NCBI RefSeq assembly: GCF_039852015.1
Contig: NZ_CP156626.1
Location: 1,212,249 to 1,276,248 of the forward strand
Length of the DNA: 64,000 nucleotides
Reading direction: 5' to 3'
DNA from: Robbsia sp. KACC 23696
GTDB taxonomy: Bacteria > Pseudomonadota > Gammaproteobacteria > Burkholderiales > Burkholderiaceae
Shown here: positions 1-64,000 of the stretch, in pieces
How positions within the stretch are numbered: position 1 is the first letter of the stretch
How the letters are laid out: the number at the start of each line of letters is the position of its first letter
Notes under the pieces: model-generated
What the model saw: only the letters and a program-made list of their open reading frames with translations
The model's database searches: none
Told to the model about the DNA's origin: nothing
Made by a program: the position numbers and the translations under genes

Positions 1-1
1 G

Positions 2-265
2 GCACCTTATGCGATCAGCGCCGTCAAGAACGCACCGGATCCGTACGCGGCGCAGCTGTGGATGAACCTGATCATGAGCAATGTCGGACAAGCCTTGTTC
101 GCACAGGGCTATGTACGGCCGTCGGTTCCGAATGTGCCGCTGTCGGCGGACATTCGCGCGAAGATGCCGGATGCACCGCAGGTCCATCCCTTGGACGTTG
201 CAAAGGCCGCGGCGCAAAAAGCGAATATCGACAAATGGTGGGCGCAGGCGGCGCTGTCGAATTGA
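2..265 (+). CDS. ABC transporter substrate-binding protein, C-terminal fragment
   Basis: The reading frame is open from the window edge to a TGA at 263-265, so only the last 87 residues are seen. The sequence (APYAISAVKNAPDPYAAQLW, later DKWWAQAALSN) resembles the C-terminal lobe of type-2 periplasmic binding proteins of the iron/putrescine/phosphonate kind. A permease gene follows directly, which fits a binding-protein-dependent importer whose ATPase, and perhaps a second permease, lie outside the window. The substrate cannot be told from this fragment. An internal ATG at 62 is not taken as the start because the frame clearly continues upstream. Confidence 0.7.
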   Translation, partial: APYAISAVKNAPDPYAAQLWMNLIMSNVGQALFAQGYVRPSVPNVPLSADIRAKMPDAPQVHPLDVAKAAAQKANIDKWWAQAALSN

Positions 266-312
266 AACGCCGCGACGACAATGACATCGTGCGGCCCAAC
301 GTGAGTCCGCGC

Positions 313-1125
313 ATGACGGGCCTCGTCCGACGGTGGGGAGCGGCGCCGGCAGCGGTGGGGCTGTTCGTGTTTCTGGTCCTCCCGATCGGCGCCTTGGCCG
401 TGTCGGCAGCGCAGGGCGGCAGCGCCGTGTTCATGACATTGCTCGGCGACCCCCTCGTGCGGCGCGCCTTGTTGGAGTCCTTGTTGCTCGCGGCCGCGGC
501 CGGGACCGTGTCCGTCGGGATCGGTCTGCCGCTGGCGGCCTGCCTCGCGGGCATGTCGGCGCGTCGGCGTCGCGTATTGATGGCGATTCTCGGCGTGCCG
601 CTCGCGTTCTCCGGCCTGGTGGTGGCATACGGCTTCATCCTGGCATTTGGTCGTGCGGGCTTTGTCACGACTCTGCTGGCGATGGTCGGTGGCGATCCGG
701 CGCGCATCGGCGCGTGGATTTATAGCGTTGCGGGACTTGTCGTGGCGTATGCCTACTATCTCGTGCCGCGCGTGGCGCTGATGCTGTATCCGACGCTCGC
801 GAATCTGGACCGTCGTCCCTTGGATGCGGCCATGACATTGGGGGCGCCCCCGTGGCGCGCCTTGATCGATGTGGCATTGCGCGAACTGTGGCCGTCGATC
901 TTCGGCGCCTGGTGTCTGGTGACGTCGATTGCCGTTGGCACTTACGGGACGGCGCTGGCGCTGGCCGGGACGCAGATCACGATTCTGCCTTTGCTGATGT
1001 ATATGAAACTGTCGGATGGACAGACCGATTTCGCCGAGGTGGCCGCGTTGTCGCTGCTTTTGATGGCGGTCTGTATGGCCATCCTGGCACTAGGAGAAAG
1101 TGTTGCAAGACGAACCTCTGCTTGA
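313..1125 (+). CDS. ABC transporter permease
   Basis: A 270-residue inner-membrane permease of the binding-protein-dependent (MetI-like) superfamily with about six hydrophobic segments. An EAA-type loop is visible near residues 172-195 (DAAMTLGAPPWRALIDVALR), the site that docks to the ATPase. It follows the binding-protein fragment by 47 bases. The frame is open further upstream to 58, but that part overlaps the binding-protein frame and is arginine- and cysteine-rich without membrane character. I therefore start at ATG 313; GTG 289 and GTG 301 are alternatives. The 3' end overlaps the next gene by about 23 bases, suggesting translational coupling. Substrate unknown. Confidence 0.8.
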   Translation: MTGLVRRWGAAPAAVGLFVFLVLPIGALAVSAAQGGSAVFMTLLGDPLVRRALLESLLLAAAAGTVSVGIGLPLAACLAGMSARRRRVLMAILGVPLAFSGLVVAYGFILAFGRAGFVTTLLAMVGGDPARIGAWIYSVAGLVVAYAYYLVPRVALMLYPTLANLDRRPLDAAMTLGAPPWRALIDVALRELWPSIFGAWCLVTSIAVGTYGTALALAGTQITILPLLMYMKLSDGQTDFAEVAALSLLLMAVCMAILALGESVARRTSA

Positions 1126-1762
1126 CGGTGCGGCTGTCGGCCAGACGGCGATCCCACTTGGCGCATCATTGAATGATGCCGACACGTTTCCGCACGCTTT
1201 GTCGCATCTGAGCGATGCGACGCGTGCCGCGCTGTTCGCGCTACGGGAGCGCCAACGCGGCCGTACCGCCGCGATGCCGCACACGATGCCGCTTTCCCTG
1301 ATCGGCCCGCGTGAGGCTAGCGAGAGCCAAAAACACAGCGCGACGCTGATCGGTTCCGCCTTTGCCTTCGCCGGCGTGCCGGTGCTGTGCGGCGGCAAGT
1401 CCGGCGTGATGGAGGCGGGCGCGGCGGGGGTTCGATCGGCGGGCGGTCTCGTGATCGGGTTGCTGCCCGAGGACGATGCCGATGCGGCAAATCCGTATCT
1501 GAGCGTGGCGCTGCCGACCGGTCTCGGCATCACCCGCAATGCCTTGATCGCGCGCGCGGCGCTGTGCCTGATAGCCGTGGGTGGCGGCTTGGGGACGCTT
1601 TCGGAGATGGCGCTGGGGCGACAATGGAATAAGCGCGTCCTAACGATCGAAGGTGCGCCCGACATCGCCGGGGTGGAGTGCTTCGAGGAAGTCGAATCCC
1701 TGCTGTTACGTTTGGCGACGGACCTGGCCCATTCACCGCGCAATCGTGCCGATGTCGCGTGA
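1103..1762 (+). CDS. SLOG/TIGR00725-type Rossmann-fold protein (LOG-like)
   Basis: About 219 residues. The core from residue 62 on matches the TIGR00725/SLOG family: GPREASESQ, VLCGGKSGVMEAGAAG, ANPYLSVALPTGLGITRNAL and VGGGLGTLSEMALG, where the GG-GTLSE segment is the typical nucleotide-binding loop. Relatives are often labelled lysine-decarboxylase-like or LOG, but this subgroup has no settled activity. The roughly 60 residues in front of the core look like an added N-terminal extension. AGGAG at 1092-1096 is only 3 bases before GTG 1100 but 6 bases before TTG 1103, so TTG 1103 is preferred. The gene overlaps the ABC permease end, an odd pairing that suggests co-expression. Confidence 0.7.
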   Translation: MQDEPLLDGAAVGQTAIPLGASLNDADTFPHALSHLSDATRAALFALRERQRGRTAAMPHTMPLSLIGPREASESQKHSATLIGSAFAFAGVPVLCGGKSGVMEAGAAGVRSAGGLVIGLLPEDDADAANPYLSVALPTGLGITRNALIARAALCLIAVGGGLGTLSEMALGRQWNKRVLTIEGAPDIAGVECFEEVESLLLRLATDLAHSPRNRADVA

Positions 1763-1943
1763 ATCGCGCTTTGCCGTTTGCAAGGCGAAGCGGGGCGCCG
1801 GCACGGCTTTTGTTGCAATCGACATACGCCTGTCATTTGAAACAACTACTTACAGGGTTTTCACCGGCTAACTTGACAGTTCAATTTTGTTACGATTGGT
1901 AAGGTCGCAATAGGGGTCGCGTGCCGGCCAATAGGATCTCACC

Positions 1944-2150
1944 ATGAACGGCTCAATCTTCTCCCGGTTGATGAAACGCGTTTTCGCTGGCGAATATGCC
2001 GCGATGCAGCGCGAACATGACATCGATATCACGGCCTTTCCCATCGAGCCGGAGCCTGTTCCGTCCCTCGCCCCGATAAACGCACCGCTGGTGCCGCAGG
2101 GGGCGGCGGCAGACAGGCGTTCGCGGCATCATCCCTCGTCCGTACACTAG
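1944..2150 (+). CDS. Small hypothetical protein
   Basis: A possible 68-residue protein (begins MNGSIFSRLMKRVF, ends with a basic, His/Ser-rich tail). The first 14 residues could form an amphipathic helix; the rest is proline-rich and probably disordered. AGGAT lies about 7 bases before the ATG, and a TTGACA hexamer is at 1873-1878 although no convincing -10 follows. No family is recognised. A long minus-strand frame overlaps it but continues past known genes and looks like a GC-rich shadow. It may not be a real gene. Confidence 0.35.
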   Translation: MNGSIFSRLMKRVFAGEYAAMQREHDIDITAFPIEPEPVPSLAPINAPLVPQGAAADRRSRHHPSSVH

Positions 2151-2278
2151 CGGACTGTTTCGTTCGGCACGTCTCGCCCGCTGAATAGGGCGGGGGAGCG
2201 TGCTCGAATGCGGCGTCATCGATCGCCGCTTGCGTGTCGCGAGCGCGGAGCCAATCCGATTGCGCAGTGATGACAGCC

Positions 2279-3190
2279 CTAAGTGCTTTCCGACGCGCGA
2301 TGCGTCAGAGACGGTTTCCCCGCGAAGCGGCCATCGAGCCGCTCGAATTCGGCGATGATCTGCGCGCCGAACAGCATCAAGGTCGCGAGCGCTTCGAGGC
2401 TGAACAAGACGATGATCGATGTCGTCAGCGACCCGTAGACGACGCTGACTTGCGAGAGTGTCGCGAAGTACCAGACCAACACGTGACGAGTGATTTCCCA
2501 CAGTACCGCGGCGATGATCGCGCCCAGTAGTGCGTCGTTGAAGAACGGGCGCCGCGACGGCAGCACCAGGTAAATCGCGGTGAGCACGCAGACCTCGCCT
2601 CCCAATCCCAGAATGTACAAGGTGGTCCGCGTTGCCGCGCCCAGCGGGATCTGATAGCCCAGCAGGACGACGCCGTTCGCGCCGATCGCTTCCAGCCCGC
2701 TCGATACGAAGGTAATGATCAGCACGCCCGCGCCAAGGCAGATGCTGCAGAAATAGGGCAGTAGCGCCGACATCACCGCGTGCCGCCGCTGCACCTCGAC
2801 CCGATGCGTGAAGATCACGGCCATCGCTTTTTCGAGCACCGTGAAAGCCAGCGAGCTGAAGAAAATCATCGTCGCCAGCAGGAGCCAACCCAGCACCTCG
2901 CGATGTTGCACGAAGGTATCCAGCTCCCGCACGATCGCGCGCGCCTGACCAGGAACCAGCCATTCCAGCAAATGCCGCAGCGTGTCGAGCAGCATCGGGC
3001 GCGGCACGAAATGCGACAGTCCAATGACGATCAGAATCATCAAGGGCACGATCGACAGCAGCGCGTAATACGCGACTGCCCCCGCCAGTAGCAAGCCTTG
3101 ATTGTCTTTAAAGTGCCGGGCGGTATCCCAAGCAAAACGGAAGGGATGCTGGCCGAGCCGTCGAAGATTCGTTCCTAGGCGCGTATGCAT
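2279..3190 (-). CDS. YihY/virulence factor BrkB family membrane protein
   Basis: A 303-residue inner-membrane protein with about six hydrophobic segments. It carries the family signature AGAVAYYALLSIVPLMILIV near residues 35-55 and a conserved C-terminal stretch with YGSLTTSIIVLFSLEALATL. These proteins were once called ribonuclease BN but are now seen as membrane proteins of uncertain function. The frame is open upstream to 3370, but the ATG at 3190 begins just before the conserved N-terminal helix. It is divergent from the GntR-type regulator across about 156 bases. A second, longer YihY-type protein lies at 9.9-11.3 kb. Confidence 0.85.
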   Translation of the reverse strand: MHTRLGTNLRRLGQHPFRFAWDTARHFKDNQGLLLAGAVAYYALLSIVPLMILIVIGLSHFVPRPMLLDTLRHLLEWLVPGQARAIVRELDTFVQHREVLGWLLLATMIFFSSLAFTVLEKAMAVIFTHRVEVQRRHAVMSALLPYFCSICLGAGVLIITFVSSGLEAIGANGVVLLGYQIPLGAATRTTLYILGLGGEVCVLTAIYLVLPSRRPFFNDALLGAIIAAVLWEITRHVLVWYFATLSQVSVVYGSLTTSIIVLFSLEALATLMLFGAQIIAEFERLDGRFAGKPSLTHRASEST

Positions 3191-3319
3191 CGCGGCCTCC
3201 GTCGCAGGGTGGAGAGGCGGCTGTCGCAGTTTGCGTGCCCGGCTCGGACCCGTGTAATCGGGTCCGAACGTCGGTCGCGCAGGCGGTTTATTTGCCAGTG
3301 CGTTCGTGATATTCTTCAC

Positions 3320-3329
3320 TGGTATACCA
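3320..3329. promoter_or_regulatory. Palindromic operator candidate of the GntR/FCD regulator
   Basis: The perfect palindrome TGGTATACCA is 17 bases before the start of the divergent GntR-family gene. TGGTATACCA-like sites are typical for FCD-subfamily GntR regulators. Its position suggests autoregulation, and possibly control of the divergent YihY gene. The TATACC within it could serve as a -10 element. Confidence 0.55.
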
Positions 3330-3346
3330 TCTTGAAATGCCTGTAG

Positions 3347-4042
3347 ATGCACCAGTCCGATCTGATTCACGACAAATTGCGCGAGATGATTCTGAGCCTG
3401 GCGCTAAGGCCTGGCGAACGCCTGTCCGAGCGGACGCTGGAAGCGCAACTCGACGGGTCACGCACGCCGATCCGTGCCGCGTTGACGCGCCTGGAAAACG
3501 AGGAATTGATCCAGCGCGACGCGCGCGGCTGGCGCGTCATGCCGATCGATACCGGGGAGCTGGCCGCGCTTGCGGAATATCGGGAGGCGATCGAGATCGC
3601 CGGCGTGCGGGCCGCGTGCGTGCGCGCCAGCGATCAGGACATCGATGCGCTTGGCGCGCGTCTCGACCGTGTCCGCGATATTTGCAATGCGATCGGGCCG
3701 GCCGAGCAATGGCGTGACCAATGGCACCGGGCCGGCACCGATTTCCATGTGGATCTGGCGCGACTCAGCGGCAACCCCTTTATCGTCAAATCGATCGAGC
3801 GCGTGATGACGCGTCTGGCGCGCGTGCGATGGCTCGAAGTGTCGACGCCGGAGCGTCGCGAGCAGAGTTGGCAGGAACACCGCCGCATCGTCGACCTGAT
3901 CCAATTGCGCAAGGCCGACGAGGCGGCGCTCGCCGTCACGCGGCATATCCGCGACACCTGCGATCGTCTGCTGCTCTCGCTACGAGAAGATCGTCAGTAT
4001 CTTCGCGCGCAAGGGTTGGCGGTCGACGACCCCTTGCGCTGA
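3347..4042 (+). CDS. GntR-family transcriptional regulator, FCD (FadR-like) subfamily
   Basis: 231 residues. An N-terminal winged helix (about 5-65) has the GntR pattern LREMILSLALRPGERLSE followed by SRTPIRAALTRLENEELI. The C-terminal all-helical FCD effector domain (about 75-215) contains DFHVDLARLSGNP, EHRRIVDLI and a late TRHIRDT; the histidines and acidic residues of these segments usually bind a metal and an organic acid ligand. No strong ribosome binding site precedes ATG 3347, but the fold begins right after it. A TGGTATACCA palindrome sits just upstream. The MFS transporter gene starts 76 bases downstream on the same strand and is a plausible target. Ligand unknown. Confidence 0.88.
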   Translation: MHQSDLIHDKLREMILSLALRPGERLSERTLEAQLDGSRTPIRAALTRLENEELIQRDARGWRVMPIDTGELAALAEYREAIEIAGVRAACVRASDQDIDALGARLDRVRDICNAIGPAEQWRDQWHRAGTDFHVDLARLSGNPFIVKSIERVMTRLARVRWLEVSTPERREQSWQEHRRIVDLIQLRKADEAALAVTRHIRDTCDRLLLSLREDRQYLRAQGLAVDDPLR

Positions 4043-4117
4043 CCGCGCCGCTTATCGAACGCTGCAGACCGGTTGCCCGGCTGCGTTCGGATCCGTCCCC
4101 TTCAGGATAAAAACATC

Positions 4118-5419
4118 GTGTCCCGCTCTGCCGTATCCTCGCCCGCACCGGCCCCGGCTGCGCCGGAATACTTCAATCCGGCGTGGCGCCGCAATCTCGC
4201 CGTATGCGTCTTCGGCTCGTTTACGACGCTGGTCGCCATGACCTTGCTGTTGCCCTTCCTGCCTTTGTACGTGGCCGAATTGGGTGTGCATGACCCGGCG
4301 GCGATCGCGCGGTGGTCAGGCCTGGCATTCGGCGCGACGTTTTTCAGCGCGGCGCTGCTGTCGCCGCTCTGGGGGCGTCTCGCGGACCGGTACGGCCGCA
4401 AGCTGATGATGATTCGCGCCAGCCTCGGCATGGCGATCGCGATGTCGCTGCTCGGCATGGTGCACGACGTCTGGCAATTGGTGGCGGTCCGCTTGCTGGC
4501 CGGTATTCTCGGCGGCTATGCGTCCGGATCGATGATCCTGGTTGCCACGCAGACGCCGAAGGCACGCGTCGGTTGGGCGTTGGGTACCTTGTCGTCGGGC
4601 ATCATGCTCGGCAATCTGGTCGGACCGTTGATCGGCGGCGTCTTGCCGCAATGGATCGGCATTCGTTGGACCTTCCTCGCGGCAGGTGGCGTGATATTCA
4701 TCGCCTTTCTAGCCACCACTTTCCTGATCAAGGAGGACGCCTCGCAACGCCAGCCGAAGAAAGGCGCGACCGCTGCCACGCAATCGACGGGAGACACAGC
4801 GACGCCGCCACGGAAGGAAGGCTGGGCAGCCATCCCGCAGAAGGGGCCGGTCATCGCCATGCTCGTAACTGGGATGTTGTTGATGTTCGCCAATATGTCG
4901 ATCGAGCCGATCATCACGCTGTTCGTCGGCGACCTCGTCAGTGCGTCACAGGTCACCTTGGTGTCGGGGCTTGCGATGTCGGCGGCCGCGCTGGGGAGTG
5001 TGCTGTCGGCGTCGCGACTCGGTAAGCTCGCCGACCGTATCGGGCATTGGCGCGTGATCATCAGCTGCATGATCGCGGCGGCGATTTTGCTGGTGCCGCA
5101 GGCCTTCGTGCAGTCCGCCTGGCAGTTGGTTCTGCTGCGTTTCATGATGGGGCTGGCATTGGGCGGCTTGCTGCCTTGCGTCGCCAGCGTGATCCGGCAT
5201 CGGGTGCCGTCGCATATCGCGGGCAGCATGCTCGGCTATTCGACGTCGGCGCAATACGCGGGGCAGGTCACCGGGCCGCTCGCGGGCGGCATGTTGGGCG
5301 GCACATTCGGTATGCGCTCGGTCTTCATCGGCACGGCCGTATTGATGGCGCTTAGCGCCGCGGCCAATGTCGTGCTCTCGAAACGCTATGCAGCGTCGTC
5401 GCCTACCGGCGGGGCATGA
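4118..5419 (+). CDS. Major facilitator superfamily transporter
   Basis: 433 residues with 12 predicted membrane helices in two halves, split by a hydrophilic loop (about 207-240) rich in Lys, Thr and Ala. The classic MFS motif GRLADRYGRKLMM lies between helices 2 and 3, with a weaker copy, GKLADRIGHWR, in the second half. Overall it resembles the DHA1-type multidrug/sugar efflux group. The frame is open to ATG 4073, but AGGA at 4105-4108 is 9 bases before GTG 4118, and the first residues after it (SRSAVSSPAPAPAAPEYF) fit a cytoplasmic N-terminus, so GTG is preferred. It may be controlled by the preceding GntR-type regulator. Confidence 0.82.
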   Translation: MSRSAVSSPAPAPAAPEYFNPAWRRNLAVCVFGSFTTLVAMTLLLPFLPLYVAELGVHDPAAIARWSGLAFGATFFSAALLSPLWGRLADRYGRKLMMIRASLGMAIAMSLLGMVHDVWQLVAVRLLAGILGGYASGSMILVATQTPKARVGWALGTLSSGIMLGNLVGPLIGGVLPQWIGIRWTFLAAGGVIFIAFLATTFLIKEDASQRQPKKGATAATQSTGDTATPPRKEGWAAIPQKGPVIAMLVTGMLLMFANMSIEPIITLFVGDLVSASQVTLVSGLAMSAAALGSVLSASRLGKLADRIGHWRVIISCMIAAAILLVPQAFVQSAWQLVLLRFMMGLALGGLLPCVASVIRHRVPSHIAGSMLGYSTSAQYAGQVTGPLAGGMLGGTFGMRSVFIGTAVLMALSAAANVVLSKRYAASSPTGGA

Positions 5420-5523
5420 CGGTGCGGCGCGATGACACACGATGATCCGCAGCCCGGGGCCGATGACAGCGCGATCAAGGCGTCGGGGATCGGCGCGTTC
5501 GCCGCCCCATCACTGCAATGCTG

Positions 5524-5547
5524 TTACATCTGTGACGTGCACTGTAA
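5524..5547. promoter_or_regulatory. Inverted repeat TTACA-N14-TGTAA upstream of the RcnB-like gene
   Basis: TTACA at 5524-5528 and TGTAA at 5543-5547 form an inverted repeat about 60 bases before the RcnB-like start. It may be a regulator site. The rest of the 189-base gap shows nothing clear. Confidence 0.3.
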
Positions 5548-5608
5548 GGCAACGGATCGAAAAATAGGCGATGATGGTTTCACACGAACACGTTGCAAGG
5601 AGTAGAAC

Positions 5609-6013
5609 ATGAAATCGAAAGCCATCGCGTTGTTGCTGGCATCGGCCCTGGTGGGCACGTCGGCGGGAGCCTTCGCACAAGGTGGTCCGGGACCGGACAA
5701 TCATGGGGGACCGGACCAACATGGCGGCCCGGGACCGCGAGGCGGTGACCACGGCGGCCCGCAAGGCGGACCGCGTGGCGGCGACATGCATGCCGACAAT
5801 CACGGCGGCCGTCCGCCGGTGCCGCATCAGGACTGGCGTCGTGGCCAACGTCTGCCGAACGACTATCGCGACAACCGCTATGTCGTGAACGATTGGCATG
5901 CACATGGCCTGCGTCAACCGCCGCGCGGTTATGAATGGCGCCAAGTCAATGGTGACTACGTGCTGGCCGCAGTGGCGACGGGCGTGATCACCAGCATCAT
6001 CCTCTCGCACTGA
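5609..6013 (+). CDS. RcnB-like periplasmic protein with Gly/Pro/His-rich segment
   Basis: 134 residues. A signal peptide (1-23, cleavage after SAGAFA) is followed by a low-complexity region (about 24-70) built of GGP, HGG and DNHGG steps. The C-terminal part (about 73-134: DWRRGQRLPNDYRDNRYVV, then RQPPRGYEWRQVNGDYVLAA) matches the RcnB family, whose E. coli member is a periplasmic protein in nickel/cobalt homeostasis. The last hydrophobic segment is usual for this family. AAGGAG lies about 9 bases before the ATG. The many histidines could bind metal, but this is not shown. An ArsB-like transporter follows 63 bases downstream. Confidence 0.75.
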   Translation: MKSKAIALLLASALVGTSAGAFAQGGPGPDNHGGPDQHGGPGPRGGDHGGPQGGPRGGDMHADNHGGRPPVPHQDWRRGQRLPNDYRDNRYVVNDWHAHGLRQPPRGYEWRQVNGDYVLAAVATGVITSIILSH

Positions 6014-6076
6014 TCGAACGCGCTTGGATGTGAATGACATGATGTCCTGGCACCCTCTTATTGATATGGGAGCCTC

Positions 6077-7468
6077 ATGCCGACTGGATTGATCTGGTGC
6101 GTGATCGTCTTATCGATCGTGGGTGTGATGACAAGACCGTTGCGTTTGCCCGAGGCTGTTTTTGCCTTGGGCGGCGCAGCGGTTTTGTGCCTTGGTGGCG
6201 CGCTGCCGTGGGCGGCGGCGGGGCAGGCCGTGCTCAAGGGCATGGATGTCTACCTGTTCCTGACGGGCATGATGCTGGTGTCGGAGATCGCGCGACAAAC
6301 GGGCGTGTTCGACTATGTTGCCGTGCATGCGGCGCGACGCGCGCGAGGGAGCGCTTATCGACTGCTTTGGCTGGTGTATGCGGTAGGTGTCGTCGTGACG
6401 GCGTTGATGTCGAACGACGCCACCGCCGTGGTGTTAACGCCCGCCGTTCTGGCGGCCACGCGAGCGGCAAAGGTGCGCGAACCGTTGCCGTATCTTTACG
6501 CTTGCGCCTTCGTCGCGAACGCGGCCAGCTTTATCCTGCCGATCGCCAATCCGGCGAATCTCGTCGTGTTTCAAAATCAAATGCCGCCGCTGGGCGCGTG
6601 GTTGGCACGCTTTGCCTTGCCGTCGCTGCTCGCGGTCGGCCTGACATACGGTGCGCTTCGTTTCACGCAACGCGTGGCGTTGCGGGAGGCGTTCTCGGCA
6701 CAAGAGCAAGACGCATCCGACGTTGGCAATGCGGGCGATCACGACGATCATGGCGATCACGACGAGGCCGGCGCAACCCTGTCGCTGCCAGGCCGGTGGG
6801 CCGTGGCCGGTATCGCTACACTGGTCGTCGTCATGTTGACCGCCTCGGCCCGCGATATGGCGCTTGGCGCGCCAACGGCGGTGTGCGGCTGCGTCGTGCT
6901 TGCCGTCGTCTCGATCGCGGCACGCCGCAAGCAGCCCGCTGGGGCCGATGTCAACGCGGATGCCAATGCATTCGGCGTTCTCGACGTCCTGCGAGGCGTG
7001 TCGTGGGGCGTGCTGCCGATGGTGGCGGGACTGTTCGTCCTGGTCGAAGCGTTGGCGCAGACCGGCGCCTTGCACGCGGCGGCGCAATGGCTTCAGCAGC
7101 GATTACAGGACGGCGGTGCAACGAACCAGGCGATGGTCGCGGGCGGTGCGGGCATCGCAACGGCCTTGCTTGGCAATCTGGTGAACAACCTGCCCGCGGG
7201 TTTGGTTGCCGGTACGATCGTCGGCCAGGCGCATGTTCCCGCGCTGACAGCCAGCGCGGTCGCCATCGGCATCGATCTCGGGCCGAATCTATCGGTCACC
7301 GGCTCCTTGGCGACGCTGCTGTGGCTGACCGCATTGCGGCGCGAGAACCTCGATGTCAGCGCGTGGCGCTTCTTGCGCGTCGGCGTTGTGGTCATGGTGC
7401 CGGCGCTGCTCGCCGCGCTGGCCGGACTCGTGCTGCAGGACCTCATCGTGCAGACCTGGCTGAAGTAA
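6077..7468 (+). CDS. ArsB/NhaD-superfamily (ion transporter) membrane protein
   Basis: 463 residues with about 11 hydrophobic segments. It resembles the ArsB arsenite efflux family: a short N-terminal region, TALMSNDATAVVLTPAVLAA (about 108-127), and ANAASFILPIANPANLVVF (147-165) with the NPAN motif, then a mirrored SxTGSLATLLW segment near the C-terminus. The central cytoplasmic loop (about 205-235) carries an unusual DHDDHGDHDE run at 221-230. No arsR or arsC is nearby, so arsenite is not certain; other anions or metal ions are possible. The RcnB-like gene just upstream also points to metal or ion stress. Confidence 0.75.
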   Translation: MPTGLIWCVIVLSIVGVMTRPLRLPEAVFALGGAAVLCLGGALPWAAAGQAVLKGMDVYLFLTGMMLVSEIARQTGVFDYVAVHAARRARGSAYRLLWLVYAVGVVVTALMSNDATAVVLTPAVLAATRAAKVREPLPYLYACAFVANAASFILPIANPANLVVFQNQMPPLGAWLARFALPSLLAVGLTYGALRFTQRVALREAFSAQEQDASDVGNAGDHDDHGDHDEAGATLSLPGRWAVAGIATLVVVMLTASARDMALGAPTAVCGCVVLAVVSIAARRKQPAGADVNADANAFGVLDVLRGVSWGVLPMVAGLFVLVEALAQTGALHAAAQWLQQRLQDGGATNQAMVAGGAGIATALLGNLVNNLPAGLVAGTIVGQAHVPALTASAVAIGIDLGPNLSVTGSLATLLWLTALRRENLDVSAWRFLRVGVVVMVPALLAALAGLVLQDLIVQTWLK

Positions 7469-7635
7469 GGAGGCCAATCGGCTGACCCCTTGCCACGGCA
7501 GTGCGTCCAAGACGCACAAAAACGCTGAAAATTCCCTTTCGAAGCGATCGTTTGAAAGCGACTGTTAGAATAATTTCTCTTCAAATTCAATGCATTAATG
7601 CTTGCTGCGGCAGGGTGCCGCCCTGACGGTCGCAC

Positions 7636-7662
7636 TCAAGTTTTGCCCTTTCCGGTCGTAAT
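7636..7662 (+). promoter_or_regulatory. Candidate sigma-28 (FliA) promoter of motAB
   Basis: TCAAGTTT at 7636-7643, an 11-base spacer and GTCGTAAT at 7655-7662 resemble the flagellar sigma-28 pattern (TAAAGTTT-N11-GCCGATAA): the -35 is close, the -10 is a weaker match. It lies about 50 bases before motA, as expected for a late flagellar gene. The rest of the gap 7469-7713 shows no other clear element. Confidence 0.45.
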
Positions 7663-7713
7663 CCGAGGTATCCGGGCGTTGCCCGAACCCTCTTTGCTTC
7701 GGAAGGTGCATCA

Positions 7714-8577
7714 ATGTTTGTGATCATTGGGATGGTTCTCGTCGTCGGCTGCGTTGTCGGCAGCTTCATCGGTGCGGGCGGACACGTCGCCGCGCTGATT
7801 CAGCCGCTCGAGCTCCTTTGTATCCTGGGCGCGGCCACCGGCGCCTTCGTGATCAGCAATCCCGGCAAGACGATCAAGGCGACGATGGCTGCGCTGCCGA
7901 AAGCGTTCAAGGGCAATGCCTTTACGAAAGAACGCTATGTGCAACTGATTTCGCTGCTGTACGAGCTGCTGCAGAAGGCGCGTAAGGACGGCATGATCGC
8001 GCTCGAAGCGGATGTCGAGTCGCCCGATTCCAGCCCGATCTTCCAGAAGTATCCGGACGTGGTGGCAGACCATCATCTGCTCGAATTCATCGTCGACTAT
8101 CTGCGCATGATGTCGTCGGGCAACCTGACCGTGCACGAAATCCAGGACCTGATGGACGCGGAAATGGATACGCATCACTCCGAGGCCGCCGTTCCGGGCG
8201 GTGCCTTGCAAGGCATGGCCGACGGTTTGCCGGCGTTCGGGATCGTGGCGGCGGTGATGGGCGTGGTGCACACGATGGGCTCGGTGGGCGCACCGCCGGC
8301 CGTGCTGGGCGAGTTGATCGCAGGCGCGCTGGTGGGAACCTTCCTCGGCATCTTGATGGCCTATGGCTTCATCGGCCCGCTGGCGACCTTGATCAATGCG
8401 AAGGCGAAGGAAGCGGGCAAGCCCTACGAGTGCGTGAAGTGCGTGTTGCTCGCGTCGCTCGGCGGTTATGCACCGAGCATCGCCGTGGAATTCGGCCGCA
8501 AGGTCTTGTTCACCGCGGATCGCCCCTCCTTCAATGAACTGGAAGAAGCGGTCAAGGCGACCAAGGGGCCGCGATGA
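7714..8577 (+). CDS. motA: Flagellar motor stator protein MotA
   Basis: 287 residues, the usual MotA length. Four membrane helices are visible: two near the start, and two after residue about 168. The large cytoplasmic loop has the charged segment LLQKARKDGMIALEADVE near 85-102, equivalent to the residues that contact FliG. The helix-3 and helix-4 prolines are present (DGLPAFGIVAAVMG and YGFIGPLATL). With MotB it forms the proton-driven stator around the flagellar rotor. Its stop overlaps the motB start in ATGA (8574-8577). A sigma-28-like promoter precedes it. Chemotaxis genes often follow motAB in relatives, but not here. Confidence 0.97.
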   Translation: MFVIIGMVLVVGCVVGSFIGAGGHVAALIQPLELLCILGAATGAFVISNPGKTIKATMAALPKAFKGNAFTKERYVQLISLLYELLQKARKDGMIALEADVESPDSSPIFQKYPDVVADHHLLEFIVDYLRMMSSGNLTVHEIQDLMDAEMDTHHSEAAVPGGALQGMADGLPAFGIVAAVMGVVHTMGSVGAPPAVLGELIAGALVGTFLGILMAYGFIGPLATLINAKAKEAGKPYECVKCVLLASLGGYAPSIAVEFGRKVLFTADRPSFNELEEAVKATKGPR

Positions 8578-9683
8578 GCGACGACAAGGATCGCGTCTCG
8601 CTGACGATCATCCGTCGGAAGTCCAAGGGGGATCACGGCGGACATCATGGCGGCGCATGGAAAATCGCCTACGCGGACTTCGTGACCGCGATGATGGCCT
8701 TCTTCCTGCTGATGTGGTTGCTCGGCTCGACGACAAAGGGCGAGAAAGCCGGGATCGCCGATTACTTCAATACGCCGCTGCGCGTCGCGTTGACGGGCGG
8801 TGCATATTCGGGCGGTGCCACGTCGATTCTGCAAGGCGGCGGCTCGGACATGACGAAGACCAATATCGGCGACGTCAAGCACGACGACCCGGTGAAGTCG
8901 AAGGCCAAGCCGACGTCGCCGCTGGACGAGAAGAAGCAGCAACAGACGAAGGCTGATGATCTGCGCAAGCTGAGCGCGCTGAAGCAGAAGATCGAGCAAC
9001 TGATCGATCAGAATATCAAGCTGAAGCCGTTCAAGAACCAGATTCGGCTGGATATCACCAGCGAAGGCCTGCGTATTCAAATTACCGACGCGCAGAACCG
9101 GCCGATGTTTGCTTCGGGGAGTTCGGTCCTGGCGCAATACACGAAGTCGATTCTCTATGAGATCGGCGTGGCGTTGAACGACGTGGAAAACCGCGTGTCC
9201 ATCGCCGGGCATACGGATTCGGCGCCGTACAGCGGCGGGGAGAAGGGGTATTCAAACTGGGAGCTGTCCAGCGAACGGGCGAATGCGGCGCGACGTGAAC
9301 TGATCTCGGGCGGCATGAACGAGCGCAAGGTGATTCAGGTACGCGGTTTGGCCGACGCGCTACCGCTGGATTTCAAGGATCCGGCTGCACCGATGAATCG
9401 ACGGATCAGCATCCTGGTGCTGAACCATGAAAGCCTCGCGGCCTTCCTGCGCGACGGGGGCCGGACCGACGTCGGCGACGGCGAGCAAGCCGCCGATTTG
9501 ATCGGGGCCTCGGGCACGCCGACCGCTGCCGCGAAGGCCGCATCGATGGCGGCCAGCGACAGCGTCACCAGCGCGGCACCGTCGACTTCGGCCGCCCCGA
9601 CCGCATCGACCAGCCATGCCACGGCGGCCAAGCCCGCTGCGGCGAGCGCCCCGGCGGAAGCCCCAGCCGCCGCGTCGCACTGA
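8574..9683 (+). CDS. motB: Flagellar motor stator protein MotB
   Basis: 369 residues. A basic cytoplasmic N-terminus with a His/Gly-rich patch (GDHGGHHGG) is followed by one membrane helix holding the proton-binding aspartate (D35 in YADFVTAMMAFFLLMWLL). A linker leads to an OmpA/MotB peptidoglycan-binding domain (about 150-285) with SIAGHTDSAPYSGG and NRRISILVL. The last 75 or so residues are an Ala/Ser/Pro-rich tail longer than in E. coli and probably disordered. It works with MotA as the stator anchored to the cell wall. It is translationally coupled to motA. Confidence 0.97.
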   Translation: MSDDKDRVSLTIIRRKSKGDHGGHHGGAWKIAYADFVTAMMAFFLLMWLLGSTTKGEKAGIADYFNTPLRVALTGGAYSGGATSILQGGGSDMTKTNIGDVKHDDPVKSKAKPTSPLDEKKQQQTKADDLRKLSALKQKIEQLIDQNIKLKPFKNQIRLDITSEGLRIQITDAQNRPMFASGSSVLAQYTKSILYEIGVALNDVENRVSIAGHTDSAPYSGGEKGYSNWELSSERANAARRELISGGMNERKVIQVRGLADALPLDFKDPAAPMNRRISILVLNHESLAAFLRDGGRTDVGDGEQAADLIGASGTPTAAAKAASMAASDSVTSAAPSTSAAPTASTSHATAAKPAAASAPAEAPAAASH

Positions 9684-9882
9684 CCCGACCCCGCCACGCG
9701 GCACCTCTGGCTAACGCGTCGGGTGTCCTCACGCGATCGCGCCTTGCTGACGGACCGGGAACGAAATGTGCTAAATCACCGGCAAACCTTTCGCTTCGCA
9801 AGGCCGCCACGGCGTATCGGACGGGCATCTCAGCCCGTTGCGCATTACCGTGCCGGCCTGTCTCTTTCCCGGGGGCCGCACC

Positions 9883-11319
9883 ATGCCAGCAGTCGATACC
9901 AAATCCATCGCACGAGAACTGAAAAAAGACGGTAAGCAGTCCGTTTCGGTGGGCATGCGCGCGGCAAAACGTTTCGGCGCCGATAAATGCACGACGCTGG
10001 CGGCCGGTATCGCGTTCTATTCGGCGTTTTCCCTCGCGCCGATGCTGCTGATGGTGATCGCCGTGGCCGGCTGGTTCTACGGCGCCGAAGCGGCACGTGG
10101 GCAGTTGTTTTCCAGGGTGCAGGGGTTCCTCGGTAGCGACGCCGCCGCCGCGATTCAGGCCATCGTCGAACATGCGCATCAGCAGGGCGGTGGCGGCTTT
10201 GCTGCGATTCTGTCGATCGTGCTGCTCGTCGTCGGGGCCTCCGCGACGTTTTCATCGCTGAATACCGCTCTCGATGTGGTCCTCCCGATGCCGAAGCGTG
10301 AATCGCGCTCCGGCGTCGTGCAGATGGTCCGCACACGCCTTATCTCGTTCGGCCTTGTGCTGGGCGTCGCGTTCCTGCTGATCGTGTCCCTCGTCCTGGA
10401 TACGGTGATCACGTTTATCGGCGCCATGCTCTGGCAGAACACGCCCTTCGTTTTCTTCGGCAATCTCGCGCAGATGCTCGTCAGCTTCGTCATTATGCTG
10501 GCGGCATTCGGTGCATTGATCAAATTCCTGCCCGACGCGTCCGCTCTGGTGCGCTGGCGCGATGCGGCGTGGGGCGGCGCCGTCTCGGCGCTGCTGTTCA
10601 CGATCGGCAAGAAACTTTTTGCGATGTATCTGGCGCATGCCGGGACCGCCAGCGCTTTCGGTGCGGCAGGATCTCTGGCCGTTTTGCTGATGTGGCTGTA
10701 TTTCTCTGCGGCGGTACTGCTGCTAGGCGCCGAAGTCGCGGCCGTGCGGGGCGGATTCGATCTTCCCGATGACAGCGCGACCGCCCATCGCGGCGCGGGG
10801 TCGAATAGGTCGGCGGCGCGCCTGGTACCAGGTCAGGCCGTACAGCATCCGGAGAATAGTTTGGCACCGGCATCGACGGTGCCGCTGGCACCGCCGTCGA
10901 CCGCGCGCAGCCTGCAAGCGGCGGTCGATCGTGCGATTGCCCGCTCGCGCTATCCAACCCTGCTGAAATTGGCAACGCAGGCGGCACCGTTGGTGCTCCA
11001 GGGGATCAGCCTGTTGCTGCCGACGCATCGACGCGCGGCCACGCCGCCGGCGGCACCGGCGCGCGGGGCCAAAGGGGCCACGGCTGAGCCGTCGAAAGGG
11101 CGTGGAAAGTCGGCCGTCGTCGCGGCGATGCTCGCCGCCTTGTTCCAAGGAAAGAAGCGCCCGGCGCCGCCGAAACGCGGCGTCACGCATGTGACCGGCG
11201 TGAAAACCTCGTACGGCCGCGCTGTCGCGTCGCGCACCCGACACCCGGTCGCGACCGCGCTATTCGCGGCCGGCACGGGTCTCGTGATCGCCAGCTTGGC
11301 GAATCGGACGAAGAAATAA
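9883..11319 (+). CDS. YihY/BrkB family membrane protein with long C-terminal extension
   Basis: 478 residues. The first 290 or so form the YihY/BrkB core with about six helices (TLAAGIAFYSAFSLAPMLLM near 40-60; LKFLPDA and GAAGSLAVLLMWLYFSAAVL later). The rest is a basic, Ala/Pro-rich tail that ends in a further hydrophobic segment (HPVATALFAAGTGLVIASLA). Family members are usually about 300 residues, so the tail is extra. The ATG at 9883 follows a G-rich stretch; an in-frame ATG at 9838 exists but adds residues without family similarity. It is the second YihY-type protein in the window. Function is unknown; the old RNase BN label is not supported. Confidence 0.82.
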   Translation: MPAVDTKSIARELKKDGKQSVSVGMRAAKRFGADKCTTLAAGIAFYSAFSLAPMLLMVIAVAGWFYGAEAARGQLFSRVQGFLGSDAAAAIQAIVEHAHQQGGGGFAAILSIVLLVVGASATFSSLNTALDVVLPMPKRESRSGVVQMVRTRLISFGLVLGVAFLLIVSLVLDTVITFIGAMLWQNTPFVFFGNLAQMLVSFVIMLAAFGALIKFLPDASALVRWRDAAWGGAVSALLFTIGKKLFAMYLAHAGTASAFGAAGSLAVLLMWLYFSAAVLLLGAEVAAVRGGFDLPDDSATAHRGAGSNRSAARLVPGQAVQHPENSLAPASTVPLAPPSTARSLQAAVDRAIARSRYPTLLKLATQAAPLVLQGISLLLPTHRRAATPPAAPARGAKGATAEPSKGRGKSAVVAAMLAALFQGKKRPAPPKRGVTHVTGVKTSYGRAVASRTRHPVATALFAAGTGLVIASLANRTKK

Positions 11320-11331
11320 GGTAGAACAACG

Positions 11332-11367
11332 GCGCCGCGACGCTCACCGTGACCGGCGACGCGGCGC
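11332..11367. terminator. GC-rich hairpin between convergent genes
   Basis: GCGCCGCG at 11332-11339 pairs perfectly with CGCGGCGC at 11360-11367. It lies between the ends of two convergent genes, but no T-tract follows on either strand, so termination is only suggested by position. Confidence 0.35.
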
Positions 11368-11372
11368 GGTGA

Positions 11373-11669
11373 TCAGTAGGCGATCAAGTTGCCGAGGATC
11401 AGGGCCGCTAGGACCAGCCAGATGATGCCGCCGATAAAGCTGCGGCGAATCAGGGCGCGCACCCCGGCGACGAGAAACAGCACGCCAACGACCAAAAACA
11501 GAATATTGACGGCGGATGCGTGAATGCCCAAGGCGTCGGCGAAGCCGTGGGTGAATTCATGCAGGGCGTGGCCGATCCCACCGATCACCGCTGTCAGCAA
11601 GTGGACGATGGTCCGTAAGACGCTGCCGAGCACATTGCCCAGCCCTTCGAAGAAATTTCCGGATTGCAT
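11373..11669 (-). CDS. Small membrane protein, function unknown
   Basis: 98 residues. An amphipathic N-terminal stretch (GNFFEGLGNVLGSVLRTIVH) is followed by HALHEFTHGFADALG, then two strong hydrophobic helices (about 50-70 and 79-96) separated by RALIRRSF. It resembles small conserved inner-membrane proteins of Burkholderia relatives, but I cannot name a family. It is convergent with the YihY-type gene and divergent from minC. Two copies of a 10-bp palindromic motif precede its likely promoter, which suggests regulated expression. Confidence 0.6.
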   Translation of the reverse strand: MQSGNFFEGLGNVLGSVLRTIVHLLTAVIGGIGHALHEFTHGFADALGIHASAVNILFLVVGVLFLVAGVRALIRRSFIGGIIWLVLAALILGNLIAY

Positions 11670-11733
11670 CGAGATATCGTTAATGCCGGCCCGCGCGTTG
11701 GTGCGATGCGGTGACCGGCGGAGTTTTTTATCT

Positions 11734-11768
11734 ATCTTACCCGTAACGGCCGCGAATACCGTAACGGC
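11734..11768 (-). promoter_or_regulatory. Direct repeats of CCGTAACGGC near a -10-like hexamer
   Basis: CCGTAACGGC occurs at 11741-11750 and again at 11759-11768, 18 bases apart; each holds the near-palindrome CCGT-A-ACGG. On the minus strand they come just before TAAGAT (complement of 11734-11739), a possible -10 of the small membrane-protein gene. They could bind a dimeric regulator. The rest of the 353-base gap (11670-12022) to minC holds no gene I can support. Confidence 0.35.
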
Positions 11769-12022
11769 GTGCGAACGAATGCTTCGGCAAAGGCCGGCAA
11801 CCGCCGTGCCTCCCGCTATTTTCCCTCACTGTAGCAGCGACTGTCCGGCCGCCTGGGCTAAGGCGCTCCCGCTTCGCACAGGGGCGCAAACGCCTGCGCG
11901 AGGGCATTGGCGGTACGCATAAAATGAAAAGAAATCGTTACAACGCTCGACCAGCGGGGCCATGCCTGTAAAATACGCGAAACTTTGTCACAAACCCGTG
12001 ACTGCAGCCCCGTCAGCAATCT

Positions 12023-12826
12023 ATGTCGCTCAAAAAAACGCCGTTCTTCGAATTGCGAAGTGGTACCGTCGATCTATTGCATTTTGTGATGAAAACCGCC
12101 GACGTCGGCGCGTTACGTGCCGAATTGGCGCGCCGTTTCGAATCGACGCCTGCGTTTTTTGCCGGTGAGTCCGTCGCCGTCGACGTACGACGTCTCGAAA
12201 CACCGCTCTCCAGTCTTGATCTGGTGCAGATCGAGGCCTTATTGACCGAATTCCGCATGCGCACCGCGGGCGTCGTGATCGACACGAACGACGCGTTGCA
12301 GCGCGGCTGGGCCGAAAGTCAGCATGCGCCGATCCTGGAGTCGCGCGAGCGAGGCCGGAATGGCGAGCTGGCCGAGGACAGCGCTGCAACGCCCTCGGCC
12401 GTGACAGCGGCGGCCGCGACGGCGACTACCGAGACAGGTGGCGATGCCGCCGCGTCGAGCCCGGCATCCGGCGCGCCGTCGTCGAAAGCGACCCCGACAT
12501 TGGTCATCGACCGCCCCTTGCGTTCCGGGCAGCGGATCTATGCCGAGGGCGACCTCGTCATACTCGGCCAGGTCAGCAATGGCGCCGAGGTGATCGCCGA
12601 GGGCAATATTCACGTCTATGCGCCGCTGCGCGGCCGTGCGCTGGCGGGGGTGCATGGCAATCATGCTGCGCGGATTTTCTGTACGTGCCTCGAGCCGGAG
12701 CTGATCTCGATCGCCGGTATCTATCGGACGACGGAAAATCCCTTGGCGGCGGATGTGCACGGCAAGCCGGTGCAGGTTCGCCTGGATGACGAAAAATTGA
12801 TCTTCGAACCGCTGCGGCTGACCTGA
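12023..12826 (+). CDS. minC: Septum site-determining protein MinC
   Basis: 267 residues. The N-terminal FtsZ-inhibiting domain (about 1-110) begins with [21 protein letters not shown] long Ala/Thr/Ser-rich linker follows (about 122-160). The C-terminal beta-helix domain (about 165-262) has the usual [20 protein letters not shown], with [16 protein letters not shown], which bind MinD and dimerise. MinC blocks FtsZ ring formation at the cell poles. It is first in a minC-minD-minE cluster (43 bases to minD). Confidence 0.96.
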
Positions 12827-12869
12827 CGGCACGAGCGGTTCTTCCATTTACATTAGGTGGCAAAAGCGT

Positions 12870-13685
12870 ATGGCAAAAATCATCGTGGTGACTTCGGGCA
12901 AGGGTGGCGTGGGCAAGACCACGACCAGCGCGAGCTTTGCGTCGGGCCTGGCGTTGCGCGGCCATAAGACCGCGGTCATCGATTTCGACGTCGGCCTGCG
13001 TAACCTCGATCTGATCATGGGTTGCGAGCGTCGCGTCGTGTATGACCTGATCAACGTCATTCAGGGCGAAGCCAATCTGAATCAGGCGCTGATCAAGGAC
13101 AAGAAGTGCGACAACCTCTTTATCCTGCCGGCGTCGCAAACGCGTGACAAAGATGCGCTGACGTTGGAAGGCGTGGAAAAGGTCATCAATGACCTGATCG
13201 AAGCGAAGTTCGAGTACATCGTCTGTGACTCGCCGGCCGGTATCGAATCCGGTGCGCTGATGGCCATGTATTTCGCCGACGAAGCGCTGATCGTGACGAA
13301 TCCGGAAGTGTCCTCGGTGCGCGATTCGGACCGTATCCTCGGCATCCTGTCGTCGAAGACGCGTCGGGCCAAGGAAGGCAAGGACGCGATCAAGGAACAT
13401 CTGCTGATCACGCGCTACAACCCGAAGCGCGTCAACGACGGCGAAATGCTGTCGCTGACCGATATCCAGGAAATCCTGCGCATTCCGTTGATCGGTGTGA
13501 TTCCGGAATCGGAATCGGTGCTGCAGGCGTCGAATCAAGGCTTGCCGGCAGTACATATCGAAGGCAGCGATGTCTCCGAAGCCTACAAGGACGTGATCGG
13601 CCGCTTCCTGGGCGAAACAAAGGAGCTGCGCTTCACGGATTACACGAAGCCAGGATTGTTACAACGCCTTTTCGGCAACAAGTAA
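12870..13685 (+). CDS. minD: Septum site-determining protein MinD (ATPase)
   Basis: 271 residues. The deviant Walker A motif GKGGVGKTT lies at 10-18 with the signature lysine K11 and the P-loop lysine K16. A switch region DFDVGLRNLD follows near 38-47. The last residues (PGLLQRLFGNK) form the amphipathic membrane-targeting helix. MinD-ATP binds the membrane, recruits MinC and is displaced by MinE. AGGTGG lies about 10 bases before the start. minE follows after 9 bases. Confidence 0.97.
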   Translation: MAKIIVVTSGKGGVGKTTTSASFASGLALRGHKTAVIDFDVGLRNLDLIMGCERRVVYDLINVIQGEANLNQALIKDKKCDNLFILPASQTRDKDALTLEGVEKVINDLIEAKFEYIVCDSPAGIESGALMAMYFADEALIVTNPEVSSVRDSDRILGILSSKTRRAKEGKDAIKEHLLITRYNPKRVNDGEMLSLTDIQEILRIPLIGVIPESESVLQASNQGLPAVHIEGSDVSEAYKDVIGRFLGETKELRFTDYTKPGLLQRLFGNK

Positions 13686-13694
13686 GGAGACGAT

Positions 13695-13949
13695 ATGTCG
13701 TTTCTTTCTTTTTTGCTGGGCGAAAAGAAAAAAACCGCGGCCGTTGCAAAAGAACGGCTGCAACTGATCATTGCGCACGAGCGCGGCAGCGACAGGCCGC
13801 CGGCGGATTATCTGCCGGCATTGCAGAAGGAGCTTGTCGAGGTGATTCGCAAATACGTGAAGATCGGTGACGACGACATCAAGCTGAACATCGAGCACCA
13901 GGGCAACCTGGAAGTGCTCGAAGTGAAGATTGAGATTCCTCAGACCTGA
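13695..13949 (+). CDS. minE: Cell division topological specificity factor MinE
   Basis: 84 residues, the normal length. The N-terminal membrane-binding and anti-MinCD segment ([22 protein letters not shown] with LIIAHERG) is followed by the dimerising topological-specificity domain ([20 protein letters not shown]). It stimulates MinD ATP hydrolysis, driving pole-to-pole oscillation. AAGGAGAC precedes the ATG closely. The 3' end overlaps the convergent ClC gene by 10 bases. Confidence 0.96.
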
Positions 13950-15451
13950 GGCGTCGGCGGTTTTTCGCTATCCGGCATCTTTTTGTTTGCGCCGTCGTCC
14001 TCCGACGACGGATCGTGGACTGCGGCGGCCGTGGCGCTTTCCGCGGTCGGCGGCGGTGCCGACGGTGCCGGCTGCACCGCATATCGCAGCGCCAGCGTTT
14101 CATAGAAGGGTGGTGCGAAGAGTTTCGACACGCGGCTGGCCAGCAGCGATGTCACCATCAATGAAATCACCAGCGCGTGCCCGTTGATCATCTCCATGAC
14201 GATCACGAAGGCGGTAATCGGCGCTTGCGTGATCGCCGACAAGAAGCCCACCATCCCGAGCGCGATCAGCAGTGGAATCGACAAGCTGCCGAAGACTTCG
14301 TGCAGCAGATTGCCGAGTCCCGCGCCAATCGCAAGCGACGGCGCGAAGATGCCGCCGGGAATGCCGGGCAGGTAGGACGCGATCATCGACGCGATTTTCA
14401 GGAAAGGGTAGAGCAGCGACAGCGACTGTCGGCCGTCCAAGGCCGCATGGGCTTCCGCATAACCGCTGCCATAGCTTGCGCCGAACGACAATAATCCCAA
14501 TACCGCGACGAGCAGGCCGCAAAGGGCGCCGAATACGACCGGCCGTTCGGCGCGAATGCGCGCGATCGGTTGTGGAATCCAGCGTGTGCTGTTGACGATC
14601 AGCCAGCACGCGCCGCCGCCGGCGATACCGGTGACGACGGCCACGGCGACGCACGCCAGAATCAACATCTTCGGAAAATCGGTGCGGACCTCGATCGTGC
14701 CGAAATAGGTGTAGTTGCCGTTGATGCCAAGCGCGACGATACCGGCGAAGATGATCGCCGTGATCACCACGCCGCTGGCGCGCTGCTCGAAATTGCGCGC
14801 CAGTTCCTCGATCGCGAATACGATCCCGGCCAAGGGCGTGTTGAAGGCGGCCGACAGACCGGCGGCGGCACCGGCCAGCGCCAGTTGGCGCTCAAGCGCG
14901 ACCGTGGAGTTGCGATAGAAGCGGCGCAACTGGTACATCAAGGACGCCGCAACCTGAACGGTCGGGCCTTCGCGACCGATCGTGAACCCGCCGAGAATCG
15001 CGATGAAGGAGATGCCGATCTTGCCGACGATGATGCGCGGCGTCAGCAAGGTGCTCCCGAGCGAGGCGTCGCGATGCAGCATCGCCACCACCTGCGGAAT
15101 GCCGCTGCCTTCCGATCCTTTGAAGAAGGTGCGGGTGAGCCACACGCAGAGGGCGCCGACGGCGGGCGTGACCACCAACGGCGCCCAAATGGACATGTCA
15201 CGCAGGCTGCTGAATAGCGTGAAGCCGTAGTCGATCAACTTGGCATAACCGACGGCGATCAAGCCGGCGACGATCGCACCCATCCAGATGATGCCGTAGT
15301 CCTGCCAGAGTTGGTGCACGCGATGCTGCGTCATGGAGGAGAGTGAGGCAAACGATCTCGGCATAGTGGACGGTCGAAGAGCGCGCATGAACGACCGGTG
15401 AGGGATCGTTTTGGCAAGCGGATTGAAAGACGGTGGGGTGTCGTCATGCAC
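13940..15451 (-). CDS. ClC-family voltage-gated chloride channel/transporter
   Basis: Up to 503 residues, with the ClC fold of many helices. The anion-filter motifs are visible: [11 protein letters not shown], then [15 protein letters not shown] with the gating glutamate, [14 protein letters not shown], and [16 protein letters not shown]. It moves chloride or exchanges Cl-/H+ in the inner membrane. GTG 15451 has GAGGGG 6 bases before it and is chosen. ATG at 15388, 15364 or 15334 would give a shorter N-terminus closer to the family length, and the start is uncertain. The C-terminal 40 residues are hydrophilic. Confidence 0.9.
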
Positions 15452-15582
15452 ACCATGCCCCTCGATCGTCCCAGTAGGGACGACGCGTATGACGCGAATG
15501 ACGAGGGGGAGCGGCCAGCGCCCTACAGAATTATATCGCGCAGTCCTGACAAGGCGCCCGGCGCCCGACTGTCGCGCGCGCG

Positions 15583-17511
15583 TCAGTCGTCATCGTCGTC
15601 CGTCGCGGGCACATCGCCGGGCGGTACGCCGTAGCGCGCTTTCAATTGCGCGCTGAAGTCGCTCAGTTCATTGGGGCGCTGCGCGCACAGGCTGTAGAGC
15701 AATTTCAACTGCGCGGGCCAATCGTGCAGGGATTCCGCGAAGATCTTCAGGCGGATGACCTGATCGAGCGCGGCATTCTGATCGCCCGCCAGGGCGAGCA
15801 AGATGGCATAGCGGCGTAACACTACCTCGCCGGGCAGCAATGCGATGGCCTGCCGATGCGCATCGAGCTTCGCATCGATGGCGGCGCGATCGAGCGGCAT
15901 CAGCGTGCTCAGGCCGAACTGTCCCCAGGCGGAAAAGATCCAGGCCGGGTCGCTGCGATATTGCTGTTCGGGCGCGCTCCCGTAATACAGCGTCTCGGCC
16001 CGGTGATAGTCGGCCAGCACCGGATAGATCATCGCCGCGCCGGCGGCGGTGACCACCGCATAGCCGGCCACGCTCGCGGGCACCGGCAGGCGGCGGATCG
16101 ATCGCGTTTCCAGCAGGCCGAATAGAAACGCCGCCGGCAACAGAAAGAACAGGTATTGCTGCGGATACTCGACTAGCGCATGCATCGCCAGTACGCCGAT
16201 CAATGCCAGACCGAACAGCCGCGCCAACACATCGCCTTCGCGACGCACGATCGCGCCGAGATTGCGCCAGAGCCAGCACAAGAAGCCGATACCGACGATC
16301 AGGCCGCCGACCAAGCCGGTCTTCGCCAGCAGATCGATGACGATGTCGTGCGAGTTGTTGGCGATTTCCACATGGCCGAGCTGCTCGACGTATTCGTACT
16401 GAAAGCGCGGAAACTCGCCCCAGCCGACGCCCAGCAACGGATGCGTGCGGAACATCGTCCAGCCGTATTTCCACAGCGCCAGACGCGGCGAGATCTGCCC
16501 GACGTCCTGAAAGCGCGACGAGGCCGACTCGTCCAAATGCCAGCCGTAGAAGGTGTTGAGCTTACGCACGAGCACGTTCACGACGGCGAATACGAGTAAG
16601 GTCAGCACCGGGATCAGCCAGCGCCGCAGCCGCATCCATTTGCTGTCGTCGCCTTGACCGGTGGCGTCGAGAAGGAAACCGTCGCTGCCCAGCGTCACAC
16701 GCGAAGTGGCGACGTCGCGGCGCGCCGCCCAGGCCATCAACAGGCTCGCCAGCAAGATGACCGCAACCTGCAGCCAGGGCGTGCGGGACACCGTCAGCGC
16801 AAGACCGAAGGAGTACACGGCGGCCAGGACGATCCAGGGCGCCAGCGGCAGACGCCGTGACTGCACCAGATAGACCGATGCGGCGAGGGCAAAGGATATA
16901 TAGGTGGCAAGGTGGTTCGCCTGCGCCATATTGCCGAAAGGTCGACGCAACGTCGCCACGTTGTAGGACACGACAAACGGGGCGAAGGTGCGCTCGGCGT
17001 GGAAGAGCTGCACGCACTGGCAGAACACCGCGAAGCAGCCACCGGCCAGCAAGGCCCAGGCGATCCAGGTCGAGATCTCTGCGCGCCAATCGAGCTTTTC
17101 GAGCCAATGCCCGGCGTGCATGGCCAGCGCGGCGACCAATAAGCTCCCGGCACCCAGGACATTCATCGAGGGTTGGGCGGTGGGCAGCAGCACGGTCTGC
17201 AGCAAGAGCACGGCCGCGAGGGCTAGTGGCACGACGGCTACCCACGGCGACGTCGGTCCATTTTTGCCGGACGCCGACGTCGGCGTGCGCCACATGACGA
17301 GGCCGACCAAGGCCGCGAGGCCGACGTACAGACAGAACGCCGCGTATTCCGCGTAAAACGTCGGAATCGGATAGGTATGGCCGACGATCGAATAAGGAAC
17401 GAGCCAGGCGCACACCAGCAAGGCGAGACAGGCGAGGGGAAGCGCGGGCGTTTTAGACGCCCAGGACGGGGGCGCGAGGGCGGATCCGCTACGCGAAGTC
17501 GAAATCGGCAT
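15583..17511 (-). CDS. pglL: PglL-family protein O-oligosaccharyltransferase (Wzy/O-antigen ligase fold)
   Basis: 642 residues. About 12 membrane helices run through residues 20-460, with a large periplasmic loop near 330-400 that holds GVGWGEFPRFQYEYVEQLG and NNSHDIVIDLLAKTGLVGG, the Wzy_C/PglL signature. The C-terminal soluble part (about 480-642) looks like the PglL C-terminal helical domain. Such proteins transfer a lipid-linked glycan to serine residues of periplasmic proteins, or ligate O-antigen. The length and C-terminal domain favour PglL over WaaL. No pilin or glycan genes lie beside it; it follows opgC on the same strand. Confidence 0.85.
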   Translation of the reverse strand: MPISTSRSGSALAPPSWASKTPALPLACLALLVCAWLVPYSIVGHTYPIPTFYAEYAAFCLYVGLAALVGLVMWRTPTSASGKNGPTSPWVAVVPLALAAVLLLQTVLLPTAQPSMNVLGAGSLLVAALAMHAGHWLEKLDWRAEISTWIAWALLAGGCFAVFCQCVQLFHAERTFAPFVVSYNVATLRRPFGNMAQANHLATYISFALAASVYLVQSRRLPLAPWIVLAAVYSFGLALTVSRTPWLQVAVILLASLLMAWAARRDVATSRVTLGSDGFLLDATGQGDDSKWMRLRRWLIPVLTLLVFAVVNVLVRKLNTFYGWHLDESASSRFQDVGQISPRLALWKYGWTMFRTHPLLGVGWGEFPRFQYEYVEQLGHVEIANNSHDIVIDLLAKTGLVGGLIVGIGFLCWLWRNLGAIVRREGDVLARLFGLALIGVLAMHALVEYPQQYLFFLLPAAFLFGLLETRSIRRLPVPASVAGYAVVTAAGAAMIYPVLADYHRAETLYYGSAPEQQYRSDPAWIFSAWGQFGLSTLMPLDRAAIDAKLDAHRQAIALLPGEVVLRRYAILLALAGDQNAALDQVIRLKIFAESLHDWPAQLKLLYSLCAQRPNELSDFSAQLKARYGVPPGDVPATDDDDD

Positions 17512-17689
17512 CGATATAAGAAGTGGTCACGGCAACCGGCGACTATACACAAAGATGGTTGGACTGTGACCGATCGACCGGCTTTTCGCGTGAACCGTCA
17601 ATGCCGCCATCCACGCGCAACACAGCGGTGCGCACAAAAACGGTGGGCGCCGCGGGTGACAAGAAGCGCACGTGAGCGCATCACACCGC

Positions 17690-18919
17690 TCAACGGCGGG
17701 CAGTGACTGCTGCCGCACGACGATCCGTAGGCGCGAGCGAGGGCTTGGTCGGGGTCGTCGCATGACGCGCCGAAGGCGCTTTGCGCGCGCGGCGCTTCAG
17801 CGAGGCGGCGATACCGGCGATGCAGAGCAGCAGCACCGTCGCCGTCACATCGTCGATCGCTCCAACGAGCCAGGGCTGGGCATTGGCGAGCGGGCGCGAC
17901 AGCGCATCGACGGATACCGAGATACATGCGCCCGCGACGAAACAGGGCAGGCTATGTTGTCCGGTGCGCACCAGCGCGGGAAGCGCGGTGGCGAGACGAC
18001 CCGCCCAGCCCCGGGCCGTGATCCAGCTTGCACACCATGCCAAGGCGGCGAAATTCAGCAGGCGGCTGACGGCCAGATTTTGCTTGTCATAGCCGGGCGT
18101 CGGTGCCGACAGGAAGAAAAGATGCCAGATGGCGAAGCCGATCACCGCGGCGACGGCCACGCGCGTGATCACCGTCGCCCAAGGGGTGGCGAGGATCTCG
18201 GCGTTCACCGGCTTGAGCCGGAAAACGGCGCCCGACACGAACATCAGTTGCCAGGCGAAGGGATTGAACGGCCAGCCTTCCGGGTAAGCGCTCGGTAAGC
18301 CTGCCGCGAGCAAGGGTGCGGCGGCCCAGACGCCGATGCTAATGACAAGCGTCAGCCAGGGCGCACGACGGGCAAGCGCCATGATTGCCGGCGCCGCGAG
18401 CGCAAACAGCAGATACATCGGCAACACCGACGACAGGAAAGGCTGGCGGCGCAAGGTGGCGATGTCGAGCAGCATGCCGAGCGGTCGGTTCAGGAAGGTG
18501 CCGGATTCAGTCGCCATCACTTCGCCGGTATCGAGCTTGAGGCCGTGGAACACCATGCCAAGCACCAGCATCATTGCCGCTAGCAACAGAAAGGCCCGGT
18601 AGATTTCGAAACCGCGTTTCAAGAATCGCTGTGCCGCGGCGCGTTCGCCTTGACGATTCAGGATGGCGGTATAAGCCGCCGCGACGGAATAGCCGCCGAC
18701 GAAGACGAACATCTCGGCGGCGTCGCAGAATGCGTAGTTATGGAGCGTGATGTGGGATGCCAGGCTCTCCGGGATATGGTCGAGCATGATGACCACCAGC
18801 GCCAAGCCGCGGAAAAAATCCACCTCGACACTGCGCCGGCTGTCCGATGAACCGGGCATGGTGCCGCGAGAGGCTGTGCTGGACGCGCTGTCCAGGGCGA
18901 CGGTGTTGCTGGCTGGCAT
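17690..18919 (-). CDS. opgC: OpgC-family membrane acyltransferase
   Basis: 409 residues with about 10 membrane helices. The N-terminal signature VDFFRGLALVVIMLDHIP and NYAFCDAAEMFVFVGGYSVA match the OpgC family, whose E. coli member succinylates osmoregulated periplasmic glucans. Whether the substrate here is the same is not known; opgGH are not in the window. GGAGA lies about 6 bases before ATG 18919, so this start is chosen over the upstream in-frame ATG at 18979. A promoter-like pair lies about 190 bases upstream. Confidence 0.85.
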   Translation of the reverse strand: MPASNTVALDSASSTASRGTMPGSSDSRRSVEVDFFRGLALVVIMLDHIPESLASHITLHNYAFCDAAEMFVFVGGYSVAAAYTAILNRQGERAAAQRFLKRGFEIYRAFLLLAAMMLVLGMVFHGLKLDTGEVMATESGTFLNRPLGMLLDIATLRRQPFLSSVLPMYLLFALAAPAIMALARRAPWLTLVISIGVWAAAPLLAAGLPSAYPEGWPFNPFAWQLMFVSGAVFRLKPVNAEILATPWATVITRVAVAAVIGFAIWHLFFLSAPTPGYDKQNLAVSRLLNFAALAWCASWITARGWAGRLATALPALVRTGQHSLPCFVAGACISVSVDALSRPLANAQPWLVGAIDDVTATVLLLCIAGIAASLKRRARKAPSARHATTPTKPSLAPTDRRAAAVTARR

Positions 18920-19103
18920 GCTTGTCTCCGTTCCGCTGTCGTCGCGACACGCCCGGCCGGGCCCTGTCGCCATCGCCAACGTGAATCTGGGTGTATCCGC
19001 GTGGCGCTGCAGTGCTGTGTGCCAATTTTGCGTTCAGACGACCCGGCATGTTTTTCACGCCATTACGCGGAATTACGCCCCGCTACCCGGCGACACCCTT
19101 ACC

Positions 19104-19165
19104 AGCCTAGAAACGATTTCTATCCGGGTCAACCCGAAGTATCGTTTGCGTAACAAAGGGTTACG
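19104..19165 (-). promoter_or_regulatory. Candidate opgC promoter with nested inverted repeats
   Basis: The 387-base gap 18920-19306 holds no gene I can support. On the minus strand TTGACC (complement of 19127-19132) and TAGGCT (19104-19109) are 17 bases apart and could be -35/-10. AAACGAT (19111-19117) and ATCGTTT (19141-19147) flank a CGGGT-CA-ACCCG hairpin over the same place, and CGTAAC/GTTACG form a repeat at 19149-19165. Confidence 0.35.
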
Positions 19166-19306
19166 ACTTTCCGGCGATAAAGCGATGTTCGCTTGAGATA
19201 TCAGTGAGATCCGCGTAGAAGCTGCAGGGGAGGCCTCGCAGCCTCGCTGGTTTCGCATCGATTGGACATCGACACCACACGCTTACTTCGCAGGGACTGT
19301 GCCAGC

Positions 19307-19882
19307 TTAGGCGATCCAGACGCCCGATTTCCCGCCGTGTTTTTCCAGAAGGCGAACGTCGGTGATCGTCATGCCCCGATCGGCCGCCTTGCACATATCG
19401 TAAATGGTCAGCAGACCGACCTGAACCGCCGTCAGTGCTTCCATTTCCACGCCGGTGCGGCCGGTCGTTTCGGTGCGGACGGTGCAGTGAACGCCGGGCA
19501 GCGCCGGATCCAACACGAAATCGGCGGCGACACGAGTGAGCGCCAGCGGATGACAGAGGGGAATCAGATCGGCGGTGCGCTTCGATCCCTGGATGGCGGC
19601 GATGCGCGCAATGCCGATGACATCGCCTTTACCCGCCGTGCCGTTCTCGATGAGCTGCAACGTTGCCGGCAACATGACGATGCTGCCGCGCGCCACCGCG
19701 ATCCGGCGCGTCTCCGCCTTCGCGCCTACATCGACCATATGGGCCTGACCGGACGCATCGAAGTGAGTCAGCGGGGACGCGGTCGTCGGGGGCGCCGGGT
19801 CCGTACCGATGAGATCGTCGGGCGCACTCGGTGCCGAGGCGATGGCGGAGACGCCTTTTTGGGTCATGGATTCGGTAGTCAT
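19307..19882 (-). CDS. moaC: Cyclic pyranopterin monophosphate synthase MoaC
   Basis: 191 residues. The MoaC core begins near residue 38 ([18 protein letters not shown]) and includes [12 protein letters not shown] and [24 protein letters not shown], with the conserved HP and DMCK active-site residues. It acts after MoaA to make cyclic pyranopterin monophosphate in molybdenum cofactor synthesis. The first 35 or so residues are an Ala/Pro-rich extension absent in many MoaC proteins; ATG 19867 is an alternative start. It is followed on the same strand by opgC after a 387-base gap. Confidence 0.95.
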
Positions 19883-19957
19883 GCGATAGAGCTCGATGTC
19901 GGTTTCAGAAACGCGGAAAGCCGCGAAAAGCCGCGAAAAGCGCGTTCCGCGTGTCGC

Positions 19958-20698
19958 TCAGGCGACGGGGCGCTGATGGAATCCAAAGCGAACGGGGACG
20001 TCGTGGGCATCGATGACGCCGCAGGGCAGCGGAGCCGTTTTCCCCGGCCAATGCAGCGTTGCCTGGACGGCGCCGTCGGACGATCCCGTGTCGGCCGCTT
20101 CCAGCAGCGCCGCCATCTTGTTGGAGGCTTCTGGAAACAGCCTCAGGAACAGATCCAGGTCCTGATCGTAGAGCAGCGCGACCGTGCTCGTCGTATCTTC
20201 CGTGTCATGCGTGCTGCCGGTCGGATTGTCCGTCGGGCCGCTTGAAGCACTGCTGGGCGCGTGGTCCCACTGCGCGTCGATTCGGCGTCCGCGCTGTCCG
20301 GCAAACAGAATGCTGCCCTGCTCGTCACACCAGCAGGCGCTCGGAATAAAAGGCTGCGCGCATTGATCGATCAGTACCGGCGGCGCATCGGCCGGCGTCG
20401 GCAGGCCGTCGTCGGTGGTGCCGTGGTGCAATCGAACGACCAGGGGCACATAGTCGAGATCGACGAAAACCCGTTGCGGGCCGTTTTGGAAAAACCAACG
20501 TCCTTCGGCATCGCGCGTGTAGTTGCGGGCGATAAAGGCATTTAGCGCCGCATGGCGGATCGGCTCGCCCGGCGCGTCGGCGGCCTGACAGGCTTCGTCG
20601 CGCATGCGAAAGCGACCGCGTCGATCGAGCGCCAGCCAGCCGGTGCAGGCCGGCACATTCGGCCATTTCGCCATCGCTTCCTTGACGATACGGTCCAT
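19958..20698 (-). CDS. Conserved protein of unknown function (DUF2946-type, number from memory)
   Basis: 246 residues. The start ATG 20698 is preceded by GAGGAGGG at good spacing and lies one base after the stop of the upstream YheT-like gene, so the two are coupled. The N-terminus (MDRIVKEAMAKWPNVPACTG) and the segment EGRWFFQNGPQRVFVDLDYV resemble a conserved betaproteobacterial family of unknown role that I recall as DUF2946. The middle (about 155-185) is Thr/Ser/Asp-rich. No catalytic motif or signal peptide is seen. Confidence 0.7.
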   Translation of the reverse strand: MDRIVKEAMAKWPNVPACTGWLALDRRGRFRMRDEACQAADAPGEPIRHAALNAFIARNYTRDAEGRWFFQNGPQRVFVDLDYVPLVVRLHHGTTDDGLPTPADAPPVLIDQCAQPFIPSACWCDEQGSILFAGQRGRRIDAQWDHAPSSASSGPTDNPTGSTHDTEDTTSTVALLYDQDLDLFLRLFPEASNKMAALLEAADTGSSDGAVQATLHWPGKTAPLPCGVIDAHDVPVRFGFHQRPVA

Positions 20699-20699
20699 C

Positions 20700-21740
20700 T
20701 CAACCCTCCTCGTGTTGCGCCAGGTAACCCAGCACGCATCGGGCCAGCCAGGTATCGTCCGCCTGATCGCCGCTTGCGGTAAATCCCACATGGCCGCCCC
20801 GGAGCGGTTGCAGCAGCGTGATGGCGGATGAAACCTCCGTCGCAACGGGCAGCGCCGAGTGGGGCAAGAAGGGATCGTTGCGGGCATTCAGCACCAGCGT
20901 CGGCACGCGAACGGCGGGCAGGATCGGCTTCGACGATGCGCGGTGCCAGTAGTCGTCGGCATCGCGAAATCCATGCAGCGGTGCCGTCACGACATTGTCG
21001 AAGGCATGCAGATTCGCCGCGGACAGCATCGCTTCCTGTTTGAAAAGCCGTGGATACTGACGCAGCTTGGCGGCGGACTTCTGCTTCAATGTTTGCAGGA
21101 AGTGTCGCGTATAGATCTGGTTGATGCCGCGCGCTAGCGAATGACCGCCCGCGGCCAAGTCCAGCGGCGCGGAAATCGATGCCGCCGCGCGCACGCTGCG
21201 GCTTGCTTCGTGCCCCTGTTCGCCCAACCAGCGCAGCAGGGCATTTCCGCCCAGGGAGACGCCGGCGACATACAGCGGGGTACCAGCGGCCAGCGACGCG
21301 GACAGCCGCGCGAGGATCCAATCGATTTCCTCGGCGTCGCCGGAATGATAGAAACGGGGCGCGAGATTCATCTCACCGCTACAACTGCGGAAATGCGGGA
21401 TAACGGCGCGCCAGCCGCGTGCGAGCGCGGCCGACGTCAACGCGCGCGCGTAATGGCTGTCCGAACTGCCCTCGAGTCCATGAAACAACACGAACAGCGG
21501 CCGGCTGCCCGCTACTGGCGACGCGTCCGAAAGGGTATCGGAAACAGCCCAATCCAGATCGATGAAGTCGCCGTCGGGTGTCGTCCAACGTTCGCGACGA
21601 TATCGCACCGCCGCTTTTGGCAGCCAGAGCGAGGGGACGATCGTCTGCGCGTGGCCGCCCGGCAACCAGGCCGGCGAACGCAAGGGGGGAAGGGGGGCGC
21701 TCCGGTGCGGCACGACGTCCGGATCAGTGAAGCGGACCAC
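20700..21740 (-). CDS. YheT-family alpha/beta hydrolase
   Basis: About 346 residues. The YheT pattern is present: PAWLPGGHAQTI near the start, FHGLEGSSDSHYA (oxyanion region), the nucleophile elbow VAGVSLGGNALL, and a late NDPFLP (acid) and GGHVGF (histidine), so the Ser-Asp-His triad looks intact. Substrate unknown. The frame continues upstream inside the preceding gene; GTG 21740, 17 bases before that gene's end, gives a family-like length but has no clear ribosome site, and GTG 21713 is possible. It is coupled to the next gene (TGAGATG). Confidence 0.83.
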   Translation of the reverse strand: MVRFTDPDVVPHRSAPLPPLRSPAWLPGGHAQTIVPSLWLPKAAVRYRRERWTTPDGDFIDLDWAVSDTLSDASPVAGSRPLFVLFHGLEGSSDSHYARALTSAALARGWRAVIPHFRSCSGEMNLAPRFYHSGDAEEIDWILARLSASLAAGTPLYVAGVSLGGNALLRWLGEQGHEASRSVRAAASISAPLDLAAGGHSLARGINQIYTRHFLQTLKQKSAAKLRQYPRLFKQEAMLSAANLHAFDNVVTAPLHGFRDADDYWHRASSKPILPAVRVPTLVLNARNDPFLPHSALPVATEVSSAITLLQPLRGGHVGFTASGDQADDTWLARCVLGYLAQHEEG

Positions 21741-22164
21741 GCCGGCTGCGGGACTTGGCCGCGAACTGGCTGGCGGTCTCGGCCGGCATCGTGCTCGCAT
21801 GCACATGGGCCACTTTCCAGCGGCCATGCTCGTGCACCATGACATAGGTGGTGAAGACCATCGACTCGGTCTCACCCGGGCCGCGATGGATTTCCGCCGC
21901 GGCATAGACGACGGTACCGACGCTATCGTAGACGCGCACATCCAGCGCTTCGATATGTTTGCTGCCTTGATTGAATTGCAGCGCATAGCCGGCGCGGATT
22001 TTCTCCAGGCCGTGCAGATGCGCGCCGTCCGCCTGGATACACGAGACGAATTCCTCGTCGATCCAAAGTTGCATCACCGCCTCGAGATTGCGCTCGGCAA
22101 CGGCGGCATAGTAGGCGTTCAGCGTGTCGGCGGCGGCTTCGAACAGTCTGGCGAATCGTGGCAT
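21724..22164 (-). CDS. NTF2-like (SnoaL/DUF4440-type) protein
   Basis: 146 residues with the cone-shaped NTF2-like fold pattern: an N-terminal helix (ADTLNAYYAAVAERNLEAVMQLW), then beta strands including FVSCIQADGAHLHG, IRAGYALQF and TTYVMVHEHGRWKVAHVHAS. Members bind small ligands or act as regulators; the role here is unknown. It overlaps the YheT-like gene and starts 58 bases after waaF on the same strand, so it may be in the same transcript. Confidence 0.75.
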   Translation of the reverse strand: MPRFARLFEAAADTLNAYYAAVAERNLEAVMQLWIDEEFVSCIQADGAHLHGLEKIRAGYALQFNQGSKHIEALDVRVYDSVGTVVYAAAEIHRGPGETESMVFTTYVMVHEHGRWKVAHVHASTMPAETASQFAAKSRSRRGPLH

Positions 22165-22221
22165 CGTGGCTCGTCGGGATCGGGATCGAGAGATCGCGTT
22201 GCGCGGGCGCGTTCCAGCAAC

Positions 22222-23247
22222 TCAGCGATGCAAGGCGAGTTGCTGGCGCGCGCTTTCGAAAACCTGCTCCGGCGCGAGCTCGCGTAGGCAATTCAAATGG
22301 CCGAGCGGGCATTCGCGCTTGAAGCAGGGACTGCATTCCAACTGCAGCCATTGTACCTGTGCCGTATCGGACAGCGGCGGAGTGTGGCGCGGATCGGTCG
22401 AACCGTACAGCGCCACCAGCGGTCGACGCAACGCCGCGGCCACGTGCATCAGCCCGGAATCGTTGCTGACCACCAAGGCGGCGCGGGCGATCAGCGCCGA
22501 TGCCTCGCCCAATGCCGTCTGTCCGCACAAGTTCCGCACAAAGGGCGCGCCGTCCGAGATCGCCTGCGCGACCGGCGCGTCCTTGCGCGAGCCCAGCGCG
22601 ATAAATTGCGCGTAGGGAAAGGATTGACGGAGCAATTGCGCCAGTCGCGCGAAGTGTTCCGGCGGCCAGCGCTTGGCCGGGCCGTATTCAGCGCCCGGGC
22701 AGAACGCGATCAGCGGCACGCGATTGTCCAGCGTGAAGCGATGCGAGACGCGGGCGCTCTCGTTCAGGTCTGTTTCGAGGCGTGGCGTCGGCAGGCTGTC
22801 CGACAAGGTCGCGCCGGGCGCATACGCGAGGGCGACGTAATGCGGCACCATCGGCGGCCGACTGTCCTTCGGCGGCTGCGCGTGCACCACATTCAACAGC
22901 CCGTAGCGGTACTCGCCGCGATAGCCGATCCGCAGTCGAATGCCGGCCATCCACGGAATCAACGCCGATTTCAACGAATTCGGCAGCACGTAGGCGGCGT
23001 CATAGCCGATATCGCGCAACTCCTGCGCCAAGGCGCGACGCTGCCACAGTTGCAGCTTGCCGTGCCCCAGGTCGGTGGTGTGAACCGTGTGGATCTCCGG
23101 CATCCGCTCCAAAACCGGCGCGACGGCGCCCGGCGCCACGGCATCGATCTGTAGCCGGGGGTGTAGCCGTCTTAATACCGTGAACAACGGTTGGGCCATC
23201 AACGCATCGCCTATCCAGTTCGGGGCGATGACGAGCGCGCGACGCAT
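22222..23247 (-). CDS. waaF: ADP-heptose--LPS heptosyltransferase II (WaaF/RfaF)
   Basis: 341 residues, GT9 fold. It begins with RRALVIAPNWIGDALMAQPLF, has LPNSLKSALIPWMAGI and FCPGAEYGPAKRWPPEHFA (the WaaF Lys/Arg signature) and ends with ALYGSTDPRHTPPL. It adds the second heptose to the LPS inner core on the inner leaflet of the inner membrane. It is preceded by the small zinc-finger gene on the same strand, an arrangement common in betaproteobacteria. The 206 bases between the two genes hold nothing I can support. Confidence 0.94.
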   Translation of the reverse strand: MRRALVIAPNWIGDALMAQPLFTVLRRLHPRLQIDAVAPGAVAPVLERMPEIHTVHTTDLGHGKLQLWQRRALAQELRDIGYDAAYVLPNSLKSALIPWMAGIRLRIGYRGEYRYGLLNVVHAQPPKDSRPPMVPHYVALAYAPGATLSDSLPTPRLETDLNESARVSHRFTLDNRVPLIAFCPGAEYGPAKRWPPEHFARLAQLLRQSFPYAQFIALGSRKDAPVAQAISDGAPFVRNLCGQTALGEASALIARAALVVSNDSGLMHVAAALRRPLVALYGSTDPRHTPPLSDTAQVQWLQLECSPCFKRECPLGHLNCLRELAPEQVFESARQQLALHR

Positions 23248-23453
23248 CAGCTAGCAATCCATCTCAAATAAAAAACTGCCGCGCGGCGGGTTTCGCATCG
23301 CGCGGCGCTCGTGGGGGCGGCCATTCAGCAGGCAAGTGGCAAAGGCCGCGGCGGCGACCCGTTCTGCCTTGCCGGAGCGGGCCGGCGGGCGCTTGCCTGT
23401 CGGCCGCGTCAGGGCGCGACCGGCACGACGCAGCCTTCGATGCCCGGCAACTG

Positions 23454-23648
23454 TCAGTGGCCGTGTACCACTTCGCCGTCGCGCAGCTTGTACCGCGTGC
23501 TGCAATAGGGGCACTTGGTCTCGCCGTGCGTGACATCGATGAAAACACGCGGATGCGCATTCCAACGGGTCATTTCGGGGTTGGGGCAATACACGGGCAG
23601 GTCTTTTGCACCGACCTCGACCAGCGGCATCTCTTTCACGTTCGACAT
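23454..23648 (-). CDS. Small CHCC zinc-finger protein
   Basis: 64 residues. Cys21, His32, Cys46 and Cys49 (VYCPNP, NAHPRVFI, KCPYCS) form the zf-CHCC pattern that binds one zinc ion. Similar proteins are found in betaproteobacteria upstream of waaF; the mitochondrial relative is a complex I subunit. The role here is unknown. GGATTGG lies before the ATG. The frame is open far upstream but without similarity. Confidence 0.88.
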   Translation of the reverse strand: MSNVKEMPLVEVGAKDLPVYCPNPEMTRWNAHPRVFIDVTHGETKCPYCSTRYKLRDGEVVHGH

Positions 23649-23848
23649 CGTACGGCCAATCCAGCTAGTTACGGATGGGGGCGTCGCGGCGCCCGGCGGG
23701 GAGGCGGCCGCGGATGGCGGACAGCGACGCCGGGCGGCCAGGCGGCTCGGCCCGATCCGGGATAGGGTTCCCGGACCGGCTTCTCCGCCGCTCATATATT
23801 GTCTATTGTAATTCACCCGGCGTTTCTGCGGGGCCGCGCGGCCAGGTT

Positions 23849-23927
23849 TGTGTCCGGTTGTATCGATCTGCCGCGTGCCGGACACATCGCGGTAGAATAA
23901 TCGGCGTTCGTAACGCAAGTAACGCAA
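23849..23927 (+). promoter_or_regulatory. Candidate promoter/operator of pgk: 9-bp inverted repeat and 9-bp tandem repeat
   Basis: TGTGTCCGG at 23849-23857 and CCGGACACA at 23878-23886 are perfectly complementary, 20 bases apart. TAGAAT at 23893-23898 could be the -10, so the repeat would span the -35. GTAACGCAA is then repeated exactly at 23910-23918 and 23919-23927. The rest of the 425-base gap (23649-24073) is GC-rich and holds no gene I can support. Confidence 0.45.
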
Positions 23928-24073
23928 AGCTGCGGTCCGGCTCGGCGCGCACTCGGTGCCGCGCGGGCTGGGCGTCGCGGAGAGGGGCATGCTGGCTGCC
24001 TTCTTCGTCCCGACGCCGGGGACCGCCCGCAAAAACATATCGAGATTACATCGAGAAACGCGAGACACCCTTC

Positions 24074-25306
24074 ATGACGTCCAACACGCCTGCAAACGCT
24101 TCCATTGCCTCCCCTGGTACTATCCGCCGCCTCGACGATCTGATCGCCGCCAAGCAATTGGCCGGCAAGCGCGTCTTTATTCGTGCCGATCTCAATGTGC
24201 CGCAGGACGACCAGGGCAATATCACCGAAGACACGCGCATCAAGGCATCGGTTCCGGCGATCAAGGCAGCGTTGGCGGCAGGGGCGGCGGTGATGGTGAC
24301 CTCGCATCTGGGGCGTCCGACGGAAGGGCAGTTCAAGCCGGAAGACTCGTTGGCGCCGGTCGCCAAGCGCCTGGCGGAACTGCTTGGGTGCGAGGTGCCG
24401 CTGATTCAGAACTGGGTCGAAAACGGCGTCGAGGTGCAGCCGGGTCATGTCGTGCTGCTGGAAAATTGCCGCGTGAACGTCGGCGAGAAAAAGGATTCGG
24501 AGACGCTGTCCAAGCGGATCGCCTCGATGATCGACGTCTATGTCAACGATGCATTCGGCACCGCGCACCGCGCCGAGGCGACGACGCACGGCGTGGCCAA
24601 GTACGCGCCGGTCGCCGTTGCCGGCCCCTTGCTCGCCCAAGAGCTGGACGCGCTGGGCAAGGCCTTGCATGCGCCGAAGCGCCCCTTGGTCGCCATCGTC
24701 GCGGGCTCGAAGGTATCAAGCAAGCTGACGATCCTGAAGTCGCTGGCGTCGAAAGTGGATCAACTGATCGTGGGCGGCGGCATCGCCAACACCTTCATGC
24801 TCGCGTCCGGACTGCCGATCGGCAAGTCCCTGGCCGAACCGGATCTGGTGGATGAAGCGAAGCAGATCATCGAAATGATGCGCGACCGCGGCGCCCAGGT
24901 GCCGATCCCCACCGATGTCGTGACCGCGACCGAGTTCAGCGCGACGGCGCCGGCGACGGTGAAAGCTGCCGCCGACGTGGCTGCCGGCGACACGATCCTC
25001 GATATCGGTCCGGATACGGCGAAGGCCCTCGCCACGCAGTTGAAGTCGGCTGGGACGATCGTCTGGAACGGTCCGGTGGGCGTGTTCGAATTCGACGCCT
25101 TTGGTAACGGCACCAAGACGCTGGCCGAAGCGATCGCCGCCTCGGACGGTTTCTCGATTGCCGGTGGTGGCGACACGCTGGCCGCGATCGCGAAATACGG
25201 CATCTCCGATAAGGTAGGCTATATCTCGACCGGCGGTGGCGCTTTCCTCGAATTCCTCGAGGGCAAGACCTTGCCGGCAGTCGCTGTTCTTGCAGAGAGG
25301 GCCTAA
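24074..25306 (+). CDS. pgk: Phosphoglycerate kinase
   Basis: 410 residues. The N-terminal domain has [13 protein letters not shown] and [13 protein letters not shown] (substrate arginine region), the hinge region [11 protein letters not shown], and the C-terminal domain has [16 protein letters not shown], the nucleotide loop. It transfers phosphate from 1,3-bisphosphoglycerate to ADP. The frame is open upstream to 23675, but ATG 24074 gives a family-like start (a 15-residue Ser/Ala-rich lead, then TIRRLDDL). It begins the pgk-pyk-fba cluster; pyk starts 3 bases after its stop. Confidence 0.97.
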
Positions 25307-25309
25307 GCC

Positions 25310-26872
25310 ATGACGAAGACGGAGAACAACGACACGCACGACTCTTTGCCTCCGTCGCATGGCGCCGACGGCGGCAGTCACGGTCCGGCGCCGGCGCACT
25401 TCATCGCGCCGCCCGGGGCCCCGATCCAACCGGCCCACACCTTGCAGCGCGCGACGAAGATCGTCGCCACGCTCGGTCCGTCTTCCGACGACGCGGAGAC
25501 GCTGACGCGCATGGTGCGGGCCGGGATGAACGTCGCCCGTCTGAATTTCTCGCATGGCACCGCGGACGACCATCGTCACCGTGCGGAGCGCGTAAGGGCG
25601 GCGGCGCAGGCCTGCGGTCGCGAAGTCGCGATCATGGCGGACCTGCAAGGTCCGAAGATTCGCGTCGGCAAGTTCGCGAACGGCAAGACGACGCTGCGCC
25701 CCGGCCAGGCTTTTATCCTCGACGCGGGATGCAAGATGGGCGACGACGAGCGGGTAGGGCTGGATTACCCGGAGCTGCCGCGCGATCTGTCGCCGAACGA
25801 CGTGCTGTTGCTGAACGACGGACTGATCGTGCTGGTCGTCGATAAAGTGGTGGGCGAGGAGATTCACACCCGCGTCCGGATCGGCGGCGATCTGTCGAAC
25901 AACAAGGGCATCAACCGGCAGGGCGGCGGCTTGTCCGCGCCCGCGCTGACGGCGAAGGACATGGACGACATCCGCACGGCGATGGCGATCCGTGCCGACT
26001 ATATCGCGGTGTCTTTCCCAAAAAGCGCCGCCGATATGACGATGGCCCGACAATTGGCCACCGTCGCCGGGGCCGAGCACGGCATCAAGCCGCGCATGAT
26101 CGCCAAAATCGAGCGCGCCGAAGCGATTCCGGCGCTCGACGAAATCCTCGAGGCGTCCGACGGCATCATGGTCGCGCGCGGCGATCTTGCCGTGGAAGTG
26201 GGCAATGCGGCCGTACCGGCCTTGCAGAAGCGGATGATCAAGATGGCGCGCGATGCCAATCGTGTCGTCATCACGGCCACTCAGATGATGGAATCGATGA
26301 TCCAGGCGCCGGTGCCGACGCGCGCCGAAGTGTCGGACGTCGCCAATGCGGTGCTGGACGGGACCGATGCGGTGATGCTGTCCGCTGAAACCGCCGCGGG
26401 CCGTTATCCGGTGGAAACGATCGAAACGATGGCCGCAATCTGCTGCGAGGCAGAGAAGACACAGGAAGTGGCTTTTGATCGTGATATCGTTGATCGCACT
26501 TTTAAGCGGATCGACCAGTCGATTGCGATCGGTGCGATGTTTACGGCCTATCACCTCGGTGCAAAGGCGATCGTCGCCTTGACCGAGTCCGGGGCGACGG
26601 CGCTGTGGATGAGCCGACATTGGACCCAGGTGCCGATTTACGCGATGACGCCGCGCGTTCGGGCAGAGCGGGCGATGGCGTTGTATCGCAACGTCACGCC
26701 GCTGCCGATGGAAACCGGCGACGATCGCGACAAAGTGCTGACCGATGCCATTAACGTTTTGGTCGAACGGGGATATGCGAGCGCGGGCGATCGCGTGGTG
26801 CTGACGATCGGTTCGCCGATGGGACAGCCTGGCGGTACGAATGCACTGAAGATCGTGACGGTGGGCGAATAA
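25310..26872 (+). CDS. pyk: Pyruvate kinase
   Basis: 520 residues. The barrel begins at residue 45 with LQRATKIVATLGPSS and includes ADLQGPKIRVG, the lysine of MIAKIERAEAI, and the signature IMVARGDLAVEVG; ITATQMMESM binds substrate. The C-terminal allosteric domain is present. It converts phosphoenolpyruvate to pyruvate with ATP gain. The first 44 residues are a His/Pro/Gly/Ala-rich extension not found in most family members. The gene starts 3 bases after pgk, implying translational coupling. Confidence 0.96.
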   Translation: MTKTENNDTHDSLPPSHGADGGSHGPAPAHFIAPPGAPIQPAHTLQRATKIVATLGPSSDDAETLTRMVRAGMNVARLNFSHGTADDHRHRAERVRAAAQACGREVAIMADLQGPKIRVGKFANGKTTLRPGQAFILDAGCKMGDDERVGLDYPELPRDLSPNDVLLLNDGLIVLVVDKVVGEEIHTRVRIGGDLSNNKGINRQGGGLSAPALTAKDMDDIRTAMAIRADYIAVSFPKSAADMTMARQLATVAGAEHGIKPRMIAKIERAEAIPALDEILEASDGIMVARGDLAVEVGNAAVPALQKRMIKMARDANRVVITATQMMESMIQAPVPTRAEVSDVANAVLDGTDAVMLSAETAAGRYPVETIETMAAICCEAEKTQEVAFDRDIVDRTFKRIDQSIAIGAMFTAYHLGAKAIVALTESGATALWMSRHWTQVPIYAMTPRVRAERAMALYRNVTPLPMETGDDRDKVLTDAINVLVERGYASAGDRVVLTIGSPMGQPGGTNALKIVTVGE

Positions 26873-26876
26873 CGCC

Positions 26877-26894
26877 GGCCCGCCAAAGCGGGCC
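26877..26894 (+). other. Intercistronic hairpin between pyk and fba
   Basis: GGCCCGC (26877-26883) and GCGGGCC (26888-26894) form a 7-bp stem with loop CAAA just after the pyk stop. No T-tract follows, so it may stabilise or process the mRNA rather than end it. Confidence 0.45.
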
Positions 26895-26961
26895 ATGCCG
26901 TCGCGCGGAATGGAATGCTGTAGTCCTCACGCAAAAAGTTTTTATATAAAGGAGAAAAACC

Positions 26962-28026
26962 ATGCCCATCGTCTCGATGCGCCAACTGTTGGACCACGCC
27001 GCTGAAAACGGTTACGGCCTGCCGGCTTTCAACGTCAACAACCTCGAGCAAGTCCAGGCGATCATGGAAGCCGCGAACGCGGTGAACGCGCCGGTGATCA
27101 TGCAGGCATCGGCCGGCGCGCGTAAATACGCGGGCGAAGCCTTTCTGCGCCATCTGATCGAAGCGGCGGTGGAAGCCTATCCGCATCTGCCGGTCGTGAT
27201 GCACCAGGATCACGGTCAATCTCCGGCCGTGTGCATGGCGGCGATCCGTAGCGGCTTCTCCAGCGTGATGATGGATGGTTCGCTGGAAGCGGACGGCAAG
27301 ACGGTCGCGTCGTACGAGTACAACGTCGAGACGTCGCGCAAGGTGGTCGAGCTTGCGCACTCGATCGGCGTGACGGTGGAAGCCGAGCTGGGCGTGCTGG
27401 GCTCCCTGGAAACGATGAAGGGCGACAAGGAAGACGGTCATGGTGCGGAAGGCACGATGACGCGTGAACAGCTGCTGACGGATCCGGAGCAGGCTGCCGA
27501 CTTCGTGCGCCAGACCGGTTGCGATGCATTGGCGATCGCGATCGGGACGTCGCACGGCGCGTACAAGTTCACGAAGAAGCCCACGGGCGACATCCTGTCG
27601 ATTTCGCGTATCAAGGAAATCCACCGTCGTATTCCGAACACGCACTTGGTGATGCACGGTTCGTCGTCGGTGCCGCAGGAACTGTTGGCGGAAATCCGCG
27701 AGTTCGGCGGCGACATGAAGGAAACCTACGGCGTGCCGGTCGAGGAAATCCAGGAAGGCATCAAGAACGGCGTGCGCAAGATCAATATCGATACCGATCT
27801 GCGCCTGGCGATCACCGGTGCCTTGCGTCGCTACTTCGTCGAAAACCCGTCTAAATTCGATCCGCGCGACTACCTGAAGCCGGCCCGGATTGCCGCATCG
27901 CAAGTCTGTAAAGACCGCTTCATCGCGTTCGGTTGCGAAGGACAAGCCGGCAAGATCAAGCCGATTTCGCTGGAAAAGATGGCCGAGCGCTATAAGGCCG
28001 GTGAGCTGAACCAAGTCGTGAAATAA
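26962..28026 (+). CDS. fba: Fructose-bisphosphate aldolase, class II
   Basis: 354 residues of the class IIB/CbbA type. Zinc and substrate residues are seen in [52 protein letters not shown] and INIDTDLRL. It splits fructose 1,6-bisphosphate in glycolysis and runs in reverse in gluconeogenesis. A strong AAAGGAGA precedes the ATG. The short AT-rich stretch just upstream (26936-26951) could hold its own -10, so it may be transcribed both with pgk-pyk and alone. Confidence 0.97.
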
Positions 28027-28115
28027 GCGTTGAGCTGCGATTCGTGGCGCTAAGCCAGGAATCGATCGCGACGCCGACTGGGCGCGCCTTGGCTTAACGG
28101 CCCTGCCGCCCCGAT

Positions 28116-28168
28116 GCACTGCATCCCATGGGTCGGACCGATGTCCGGCTTATCGGGTGCAGTGCGCG
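28116..28168 (+). terminator. Imperfect stem-loop downstream of fba
   Basis: GCACTGCATCCC at 28116-28127 pairs, with one mismatch, with GGGTGCAGTGC at 28155-28165; an inner CGGAC-CGAT-GTCCG hairpin is in the loop. The following GCGTTT is a weak T-run. It could end fba transcription. Confidence 0.4.
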
Positions 28169-28171
28169 TTT

Positions 28172-28264
28172 GGGGGGGGCGGATGCGGTTGCGCAAATGT
28201 CTTGCGAAGTCAATCATTTAGTATGACATAGTAATTTACATAAAAACCTAAGCGAATTTAGGTC
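28172..28264 (+). promoter_or_regulatory. G8 tract and AT-rich upstream region with inverted repeat
   Basis: A run of eight G (28172-28179) is followed by an AT-rich stretch (28208-28275) unlike the surrounding GC-rich DNA. ACCTAA (28247-28252) and TTAGGT (28259-28264) form a perfect 6-bp inverted repeat about 67 bases before the protease start. This is a candidate regulated, perhaps phase-variable, promoter of the S8 protease gene. Confidence 0.4.
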
Positions 28265-28330
28265 TTGTCTTATAGAAAGAACGCCGTCGCGCCCTCAATA
28301 ATCAGCTTATTTTTAGCGAGTGGCCGAAAA

Positions 28331-30778
28331 ATGCGTTTCATAAGAAAACTGGGCGTGGTCTCGGTCACCGGGGCATTCATTCTCACTTCGACGCTTGCTG
28401 GCTGCGGCGGCGGGGGCGACGCGAACAAGCCTGCATCGGACGAAAATACTCCCTTGCAAAATGATAAGGAGGCTCCGGCGAAACAGGGCGACGCCGCCGA
28501 GCAGGAGCGCATCAACGGACTTGCGCAGAAAGCCAGAGAAGAAGCGGCACGGTTGGTCGAGCAGCGGAAGGCGCAAGAAGAGCAGGACCGTCAGACCGAG
28601 CAGCGGAAGGCGCAGGAAGAGCAGGAGCGTCTGGCCGCGCTGCGGAAGGCGCAAGAAGAGCAGGACCGTCAGACCGAGCAGCGGAAGGCGCAGGAAGAGC
28701 AGGAGCGTTTGGCCGCGCAGCAGAAGGCGCAAGAAGAGCAAGAGCGTCTGGCCGCGCTGCGGAAGGCGCAAGAAGAGGTGGACCGTCTGGCAGCGCTACA
28801 GAAAGCGAAGGACGAAGCGGCACGGGTCGCCTTGCAAGATCAACAAGAACGAGAACGACGCATCAACGTCGCAGCGAAGACGTTGTCGGATCGAAGCAAG
28901 GAGACAACACTGGCCCTGGCCGATGACATGCTTAAAAAGCACGATACCGGCGAAATCGGCACCCGTTTGAGAGCCGCGTCCGCGCAAGCGCAGCAAATTC
29001 AAACCGAGCTTCATTCGAAGGACGTCGTCAAGGACGAGGCGTTGCTCCTCCGGATACAGAATGCAAAGCAAACGTTGGCGACACTGTTGGACGAACGACG
29101 CAAATGGATTGCAGACGCACCAGCACGTGACGAGCAGAAACGATTGAAGGTCCAGCAGGAACAGGAGGCTAGGGAGGCGCAAAAAGCGCGAGAGGCGGAA
29201 GAAGCGCGGGCAAAGGCCCGGCGCGAAGCGGACGAGCGGCGCCGACAGCTTTTGGCGAAGCAGGAGCCCGATTTCTGTAATCCGGCTTCCGTGATGACTT
29301 ACGCCAGCGGTGCTGCGGAAGATCCGTCGCAGGCGCTGACGCAAATCACGATCACCTTACAGCCGCAGGGCCAGAACGACGACGCGGAGGGGAATCGCGT
29401 GCGTGTCGACGCCGTACTCAAACGGGCGCTCAAGATGCATGCCGACGGTGCGCGCGACGGCGATCTCGGTGGCGCATTGATGCTGACGCGCGCGATCGAC
29501 CAACAAGCGGTCAAGATCGATCGCTTCCTTCCCGATGGCAGTGCGGTGATCACGCTGGGGCAACGCGTGCCGAGTCGAGAAGTGCAGCGTCTGCTCGACT
29601 ATATCGTCAGCGATCCCGACGTATTCGCCGCCGATCCGGACAGTGAAATCGTCGAGCACTACATCACCGCAGACCCAGGGACCGGGGCGTCTGTCGACGA
29701 TCCGCGATGGCACTTGACGCGAATCAAAGCAGACGCAGCCCTGGCACTGCTGCCGGACGATGCTGCGCGTCAGGCGGTCGCGACGGCGGTGATCGACAGT
29801 GGATGGGTCAAGCATAGGTCGCTGACAGCATCCAGATACGAAGGCGGGGCGAATTTCTCGGCAATGCGTAAGACTTCACCGACCGCCCAGCAATTTCGGA
29901 ACGTCGGGTTGATCGATCCGTCGGGGAATTCCGACGTAGACGACTTCTTCCATGGCACCGGTGTGGCGGGATTCATCGGCGCATCGACGACGCCGTCCAT
30001 ACCGGGTATCACGGCGAATGGCGTCAATCCGGGAAGCCGCCTGCTGCCGGTGATGATGGGCACCATGGGTCTCTTGATGCACAAGGACATGGCCAGCGAT
30101 ATGAGCGAAGCCATTTACTGGGTCGCGGGGAAGCCGGTCCCATCGTATGGCCCTCAGATGGTCAAGGTGCGTGTGATAAACATCAGCTTGGGCCGACCGA
30201 CGAATGACCCGCGTAGTCGCGTCTTGGTGGCATGCCCCGCACCGTTGCAGCAGGCGATCACGTATGCAAACGCGCAGGGAATCTCCGTGGTCACCTCGGC
30301 AGGAAATAATGATTCGCCCGCATCGTGGTCTATTCCAGGCAATTGCGATGGTGTCATCGTTGTCGGCGGTACCGATGTCAACGATCGTCGTTTCCTGCGG
30401 CCTCAACGAAAATATGCGGGCAGCGCCTATGGGAAAGCCGTGACGATCAGTGCGCCGGCCGATGATGTCTGGTCGGTCACGATCGACAGTGCCTTCACGG
30501 TAAATGGCCGAGTAGCCAGCCGTACACCGATCGACGGGACGGAGTTCCAAACCAAGGTCATCGGCACCAGTTTTTCTTCGCCGCAAGTGGCCGGTGTCAT
30601 CTCTCTGATGCTGGCGGCCAACCCGACCTTACGTCCGGACGAAATCAAGACCATACTGACGGACTCCGCCAATAAAACGATGCAAGACCTCCCGGATATC
30701 TGTCAGCGTCCGCCCGGTGCCGGTATTCTCGATGCCGAAGCCGCCGTGAAACGGGCGCGAAACGGGACCGCCGGCTAA
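28331..30778 (+). CDS. S8 (subtilisin-like) serine protease, lipoprotein with coiled-coil repeats
   Basis: 815 residues. A lipoprotein signal ends in the lipobox LAGC (C25), then a GGGG stretch. Residues about 78-168 hold seven 13-residue repeats of the QRKAQEEQDR type, predicted as a charged coiled coil; a second KAREAEEARAKARREADE stretch lies near 275-300. The C-terminal subtilase domain has the triad D489 (AVIDSGW), H541 (FHGTGVAG) and S747 (GTSFSSPQVAG), and PDSEIVEHYITADPG before it, as in extracellular subtilases. It is likely a membrane-anchored, surface or periplasmic protease with unknown targets. The frame opens at 28265, but ATG 28331 starts the signal peptide. It sits between fba and purC. 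Confidence 0.88.
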   Translation: MRFIRKLGVVSVTGAFILTSTLAGCGGGGDANKPASDENTPLQNDKEAPAKQGDAAEQERINGLAQKAREEAARLVEQRKAQEEQDRQTEQRKAQEEQERLAALRKAQEEQDRQTEQRKAQEEQERLAAQQKAQEEQERLAALRKAQEEVDRLAALQKAKDEAARVALQDQQERERRINVAAKTLSDRSKETTLALADDMLKKHDTGEIGTRLRAASAQAQQIQTELHSKDVVKDEALLLRIQNAKQTLATLLDERRKWIADAPARDEQKRLKVQQEQEAREAQKAREAEEARAKARREADERRRQLLAKQEPDFCNPASVMTYASGAAEDPSQALTQITITLQPQGQNDDAEGNRVRVDAVLKRALKMHADGARDGDLGGALMLTRAIDQQAVKIDRFLPDGSAVITLGQRVPSREVQRLLDYIVSDPDVFAADPDSEIVEHYITADPGTGASVDDPRWHLTRIKADAALALLPDDAARQAVATAVIDSGWVKHRSLTASRYEGGANFSAMRKTSPTAQQFRNVGLIDPSGNSDVDDFFHGTGVAGFIGASTTPSIPGITANGVNPGSRLLPVMMGTMGLLMHKDMASDMSEAIYWVAGKPVPSYGPQMVKVRVINISLGRPTNDPRSRVLVACPAPLQQAITYANAQGISVVTSAGNNDSPASWSIPGNCDGVIVVGGTDVNDRRFLRPQRKYAGSAYGKAVTISAPADDVWSVTIDSAFTVNGRVASRTPIDGTEFQTKVIGTSFSSPQVAGVISLMLAANPTLRPDEIKTILTDSANKTMQDLPDICQRPPGAGILDAEAAVKRARNGTAG
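28562..28834 (+). repeat. Seven in-frame 39-bp repeats in the S8 protease gene
   Basis: Seven consecutive 13-codon units encode QRKAQEEQDRQTE, QRKAQEEQERLAA, LRKAQEEQDRQTE, QRKAQEEQERLAA, QQKAQEEQERLAA, LRKAQEEVDRLAA and LQKAKDEAARVAL. The first five or six are nearly identical in DNA, so copy number could vary by slippage or recombination without breaking the frame. Confidence 0.85.
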
Positions 30779-30799
30779 CGCAAGGGGTGACAGGGGGGC

Positions 30800-30852
30800 G
30801 GGGCCGAATATAGGTGGTCTGTTTACACCACGTTCTGAGCGATTTCGGCCCC
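30800..30852 (+). terminator. Two-level stem-loop between the S8 protease gene and purC
   Basis: GGGGCCGAA (30800-30808) pairs with TTCGGCCCC (30844-30852); inside, GTGGT (30814-30818) pairs with ACCAC (30827-30831). No T-tract follows. It could terminate the protease transcript or be part of the purC leader. AAAGTATTAAAATACG at about 30862-30877 may hold the purC -10. Confidence 0.4.
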
Positions 30853-30948
30853 CCGTCGGGCAAAAGTATTAAAATACGCCGTTTTCGCCCCCGGACCCGG
30901 CCAATGCGTGGCCCGGCGGCCTCCCGGACGACGACAGGAAGGACCCCC

Positions 30949-31842
30949 ATGCCCTCGACGCTTTACGAATCGACAATCCGCTCGCTGCCGCTGCTCGGCC
31001 GTGGCAAGGTCCGCGAAAATTACGCGGTCGACGACGACAAGCTGCTGATTGTTACCTCGGACCGCCTTTCGGCGTTCGACGTCGTCATGGGTGAACCGAT
31101 CCCCGCCAAGGGACGCGTGCTGAACCAACTGTCCGATTTCTGGTTCGCCAAGCTCGGCCACATCGTCCCGAATCACCTGACCGGCATCGCGCCGGAATCG
31201 GTGGTCGCAGCCGATGAGATCGACCAAGTGTCGGGTCGTGCCGTCGTGGCGCGCCGCCTGAAGCCAATCCTGATCGAGGCGGTCGTGCGCGGCTATCTGG
31301 CCGGCAGCGGTTGGAAGGAATATCAGGCGGATCAATCGGTTTGCGGCGTTAAGCTCCCGGCCGGTCTGCGCAACGCGGAAAAACTCCCGCAACCGATTTT
31401 CACGCCGGCCGCCAAGGCCGAACTCGGCGAACATGATGAAAACATCACGTTCGACGATGCAGCCAAGCGCGTGGGTGGCGATATCGCCGAGCAGATCCGC
31501 GACATCGCGATCAAGCTTTACACGGAAGCGTCGGCATTCGCCGCCACGCGCGGTATCATCATCGCCGACACGAAGTTCGAATTCGGCCTCGACGACGCCG
31601 GTCGCATCGTGCTGATGGACGAAGTGTTGACCGCCGATTCCTCGCGTTTCTGGCCGGCCGACGAGTACCAGGTAGGCTCGAATCCCCCGTCTTTCGACAA
31701 GCAGTTTGTCCGCGACTGGCTGGAAACGCAGCCCTGGGGCAAGACCGCACCGGCACCGGCACTGCCGGCCGACGTGATTGCCAAGACGTCGGAAAAGTAC
31801 ATCGAAGCGTTGACCCGCGTAACTGGCCAGGCCCTGCGCTGA
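30949..31842 (+). CDS. purC: Phosphoribosylaminoimidazole-succinocarboxamide synthase
   Basis: 297 residues. SAICAR synthetase motifs are clear: [68 protein letters not shown] and [13 protein letters not shown]. It joins CAIR and aspartate in purine synthesis. AGGAAGGA precedes ATG 30949; the frame is open upstream but lacks similarity. It starts a purC-purE-purK block in the same direction. Confidence 0.97.
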
Positions 31843-31928
31843 AATCGGCAGCAGTACGCTTGAAGCGTGACAGCCGGCGCATGACGCCGGCTGTCCGCCG
31901 TCCGACTCCCCCAAATTGACTTGCAGCA

Positions 31929-32447
31929 ATGAGCGAACAACAAACAGCCAAGCCGCCGGTGATCGGCGTCGTGATGGGTTCCAATTCAGATTGGGACGTG
32001 ATGCGTCACGCGGTGGCGGTGCTGAAGGAATTCGGCATTGCCCATGAAGCGAAAGTCGTCTCCGCGCATCGGATGCCGGACGAGATGTTCGCCTATGCGG
32101 AAAGCGCCCGCGCCCGAGGGCTGCGCGCGATCATCGCCGGTGCCGGCGGTGCCGCGCACCTGCCGGGCATGCTCGCCGCCAAGACCACGGTGCCGGTACT
32201 CGGCGTGCCGGTGGCAAGTAAGTATCTGCGCGGCGTGGACTCCTTGCACTCGATCGTGCAAATGCCGAAGGGCGTTCCCGTGGCGACGTTTGCCATCGGC
32301 GAAGCCGGTGCCGCCAACGCCGCGCTGTTCGCGGTGTCGCTGCTGGCCGCCGATGCACCGGACATCCTCGAGCAGCTTGAGGCATTCCGTGTGAGGCAAC
32401 GCAAGGCGGCGGAAGCCATGACGCTGCCGCTCGACGAGGAAGCGTGA
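31929..32447 (+). CDS. purE: N5-carboxyaminoimidazole ribonucleotide mutase PurE (class I)
   Basis: 172 residues. [41 protein letters not shown] and the catalytic-histidine region are typical of class I PurE. It converts N5-CAIR to CAIR. It lies 86 bases after purC and its stop overlaps the first possible purK start (GTGA), suggesting coupling. Confidence 0.97.
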
Positions 32448-32449
32448 TC

Positions 32450-33670
32450 GTGAGTACCGATAACGTCCTACATCGCAAAGTGCTGCCGGGCGCCTGGCTC
32501 GGCGTGCTGGGCGGCGGTCAGCTTGGCCGCATGTTCTGTCACGCGGCGCAGGCGATGGGCTATAAGGTCGCCGTGCTGGAGCCGGATGCCGGCAGTCCCG
32601 CGGGCATGGTTGCCGATCGCCATATCCAGGCGCAATACGACGATCCGGACGCCCTCGAAACGCTGGCGCAATTGTGCGAAGCGGTAACCACCGAGTTCGA
32701 AAACGTGCCGGCCGCAGCGTTGGACAAGCTTGCCGAGACGGTGCGCGTGAGTCCGCCGGGACGTGCGGTGGCCATCGCGCAGGACCGCATCGCCGAGAAA
32801 CAGTTTCTGGCGCAATGTGTCGGTGTCGCACCGCATCGCGTGATCGAATCGCAAACGGCACTCGATGCGCTGGACGACAGTGCGTTCAACGGCGTGCTCC
32901 CCGGCATCCTGAAAACCGCCCGCATGGGGTATGACGGCAAGGGGCAGATTCGTGTCGCGACGGTGCAGGAAGTACGCGATGGCTTCGCCCAGTTGGGTGG
33001 CGCTGCCTGCATCCTGGAAAAGCGTCTGTCGCTGGACTACGAAGTGTCGGCGCTCGTCGTGCGCGGCGCGGACGGCGCCACGGTGGTCTATCCAATCGCA
33101 CAGAACACGCATATCGACGGCATCCTCGCGGAAACCGTCGTGCCCGCGCCCAAGCTGGATCTGATGACCGGCGGCTTGAGCCAGGCCCGCCTGGCGGCGC
33201 AGATCGCCGATCAGGCGCGCACGATCGTGACGGCGCTCGGCTATGTCGGCGTGCTGTGCATCGAGTTCTTCGTGTTGACCGATGGCACGCTGGTCGCAAA
33301 CGAGATGGCGCCGCGGCCGCACAACTCGGGGCACTATACGATCGACGCCTGCGTGACGAGCCAGTTCGAGCAGCAGGTGCGGGCCATGACCGGTTTGCCG
33401 CTCGGCGATACCCGGCAGCATTCGCCGGCGGTGATGCTGAACGTGTTGGGCGATATCTGGTTTCAGAGCGGCAACGGCGAGACGGCACGCACGCCGGCCT
33501 GGGACATGGCTGCAGCGTTGCCCGAGGTGCATATCCATCTGTACGGCAAGGAAGCCGCACGGAAGGGCCGCAAGATGGGCCATATCACCGCGACGGGGCC
33601 CGATGCCGCCAGCGCAAAGCAGCGCGCCCGTCAGGTCGCGCAGGACCTCGGTCTGCCGACCGTCGTTTGA
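32450..33670 (+). CDS. purK: N5-carboxyaminoimidazole ribonucleotide synthase PurK
   Basis: About 406 residues, ATP-grasp fold. [17 protein letters not shown] begins the nucleotide-binding domain; [14 protein letters not shown] and [26 protein letters not shown] hold the ATP-grasp and metal residues. It carboxylates AIR with bicarbonate and ATP. GAGGA at 32436-32440 lies 9 bases before GTG 32450 and only 3 before GTG 32444 (which overlaps the purE stop), so 32450 is preferred. A terminator follows. Confidence 0.96.
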
Positions 33671-33693
33671 GCAAGGCGGTAGGCGCCGCCCGA

Positions 33694-33721
33694 GCGCGGC
33701 GTTTTACGCGCCGCGCCTTTT
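33694..33721 (+). terminator. Rho-independent terminator after purK
   Basis: GCGCGGCG (33694-33701) and CGCCGCGC (33709-33716) form an 8-bp stem, followed by CTTTT. It lies 24 bases after the purK stop and ends the purCEK unit before the convergent dacB. Confidence 0.75.
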
Positions 33722-33741
33722 AGCGCGCGGCGCGCTTGCCG

Positions 33742-35460
33742 TCACTGCGGCTGGTTATACACCCACTCCAATAGCGCATCGTGCGCGGCGCCGCCGAGGG
33801 ACGAGCGCGGGTCGTTGATGAAACTCACCACCAGATAGGGATGCCCGTTCGCGGCATAGACAAAGCCGGCGATCGCACGCACATTCGATAGCGTGCCGGT
33901 CTTGATCTGCGCATGTCCGGCAATCGGGCTGCGTACCAGACGGTGACGCATCGTGCCATCGACGCCGACCGTCGGCAGGGAATCGATCAGCGGTTGGGCA
34001 ACCGGGCTATGGAAGGCCGAGTCCAGCATTTCACCCATCGTATCGGTGCTGATCCGCGCATCGCGTGCCAGCCCCGAGCCGTTGTCGATGACCAGACCGT
34101 CGGTTTCGATCTTGTTCTTCCGCAGCCAGCGCTTGACGACGGTATCGGCACCGTCCAAGGTTGCCGGCGGTTTGAACGCAACCGCGCCGATGGTCAGGTA
34201 GATATTCCGCGCCATCGTGTTATTGCTGACCTTGTTCATGCTCTTGACGATGTCGGTCAAGGTCGGGCTCTGATGCGCGGCGATACGCCGTGCGGCCACC
34301 GGGATCGTCGCCTCGCGTATCGCGCCGTTGAACGTGCCGCCGGCCTGCTGCCACAAGGCAAGGAAGCCGCCCGAGAAGAAGCGGGTGGGGTCCATCACGG
34401 CGATGTTGTTTTGCATCGGGCCGCAACGTAGCGACAGCGGCCCCTGGAAATCCACATTCAACGTGCCGTCGGGGCCATTGCTGATATGCGGTTGCGCGGC
34501 GGCCGTGCTGCGGCAGGGACCGCGGAACGGCCGGATATCGTTGGTGACGCGCAATTGCGACAGCGGCGGCGTGATGGACACTTGCGCATGGCCGTCGACA
34601 TCGGGCTCGACGTTGATCGTCAACGATTTGAACGCATACAGCAAAGCGTCCGGACCGACGTTATACGGCGCATCGGTCGATTCGTCGATGATGTCGGCGC
34701 TGGCGGTCGAGGGATCGAAGTAATTCTTGTCGAGCACCAGATCGCCGTTGATGCGGTTGATACCGGCGGCGCGAATCTGATTGATCAGGTCCACCAACTG
34801 CTCGGGAACGAGGAAGGGATCGCCGGTGCCCTCGATATACAGATTGCCGTTCAGCACGCCGTTTTGCACTTGACCGTCGATGAAGGCCGACGTGGTCCAG
34901 CGGTAATCCGCACCCAGCATCGACAGGCTGGCGTAGGTCGTCAGCGTTTTCATCGTCGAGGCCGGCGCCATCGGGCGCTGCGTGTCGTAATCGAGCACGC
35001 GCTGATTCGTGTCCAGGCGCACCACCAGGGCGCTGACCGATGAGACCGGGATATGCCCCAGTGCCAGTCCGCGCATCACCGCCGGCGGCAAGGGGCCGGC
35101 AGGCACGTCGATGTGACGGCCGCGCGCGGGAACGCTGGCGGCACGGGCGTTAAGACGCGCCGTGGACTCGGCCGCCGCGACGCGCGCCTTTGGCGACGGT
35201 TCGTCGGACCGTCGGGCGCGCGCGTGACGCTTCTTCGGCGTGTCGGCGTGGGCCGCGACGCGCACGACGTGCGCCCCGTGGCGCTTCTCCGTCGGCGTGG
35301 CCGTTGTTTGCGCCGCCGACGCGTTCAACGCGGCGCAGGCCAAGGCGAGCGCCGTGACGGCAGAGGCGGCCGCGCGTGGCGGCGATCCGACGAGGGCCCG
35401 CACACGGCCGGCCGCAGCGGGAGGAAAACGGAAAGGCGACAAACCGGAAAAACGCAGCAC
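33742..35460 (-). CDS. dacB: D-alanyl-D-alanine carboxypeptidase/endopeptidase (PBP4, DacB)
   Basis: 572 residues, including a long N-terminal part: a signal-like hydrophobic stretch near 33-50, then a basic, Ala-rich linker to about 120. The S13 transpeptidase fold has the active-site motif PASTMK (S168, K171), the second motif SNN in VSNNTMARNIY, and the third, KTG in HAQIKTGTLSN. It trims or cuts peptide cross-links of murein in the periplasm. The start is GTG 35460 with no strong ribosome site; no better in-frame start is seen. It is convergent with purK. Confidence 0.93.
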   Translation of the reverse strand: MLRFSGLSPFRFPPAAAGRVRALVGSPPRAAASAVTALALACAALNASAAQTTATPTEKRHGAHVVRVAAHADTPKKRHARARRSDEPSPKARVAAAESTARLNARAASVPARGRHIDVPAGPLPPAVMRGLALGHIPVSSVSALVVRLDTNQRVLDYDTQRPMAPASTMKTLTTYASLSMLGADYRWTTSAFIDGQVQNGVLNGNLYIEGTGDPFLVPEQLVDLINQIRAAGINRINGDLVLDKNYFDPSTASADIIDESTDAPYNVGPDALLYAFKSLTINVEPDVDGHAQVSITPPLSQLRVTNDIRPFRGPCRSTAAAQPHISNGPDGTLNVDFQGPLSLRCGPMQNNIAVMDPTRFFSGGFLALWQQAGGTFNGAIREATIPVAARRIAAHQSPTLTDIVKSMNKVSNNTMARNIYLTIGAVAFKPPATLDGADTVVKRWLRKNKIETDGLVIDNGSGLARDARISTDTMGEMLDSAFHSPVAQPLIDSLPTVGVDGTMRHRLVRSPIAGHAQIKTGTLSNVRAIAGFVYAANGHPYLVVSFINDPRSSLGGAAHDALLEWVYNQPQ

Positions 35461-35669
35461 GAAAGATCAACTCGACTGAAAGGGACCGGCGGCAGGCGGC
35501 GGTCGGGAGAGGATCGGACATTGTAGACATAAGTTGCCGCTGCTGGCTTACATGCGGCTTGCTCGCGCGCGGCAATTCGCCTCCTTTCGTGACAATTCGT
35601 TAGGGCCTTGCGCGAGCGGTCGGTCGGCACGCTACACTCCCCACTTCGTTTGCTCCGTCTCATGCCGCC

Positions 35670-36293
35670 ATGCAGGCCCCTTTGAAAATCTATTTGGCCG
35701 GACCCGATGTGTTTTTTCGCGATCCGATTGCCCGTGGCGCGGCGTTGCGCGCGCGTTGCGCCGCTTTCGGCTTCGCGGGCCATTTCCCGTTGGACGCGGC
35801 GCTGCCGCCCGACGCGGACGACATCGTGCAGCCGGACGGCAGTACCGCTTTGCCGCCGACGCCGGGGAGCGCGATGCGTATCTATCGCGCGAATATCGCC
35901 CTGCTGCGCGGCTGCGACGCCGTCATGGCCAATGTGCAGGATTTTCGCGGCGCCGAGCCCGATTCCGGCACCGTCTTCGAAATCGGCTATGCGGTGGCGC
36001 TGGGGCTCCCCGTCTGGGCCTATGGCGCACCGGACAAGCCGATCAGCGAGCAGGTGGCCCACGACGCAGCGGGGCGGGATAGCGCGGACTGGCAGGTCGA
36101 GGACTTTGGCTTGCCGCGTAATCTGATGCTGTCTTGCTCGAGCCGTGTGGTTGCGGGCGGCGTCGATGCCTGCTTGGCGGATATGCGGGCGGTGCTGATT
36201 GCACGGACCCAGCCTTTCGTGCCGGGCTGGATAGGCGCTAACTGGGACAGGGGCGCAACGCAGGCCGATGCGATGCCCGAGGGAGCACGATAA
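35670..36293 (+). CDS. Nucleoside 2-deoxyribosyltransferase-like protein
   Basis: 207 residues. IYLAGPDVFFRD begins the fold, and DSGTVFEIGYAVALGLPVWAY holds the catalytic glutamate (about E111), as in the nucleoside 2-deoxyribosyltransferase family. It may exchange bases between deoxynucleosides or cleave deoxynucleotides in salvage. The stop (36291-36293) directly touches the ATG of the response regulator, so the two are probably translated together, an unusual link between nucleotide salvage and a two-component system. Confidence 0.85.
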   Translation: MQAPLKIYLAGPDVFFRDPIARGAALRARCAAFGFAGHFPLDAALPPDADDIVQPDGSTALPPTPGSAMRIYRANIALLRGCDAVMANVQDFRGAEPDSGTVFEIGYAVALGLPVWAYGAPDKPISEQVAHDAAGRDSADWQVEDFGLPRNLMLSCSSRVVAGGVDACLADMRAVLIARTQPFVPGWIGANWDRGATQADAMPEGAR

Positions 36294-37043
36294 ATGCGGA
36301 TTTTGCTGGTAGAGGATGATCGAATGATCGCGGACGGCGTGCGTAAGGCGTTGCGCGCCGACGGCTGGGCGACCGATTGGGTCGCCGATGGCGCAGCGGC
36401 CTCGTCGGCGCTGGGGCTCGAACAATACGATCTGGTGCTGTTGGATCTCGGATTGCCGAAGCGCGACGGCCTCGACGTGCTGCGCAGCCTGCGCGCCTCG
36501 GGCAACAAGGTGCCGGTGCTGATCTGCACCGCGCGTGATGCGGTGGCCGACCGTGTCAGCGGGCTTGATGCCGGCGCCGACGATTACCTCGTCAAGCCAT
36601 TCGACCTCGACGAGCTGGCCGCGCGGATGCGCGCGCTGCTGCGGCGCCAGGCCGGACGTGGCGAGCCGGTGATGCGTTTCGGCGCGTTGACGATCGATCC
36701 GACGTCCCGCGAGGTCGCCGTGGACGGTACGACGGTCGCCCTTTCCGCGCGCGAATATGCGCTACTGGAGGCGCTGACGGCACGGCCGGGCGCGGTGTTG
36801 TCGAAAGCGCAGCTCGAAGAGAAAATCTATGGCTGGGGCGAGGAAATCGGCAGCAACGCCGTCGAAGTTTATGTTCACGCGCTGCGCAAAAAGCTGGGCG
36901 CCGATTTCATTCGGACCGTGCGCGGCCTCGGCTATCTGATTCCGCGGCAAGGCGCCGAGGGCAACGGCACCGGCGGAACGACGTCGGCCACGTCCGCCAC
37001 GCCCACCGCCGCGCCGGATGCGTCCGGTCGGGCGGGAGAGTAA
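36294..37043 (+). CDS. OmpR-family response regulator (QseB/PmrA-like)
   Basis: 249 residues. The receiver domain (1-115) has the acidic pocket E7-D8, phosphoacceptor D51 (VLLDLGLPKRDG) and the lysine of YLVKPFD. The winged-helix domain (about 125-222) ends with VYVHALRKKLGADFIRTVRGLGYLI. A Thr/Ala-rich tail of about 25 residues follows. It is paired with the sensor kinase after 8 bases and is likely to regulate degP, whose promoter carries a PmrA/QseB-type repeat. Confidence 0.92.
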   Translation: MRILLVEDDRMIADGVRKALRADGWATDWVADGAAASSALGLEQYDLVLLDLGLPKRDGLDVLRSLRASGNKVPVLICTARDAVADRVSGLDAGADDYLVKPFDLDELAARMRALLRRQAGRGEPVMRFGALTIDPTSREVAVDGTTVALSAREYALLEALTARPGAVLSKAQLEEKIYGWGEEIGSNAVEVYVHALRKKLGADFIRTVRGLGYLIPRQGAEGNGTGGTTSATSATPTAAPDASGRAGE

Positions 37044-37051
37044 GGGCGCCG

Positions 37052-38491
37052 ATGCGATCGATTCGACGGGTTTTGCTGTTCTGGCTGCTCGGCATCGTCA
37101 TGCTGGGTATCGTCCTGGCCGGCGTGCTGATCTACCGACAGGCGCAGGCCGAAGCCAATGCGCTGTTCGATTATCAACTGCAACAGACGGCGGCGGCGCT
37201 GCCCTCGGAGCCGTTTTCCTCGGTTCTCGGCAATAACGCGGCGAGCAGCGACGGCGTGGTGATCCAGATCTGGAGCCGCGACGGCGCGCAACTCTACTAT
37301 TCCCATCCCCGTTCGCCGCTGGCGCCGCGTGCGGAACTCGGTTTTTCCACCGAGCACACCCCGAGCGGCGACTGGCGCGTCTACAGCGCGATCGTCGGCG
37401 ACAACGTGGTCCAGCTGGCGCAGCCGATGGCCGTGCGCAGCCTGTTGGCGGCGGAAACCGCCTGGCGGACCGTCTGGCCGCTGGTGGTATTGTTGCCCGT
37501 CATGGGCATTGCCGTGTGGCTCAGCGTCGGCCGCGGCTTGCGGCCCTTGTCGCGGCTGGCGCGGGCATTGGAGGCGCGCAAGCCCGAGGCGGTCGATCCG
37601 CTGCCCGAGCGCAATGTGTCGCCGGAAATCCGCCCCGTGGTACAGGCGCTGAATGGTTTGCTGCAGCGCTTGAGCGTGGCTTTCGATACGCAGAAAGCCT
37701 TCGTCGCCGACGCCGCGCACGAGTTGCGCACGCCGCTGGCCGCGCTGCGGATCCAGACCCAGTTGCTGGAGCGTGCGAGCGACGACGTCGCACGGCGCGA
37801 AGCGTTGACCGATCTCAAGCACGGCGTCGAACGCGCCACGCGTCTGGTCGAGCAACTGCTGTTGCTCGCCCGCTCGGATATGGCGCCGTCGGTGGGCGAC
37901 GCCGGCGCGCGAAACGTCGGCGCGCGTACAGACAGCGCGGCGGCGTTGCCGCCTGGCGGCTCCGGCGGCTCCCCTGTCACGGGTGTCATCGTGGGCGAGG
38001 CGGGCAAGGGGAGCGGGAACCCCGACCTGCGCGTCATGGTCGAGTCCTGCGTCGCGCTGTTGGCACCGTTGGCGATCGACAAGGGCGTCGATCTGGGGAT
38101 GGGAAGCGCGGAAAGCGTTCGCATCGACGGCGATGCCGACGATTGGCAGGTCCTGATCGGCAATCTGCTCGACAACGCGGTCAAATACACGCCGGGCGGC
38201 GGCCGCGTCGATGTGTCGCTCGGGCCCTGCGACGGAGGCGCCTGGCTCGAAATCGCCGACACCGGACCGGGCATTTCGGATGCCGACAAAACCCGCGTAT
38301 TCGATCGGTTCTATCGCTCGCCCGATGCCACGCATGCCGATAATCCGGTGAACCCGCGCGGCAGCGGCCTGGGACTCGCGATCGTGAAACGGATCGCCGA
38401 TCGTTACGCCGCCGAGATCACCCTCGCGGACCGCGCGCCGCATGGCTTGACGGTCCGTGTGCAGATAGCCGGGTCGCAGCGCTCGGTCTGA
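37052..38491 (+). CDS. Sensor histidine kinase (QseC/PmrB-like)
   Basis: 479 residues. Two membrane helices (about 7-27 and 140-160) flank a periplasmic sensor region. The dimerisation and H-box region has H223 (DAAHELRTPLAAL). The ATPase domain has N-box LLDNAVKYTPGGG, G1 ADTGPGIS and G2 GSGLGLAIVKRIADRY. An unusual Gly/Ala/Pro-rich insert lies near 280-315 between the two. It phosphorylates the adjacent response regulator; the signal is unknown. degP follows in the same direction. Confidence 0.92.
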   Translation: MRSIRRVLLFWLLGIVMLGIVLAGVLIYRQAQAEANALFDYQLQQTAAALPSEPFSSVLGNNAASSDGVVIQIWSRDGAQLYYSHPRSPLAPRAELGFSTEHTPSGDWRVYSAIVGDNVVQLAQPMAVRSLLAAETAWRTVWPLVVLLPVMGIAVWLSVGRGLRPLSRLARALEARKPEAVDPLPERNVSPEIRPVVQALNGLLQRLSVAFDTQKAFVADAAHELRTPLAALRIQTQLLERASDDVARREALTDLKHGVERATRLVEQLLLLARSDMAPSVGDAGARNVGARTDSAAALPPGGSGGSPVTGVIVGEAGKGSGNPDLRVMVESCVALLAPLAIDKGVDLGMGSAESVRIDGDADDWQVLIGNLLDNAVKYTPGGGRVDVSLGPCDGGAWLEIADTGPGISDADKTRVFDRFYRSPDATHADNPVNPRGSGLGLAIVKRIADRYAAEITLADRAPHGLTVRVQIAGSQRSV

Positions 38492-38535
38492 ATTTCTAGT
38501 CGCCGGCAATGAACCGGCACGACGTTGCGACCGTG

Positions 38536-38575
38536 CTTAAGTTCCGTTTAAGCGCTTGCTCGTACGCTTGATACC
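38536..38575 (+). promoter_or_regulatory. Candidate degP promoter with PmrA/QseB-type direct repeat
   Basis: CTTAAG (38536-38541), 5 bases, TTTAAG (38547-38552) match the PmrA/QseB box spacing. The second half-site is at -35 position, 17 bases before GATACC (38570-38575), as in activator-dependent promoters. The RR encoded at 36.3 kb is the obvious candidate. Confidence 0.5.
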
Positions 38576-38612
38576 AAGGGCAGCACATGCTCATCGGATC
38601 GAGGAGTCGAGA

Positions 38613-40175
38613 ATGAAGCAACGGACATTCAAACGCACCGCGCTGGCAGGCGTGCTGACATTGGCGGTGGCGGGCGGCTATCTGGCCGGCACGCACCATT
38701 ACGAAACGAATTTCGTCGAGCCGGCGCACGCCGCGCCCAGCGTCCCCGCGCCGGCATCGGCTCCGGCGCCGCAAGCAGCGCAGACAGCGCCCGCGCAGCC
38801 GGCATTGATGCCCGCCGAAGCAGCCCGACGTACCGGCGTGCCGGACTTTTCGGGCCTGGCGGAGACCTATAGTCCTGCCGTGGTGAACATCAGCGCGAAG
38901 CATGAGGTGCGCGCCTCGTCGAAGCGTGGACAATCGCAGCAACAGCTGCCGATCAGCCCCGACGATCCGTTCTACCAGTTCTTCAAGCACTTCTACGGCG
39001 ACGTACCGAATCAGCAGCAGCAAGATGCGCCGAGCATGAGCCTGGGCTCCGGTTTCATCGTCAATGCGAACGGCTATATCCTGACCAATGCGCACGTCGT
39101 CGACGGGGCGAATGTCGTCACGGTCAAGCTGACGGACAAGCGTGAGTTCCGCGCCAAGGTGGTGGGCGTCGACAAGCCGACCGATGTCGCCGTGCTGAAG
39201 ATCGATGCCAAGGATCTGCCGACGGTGCAGATCGGCGATCCGAACAAGAGCAAGGTCGGTCAGTGGGTCGTGGCCATCGGTTCGCCGTACGGCTTTATCA
39301 ACACCGTGACGTCGGGGATCATCAGCGCGAAATCGCGTTCGCTGCCGGACGACACCTATGTGCCGTTCATCCAGACCGACGTGCCGGTGAATCCGGGTAA
39401 TTCCGGTGGTCCGCTGTTCAACCTGGATGGTCAGGTCATCGGTATCAATTCGATGATCTACAGCCAGACGGGCGGCTTCCAAGGTCTCTCCTTCGCCATT
39501 CCCATCGACGTGGCGATGAAGGTCGAGCAGGCGCTGGTCAAGGATGGCCATGTGAGTCGCGGCCGGATCGGCGTGACGATCCAGGAAATGAACCAGACAC
39601 TGGCAAACTCCTTCGGTCTGCCGAATTCGAATGGCGCGCTGGTCGCGTCCGTCGAACCGGGCGGTCCGGCGGCGAAGGCTGGTATCAAGCCTGGCGATGT
39701 GATCCTGTCGGTCAACGGCGATACCGTCGAGGATTCGGCGGCGGTGCCGGCCGAGGTGGCCAATATCGCACCGGGATCCAAGGCATCGATCGTGGTGTGG
39801 CGCGATAAGGCGCGCAAGACGATCGACGTGACGGTGGCCAAGCTGGGCGCCAAGGACGGCGATGCGAAGCCGACTGCAACGCCGGATCAGCCGCAAGGAC
39901 GCCTGGGCGTTGCGGTTCGGCCGCTGACGCCGCAGGAACGCGATCAGGCACAGATCAGCGGCGGCTTGCTGGTGCAGCAGGCGGTGGGTGCGGCGGAGAA
40001 TGCCGGTATTCAACCGGGGGACGTGATCCTCTCGATCAACGGTTCGCCGGTCACGACGGTGGCGCAATTGCGCGATCGAATCGCCCAGGCCGGCAGCAGC
40101 GTGGCCTTGTTGATCCAACGCGACGACTCGCAGATTTTCGTCCCGGTGGATTTGAGCGGCGCGGCTAACAATTAA
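38613..40175 (+). CDS. degP: Do-family periplasmic serine endopeptidase (DegP/MucD-like)
   Basis: 520 residues. A signal or anchor segment (about 8-26) precedes an Ala/Pro-rich linker. The trypsin-like domain has the triad H161 (TNAHVVDG), D191 (PTDVAVLKID) and S264 (PGNSGGPLFN). Two PDZ domains follow (about 300-395 and 410-510). It degrades or refolds misfolded periplasmic proteins. GAGGAGTC precedes ATG 38613; the frame is open to 38556 without similarity. A PmrA/QseB-like box upstream and the adjacent two-component genes suggest envelope-stress control. Confidence 0.95.
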   Translation: MKQRTFKRTALAGVLTLAVAGGYLAGTHHYETNFVEPAHAAPSVPAPASAPAPQAAQTAPAQPALMPAEAARRTGVPDFSGLAETYSPAVVNISAKHEVRASSKRGQSQQQLPISPDDPFYQFFKHFYGDVPNQQQQDAPSMSLGSGFIVNANGYILTNAHVVDGANVVTVKLTDKREFRAKVVGVDKPTDVAVLKIDAKDLPTVQIGDPNKSKVGQWVVAIGSPYGFINTVTSGIISAKSRSLPDDTYVPFIQTDVPVNPGNSGGPLFNLDGQVIGINSMIYSQTGGFQGLSFAIPIDVAMKVEQALVKDGHVSRGRIGVTIQEMNQTLANSFGLPNSNGALVASVEPGGPAAKAGIKPGDVILSVNGDTVEDSAAVPAEVANIAPGSKASIVVWRDKARKTIDVTVAKLGAKDGDAKPTATPDQPQGRLGVAVRPLTPQERDQAQISGGLLVQQAVGAAENAGIQPGDVILSINGSPVTTVAQLRDRIAQAGSSVALLIQRDDSQIFVPVDLSGAANN

Positions 40176-40199
40176 GCCTGTGGCGTGCCGGCGATCTAG

Positions 40200-40217
40200 C
40201 TGGCATCGCTTTTGCAT
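40200..40217 (+). promoter_or_regulatory. Candidate sigma-54 promoter
   Basis: CTGGCATCGCTTTTGCAT keeps the invariant GG (40202-40203) and GC (40214-40215) 10 bases apart and matches the sigma-54 consensus (YTGGCACG-N4-TTGCW) at all but two positions. A transcript would begin near 40227, about 80 bases before the small secreted-protein gene. Confidence 0.55.
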
Positions 40218-40305
40218 GGTCGGATCGATAGTTCGGCGGCAACCCAGTCCCTGGGTCCGCCGACGGTCTGATCCCAAGCAAACAATAAATGAGGAGAAAA
40301 CACCG

Positions 40306-40776
40306 ATGGTTGAACGATCGAAGCCCCTTTCCGCAAGCGGATGGACGAAGGGCGCCAGCGTCCTGGCCTTTACGCTGGCGGCAACGCTGACGGCAGTTGC
40401 ACCGGCGGTGCATGCACAGTCGACCGATCAGGGCAGTCTGCCCGCCGCGGCGCAGCAAGGCGATGTGACCTTCCTGTCGGGCGGTGTCGGTAAGGACGAG
40501 TCCGATGCGATCAAAAAAGCGGCGGCGCATTGGCCGCTGTCGCTGAGCTTTATCGGCGGCGACCGTAACTTTGTTGCCGATGTTGCGGTGAAGATTACCG
40601 ACTCGAAAGGCGCGACCGTGCTGGAAACGTCGGCGAAGGGCCCGTATATGCTCGTGCGCCTGCAGCCGGGCCACTATACGGTGCATGCCACTTACGCCGG
40701 CAAGGAAGTCTCGCACACGACGAACGTGACCAGCAAAGGCCATGCACGCCTGAGCTTCAGCTGGAAGCACGCATAA
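40306..40776 (+). CDS. Small secreted protein with carboxypeptidase-regulatory-like domain
   Basis: 156 residues. A signal peptide (to AVHAQ, about 38) is followed by a beta-rich domain (about 52-156): GDVTFLSGGVGKDESDAI, ADVAVKITDSKGATVLET and YTVHATYAGKEV, which resembles Ig-like carboxypeptidase-regulatory or PEGA-type folds that display a short structural insert. No catalytic motif is seen. TGAGGAGAAA precedes ATG 40306. A sigma-54-like promoter is upstream, and XdhC ends 2 bases past its stop on the other strand. The function is unknown; related proteins occur in Burkholderia. Confidence 0.7.
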   Translation: MVERSKPLSASGWTKGASVLAFTLAATLTAVAPAVHAQSTDQGSLPAAAQQGDVTFLSGGVGKDESDAIKKAAAHWPLSLSFIGGDRNFVADVAVKITDSKGATVLETSAKGPYMLVRLQPGHYTVHATYAGKEVSHTTNVTSKGHARLSFSWKHA

Positions 40777-40777
40777 A

Positions 40778-42001
40778 TCAGAGGCTGTCCGCCTGAGCGA
40801 TATCGCCAGGCGGCACCAAACCGCAGGCCGGCTTGTCGTCGGGCCCGTGCGAAACCGAACGTTCCGGTTTTGCACGGGCCCGAATCGCATGGGACTGCAG
40901 AACCGGCACATTGTGACGGTAGGCGGTGACCTCGGCGAGAATCGAGACGGCGATTTCGGCCGGGGTCTGCGCGCCCAGGTAGAGGCCGACCGGCGAATGG
41001 AGGGTGTCCAGTTGCTCGGGAGAGACGTCGAACAAGGCAAGACGGGCGACCCGTTGTTCGCGATGTCCGCGGGATCCGATGGCGCCCACGTAGAAAGCCT
41101 CTGACTGTAGCGCATCGATCAGCGCGAGGTCGTCGAGTTTCGGATCGTGCGTTAGCGCGATGATGGCGGTGCGGGCGTCTACCCCCATGCCGAGCACGAC
41201 GTCGTCCGGCATGGCGCGAGTCAGATCCACTCCGTCGACCTCCCATGAACCGGCATACTGTTCGCGCGGTTCGCAGACGATGACCTGATAGCCCAGCGGC
41301 ACCGCCATCCGGGCCAGGTGCGAGGCGATCTCGCCGGCACCGATCAATACCATCCGATAGGCGGCGCCGTGCAGCGTGGTCAAGGTCTTGCCGTCGAACG
41401 CGAAATCACGCGGCTGGACGGCCGTTATATCGGCATCGACGTCCGTGCTGGAGTCGGTCGCCCCGACGGTGTCGTCCGGTTCGTGATGCGCAGCCCCCGA
41501 CGTGCCGTCGCGCAACCGTACCGCCCCGGTTCGCATATCGAGATCGCGGCAGAGCAGCGTGCGTCGGAAGCCGAGTGGCGCCACGGCCGCGACGCCGGTG
41601 ATTTCCTCGGCCGTCCGCGGCGGTGCGGGCTGGCGCAGCGCCGCTATCAAGTCGGCGAGTGCGCTGCGTGCACCGATCGGTTCCAGCACCAGCACCAGGG
41701 TGCCGCCGCACGGTAGACCGAAGCGCTGGGCCTCCTCTGCATCCACGCCGTAGCGCACCACGCAGGGCAGCCCATCGTCCGGCGTCAGTACGCCCCGGAT
41801 AGCGCGATCGGCCAGATCGTCTTCGATACAGCCGCCGGAGACGGAGCCGACGATGAGGCCATCATCGCGTACCGCGACCATCGATCCCACGGGGCGCGGT
41901 GCGGAGCCCCATGTCCGAACCACCGTTCCCAATATGACGCGCTGACCCGCTCGACGCCATTTTTCAGCGGTTTCGATCACAGTGAGGTCGACGTTGTCCA
42001 T
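40778..42001 (-). CDS. XdhC-family protein (molybdenum enzyme maturation factor-like)
   Basis: 407 residues. An N-terminal XdhC/CoxI domain (RVILGTVVRTWGSAPRPVGS, then VGSVSGGCIEDDLADRAIRG) and a C-terminal Rossmann domain (VLIGAGEIASHLARMAVPLGY, AIIALTHDPKLDD, FYVGAIGSRGHREQR) match XdhC, which inserts sulphurated Mo cofactor into xanthine dehydrogenase. No dehydrogenase subunit genes are nearby. An Asp/Thr-rich insert (about 190-210) separates the domains. ATG 42001 has AAGG about 10 bases upstream. It is convergent with the secreted-protein gene. Confidence 0.88.
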   Translation of the reverse strand: MDNVDLTVIETAEKWRRAGQRVILGTVVRTWGSAPRPVGSMVAVRDDGLIVGSVSGGCIEDDLADRAIRGVLTPDDGLPCVVRYGVDAEEAQRFGLPCGGTLVLVLEPIGARSALADLIAALRQPAPPRTAEEITGVAAVAPLGFRRTLLCRDLDMRTGAVRLRDGTSGAAHHEPDDTVGATDSSTDVDADITAVQPRDFAFDGKTLTTLHGAAYRMVLIGAGEIASHLARMAVPLGYQVIVCEPREQYAGSWEVDGVDLTRAMPDDVVLGMGVDARTAIIALTHDPKLDDLALIDALQSEAFYVGAIGSRGHREQRVARLALFDVSPEQLDTLHSPVGLYLGAQTPAEIAVSILAEVTAYRHNVPVLQSHAIRARAKPERSVSHGPDDKPACGLVPPGDIAQADSL

Positions 42002-42128
42002 GCGAGGCGCACCTTGTTCGAGAGAGTCCGGGCGCACGGGGATCCGCAGCCTATATCAAGCGACACTAGCAGCAAAATTCACGCCACGCAGCGTGAGAAC
42101 AGGCGGGAACCGCCGGCGCCGCAGACAG

Positions 42129-42788
42129 CTAGGCCAATCCGGTGCCGGCCTGCGGGAGATGCAGCAGGGCGGGGGAGCGGCGCAACATGTCGACGAATCC
42201 GTCGATCAGCCGCTGCGCATCGTCGAGCAGCGCCCGAGGCGTGTAGGCGGCCATGTGGTCGGTCACCGTACCGACAATCATCGCATGAAGAAACGAGGCG
42301 GCAAATGCCGTATCGAGCGTATCGGGCAATTGGTTTTTATCGACCGCATTGGCCAGCGCGCGCTGCATCGCATCGATCGTGCGGCGCGCATTGTCGCGCT
42401 TGCGCTCGATGACTGGCTGCATATCCACCGTATGTTCCCACTTCAGCACCAATATTTCGATCACGGTGCGACGGCGCGGGTTCTGGACGATATCGAGCAG
42501 ACATTGCACCAGAATCGCGCGCAGACGGCCGAGCGGATCCGGCTCTCGCGCATCGATCGACTCGGCCATCAGTTCGTCGAGCGGCAGCAGTTCCCGATCG
42601 ACCATCGCGACGAACAATTCACACTTATTTTTGAAATGCCAGTAGATTGCTCCACGGGTCAAATCGGCCGCGCCGGCGATGTCCGCCAGGGAAGTGTGCG
42701 CGACGCCGCGCTCGGAGAACATGCGCTCCGCGGTGTCGAGGATCAGATTGCGGGTCTCTAGCGCTTCTTCTTTCGTTCTTCTGGGCAT
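42129..42788 (-). CDS. bpeR: TetR-family repressor of the efflux operon (BpeR/AcrR-like)
   Basis: 219 residues. The N-terminal helix-turn-helix (about 10-60: ILDTAERMFSERGVAHTSLA, DLTRGAIYWHFKNKCELFVA) is the AcrR/TtgR type; the rest is the all-helical ligand domain. It is divergent from the RND genes and is expected to repress them by binding the AT-rich palindrome between them, releasing on ligand binding. The gene order matches bpeR-bpeA-bpeB-oprB of Burkholderia pseudomallei; the assignment is by similarity of layout and family. Confidence 0.88.
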   Translation of the reverse strand: MPRRTKEEALETRNLILDTAERMFSERGVAHTSLADIAGAADLTRGAIYWHFKNKCELFVAMVDRELLPLDELMAESIDAREPDPLGRLRAILVQCLLDIVQNPRRRTVIEILVLKWEHTVDMQPVIERKRDNARRTIDAMQRALANAVDKNQLPDTLDTAFAASFLHAMIVGTVTDHMAAYTPRALLDDAQRLIDGFVDMLRRSPALLHLPQAGTGLA

Positions 42789-42923
42789 GGCGCGCCTGCG
42801 CTGATCTCAAAAAAGTTGACGGTCTTTCCGGCGCTTGCTTACGGGCGTCGGCCGGCCCTCAGCACAGCCGGGTAGGCACGTCCTGCGGCGTTTTGCCATT
42901 GGGGAATTAATGCACGGTAATAC

Positions 42924-42948
42924 ATACATTAGTGAATGTATATATAAT
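42924..42948 (+). promoter_or_regulatory. Efflux-operon operator overlapping a -10 element
   Basis: ATACATT (42924-42930), AGTG, AATGTAT (42935-42941) form an 18-bp inverted repeat, abutting TATAAT at 42943-42948. This is a likely TetR-type operator and promoter. The remaining 5' leader to the bpeA-like start is about 260 bases and contains GTTTTTAAAGA twice (42975-42985 and 43180-43190). Confidence 0.6.
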
Positions 42949-43215
42949 AACATCCACTCTGCGCGGAGGCATCTGTTTTTAAAGACAATTTTAAGAACGG
43001 ACGCCGCCGCGCTTGGCGTTAGCCGGTGCGGAATTGCTTACAAAATCGGGTTTCGCGTCGAAAAAAACCTTGTCAGGAATAGGGTTGTTTTGGCGCGGTC
43101 ACACCCACGGCGTTGAAAGCCAGTAGTCTCTGACGCGATAGATAGAGTAGGCCGCCGTCTTCACGGTGATAAAACAGCGGTTTTTAAAGAACAATTTTTT
43201 GTCAGAGGTCGTTCC

Positions 43216-44514
43216 ATGCGCGTTGATCGGGTCAAGTACCGTCTTATTTGCGCCGCTTCGGGGGCAATGATGCTCACGCTCGCTGCCTGCGGAAAGAAAG
43301 ACCAACCGGCGGCCGGGCAGCAGCCGCCGACGCAGGTCGGTGTGATGACTGTCCAACCCCAGGCGGTTGCCGTGAACACCGAACTGCCGGGGCGTGCTTC
43401 GTCCTTCCTGGTGGCCGAAGTTCATGCACGCGTGGACGGCATCGTTCTGAAGCGTTTCTTCCAGCAGGGTGCCGAGGTCAAGGCCGGCCAGGTCCTGTTC
43501 CAAATCGATCCGGCACCGTACGAAGCCACGCTGATGAGCGCCAAGGCGACGTTGGCAAAGGCGCAGGCGACGCTGACATCGGCGCAATCGCAGGCGAATC
43601 GTTATAAGACACTTGTTGCTGCAAATGCAGTCAGCAAGCAGTCCTATGACGACGCGGTCGCGACCGCCGGCTCGGCGAAGGCCGATGTCGAAGCGGGCCG
43701 CGCCGCCGTGCGCACCGCGGAAATCAATCTGGGCTATTGCACGGTTCGCTCGCCGATCACCGGTCGTATCGGTGCGGCGCTGGTGACCGAGGGCGCCTAC
43801 GTCCAATCCAGCGCGGCGACGAATATGGCGCTGGTTCAGCAGATCTCGCCGCTGTACGTCGACTTGACGCAGTCGAGCGATCAATTGCTGCGCCTGCGCC
43901 GCAATATCGAGACAGGCTCGCTGAAGGACGCCGGCGAAAACGCGGCGAAGGTCAAGGTCGTGCTGTCCGACGGCACGACGCTGCCGGACGAGGGCAAGCT
44001 CGAATTTACCGACGTATCGGTCGATCAGAGCACCGGCACGACGACGGTTCGCGCGGTTTTCCCGAATGCGAAACGGGATCTGCTGCCGGGGATGTTCGTC
44101 CGCGCGCGCATTCAACAGGCTATCAACGACCACGCTTTCATCGTGCCGATGCAGGGCGTGACGCATGACCAGAAGGGCGCGCCGATCGCGATGGTGGTCG
44201 ATGCGAACAACAAGGTGCAGGTGCACGCGCTGACGACGTCGCAGGCACTGGGTTCCTCCTGGGTCGTGACGAGCGGCCTGCAAGCCGGTGATCGCGTGAT
44301 CGTCGAAGGGACGCAGAAGGCCAAGCCGGGCGCGACCGTGCAACCGGTGGATGCGAAGCTGCCGGCCGCCTCGAAGGATCTGGAAGACACCAGCGGTGCG
44401 ATGGGTGGTAGCGACGGTAAGACCGCCGATGCCGCATCGAGCGCCGTTGTAACGTCGCCGGCCTCGGGCGCTTCGGGTGCCGCCACGGCATCCGGCGCGT
44501 CCGCTGCACAGTAA
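43216..44514 (+). CDS. bpeA: RND efflux periplasmic adaptor (BpeA/MexA/AcrA-like)
   Basis: 432 residues. The lipoprotein signal ends in LAACGKK. A biotinyl-lipoyl-like domain (ARVDGIVLKRFFQQGAEVKAG) flanks a coiled-coil hairpin rich in Ala/Lys/Gln (about 110-175), and YCTVRSPITGRIGA follows, as in membrane fusion proteins of HlyD type. It links the inner-membrane pump to the outer-membrane channel. The C-terminus is an Ala/Ser-rich tail of about 60 residues. AGAGG precedes the ATG. Next gene is 19 bases downstream. Confidence 0.95.
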   Translation: MRVDRVKYRLICAASGAMMLTLAACGKKDQPAAGQQPPTQVGVMTVQPQAVAVNTELPGRASSFLVAEVHARVDGIVLKRFFQQGAEVKAGQVLFQIDPAPYEATLMSAKATLAKAQATLTSAQSQANRYKTLVAANAVSKQSYDDAVATAGSAKADVEAGRAAVRTAEINLGYCTVRSPITGRIGAALVTEGAYVQSSAATNMALVQQISPLYVDLTQSSDQLLRLRRNIETGSLKDAGENAAKVKVVLSDGTTLPDEGKLEFTDVSVDQSTGTTTVRAVFPNAKRDLLPGMFVRARIQQAINDHAFIVPMQGVTHDQKGAPIAMVVDANNKVQVHALTTSQALGSSWVVTSGLQAGDRVIVEGTQKAKPGATVQPVDAKLPAASKDLEDTSGAMGGSDGKTADAASSAVVTSPASGASGAATASGASAAQ

Positions 44515-44533
44515 AGACAGGGGCTGACCCAAT

Positions 44534-47500
44534 ATGGCAAAGTTTTTTATCGATCGTCCCATCTTTGCATGGGTGATCGCAATCGTGCTGATGATCGCGG
44601 GGATTCTCTCGATCACGCGATTGCCTATTTCGCAATATCCGACCATTGCGCCGCCCGCGGTGCAGTTGTCGGTGACCTATCCGGGCGCGTCCGCGCAGAC
44701 GGTGGAAGACACGGTGACGCAGGTCATCGAGCAGCAGATGAATGGTATCGACCATTTGCTGTACATGGCGTCGACCAGCGACAACTCGGGTAATGCGACC
44801 ATCACGCTGACGTTCGCGGCGGGTACGAACCCGGACATCGCGCAGGTGCAGGTCCAGAACAAGCTGTCGCTGGCCCAGCCGCTGTTGCCTCAGGAAGTGC
44901 AGCAGCAGGGGATCAAGGTCGTGAAGTCCAGCAGCAGCTTCTTGCTGGTGATGGCCTTCGTGTCCGAAGACGGCTCGATGAACAAGACCGACTTGTCGAA
45001 CTACGTCGCGTCGAACATTCAGGATCCGGTCAGCCGTGTGAACGGTGTCGGCCAGGTGCAGTTGTTCGGTTCGCAGTATTCGATGCGGATCTGGCTGGAC
45101 CCGAACAAGCTGAACAGCTATGGACTGACGCCGGTCGACGTGAAGACCGCGCTGACCAACCAGAACGTGCAGATCGCGTCCGGTCAGTTGGGCGGTACGC
45201 CGTCGGTGCCGGGCCAGCAATTGACCGCTGCCATCACCGAAAACGTCCGCTTGCAGACGCCTGAGCAGTTCCGCAACATCATCCTGAAGACGACGACCAC
45301 CGGTGCGACGGTCCGTCTGGGCGATGTCTCGACGATCGGCCTCGGTTCGGAAAACTACAACTTCAACACGAAGTATAACGGGCAGCCCACCGCCGGTTTC
45401 GGTATCCAGCTCGCAACGGGCGCGAATGCGCTCGATACGGCGCAGGCCGTGCGTGACAAGGTGCAGCAGTTGTCGGCGTACTTCCCGCATGGCATGGTCG
45501 TCAAGTATCCGTACGACACCACGCCGTTCGTGAAGCTGTCGATCGAGGAAGTGGTCAAGACGCTGCTGGAAGGTATCGTCCTGGTGTTCCTGGTCATGTA
45601 CCTGTTCCTGCAGAACATCCGCGCGACGTTGATTCCGACGATCGCCGTGCCGGTGGTGCTGCTGGGTACGTTCGCGATCATGCAGGCCGCCGGCTTCTCG
45701 ATCAATACGCTGTCGATGTTCGGGATGGTGCTGGCTATCGGCCTGCTCGTCGACGATGCCATCGTCGTGGTGGAAAACGTCGAGCGGGTGATGGCCGAGG
45801 AAGGTCTCGGGCCGAAGGAAGCCACGCGCAAGGCGATGGAACAGATCACCGGCGCGCTGGTGGGTGTGGCGATGGTGCTGGCGGCAGTGTTCGTGCCGAT
45901 GGCATTCTCGTCCGGTTCCGTCGGCGCGATTTATCGGCAGTTCTCGCTGACGATCGTGTCCGCGATGGCGCTGTCGGTTCTGGTCGCGTTGATTCTGACG
46001 CCGGCACTGTGCGCGACGTTGCTGAAGCCGGTGGAGAAGGGTCACGAGAAGACGACCGGTTTCTTCGGCTGGTTCAACCGTAACTTCAACAAGAGTCGCG
46101 ACGGTACGATCGTCGGCGTGAAGCACATCATTCGCCGCTCGGGTTTCTACTTCGTGCTGTACGGTTTGATCTGCGTCCTCGTGGGCTTCATGTTCTGGAA
46201 GTTGCCGACGTCCTTCCTCCCCGAGGAAGACCAGGGCACGATGTTCGTCATCATTCAGACGCCGCCGGGCTCGACGCAGGAGCGTACCGAAGGCGTGTTG
46301 AAGCAGGTCAACGACTACTTCATGAATGACGAGAAGGACAACGTCGAATCCGTCTTCACCGTCAACGGCTTCAGCTTCGCCGGTCGCGGTCAGAACTCGG
46401 GTCTTGCGTTCGTGCGCTTGAAGGACTGGAGCGAACGGAAGAAGGCAAGCCAGACGATTCAGGCCCTGGTCGGTCGCTCGTTCATGCACTTCTCGCAAGT
46501 GAAGGACGCGATGATCTTCCCGGTGAACCCGCCGTCGATTCCGGAACTAGGTACCGGCGCGGGCTTCGACTTCGAACTGATCGACCAGGCGGCTTTGGGT
46601 CACACGGCGTTGATCGCCGCGCGTAACCAGCTGCTGGGGATGGCGGCGCAGGATCCGATCCTGACGCGCGTGCGCCCGAACGGTCTCGACGATGCGCCGA
46701 CGTACAAGGTCGACATCGACAAGGACAAGGCCAGCGCATTGGGTCTGTCGCTGTCCGATATCGACCAGACGATGTCGATCGCATGGGCGTCGTCGTACGT
46801 CAACGACTTTATCGATCGCGGTCGGGTCAAGAAGGTGTACCTGCAAGGCGCGGCGCCGTTCCGGATGAATCCGGAAGACGTCAACGACTGGTACGTGCGC
46901 AACACGGCCGGAACGATGGTGCCGTTCTCGTCGTTCGCGATGGGGCACTGGACGTACGGTCCGCAGAAGTTGGAACGCTATAACGGCGTGTCGTCGGTCG
47001 AAATCCAAGGTGAAGCCGCAGCCGGCTATAGCTCGGGTCAGGCCATGGCGGAAATGGCGAAGCTGGCGGCCAAGTTGCCGACCGGTATCGGCTACCAATG
47101 GACGGGGCTGTCGTACCAGGAGCAGGCGTCGGGTTCGCAAGCACCGGCACTGTATGCGTTGTCCGTGCTGATCGTGTTCCTGTGCTTGGCCGCACTGTAC
47201 GAAAGCTGGTCGATCCCGTTCTCGGTGATTCTGGTGGTGCCGCTGGGTATTCTCGGCGCGCTGATCGCGACATCGCTGCGGGGCCTGGAGAGCGACGTGT
47301 TCTTCCAGGTGGGCTTGCTGACGACCGTGGGTCTGGCGGCGAAGAACGCGATTCTGATCGTCGAGTTCGCCAAGGATCTGCATGAAGAAGGCATGAGCAT
47401 CTTCGATGCGGCGGTGGAAGCGGTTCGTCTGCGGGTACGACCGATCGTGATGACGTCGATGGCCTTCATCCTCGGGGTGTTGCCGCTGGCGATCAGTAAC

Positions 47501-47719
47501 GGTGCCGGGTCCGGCAGCCAGCACTCGATCGGTACGGGCGTGATCGGCGGGATGTTGACCGCGATCTTCCTGGCCGTGCCGTTGGTGCCGATGTTCTACG
47601 TGGTGATCGCGGGCCGGTTCTCCGAGCACGAGAAGGCGCATCGCGCGGCGGGTACGAGCGGTGGCAATGACGGCAACAACCGCAAGGCCGAGCCGACCGA
47701 CCGGAAGGATGAACACTGA
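44534..47719 (+). CDS. bpeB: RND multidrug efflux transporter, inner-membrane pump (BpeB/MexB/AcrB-like)
   Basis: 1061 residues, the usual HAE1 size. It begins [19 protein letters not shown]; the first periplasmic loop and helices 4-6 hold [18 protein letters not shown] with the proton-relay aspartates; the second half repeats the layout ([20 protein letters not shown]). The basic tail is Gly/Asn/Lys-rich. It drives drug export with proton motive force, with the adaptor and the OprM-like channel. It starts 19 bases after bpeA. Confidence 0.97.
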
Positions 47720-47720
47720 T

Positions 47721-49325
47721 ATGAAGAAACAACAATCGTGGACGGGGCAGTCGGCAGCGGAAGGCCGCACGGCGCGCCATCGCCCGGCATCCGTCGTCTC
47801 GGCCGGCGTGCTGGCCGTGATGACGGTGGCGGTACTCGGCGCCTGTACCTTGGCGCCGAAGTATCATCGTCCGGCATCGCCGGTACAGGCGGGCTACCCC
47901 ACCGGTGGTCCGTATGACACGCAGCCGCCGGCGCAGCAGTCGGCCACGCAGGTTGCGGCCGCGGATCTGGGCTGGAACGAGTTCTTCACGGACCCGCAGC
48001 TCAAGCAGCTGATCGGGATGGCGTTGAAGAACAACCGTGACCTGCGGGTCGCGGTGTTGAACGTCGTGGCATCGCGTGAGCAGTACCGCATCGAGCGTGC
48101 GGCGCTGTTCCCGACCTTGACGGCGGAAGGCAACGGCACGCGTACCCGCACGCCGGCCGACTTGACGTACACGCGTCAGCCGACGGTGAGCAACACCTAT
48201 CAGGCGCTGGGTAACGCCCAGTGGGAGCTCGATTTCTTCGGCCGCGTCCGTAGCCTGAGCAATGCCGCGTTGCAGACCTACCTGGCGACGGCGGAAGCCC
48301 GCAAGGCAACCGAGATCTCGCTGGTCTCGCAGGTTGCCGTGCAATTCCTGACCGTGCGGGCGTACGACGCGCAGCTGGCGGTCACGCAGAACACGTTGAA
48401 GACGGCGGGCGAGTCGTATCGCATCGCGAAGCTGCAATTCGACAACGGCGTGGGCAGCGAGCTGGACCTGAAGCAATCGGAAGGGGTCGTCGATCAGGCG
48501 CAGTCGAATCTGCAAGCGCAGATCCGGTCGCGTGCGCAGGCGCTCAATCAGTTGCAACTTCTGGTGGGCGCGCCGTTGCCTGACGATCTGGCGCAACCGT
48601 TGCCGCTGGACAAGCAGGGCATCATCGCCGATATCCCGGCCGGCTTGCCGTCGGATCTGCTGATGCGTCGTCCGGACATCGTCGAAGCCGAGAACAAGCT
48701 GCTGTCGCAAAACGCCAATATCGGCGCGGCGCGTGCGGAGTTCTTCCCGAAGATCACGCTGACCGGTTCGGCCGGCGCGGCGAGTGCGTCGTTGGGCCAG
48801 TTGCTGAAGCCGGGCCAGGCGTACTGGAGCTTCGGACCGTCGATCTCCTTGCCGATCTTCTCCGGTGGCCAGAATCTGGCGAATCTGCATTACACGGAAG
48901 CCGAGAAGAACATCGCGGTCGCCAATTACGAGAAGGCGATCCAGACGGCGTTCCAGGAAGTGTCCGATGGTTTGGCGGCGCGTGGGACGTATGATCTGCA
49001 GATCGATGCCTTGCAGCGCTATGTCTCCTCGCAGCAGACTTACCTCGATCTGTCGGAGCTGCGCTACAAGAGCGGTACCGACAGCTATCTGAACGTGCTG
49101 ACGGCGCAAACCAATCTGTACACGGCGCAGCAAACGCTCGTCAGTGCGCAGCAGGCGCGCGATTCGAATCTGGTGCAGTTGTACCAGTACCTCGGCGGCG
49201 GCTGGTTGGCCCACACCGGCGACACGCCGCGTGCGCCCGACAGCGATCCGGATTGGGGTGTCGATCAGTACGGCAATCCGCTGAAGCATGCGGACGACAA
49301 GGCAGGTCAGACCGCCGCGAAGTAA
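47721..49325 (+). CDS. RND outer-membrane lipoprotein (OprM/NodT family)
   Basis: 534 residues. The lipobox is VLGACTL (about 40-46). Repeated OEP motifs are seen: LRVAVLNVVASREQYR, WELDFFGRVRSL, and in the second half QNANIGAARAEFFPKI and SISLPIFSGGQNLANL. It forms the trimeric outer-membrane channel of the pump. It starts one base after the pump's stop, so is coupled. In the B. pseudomallei naming this would be OprB. The operon ends in a strong terminator. Confidence 0.95.
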   Translation: MKKQQSWTGQSAAEGRTARHRPASVVSAGVLAVMTVAVLGACTLAPKYHRPASPVQAGYPTGGPYDTQPPAQQSATQVAAADLGWNEFFTDPQLKQLIGMALKNNRDLRVAVLNVVASREQYRIERAALFPTLTAEGNGTRTRTPADLTYTRQPTVSNTYQALGNAQWELDFFGRVRSLSNAALQTYLATAEARKATEISLVSQVAVQFLTVRAYDAQLAVTQNTLKTAGESYRIAKLQFDNGVGSELDLKQSEGVVDQAQSNLQAQIRSRAQALNQLQLLVGAPLPDDLAQPLPLDKQGIIADIPAGLPSDLLMRRPDIVEAENKLLSQNANIGAARAEFFPKITLTGSAGAASASLGQLLKPGQAYWSFGPSISLPIFSGGQNLANLHYTEAEKNIAVANYEKAIQTAFQEVSDGLAARGTYDLQIDALQRYVSSQQTYLDLSELRYKSGTDSYLNVLTAQTNLYTAQQTLVSAQQARDSNLVQLYQYLGGGWLAHTGDTPRAPDSDPDWGVDQYGNPLKHADDKAGQTAAK

Positions 49326-49415
49326 GAAAGCGTCTGTGCGGCGCCGAGCCGTGGCACGCGGGGGATCGACGGTTTGGTCGCCCCGTGTACACTGATCGGT
49401 CCGCGAGCGCGCGCT

Positions 49416-49454
49416 CAGCCCGTGTCACGCAAGTGGGACGGGCTGTTTTGTTTT
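49416..49454 (+). terminator. Rho-independent terminator of the efflux operon
   Basis: CAGCCCGT (49416-49423) pairs with ACGGGCTG (49438-49445), followed by TTTTGTTTT. The perfect stem and T-tract make a strong terminator about 90 bases after the OprM-like gene. Confidence 0.88.
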
Positions 49455-49484
49455 GTGCGTCGGAGCAACAAGAGGCCTATGACG

Positions 49485-50375
49485 ATGAAATTGATTTCGG
49501 AACACCGCGCCTTCGGCGGTATTCAGCGCTTTTATGAACACTCGTCCGAGACCATCGGCCTGCCGATGCGCTTCTCGGTATTCCTGCCGCCATCGGTCGT
49601 CGACCGCCATACGGGCGCGGTTGCCGCAGCCGATGCGACCGTCAAGGTGCCGGCCTTGTTTTATCTCGCCGGCCTGACCTGCACCGAAGAAACGTTCCCG
49701 ACCAAGGGCGCCGCGCAACAGCACGCCGCGCGGCATGGTCTGGCGCTGATCGCACCGGATACGAGTCCGCGCGGCGCTAATCTGCCCGGCGACAGCGATG
49801 CCTGGGATTTCGGTGTCGGCGCCGGCTTTTATCTGGATGCGACCGTCGCGCCGTGGTCGGCGCACTATCGGATGTATTCCTATATCGTCGACGAACTGAC
49901 CGCCTTGGTCGCCGCGCAGCTGCCGGTGGATGGCGCGCGTTTCGGGATCTTCGGCCATTCGATGGGTGGCCATGGCGCGCTGGTGCTGGGGCTGCGTCAT
50001 CCGGCGCTTTTCCGGACGATTTCCGCTTTTGCGCCGATCGCCTCGCCCAGTCAATGTGCGTGGGGGCAGAAAGCCTTCACCGGCTATCTGGGGGCGGATC
50101 GAAGCACCTGGGCGGCATACGACGCGACCGCTTTGATCGAGCAGGGCAAACGCAGTGCGAACGGCACGCCGATCCTGATCGATCAAGGACTCGCCGATAA
50201 GTTTCTCGCCGATGGGCAGTTGCAACCGGAGCGCTTCGAAGCCGCGTGCCGGCTTGCCGGTCAGGCTCTGACCGTGCGTCGGCAGCCGGGCTATGACCAC
50301 GGCTATTACTTCATCTCATCGTATATCGCCGATCACATCGATCATCACGCGGCCTTGCTGAAGGCCGTGATCTAA
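49485..50375 (+). CDS. fghA: S-formylglutathione hydrolase
   Basis: 296 residues. KLISEHRAFGGIQRFYEH begins the esterase-D fold; the nucleophile elbow is GIFGHSMGGHGAL (Ser), with the acid in LIDQGLADKFL and the histidine in GYDHGYYFISSY; the pattern GLTCTEETFPTKGAAQ is typical. It hydrolyses S-formylglutathione in glutathione-dependent formaldehyde detoxification. AGAGG at 49471-49475 lies 9 bases from ATG 49485; ATG 49479 is only 3 away. The adhC dehydrogenase that usually adjoins it is absent here. Confidence 0.94.
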   Translation: MKLISEHRAFGGIQRFYEHSSETIGLPMRFSVFLPPSVVDRHTGAVAAADATVKVPALFYLAGLTCTEETFPTKGAAQQHAARHGLALIAPDTSPRGANLPGDSDAWDFGVGAGFYLDATVAPWSAHYRMYSYIVDELTALVAAQLPVDGARFGIFGHSMGGHGALVLGLRHPALFRTISAFAPIASPSQCAWGQKAFTGYLGADRSTWAAYDATALIEQGKRSANGTPILIDQGLADKFLADGQLQPERFEAACRLAGQALTVRRQPGYDHGYYFISSYIADHIDHHAALLKAVI

Positions 50376-50402
50376 TCGGCGCGTAAGCCGACCGTCGATG
50401 TG

Positions 50403-50426
50403 AAAAGGCCCTGGAACGTCAGGGCC
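50403..50426 (-). terminator. Terminator after znuB (minus strand)
   Basis: GGCCCTG (50407-50413) and CAGGGCC (50420-50426) form a 7-bp stem with loop GAACGT; on the minus strand TTTT (complement of 50403-50406) follows. It lies just after znuB and also after the convergent fghA. Confidence 0.6.
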
Positions 50427-50435
50427 CGATGTGGC

Positions 50436-51293
50436 TCAGTGATGATGCGCATGATCATGCCCGTGCCCGTCGTTGGTCGCGGGCCCTTCGGGGGCGGCGC
50501 GGGTGCTACGCGCCTTGGCGATCAGCACGCTGATCAAATACATCGCGCCGCTGACGGCGGTGATCCAGAAGCTGGTCGGCCAATCGGTGTAGAAGGCCAG
50601 CGTGATGCCGGCCCAGGCGCTGATCAGCGCCAGCACCGTGGCCAGCACGATACCGCGTCCCAGCCGGGGCGTCAGCAATTGCGCGGCAGCGGCCGGGCTG
50701 ACCATCAGCGTAAAAATCAACAGCACGCCGACGATCTGCGTCGCCAGCGCGGTGGCCAGTGCGACGATGCCGAGGAACAGCATCGACATGCCGCGCAGCG
50801 AGATGCCTTTTGCTTCCGCCAGTTCCGGCTGCAGCGTCGCGAAAATCAGGCGACGCGAAATCAGCGCCAGCGCCAGCAGTGTCACGATGCCGAGCAGCGC
50901 CAGCGCCATCAGCGTGCGATCGTCGACGCCGAGCACGTTGCCGAACAGCAGCGCCGTGACCTGACCCGCATACGACGTGAAAAACCGCATGAAAAGCATG
51001 CCGGTGCCGAGCGATAGCGCGAGGATCGTGCCGATGGCCACGTCGCGGCCCGACAGTTTCTCGCCCAAGGCGCCCATGCCGAGACCGGCGAGCAAGGTAA
51101 AGCCGACGATGCCGGTCAGTGGCGACAAGCCGAGCAGCACCGCGCCGGTGGCGCCGGTAAAGCCGACGTGCGCCAGCGCATGGCCGGCGAAGGTCTGGCC
51201 GCGCAGAACGAGGAAGTAGCCGACGACGCCCGCCACCACCGCGACGATCCCGGCCGCCGCGAAGGCGTGGCGCATGAAATCGAACTCAAGCAT
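50436..51293 (-). CDS. znuB: Zinc ABC transporter permease (ZnuB-like)
   Basis: 285 residues with about eight membrane helices, ABC-3 family. HALAHVGFTGATGAVLLG, LLFGNVLGVDDRTLM and the conserved MVSPAAAAQLLTPRLG segment are typical. The end carries a His/Asp-rich tail (GHGHDHAHHH) that could bind metal. With ZnuC and ZnuA it imports zinc. It overlaps the end of znuC by 8 bases on the minus strand. Confidence 0.9.
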   Translation of the reverse strand: MLEFDFMRHAFAAAGIVAVVAGVVGYFLVLRGQTFAGHALAHVGFTGATGAVLLGLSPLTGIVGFTLLAGLGMGALGEKLSGRDVAIGTILALSLGTGMLFMRFFTSYAGQVTALLFGNVLGVDDRTLMALALLGIVTLLALALISRRLIFATLQPELAEAKGISLRGMSMLFLGIVALATALATQIVGVLLIFTLMVSPAAAAQLLTPRLGRGIVLATVLALISAWAGITLAFYTDWPTSFWITAVSGAMYLISVLIAKARSTRAAPEGPATNDGHGHDHAHHH

Positions 51294-52131
51294 GGTGGTG
51301 CGCGTCCTTTTCCATCAATTGACTGCCCGACATCACGAAAATGCGGCCCTGGATGCGCATGACATCGATCGGCGCACCGTAGAGGCGGCTGAGAATCGGT
51401 GCCGTGATGACATCGTCGACGGTGCCGAGCGCGGCGGCGCCGCTGCCCAGATACAGCACGCGATCGATCGCGCCGAGCAGCGGGTTCAGTTCGTGTGCGG
51501 TGAATAGCGTCGTGATGCCGAGCGTGCGGGTGACGTCGGTCACCAGATCGACCACTGATTGTTGCCGATGCGGATCGAGGCTGATCAGCGGTTCGTCCAG
51601 CAGCAGGATCCGCGGCTTGCCGATCAGGCATTGCGCGAGCAGCAGGCGCTGGCGCTCCCCGCCCGACATATCGCCGATCGCCCGATCCGCGAGCTTGCGC
51701 GCGCCGACGATATCGAGCGCATCGTCGACGGCCTGGCGCTGTGCTTCCGCGCGCGCGCCACGTCCGAAGCGGGCCGCCAGCGACGGCCAGCCCCACCGTT
51801 GACCGTCGACGACACAGGCGACGAAATCGCGCCCGGAGATGCGTTGCGCCGCCTGCATCGCTCGTACTTGCGGCATATAGCCGATGCGCGACAGGCCGGC
51901 CGCGACCGGCGCGCCGAACAGGGAAATGCTGCCGGCGGTGGCGGGCACCAGGCCCAGCAGCGCGCGCATCAGCGTGGTCTTGCCGGCGCCGTTCGGGCCT
52001 AGGACGCCGATGAATTCGCCCGGCTCGATCGATAGGGAGACGTCGTCTAGGACGCGCCTGCCCGCGAGCGTAATGCTGAGGTGATCGATACCGATCGCCG
52101 GCGCGCCGGCGTTTTCTGATGCTGCTTGCAT
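51286..52131 (-). CDS. znuC: Zinc ABC transporter ATP-binding protein (ZnuC-like)
   Basis: 281 residues. Walker A is GPNGAGKTT, the signature SGGERQR, Walker B ILLLDEPLISLDPHRQ, with the switch histidine after LFTAHELNP. It powers ZnuB import of zinc. The order is znuA-znuC-znuB on the minus strand, with 1 base between znuA and znuC. The last residues (EKDAHHHA) are His-rich. Confidence 0.92.
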   Translation of the reverse strand: MQAASENAGAPAIGIDHLSITLAGRRVLDDVSLSIEPGEFIGVLGPNGAGKTTLMRALLGLVPATAGSISLFGAPVAAGLSRIGYMPQVRAMQAAQRISGRDFVACVVDGQRWGWPSLAARFGRGARAEAQRQAVDDALDIVGARKLADRAIGDMSGGERQRLLLAQCLIGKPRILLLDEPLISLDPHRQQSVVDLVTDVTRTLGITTLFTAHELNPLLGAIDRVLYLGSGAAALGTVDDVITAPILSRLYGAPIDVMRIQGRIFVMSGSQLMEKDAHHHA

Positions 52132-52132
52132 A

Positions 52133-53155
52133 TTACGGCGCGTGTTTCAGCGCATTGTCCAAGGCGTTCAATTGATTCAACATCCATTGTGGATAGCTGA
52201 CTCCAGGCGGTTCGGTCTCCGTGACCGGCACCACCGGCACGCCCGCCTGCTTCGCCACTTGCTGCAAGCGGCGACTCATTTGGTCGGACGTTTGCGCATT
52301 GTAGATCAACACCTTGGTTTCCTTGGCTTTCAGGCCCTGTTCGAAACGCGCCACATCGCTGGCGGCGGGCTCGGTCTCGTTCATCACGGCGAGCTGGAAG
52401 CGCTGATTCTGCATGTCGAGGCCGACCGCCTGCGCCATATAGCCGAATACCGGCTCGGTGGCGCTGACCTTGATGCCGGCGTAACGCGCACGCATCGCCG
52501 CGACTTGCGTGACGATGGCTTGTTGCGCGTCGAGCGTCTGCTGCAGGCGTTGACGGTACTCCGGCGCATGGGCCGGGTCATGCGCCTGCAGATAGGCGCT
52601 GATCGCCTTGGCCAGCGCCGGCATCGTCGCCGGATCGTACCAAAGATGGGGGTTGTCGCCTTCGTGCTTGCCCAATACGTCGGCGGCGACGATCTGCTGG
52701 CGCGCGCCGCGCGGCGATGCCGACAGCAGCTTCAGCATCCAGGGGTCGTAATCGATGCCGTTATAGACGACGAGATCGGCGGCGGACAGCGCGCGCGCGA
52801 CCGACGGGCTGGCCTCGAAGCTATGCGGGTCCTGATTGGGATTCGACAGAATGCTGTCCACGCGAACATGGCTGCCGCCAAGCGCGCGTACCAGATTGCC
52901 GTAGAAATTCTCGGCGGCGACCACGCGTAACGGCGCAGCGGGTGCAGCGGTCGGAGCGGTGGCGGCCGTCGATGCAGCAGCTGTCGGCGCGGCAAAGGCG
53001 GCGGGCGCCGATACCAAGGCGGCGACGCCGAGGCCGACGGCAACGCTCACGCGGCGCATCAGCCGCGTGCTTGCGTCAAGGGGCGTGGGGCGGCGTTGCG
53101 AGGAGACGGACGGTAACGAAGCGGCGACGGCAAAGCGAGGACGATTGACGGGCAT
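52133..53155 (-). CDS. znuA: Zinc ABC transporter substrate-binding protein (ZnuA-like)
   Basis: About 340 residues, cluster A-I (ZnuA/TroA) fold. A signal region (MRRVSVAVGLGVAALVSAPA) is near the N-terminus, then Ala-rich linker; zinc ligands in NPNQDPHSFEAS, GDNPHLWYDPATMPAL and NETEPAASDVARF, with ATEPVFGYMAQAVG. It captures zinc in the periplasm. The signal starts at ATG 53059; ATG 53155 is chosen as the longer alternative because it lies just after the Zur box, but neither has a clear ribosome site. Confidence 0.9.
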   Translation of the reverse strand: MPVNRPRFAVAASLPSVSSQRRPTPLDASTRLMRRVSVAVGLGVAALVSAPAAFAAPTAAASTAATAPTAAPAAPLRVVAAENFYGNLVRALGGSHVRVDSILSNPNQDPHSFEASPSVARALSAADLVVYNGIDYDPWMLKLLSASPRGARQQIVAADVLGKHEGDNPHLWYDPATMPALAKAISAYLQAHDPAHAPEYRQRLQQTLDAQQAIVTQVAAMRARYAGIKVSATEPVFGYMAQAVGLDMQNQRFQLAVMNETEPAASDVARFEQGLKAKETKVLIYNAQTSDQMSRRLQQVAKQAGVPVVPVTETEPPGVSYPQWMLNQLNALDNALKHAP

Positions 53156-53181
53156 GGTATCGAGGATGGGCTGGAGCGACG

Positions 53182-53199
53182 AATGTAATAATATATCAT
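53182..53199 (-). promoter_or_regulatory. Zur box upstream of znuA
   Basis: AATGTAATAATATATCAT matches the Zur-box pattern (AATGTTATAATATAACAT) at 16 of 18 positions, 26 bases before the longer znuA start. It implies zinc-dependent repression by Zur; the zur gene is not in the window. Confidence 0.75.
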
Positions 53200-53404
53200 A
53201 ACCTTCAAGTGCGTCTACAGATCGGCTGAGACAGGCTGTAATCGACGCATTGCGCATCACAGCGCGTTGTTGCGTAGACTCTGCGATGGAGCCCACGGAA
53301 ATACCGGGCTCGCGGGTAGCGCGTCCGCGCCGCGGGCCGCGGCTGCAGCGGGTGCGAAGGGTGCGGGGATCGGGCGAAGCGAAGGAGGCGGAGTGGGGAA
53401 GACG

Positions 53405-53842
53405 ATGTCGGCGGGCGTGCTGTTATTGAACGAGCGCGCGGAAATCCTTTTATGCCACGCCACGGAAACCGACCATTGGGATATCCCCAAAGGGATGGCG
53501 GACCCCGGTGAGCTGCCGCGCGATGCGGCGCTGCGCGAGCTGTGGGAGGAAACGGGGCTCGTGCTCGCCGGTGCGGGACTCAGTGATCTGGGCGTCTATG
53601 CCTATCGGAGCGACAAATCGTTGCATCTGTTCGCGCAACGCGTCGCCAGCGAGGACATCGATATTGGTGCGTGTATTTGCACGTCGCTCTTCCCGAGCCG
53701 AAGGAACGGCCGCATGATTCCGGAAATGGACGAATTCGCGTGGATTGCGCTGGACGCGGTGCCGCGGTACACGGGGCGCAACATGGCGCGGGTCCTGCGC
53801 GACGACGTCAAGCTGCGCGATCTATACCGGCGACTGGCCTGA
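53405..53842 (+). CDS. Nudix hydrolase
   Basis: 145 residues. The Nudix box is complete: GMADPGELPRDAALRELWEE followed by TGL fits GX5EX7REUXEEXGU. It likely cleaves a nucleoside diphosphate linked to another group; the substrate is unknown. ATG 53405 begins just before the first beta strand (SAGVLLLNERAEILLC); the upstream frame is Ala/Gly-rich without similarity. It is convergent with the GlsB-type gene. Confidence 0.88.
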   Translation: MSAGVLLLNERAEILLCHATETDHWDIPKGMADPGELPRDAALRELWEETGLVLAGAGLSDLGVYAYRSDKSLHLFAQRVASEDIDIGACICTSLFPSRRNGRMIPEMDEFAWIALDAVPRYTGRNMARVLRDDVKLRDLYRRLA

Positions 53843-53844
53843 GT

Positions 53845-53867
53845 GGCAGCCCTCGGACGGGGCTGCC
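53845..53867. terminator. Hairpin between convergent Nudix and GlsB-type genes
   Basis: GGCAGCCC (53845-53852) pairs with GGGCTGCC (53860-53867). No clear T-tract follows on either strand. Confidence 0.35.
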
Positions 53868-53874
53868 GGAGGCA

Positions 53875-54126
53875 TTATGTGCGACGGCGCACGATGCCGT
53901 AGAGGACGAGCAGAACGATCGCGCCGATGATCGATGCGATCCAGCCGGCACCCTGGCCCGGTGCATACCAGTGCAGCGCGCGCCCGACATAGCCGGCGAC
54001 GACGGAGCCGGCGATACCGAGGACGATCGTCCATAAGAGGCCCATCTTATCGTCGCCCGGCTTCAACGCGCGGGCAAGCAGCCCGACGATCAGGCCGACG
54101 ACCACGGTTCCGATAAAAGAAAACAT
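53875..54126 (-). CDS. GlsB/YeaQ/YmgE-family small membrane protein
   Basis: 83 residues, three hydrophobic helices. SFIGTVVVGLIVGLLARALKPG and the later LLWTIVLGIAGSVVAGYVG match the transglycosylase-associated/GlsB family, often induced by stress; role unclear. AGGAG lies about 10 bases before ATG 54126. The upstream open frame to 54459 has no similarity. Confidence 0.88.
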   Translation of the reverse strand: MFSFIGTVVVGLIVGLLARALKPGDDKMGLLWTIVLGIAGSVVAGYVGRALHWYAPGQGAGWIASIIGAIVLLVLYGIVRRRT

Positions 54127-54546
54127 GACGGCGCCACTCCTTTCCATATAAGGGATCGCTCTATCTTGCCATAAGCAACCATTTGCGGTGGACGCGGTGC
54201 GTGTCGCCGCGCCGAAACATCGCGCAGCGTTACGCAAACGGTCGGGCGGTCGCGCCGACCACCCCGCGTACCGGCTAGGCGAAATCCCATTCAGCTTACG
54301 AACTTTCGTAGCGCTGCCGACCGCGCGTTCTGCATAAAATAGGGGCTTGTCAGTGCTAAGGATGACGAAGCAGTAAAGCCGTGCGGGCACGTTTTCCGGT
54401 CCTGCGTCGCGGTGCGCCAGGCGGCGACGCGCTGTCCGTCGCCGATGGCGCTGCGTCATTTTTACGCGCTACGTCCGGTGCAGGTTGTCGATGCACCATC
54501 CCGCGCGTCCGAGCGCGCGCATACATCGATCAAGGAGGCGCACCGC
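54127..54546. other. Gene-free region between divergent genes
   Basis: 420 bases. On the minus strand TTATAT (complement of 54144-54149) may be the -10 of the GlsB-type gene. On the plus strand TAAAAT near 54336 may be a -10 of the ligase-like gene. No gene is supported; the ligase-like frame is open from 54412 but its upstream codons lack family similarity. Confidence 0.4.
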
Positions 54547-55722
54547 ATGCCGATGGTGACGATTTTGTTTGGCGGGCGTTCCGTGGAATGGCGGGCATCG
54601 TGCCAAGGGTATGACCATCTTCGCGAAACGTTACGCGACGGGGCGCCCGACGATATCGTCGTGAAGGCGGTCGTTCTGATCGCGCCGGACGGTACGATCA
54701 GGATCGACAAGCCGGCGTCGCATGACAGCTTGCCGGTCGCGGCGCATCTGTTGCGGAACGGCCGCGCGATCAGTGCGGTCGAATGCATGACGGCGTTGAT
54801 GGATGGGGGCGGGATCGTGTTCTCGTTGATGCAGGCGCAGGATGGCGAAGACGGGACGTTTCACGGTCTGGCGCGGTTTTTCGATTTTCCGGATAACCGC
54901 AGTTCGACGCTGACGGCGGCGCTCGCCTTCGACCTGTATGCGCAGGCGGCCGTGGTGCAGCAGATCGCCGGTGACCTGCTGATGCCGGTGCCGACGATCC
55001 TTGCCAATATCGCCGAGCCCGACGAGGCGTATCAGGCGGCGCGGCAACGGTTTGGTGCGACGCCCGTCGTATTGCGGCCGAATGCGGCCGGTGCCGGGTT
55101 TCAGGTGCGGGCGCTGCCCTTCGTCACGCCCGACGAGATCGCCCGCTTCGCCGCCGAGATCTCGCCGTACGACGATCATTTCCTCGTTCAGCAGTGCGTC
55201 GGGGGGCTGCCCTTATCGGTTGGCGTCCTGTTTCGCGATGGCAAATGGACGGTATTGCCGATATGCGCCGGCTTGGGCGTCAGCCACAGCGAGGGCGTCA
55301 CGATGGGCGCGCGCGGCCGGCGTGGGGCGCAGGTGAAGCAGGCAATGATGACGCAGCGTACCGGTGGCGCGCCCGCTGCGGCCGGCCCCGACGACGGCAT
55401 CGCGCTACCGACGCAGTTGCCGCTGTCCGACGCGGTGCTGGCGCGGGTCGACGAGGCGGCGCGCCGCCTCGCGCGGACATTTCGCGACGAAAGCTATTAC
55501 CAGATCGATATGATCGCCACTGCATGGGGCGATGTGTATTTCTCGGCGATCTCGACGCGTCCCTCGTTGCGACGCGATGGTCCGTTCGCCTGGATGTTGC
55601 AGGCGGCAAGGATGACGCCGATCGATCTGATTCGTATCGAGCATCGCAACTACGCCGCATCGCAGGCGTTCCGACGCCAGCGCGTGGCGCGGATCGCCGA
55701 ATGGGTTGCCGTGCACGGCTGA
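54547..55722 (+). CDS. Degenerate D-alanine--D-alanine ligase-like (ATP-grasp) protein
   Basis: 391 residues with end-to-end resemblance to Ddl: FGGRSVEWRASCQ (8-20) as in FGGRSxEHxxS, DGEDGTFHGL (99-108) as in YGEDGTIQG, VVLRPNAAGAG (174-184) for VKPANLGSS, HFLVQQCVGG and LPLSVGVL (211-228) for VEQ-GREIECAVL. Key residues differ: the ATP-binding lysine is R177, the two glutamates are Q and S, and the metal motif YLLEVNTSPG is YFSAISTRPS (331-340), losing Glu and Asn. It is therefore probably not an active ligase. AAGGAGG lies about 9 bases before ATG 54547. Its role is unknown; it stands alone between a GlsB-type gene and a transporter operon. Confidence 0.75.
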   Translation: MPMVTILFGGRSVEWRASCQGYDHLRETLRDGAPDDIVVKAVVLIAPDGTIRIDKPASHDSLPVAAHLLRNGRAISAVECMTALMDGGGIVFSLMQAQDGEDGTFHGLARFFDFPDNRSSTLTAALAFDLYAQAAVVQQIAGDLLMPVPTILANIAEPDEAYQAARQRFGATPVVLRPNAAGAGFQVRALPFVTPDEIARFAAEISPYDDHFLVQQCVGGLPLSVGVLFRDGKWTVLPICAGLGVSHSEGVTMGARGRRGAQVKQAMMTQRTGGAPAAAGPDDGIALPTQLPLSDAVLARVDEAARRLARTFRDESYYQIDMIATAWGDVYFSAISTRPSLRRDGPFAWMLQAARMTPIDLIRIEHRNYAASQAFRRQRVARIAEWVAVHG

Positions 55723-55782
55723 AGCAGGCGCGGCGGTAGCCGCGTCCCCCCGTCATGATGTCAGCGCGCTGCTCGCAGCGTC

Positions 55783-57552
55783 TCACGGCGCGCGCGACGA
55801 CGTCAGACGGGATGCGATGCCGAGCAGCGTCGCGGAGACCAGAATCGACACCAGTCCCATTGCCATGCCATCGCCGATGGAGCCTTGTTCGAACTGACGC
55901 CAGACAAAGATCGAGACCGTCTGCAGGCCGCTAGGGGCGAGCAACAGCGATGTCACCAGCTCGCGCGAAGCGGTGGCAAAAACGATCATCGATGCCGCGA
56001 CCAGGGACGGCGCCACCAGCGGCAAGGTGATCCGCCATGCCGTGCGGGCGGCGGAGGCGCCGTGCACGCGCGCGGCGGCTTCCAATGACGCGCCGGATTG
56101 CCGCAACGCCATGCCTGCATAGCGGACCGGATAGGGCAGCATCAGACAGCTATACGACAGCAATAGGATGCACCACGTGCCATAGGGCGTGACCGGCCAG
56201 AACCGTTGATTCCAGGCGAGGATCAGTCCGACGGCCACGACGACGCCGGGCAACGCGTGCGGCAGCAAGCTCAGCGCGTCCAATGCAGCGCGACCGCGCA
56301 GCGTCGAACGCACCGCATACCACGCGCACGCCAGGCCCAGGGCCGCCGTCAACACGGCGGTGGCGGCCGCCAGTCCGGCGCTGGTGGCGATCGCGCTCAG
56401 CCCATCTTCGCCTTGCGAAAACAAAATGGTGAAATGCGCCGGCGTCAGGTTCGAGAGATGCAGACCGCCGGACAGCGTATGCGACAGCGCCGTGGCCAGA
56501 ATCGCGCCGAGCGGGGCCCCCGTGGCGCACAGTGCAAACAGGCCGAATAGCAGCGTCACCGGCCAGCGCCAGACGCCGAGGGCGCGTGCCGCTACCGCCG
56601 CCGGCTTGCCGTTTTCCACCGAGACATCGCGACCGGACAGCGTACGTTGCTGCAGGGCGAACGCGCCGATCGCCAGTCCGGCCAGCAGCATCGAGAGGAT
56701 CGATGCGCCGGGCAAGTCGATGGGCCAATCCGAGAAGCGCGACTCGATGGCGGTCACCAACACGGTGACGCCGGCGCGTGCCCCCAGTGCTGCCGGTGCG
56801 CCGAATTCCTCCACCGACATCGTAAAGGCCAGCAGTGCGCTGGCGGCGATCGCTGGGACGGCGAGCGGCAGCGTCACGCGTGCGAATGCGCGCCACGGTG
56901 AGGCACCATGGACGCGCGCGACGTCGGCCAGACGTCCGCCGATCTGCGCGAAGGCGCGCGAGACCGCGAAATAGACCACGGGGAACGTGGTCATCGTCAT
57001 GACGAAGACAATGCCGGTAAACGAGAACAAGGCGTTGCCGGGATGGAGGCCCGTCAGCTGCTGCAGATAGCCGGCCGGTTGCAACAGCAGCATCCAGCTG
57101 AGTGCCGCGAGATAGGGCGGAATCAAGAAGGGGATCAGGAAGAGCACGTCCCAGACGCGTGCGAACGGCAAGGCGAACAGGCCGCGCACCGCACCCAGCG
57201 CGGTCCCGATGAGCGTTGCGGCGCACGCCACCGCAATGCCGAGCCGCACCGTATTACCTAGCAGGGTCCAGGTTTGTCGTGCACCGAGCGTCGCCGGCAG
57301 CGCGGCAAATGGCTGCGTGAAGCGGCCATCGGCGAGCGCCGGGAAGATCGCCTGCAAAACGATGAAGACAATCGGCAGCGCTACCACGATCGACAAGATC
57401 AGCCACAGCAGCGCGGGCGCGATAGATGCCAGACGCACGCCGCGCTGCGGTGATGCGTCGTGCCGTGGGGACCGTCGTGCGCCGACGGGATGGTCGGGAT
57501 GTGGCCGGTTGTCGGTGTCGCGCCGACCTTGCGCGTCGACGATGTGACTCAC
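55783..57552 (-). CDS. ABC transporter permease, fused double permease (iron/phosphonate type)
   Basis: 589 residues, about 12 helices, with two MetI-like halves. Each has an EAA loop: VARVHGASPWRAFARVTLPL in the first half and ARVHGASAARTAWRITLPLV in the second. Such fused permeases are typical of FbpB-type iron(III) and 2-aminoethylphosphonate importers. It overlaps the end of the binding-protein gene by 4 bases, giving a coupled operon. Confidence 0.88.
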   Translation of the reverse strand: MSHIVDAQGRRDTDNRPHPDHPVGARRSPRHDASPQRGVRLASIAPALLWLILSIVVALPIVFIVLQAIFPALADGRFTQPFAALPATLGARQTWTLLGNTVRLGIAVACAATLIGTALGAVRGLFALPFARVWDVLFLIPFLIPPYLAALSWMLLLQPAGYLQQLTGLHPGNALFSFTGIVFVMTMTTFPVVYFAVSRAFAQIGGRLADVARVHGASPWRAFARVTLPLAVPAIAASALLAFTMSVEEFGAPAALGARAGVTVLVTAIESRFSDWPIDLPGASILSMLLAGLAIGAFALQQRTLSGRDVSVENGKPAAVAARALGVWRWPVTLLFGLFALCATGAPLGAILATALSHTLSGGLHLSNLTPAHFTILFSQGEDGLSAIATSAGLAAATAVLTAALGLACAWYAVRSTLRGRAALDALSLLPHALPGVVVAVGLILAWNQRFWPVTPYGTWCILLLSYSCLMLPYPVRYAGMALRQSGASLEAAARVHGASAARTAWRITLPLVAPSLVAASMIVFATASRELVTSLLLAPSGLQTVSIFVWRQFEQGSIGDGMAMGLVSILVSATLLGIASRLTSSRAP

Positions 57553-58577
57553 GGCTGTGCAAACAGCGTCTTGAATCGCGCCAGCACGTCGGCGCGATTG
57601 TCATGCCCGGTCGCGCCGTCTTGCGGCAGCAGGCGCAGATCGTTGAACGATGCGCGCTTCAGCGCGATGTCGGTGCGTGCCGGGATTAGCCACGCTTCGC
57701 CGACCGCCTGTTGACCTTCCTTCGACAGCACATAGTCGATGAAGGCGCGCGCTTCCGCTTGATGCGCGGATGTTTTCAGCACCATCATCGGACGCGGGGC
57801 GATCACGGTGCCGCTGGACGGAAAGATCACCTTGATCGATTCGCCTTGTGCCGCCGCGGCGTAGGCAACGTAATCCACGGCGCCGAATACTGCCGCTTTC
57901 GCGCCTTGCAGCACCGGATTCAATGCTTGCGCATTCGGGCCGGATATCTGCATGCCGTTCTGCTTCAACGCGTCGAACAATTGCCAGGCCTGTGTGCCGA
58001 GGCGCGCTTGCAGACCCAGCAACAGGTCCGCCGATGCACCCGACAGCGCCGGGTCCGGCATCGTGACCTTGTCACGGAAGGCGGGCAGCGTCAGGTCATG
58101 CCAATCGGTCGGCTCCGGTGTCTTGCTCTGGCTGTTCCACACGATGCCAAGCGCCGAGATGCCTTGCGCGACGTAGTGCGGCGCCTTGAACGGCGCGGGA
58201 ACGGCGTCGGCTTCATGGCTGCCGGCCGTCTGCCACGGCGCGAGCCAGCCACGCGCATCGAGGTCGTGCGCCGCATCCCACGACGCCGAAATCAGCACGT
58301 CCGCGCGCGGATTCGCCTGCTCGGCCTCCAGGCGCGCCATGACCTTGCCGGTGGTGGCCTGGAACAGATCGACTTTGATGCCGGTCTTCTTTTCGAAGCC
58401 CGCGGCGAGCTTACGGCTCAGCGTGCCTGGACCGGCCGTATAAACAGTAATGGCGTGCGTATCGGCATGCGCCGGCGCGGCGGGAGAGACGAGCAACATG
58501 GTCAGAAAAGGGAGGAAAGCGTGTCTGGCGAACAGTTTAACCAGCGCGTCGGGGATCGTCATGATGAAAAGCTTCAA
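57549..58577 (-). CDS. ABC transporter substrate-binding protein (FbpA/PhnS/AfuA-like)
   Basis: 342 residues. A signal peptide (to PAHAD, about 38) is followed by the type-2 binding fold: [52 protein letters not shown] and the late DYVLSKEGQQAVGEAWLIPA. The pattern fits iron(III), phosphonate or sugar-phosphate binding proteins, and I cannot choose; no double-tyrosine iron pair is obvious. Start ATG 58577 overlaps the ATPase gene by 41 bases; ATG 58562 is an alternative. Confidence 0.85.
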   Translation of the reverse strand: MKLFIMTIPDALVKLFARHAFLPFLTMLLVSPAAPAHADTHAITVYTAGPGTLSRKLAAGFEKKTGIKVDLFQATTGKVMARLEAEQANPRADVLISASWDAAHDLDARGWLAPWQTAGSHEADAVPAPFKAPHYVAQGISALGIVWNSQSKTPEPTDWHDLTLPAFRDKVTMPDPALSGASADLLLGLQARLGTQAWQLFDALKQNGMQISGPNAQALNPVLQGAKAAVFGAVDYVAYAAAAQGESIKVIFPSSGTVIAPRPMMVLKTSAHQAEARAFIDYVLSKEGQQAVGEAWLIPARTDIALKRASFNDLRLLPQDGATGHDNRADVLARFKTLFAQP

Positions 58578-59373
58578 TGAGGTGAGCGGGGCGCACGGAC
58601 GCTACGCGGCCGTGGGCGAGCGTGGCGATGTGAGACGCCAGGGCATGCGCTTCTTCGGGATCGTGGGTGACATAGACGGCGGTGGTGCCGAGACGCCGCA
58701 GCATCGCGCCGATGTCTTCGCAGAGACGGACACGCAGATCGCGGTCGAGGTTCGACAGCGGTTCATCGAACAGCAACACGTCCGGTGCCGCGACGATGGC
58801 CCGCGCCAACGCGACGCGCTGCTGCTGTCCGCCGGACAGCGCTTGCGGTCGACGCTCCGCCAGATGCGCGAGGCCGACCATCGTCAATGCGTCATGGACG
58901 CGATCGCGTCGCTCCGCGCGCGATACACCACGCATTTCCAAGGGGAAAGACACGTTGCCGGCCACGGTCATGTGCGGCCATAGGGCGTAGTCCTGGAACA
59001 CCATGCCGAGCGAGCGCCCCTCGGGCGGCACCCAGACATTCGGCGGAAAGTCCGCCGCGTCCGACGGCGTCTGTGCGGGCGAGCGCACCGCGCCGCTGGC
59101 GACATAGCGCGTACCGAAGCGAATGGCGCCGCAGGAGGGCTGCAGCAGCCCGGCCAGCAACTTGAGCAAGGTGCTCTTGCCGCAGCCGGAGGGGCCGAGC
59201 AGGGCCATCGTCGTGCCGGCCGGCACAGTCAGTGTCAGCGCGTCCAACACCCATGCCGCATCGTCGGACACGGGCATCGGCACGAACGCATGGCTCAACC
59301 GATCGATGTGGATCGCGATGCCCGCGTCGCGCGGGCGCGTATCGAGGACATCGGAGGCGTCGTCGGCCGCCAT
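58537..59373 (-). CDS. ABC transporter ATP-binding protein
   Basis: 278 residues. Walker A LLGPSGCGKST, Q-loop GMVFQDYALWPHMTV, signature LSGGQQQR, Walker B VLLFDEPLSNLD and switch VYVTHDPEEAHAL are complete. An insert of about 25 residues (AVRSPAQTPSDAADFPPN) lies after the Walker A helix. It drives the fused permease. ATG 59373 is one base after the porin stop, so translation is probably coupled to the porin. Confidence 0.93.
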   Translation of the reverse strand: MAADDASDVLDTRPRDAGIAIHIDRLSHAFVPMPVSDDAAWVLDALTLTVPAGTTMALLGPSGCGKSTLLKLLAGLLQPSCGAIRFGTRYVASGAVRSPAQTPSDAADFPPNVWVPPEGRSLGMVFQDYALWPHMTVAGNVSFPLEMRGVSRAERRDRVHDALTMVGLAHLAERRPQALSGGQQQRVALARAIVAAPDVLLFDEPLSNLDRDLRVRLCEDIGAMLRRLGTTAVYVTHDPEEAHALASHIATLAHGRVASVRPAHLIEAFHHDDPRRAG

Positions 59374-59374
59374 A

Positions 59375-60604
59375 TTAGAAGCGATGCCGGATGCCGACCA
59401 TCGTGCCGAACTGATTGCTGCCGGCCACGACGTCGGTGCCGAAGCCATTCAGACCGAGGTTCGAGCCATGGCGATTCAGGACATAGCCGACGTTGACATA
59501 GACATCGGTGCGCTTCGACAGAAAGTAGTCGCTGCTGATCTGGAAGGACCACGGATCGCGGTTCGTATCCTTGAAGTCCTGATACATCGCGGTGGCCGAC
59601 AGCCACAATGAAGGCGTGTATTTGTACGTCGCGCCGAGCCAGTAGAAGTTCGAGATCTCGGTGGCTTCCGTCGTCAGCGTCGTCAAATGCGTGGCGCGCC
59701 CGTCCCGATAGCGCCAGCCGCCGGAGACGTCGACCTTGGCGAACTTGTACTTGGCCGCCAGCGCGACGCTACGGTTCACATTGCCTTCATAGCCACCGAC
59801 TTTCGCCGTGCTGGCGGCGTTGAGCGCTGTCGAGCCGCCGTTCTTCTGGTCATAGGCCAGCACGGCGCTGAACGGGCCGCCACGGTATTCGACGCCCCCT
59901 TCGATCACTTGCGCACGCCGGTTGTCGCCGGCCGTGGACGTGCCGAAGCTCACATCGTCATAGCCCTTGGAATACTGGGCCAATACATGGAAGGGGCCGA
60001 AGGCGTTCTCGTAACGCGCCGTGTTGTCGAGCCGGTCCGAGAAGACCGGATCTTGCATCTTGACCGCGTAGACGGCATTGCCGAGCGGGTTGTACTTGCT
60101 GACCCAGTCGAGGAAGATCCCGCCCTGGCGTCCCAAGGTGAAGCGACCGTAGGTCTTGTTCGACAGGCCCATATACGCCAGACGACCGAACTCGCGGCTG
60201 CCTTGCAGGGATTTGCCGCTGGTGATGTCGAAGCCGTTTTCCAACAGGAACAGGGCCTGCGTGCCGCCGCCCAGATCTTCATTGCCTTTCAGGCCCCAGC
60301 GCGAGCCGGACATATTGCCGGAGGTGGCACGAACGACGTTGTCCTTGCTGCCTGACGCCTCGCGTGCTGCCGAGGTCAGGAATTCGGCGCCGGAGTCGAT
60401 CAGGCCGTACAAGGTCACGTTGGACGCTGCATGGGCGTGCGGGGCTGCAAGGACGGCAAGGGGAAGGAGGGCGGCGAGGGCACGGCGAACCGCACGGGCG
60501 GACGGCGTTGCGCGAAAGCGCGGGACAAACGATGCTGCCGAAGCGGCGATCATGGACGCGTTGGACACAGGGGTGCCCTCCACGCAAAGCGGGAAGTTCT
60601 TCAT
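59375..60604 (-). CDS. Gram-negative porin (Burkholderia OmpC-like)
   Basis: 409 residues, including an unusually long N-terminal lead: an Ala/Arg-rich stretch before the signal core (ALAALLPLAVLAAPHAHA, about 42-59). The mature protein begins SNVTLYGLIDSGAEF and carries GSRWGLKGNEDLGGGTQALF and the usual 16-strand beta-barrel pattern, ending GTMVGIRHRF with the terminal aromatic. It forms a general or substrate-selective outer-membrane channel. The next gene, an ABC ATPase, starts one base after the stop, so porin and importer appear to be in one operon. Confidence 0.93.
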   Translation of the reverse strand: MKNFPLCVEGTPVSNASMIAASAASFVPRFRATPSARAVRRALAALLPLAVLAAPHAHAASNVTLYGLIDSGAEFLTSAAREASGSKDNVVRATSGNMSGSRWGLKGNEDLGGGTQALFLLENGFDITSGKSLQGSREFGRLAYMGLSNKTYGRFTLGRQGGIFLDWVSKYNPLGNAVYAVKMQDPVFSDRLDNTARYENAFGPFHVLAQYSKGYDDVSFGTSTAGDNRRAQVIEGGVEYRGGPFSAVLAYDQKNGGSTALNAASTAKVGGYEGNVNRSVALAAKYKFAKVDVSGGWRYRDGRATHLTTLTTEATEISNFYWLGATYKYTPSLWLSATAMYQDFKDTNRDPWSFQISSDYFLSKRTDVYVNVGYVLNRHGSNLGLNGFGTDVVAGSNQFGTMVGIRHRF

Positions 60605-60840
60605 TTCAGGTCAGGTCCTCTATGGGATTCGATTGAGCCTGCAATGTAATAAATCGAAATGACTGGGGCGTGACAGTGTGTGAGACGGCTGAAGGGAGGC
60701 AAGGCGGGGATGGGAATAGGTCCTCTCCCTCCTTCTCGCGTATTTATAGGCTCCCGGTTCGCGATACACGCGTCTTGGCTTGCCCCGCGACCCGGTCCTA
60801 CGGCCGTCCGGTCAGGTTTTCCCGGAAATTGCATCTGCGC

Positions 60841-60870
60841 CTTGAAATTGCCATAGGTCGCCCCTATACT
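60841..60870 (+). promoter_or_regulatory. Heat-shock (sigma-32) / sigma-70 overlapping promoter of groESL
   Basis: CTTGAAA (60841-60847), 13 bases, CCCCTATAC (60861-60869) fit the sigma-32 consensus; the same region gives TTGAAA-N17-TATACT (60842-60847; 60865-60870) for sigma-70. It directly precedes and slightly overlaps the CIRCE operator. Confidence 0.75.
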
Positions 60871-60896
60871 TAGCACTCGTTGGCGGAGAGTGCTAA
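60870..60896 (+). promoter_or_regulatory. CIRCE operator (HrcA-binding)
   Basis: TTAGCACTC (60870-60878), 9 bases, GAGTGCTAA (60888-60896) is a perfect CIRCE inverted repeat at the transcription start of groESL, implying repression by HrcA. Confidence 0.97.
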
Positions 60897-60973
60897 CAGC
60901 CTTCCCAGAAGACGCCGGGAAAGGCCTGAAAGGGCCATCTGGCGGGGGTTTCGGGCTGTCAGTACCACGTCGG

Positions 60974-60989
60974 GCCGCGGAAACGCGGC
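60974..60989 (+). ncRNA. GNRA-capped hairpin in the groES leader
   Basis: GCCGCG-GAAA-CGCGGC (60974-60989) is a perfect 6-bp stem with a GAAA tetraloop, in the middle of the roughly 240-base groES leader. It may shape mRNA stability or translation; no coding frame is supported there. Confidence 0.4.
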
Positions 60990-61113
60990 TTTCGTCCCGC
61001 CACAGCTGCCTGTCTCAGGTGGCGCGGAGTCAACCGGGCGCCGATGCAGAAGCATCGCGCCACGCGCGATTTACCTCGTGGTCATGTCCTGTTTTGAATT
61101 GAAAGGAGTGTGT

Positions 61114-61404
61114 ATGAACCTGCGTCCCTTGCACGATCGCATCATCGTCAAGCGTCTCGACCAAGAAACCAAGACGGCTTCGGGTATCGTTCTGCCGGAT
61201 TCGGCAGCTGAAAAGCCGGACCAAGGTGAAGTGCTGGCCATCGGTGATGGCAAGCGTGATGACAAGGGCGGCCGTGTGGCCCTCGACGTCAAGGTTGGCG
61301 ATCGCGTGTTGTTCGGCAAGTACGCTGGCCAGACCGTCAAGGTCGATGGTCAGGAACTGCTGGTGATGCGTGAAGAAGACATCATGGCGGTCGTGAACAA
61401 GTAA
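61114..61404 (+). CDS. groES: Co-chaperonin GroES (10 kDa chaperonin)
   Basis: 96 residues, the normal length. [20 protein letters not shown] begins the chain; [18 protein letters not shown] includes the mobile loop that docks to GroEL. It caps the GroEL cage during folding. GAAAGGAG precedes ATG 61114; the frame is open far upstream but adds no similarity. It is preceded by CIRCE and a heat-shock promoter and followed 188 bases later by groEL. Confidence 0.98.
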
Positions 61405-61580
61405 TAGGCGCGTCGCGCATTCCCTGTGTTGGCCGGCCACGCTTCAGTGCGCGGCGCCGAACGGGAATGCGCCGCACCGGTACGGATGCGCGAGTTGCGC
61501 GCAGCGCAGTGAAAGAGGGCCGTGAGCCCGCGCCGCATCGTGCCGGAATCCTGTTGTTCGACAAGTACAAAGCATTCTAG

Positions 61581-63242
<1,662 letters not shown>

Positions 63243-63384
63243 ATATCCTTGCCCGTGGGGGCATACCTCGCGAGACGACGGCAGGTTCGCTTGTCTGTCT
63301 TATTGCGGGGGCGTCGATGGCGAGTTCATCGGCACGTGCCTTCACCGCACGGTGTTCCGCGGTCTCAGTCGGGCCGCGGACAAA

Positions 63385-63425
63385 GAAAAAACGCTGGGGA
63401 TCCTTGGATCCACCAGCGTTTTTTT
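63385..63425. terminator. Bidirectional terminator after groEL
   Basis: AACGCTGG (63390-63397) pairs with CCAGCGTT (63413-63420), with a nested GGATCC-TT-GGATCC; an A-run precedes (63385-63391) and a T-run follows (63419-63425). It serves groEL on the plus strand and the convergent thiD-like gene on the minus strand. Confidence 0.9.
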
Positions 63426-63462
63426 ATGGACGGCGCATCAAGCGCCGCTTCTCCGATCGCGC

Positions 63463-64000
63463 TTAGTGACGCGAGCCTTGCATCGACCAGGCATCGATCG
63501 GTGCGACCCGACGCTCGGCGATGATGATCTCGCCACTGGCAGGCTGTGTCGGCGTGTCGGACGCCTCTTCCGTGCTCTCGACTTCTGCCGGCGGCGCGGC
63601 GAGATCGGCGTTGCCTTCGTCGTCGCTATCGTTGCCCGCGTGGGGACGCAGTCCCGGCGCGCCGGGGCCGCGGCTCCAGAAATAGCGATGCGGGATCCAC
63701 GCGCCCATGCCCGGGCGGAAACCATGCCGCATCGCCTGCGCCAGATAGCGTTGCGCTTCGGCAATCGCATCCGGGGCGGTGTGGCCGAGCGCCAGCAACG
63801 CCGCGACGGCCGCCGCGAGCGTGTCGCTGAAGCCGATGCCGCTGCCCGGCTGGGAGCGCGCGAACGACACACGTCCCTCGGCGACCGCGGCCGAACTGCC
63901 GCCTTGTCCGATATCCCGGCTGTTCCGACCCGCCACGCCGTGCCACGGTCCCATCATCGGTGCCGCACCGGCAAAGCGATGATGGCCGATGCGGCCACGC
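63463..64000 (-). CDS. thiD: Hydroxymethylpyrimidine/phosphomethylpyrimidine kinase-like protein (ThiD), 3' part
   Basis: The 5' end is outside the window; the frame is open from 64000 to the stop at 63463. The segment GSGIGFSDTLAAAVAALLAL (near the middle of the visible part) resembles the anion-hole and ATP-site loop of ThiD-type ribokinase-fold kinases, followed by the expected Ala-rich helix AEAQRYLAQAMRHGFRPGMG. The last 70 or so residues are Asp/Glu/Pro-rich and look like an added tail. ThiD phosphorylates HMP in thiamine synthesis. It is convergent with groEL. Confidence 0.75.
   Translation of the reverse strand, partial: RGRIGHHRFAGAAPMMGPWHGVAGRNSRDIGQGGSSAAVAEGRVSFARSQPGSGIGFSDTLAAAVAALLALGHTAPDAIAEAQRYLAQAMRHGFRPGMGAWIPHRYFWSRGPGAPGLRPHAGNDSDDEGNADLAAPPAEVESTEEASDTPTQPASGEIIIAERRVAPIDAWSMQGSRH

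Follow-up and report, generated by a model that had tools for sequence, protein, structure and literature searches.

Within the 64,000-nt stretch of the Robbsia sp. KACC 23696 genome analyzed here (the window; contig NZ_CP156626.1, positions 1,212,249 to 1,276,248), an open reading frame (ORF) at 54547..55722 on the plus strand encodes a putative pseudo-ligase related to D-alanine--D-alanine ligase (Ddl), recognized by its intact frame and start, weak matches to Ddl families and orthologues in all three Robbsia genomes. The frame comprises 391 codons for a protein of 391 aa, begins with ATG and has no internal stop. A Shine-Dalgarno sequence, AAGGAGG, can be read 8 nt upstream of the ATG (54532..54538, plus strand), so that the strong ribosome site and intact frame noted in the first-pass annotation of this DNA are both borne out. 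Purine-rich sites stand at the corresponding position in Robbsia andropogonis (cgaggagg) and in the third Robbsia genome, G015 (ccaggag). The upstream ORFs are those that we take to be znuB-znuC-znuA (minus strand), a Nudix-like gene (plus strand) and a GlsB-like gene (minus strand); downstream is a convergent set, presumably fbpB-fbpA-fbpC. Membership in an operon was rejected because the Ddl-like gene is alone on the plus strand, flanked by minus-strand ORFs. No sigma-70-like promoter was found in 53800-55900, against 0.4 expected, and none of the genes neighboring the Robbsia Ddl-like gene points to a ligand.

By profile scores, the homology of the protein to Ddl is real but weak and distant. 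It scores 49.2 bits against TIGR01205, below the cut-off of 245.65, and is likewise below the cut-offs for the Pfam domains Dala_Dala_lig_N (PF01820; 21.3 bits versus 34.6) and Dala_Dala_lig_C (PF07478; 18.8 bits versus 24). The best match among solved-structure chains is a DdlB, at E 9.8e-07. The full-length likeness to Ddl first seen by eye stands as weak homology, on the TIGR01205 score and the 342 columns of the profile comparison given below.

The genome has a separate ddl elsewhere, as the first-pass annotation proposed to check: at C1:3161861-3162811, it scores 293.3 bits, over the cut-off, and the start of the ORF directly after it, as we read it, resembles FtsQ, which fits placement in the mur/fts cluster. 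A close second copy that might serve as a partner was rejected, since a search of the genome with the window protein returned one match, itself. Another distant Ddl-like ATP-grasp ORF is found at L034:1393-2376 (G000:C2, match 18402-19154); it scores 61.7 bits to TIGR01205 and carries VKH, GREF and LEINP motifs.

To describe the residues, we use E. coli DdlB numbering, mapped through the alignments; all features lie on the plus strand. Both ATP lysines are missing. The first, K97, is L130 (codon 54934..54936) and the second, K144, is R177; in the segment from R177 to G184 (55075..55098) the glycine-loop Ser is Gly as well. The ATP-binding glutamate E187 is P222 (55210..55212). Further on (Q319 to S340; 55501..55566), Q319 replaces R255, and of the metal ligands Asp257, Glu270 and Asn272, only the Asp is kept, as D321, the others being A334 and S336. 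S340 takes the place of G276 and G345 that of S281, and no acidic residue is present at 334-340.

R177 and the AISTRPS segment at 334-340 are as originally described, but the list of losses was incomplete, with L130, G184, Q319, G345 and the omega loop overlooked. Two glutamates had also been listed as replaced by Gln and Ser. Both residues are indeed present, but reading them as catalytic losses was wrong. Gln215 stands at the Ddl E180 position; because G015 and 8/8 of the aligned non-DdlB relatives also have Gln there, it is ancestral in the clade. The DdlB of this genome has Thr at the position of S224, and the E187-type Glu falls on Pro222. The register itself is the same in MAFFT and in a separate hhalign profile comparison (probability 99.9, E 3.5e-32, 342 columns) of the window and R. 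andropogonis proteins with nine non-Robbsia relatives. Because that comparison omits the intermediate G015 sequence and yields an identical register, we rejected misalignment of the motifs; the canonical Lys, Glu and Asn do not reappear at shifted positions, the objection that the first-pass annotation had foreseen.

The N-terminal domain (residues 1-115; 54547..54891) retains the GGxSxE and GEDG motifs (G9, G10, S12, E14 and G100-G103), including E14 (Ddl E15), together with S18. Its changes include A97, beside the GEDG loop, in both the window protein and that of R. andropogonis, and, confined to the window protein, M95 and H106. The Ddl His63 position is Gln throughout this clade, and for this reason the first subsite may not hold D-Ala. 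Residues 88-129 are identical at 34/42 positions among the three Robbsia proteins. The omega-loop motif seen in the rhizobial and DdlB rows of the sequence alignment is absent, its place being taken by a variable linker (residues 246-292; 55282..55422; pN/pS 0.76, 36% identity). The C-terminal tail (residues 367-388; 55645..55710) is conserved in Robbsia, with 15/22 columns identical across the three species versus 46% identity overall. An amphipathic C-terminal helix was rejected: the hydrophobic moment was not above that of shuffles for 3/3 Robbsia tails.

The gene is found in 3/3 Robbsia genomes (the window species, R. andropogonis and G015), in each case between znuA/Nudix and groEL, and from this shared place we take the three to be orthologues. 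The R. andropogonis orthologue has the same losses as the window protein. The G015 orthologue still has both Lys residues, Glu187, the Arg, the Asp and Glu270 and is already without the N272-type Asn and the omega loop; the full loss set is thus limited to two species, the window species and R. andropogonis. Nine intact relatives share 31 invariant columns, start Met included; the window protein departs from them at 12, the R. andropogonis protein at 10 and the G015 protein at 2.

Whether the substitutions are conserved across genera had been raised as a check, and the answer is negative: no comparably similar protein was found outside Robbsia in the sampled genomes, and the rhizobial kin described below retain the canonical residues. 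The family, order and phylum samples were drawn from larger groups, with the best 4 or 5 candidates scored in most genomes. In the family sample, 50 of 398 genomes match the window protein at E 0.001, and the matches listed outside Robbsia are all partial, the best at E 1.3e-7. In the order sample 223/399 genomes match and in the phylum sample 167/398, the best other matches among those listed reaching 39.8 and 44.4 bits, respectively; among the matches listed for these two samples, neither of the other two Robbsia genomes has a row. Searching the family with a profile of the G015 protein and five rhizobial proteins gave 557 bits for G015, a score high by construction because that protein belongs to the query alignment, 216 bits each for the window species and R. 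andropogonis, and 104 bits for the next family member listed; 317/388 genomes match, mostly as ordinary Ddl would. A ZnuB search of 12 family genomes matched nine, and the surroundings were examined in eight of these, from eight other genera: 0/8 has a ddl-like match at E 1e-8 near znu in the 12-20 kb examined per locus, and 1/8 has groEL near znuA, as in Robbsia. A search of contigs recovered the orthologue from R. andropogonis and, from a planctomycete, a partial match (32%) over residues 149-229.

By sequence, the closest relatives that we found for the Robbsia proteins are not DdlB but Ddl-like ATP-grasp proteins encoded on rhizobial plasmids. The G015 protein has long matches at 34-37% identity on seven rhizobial plasmids; 463 of 72,556 plasmid records match it in all, many of them van ligases. 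The window protein finds the same seven rhizobial records first (24.9-26.5% identity, E 4e-23 to 8e-20), among nine matching records in total. In a midpoint-rooted tree of 29 rows, 26 of them different, the three Robbsia proteins group at 100/100 and join five rhizobial proteins at 100/99, apart from the ordinary Ddl rows, although the tree program flags a meeting of long branches at the Robbsia group. Annotations of the rhizobial kin vary among D-alanine--D-alanine ligase, ATP-grasp domain-containing and hypothetical protein. A phage origin was rejected: the G015 protein matches 11 of 50,697 phage records, with identities (23.4-31.4%) lower than those of the rhizobial matches. A scan of viral contigs with one pattern gave 110 stretches, with no confirmed relative among them.

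The plasmid loci carry suggestive neighbors. Directly upstream of the ligase gene, panD (aspartate decarboxylase) is present in 3/5 rhizobial loci, one of which has a full-length alanine racemase gene directly downstream, a linkage suggestive of beta-alanine or D-alanine as a substrate of the ligase. The three panD loci are L065:11409-15776 (NZ_AP023255.1), L064 and L067; in L065 the ligase gene also precedes the alanine racemase and a P1-family peptidase. A route to a beta-alanine or D-alanine dipeptide is possible at such loci. On a Rhodococcus plasmid (L068:7941-11362, NZ_CP083976.1), a Ddl-like gene and genes for a PLP-dependent enzyme, a C39 peptidase and an M15 metallopeptidase stand in a row reminiscent of a dipeptide make-and-cut set. 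On pBPHY02 of Paraburkholderia phymatum (L069:7983-15820), a Ddl-like gene adjoins a MATE efflux gene and a 4.3-kb AMP-binding gene. No panD match was found at E 1e-6 in the window or in L043, L044 or L045.

Since the G015 orthologue retains most catalytic residues, most of the loss occurred inside the genus, and since it is already without the Asn and the omega loop, the path looks stepwise: the lid and one metal ligand would have been lost first and the rest on the stem of the sister pair. Among 95 columns identical in G015 and the five rhizobial proteins, 26 are changed in both other Robbsia species, which agree on the new residue in 24, and five further columns are changed in one species only. 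The ATP, metal and C-terminal catalytic columns are changed at 8/10 versus 18/85 for the others (Fisher 0.0004), a stricter catalytic list gives 6/7 versus 20/88 (0.0015), and the enrichment weakens to 8/15 versus 18/80 (0.019) when the subsite residues of the N-domain are included among the catalytic ones; these figures are guides, not proofs, because the columns share a single history and are not independent events, and the list was drawn up after the substitutions were known. The 95 columns do not include N272 and S281, since variation is already present at these positions in G015 or among the rhizobial rows. By region, the changes common to both species take up 3/36 columns of the N-domain, 15/35 of the central part and 8/24 of the C-terminal part. 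The stem was also long. The ratio of the stem plus mean tip to the G015 tip is 3.25 for the Ddl-like gene versus 1.55 for znuB, 0.86 for znuC and 0.97 for znuA (LG+G4 trees of 10, 11, 11 and 8 rows, respectively), and a tree under another model gives a stem of 1.0 and a G015 tip of 0.13.

Faster change on the stem, and a linker whose length and sequence vary freely, are what a gene in decay might show, its frame intact only because the loss is recent. We regard this as very improbable. The losses are common to both species, with 24/26 of the changed columns carrying identical new residues, yet between the two species dN/dS is 0.109 and pN/pS 0.213 over 391 codons, albeit at a dS of 1.35, near saturation. 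Eight of the nine neighbor genes compared have dN/dS values of 0.069-0.170, and groEL is at 0.015. In 2,000 runs of a neutral simulation, in which the third-position changes of the same gene pair were applied to all sites, 4.3 stops arose on average and 1.4% of runs had none; the gene itself has 0. Moreover, the start and the Shine-Dalgarno site are kept. The argument against decay made earlier from frame and ribosome site is thus strengthened by the shared losses in R. andropogonis and a dN/dS like that of the neighbors. Catalytic residues are gone here from a gene that purifying selection still maintains, as in a pseudo-enzyme, and because the full losses are seen in two species only, the case for maintenance rests on one pair. 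Within the protein, pN/pS is 0.194 for residues 1-115, 0.114 for the central ATP-grasp residues 116-245, where constraint between the pair is strongest, 0.76 for the linker and 0.149 for residues 293-391.

The constraint on residues 116-245 bears on the choice, left open in the first-pass annotation, between a pseudo-enzyme and an ATP-grasp ligase with a new chemistry. Under the latter, R177 and other residues would bind ATP, D321 and other residues would bind metal, and different substrates would be joined; likeness to Ddl is kept along almost the entire protein (342 aligned columns), the former ATP-grasp segment is the most constrained, and a fast stem could mark the change. Against this, the protein jointly lacks the two ATP lysines, the glycine-loop Ser, the E187-type Glu, the R255-type Arg, two of the three metal ligands and the omega loop, and 334-340 offers no acidic residue. 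Given these joint losses, we favor the pseudo-enzyme and consider an active ligase of changed chemistry quite unlikely. A pseudo-ligase might instead be a regulatory subunit that pairs with DdlB and tunes it. Ddl proteins act as dimers, to which the N-terminal half contributes in known structures; that half has the fewest stem changes here, and DdlB is encoded by a separate gene. However, the nearest kin found belong to a distant clade, not to DdlB, for which reason a shared interface is not expected, and we think such a subunit unlikely.

The reading that we prefer, and hold to be likely, is that of a young pseudo-ligase that keeps its N-terminal half and acts by binding. Deprived of both ATP lysines, of two metal ligands and of the R255-type Arg, the protein should not form the acyl phosphate and presumably can no longer ligate. 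The loss of ligase activity proposed at the outset gains support from the shared losses, the dN/dS of 0.11, the intact frame and the separate DdlB. The N-domain of Ddl gives the dimer its shape and binds the first amino acid, at a subsite where the E15-type Glu and the GEDG loop lie; the retained N-terminal half, which has both, may bind a dipeptide or a single amino acid, or else a partner such as DdlB. A variable linker in place of the omega-loop lid would mean that the site should stay open. A role of the N-domain by itself does not account for the constraint on 116-245, which indicates that the former ATP-grasp part matters too, perhaps as a scaffold. The maintained protein thus probably has a binding or regulatory role. 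We offer more tentatively, as a possible but doubtful extension, that a plasmid-type amino-acid ligase became an ATP-free ligand sensor within one genus: G015 would represent the partly intact enzyme, and the locked version in the sister pair would bind and report the same ligand, an amino acid or dipeptide. Since a single genus has a partly intact orthologue and a dead one, both lying between znuA and groESL, the order in which the chemistry was lost and a new role gained could be followed directly.

Compared with Ddl as defined by TIGR01205 and by PF01820 plus PF07478, the Robbsia protein is alike in domain order, in the GGxSxE and GEDG motifs and in the metal Asp. It is unlike Ddl in falling below the curated cut-offs, in its replaced ATP and metal residues and in its missing omega loop, and the label D-alanine--D-alanine ligase can land on such a protein although it is probably unable to make the dipeptide. 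The rhizobial-plasmid proteins, the nearest group in the tree (for example, WP_199201542.1 of Mesorhizobium sp. 131-3-5), share with the Robbsia proteins Gln at the His63 and Glu180 positions. In contrast, they keep the K97, K144, E187, R255, D257, E270 and N272 types in 5/5 aligned, and panD, which adjoins their gene in 3/5 loci, was not found near the Robbsia gene. Pseudo-enzymes are already known as a kind, and we found no case in the Ddl family among the open-licence papers listed by our searches. A parallel among ATP-grasp-type ligases is TTLL12, which resembles tubulin-tyrosine ligase, has ATP-grasp-like motifs and reportedly does not catalyze the expected reactions; being eukaryotic, of another family and equipped with a SET-like domain, TTLL12 serves as a precedent only.
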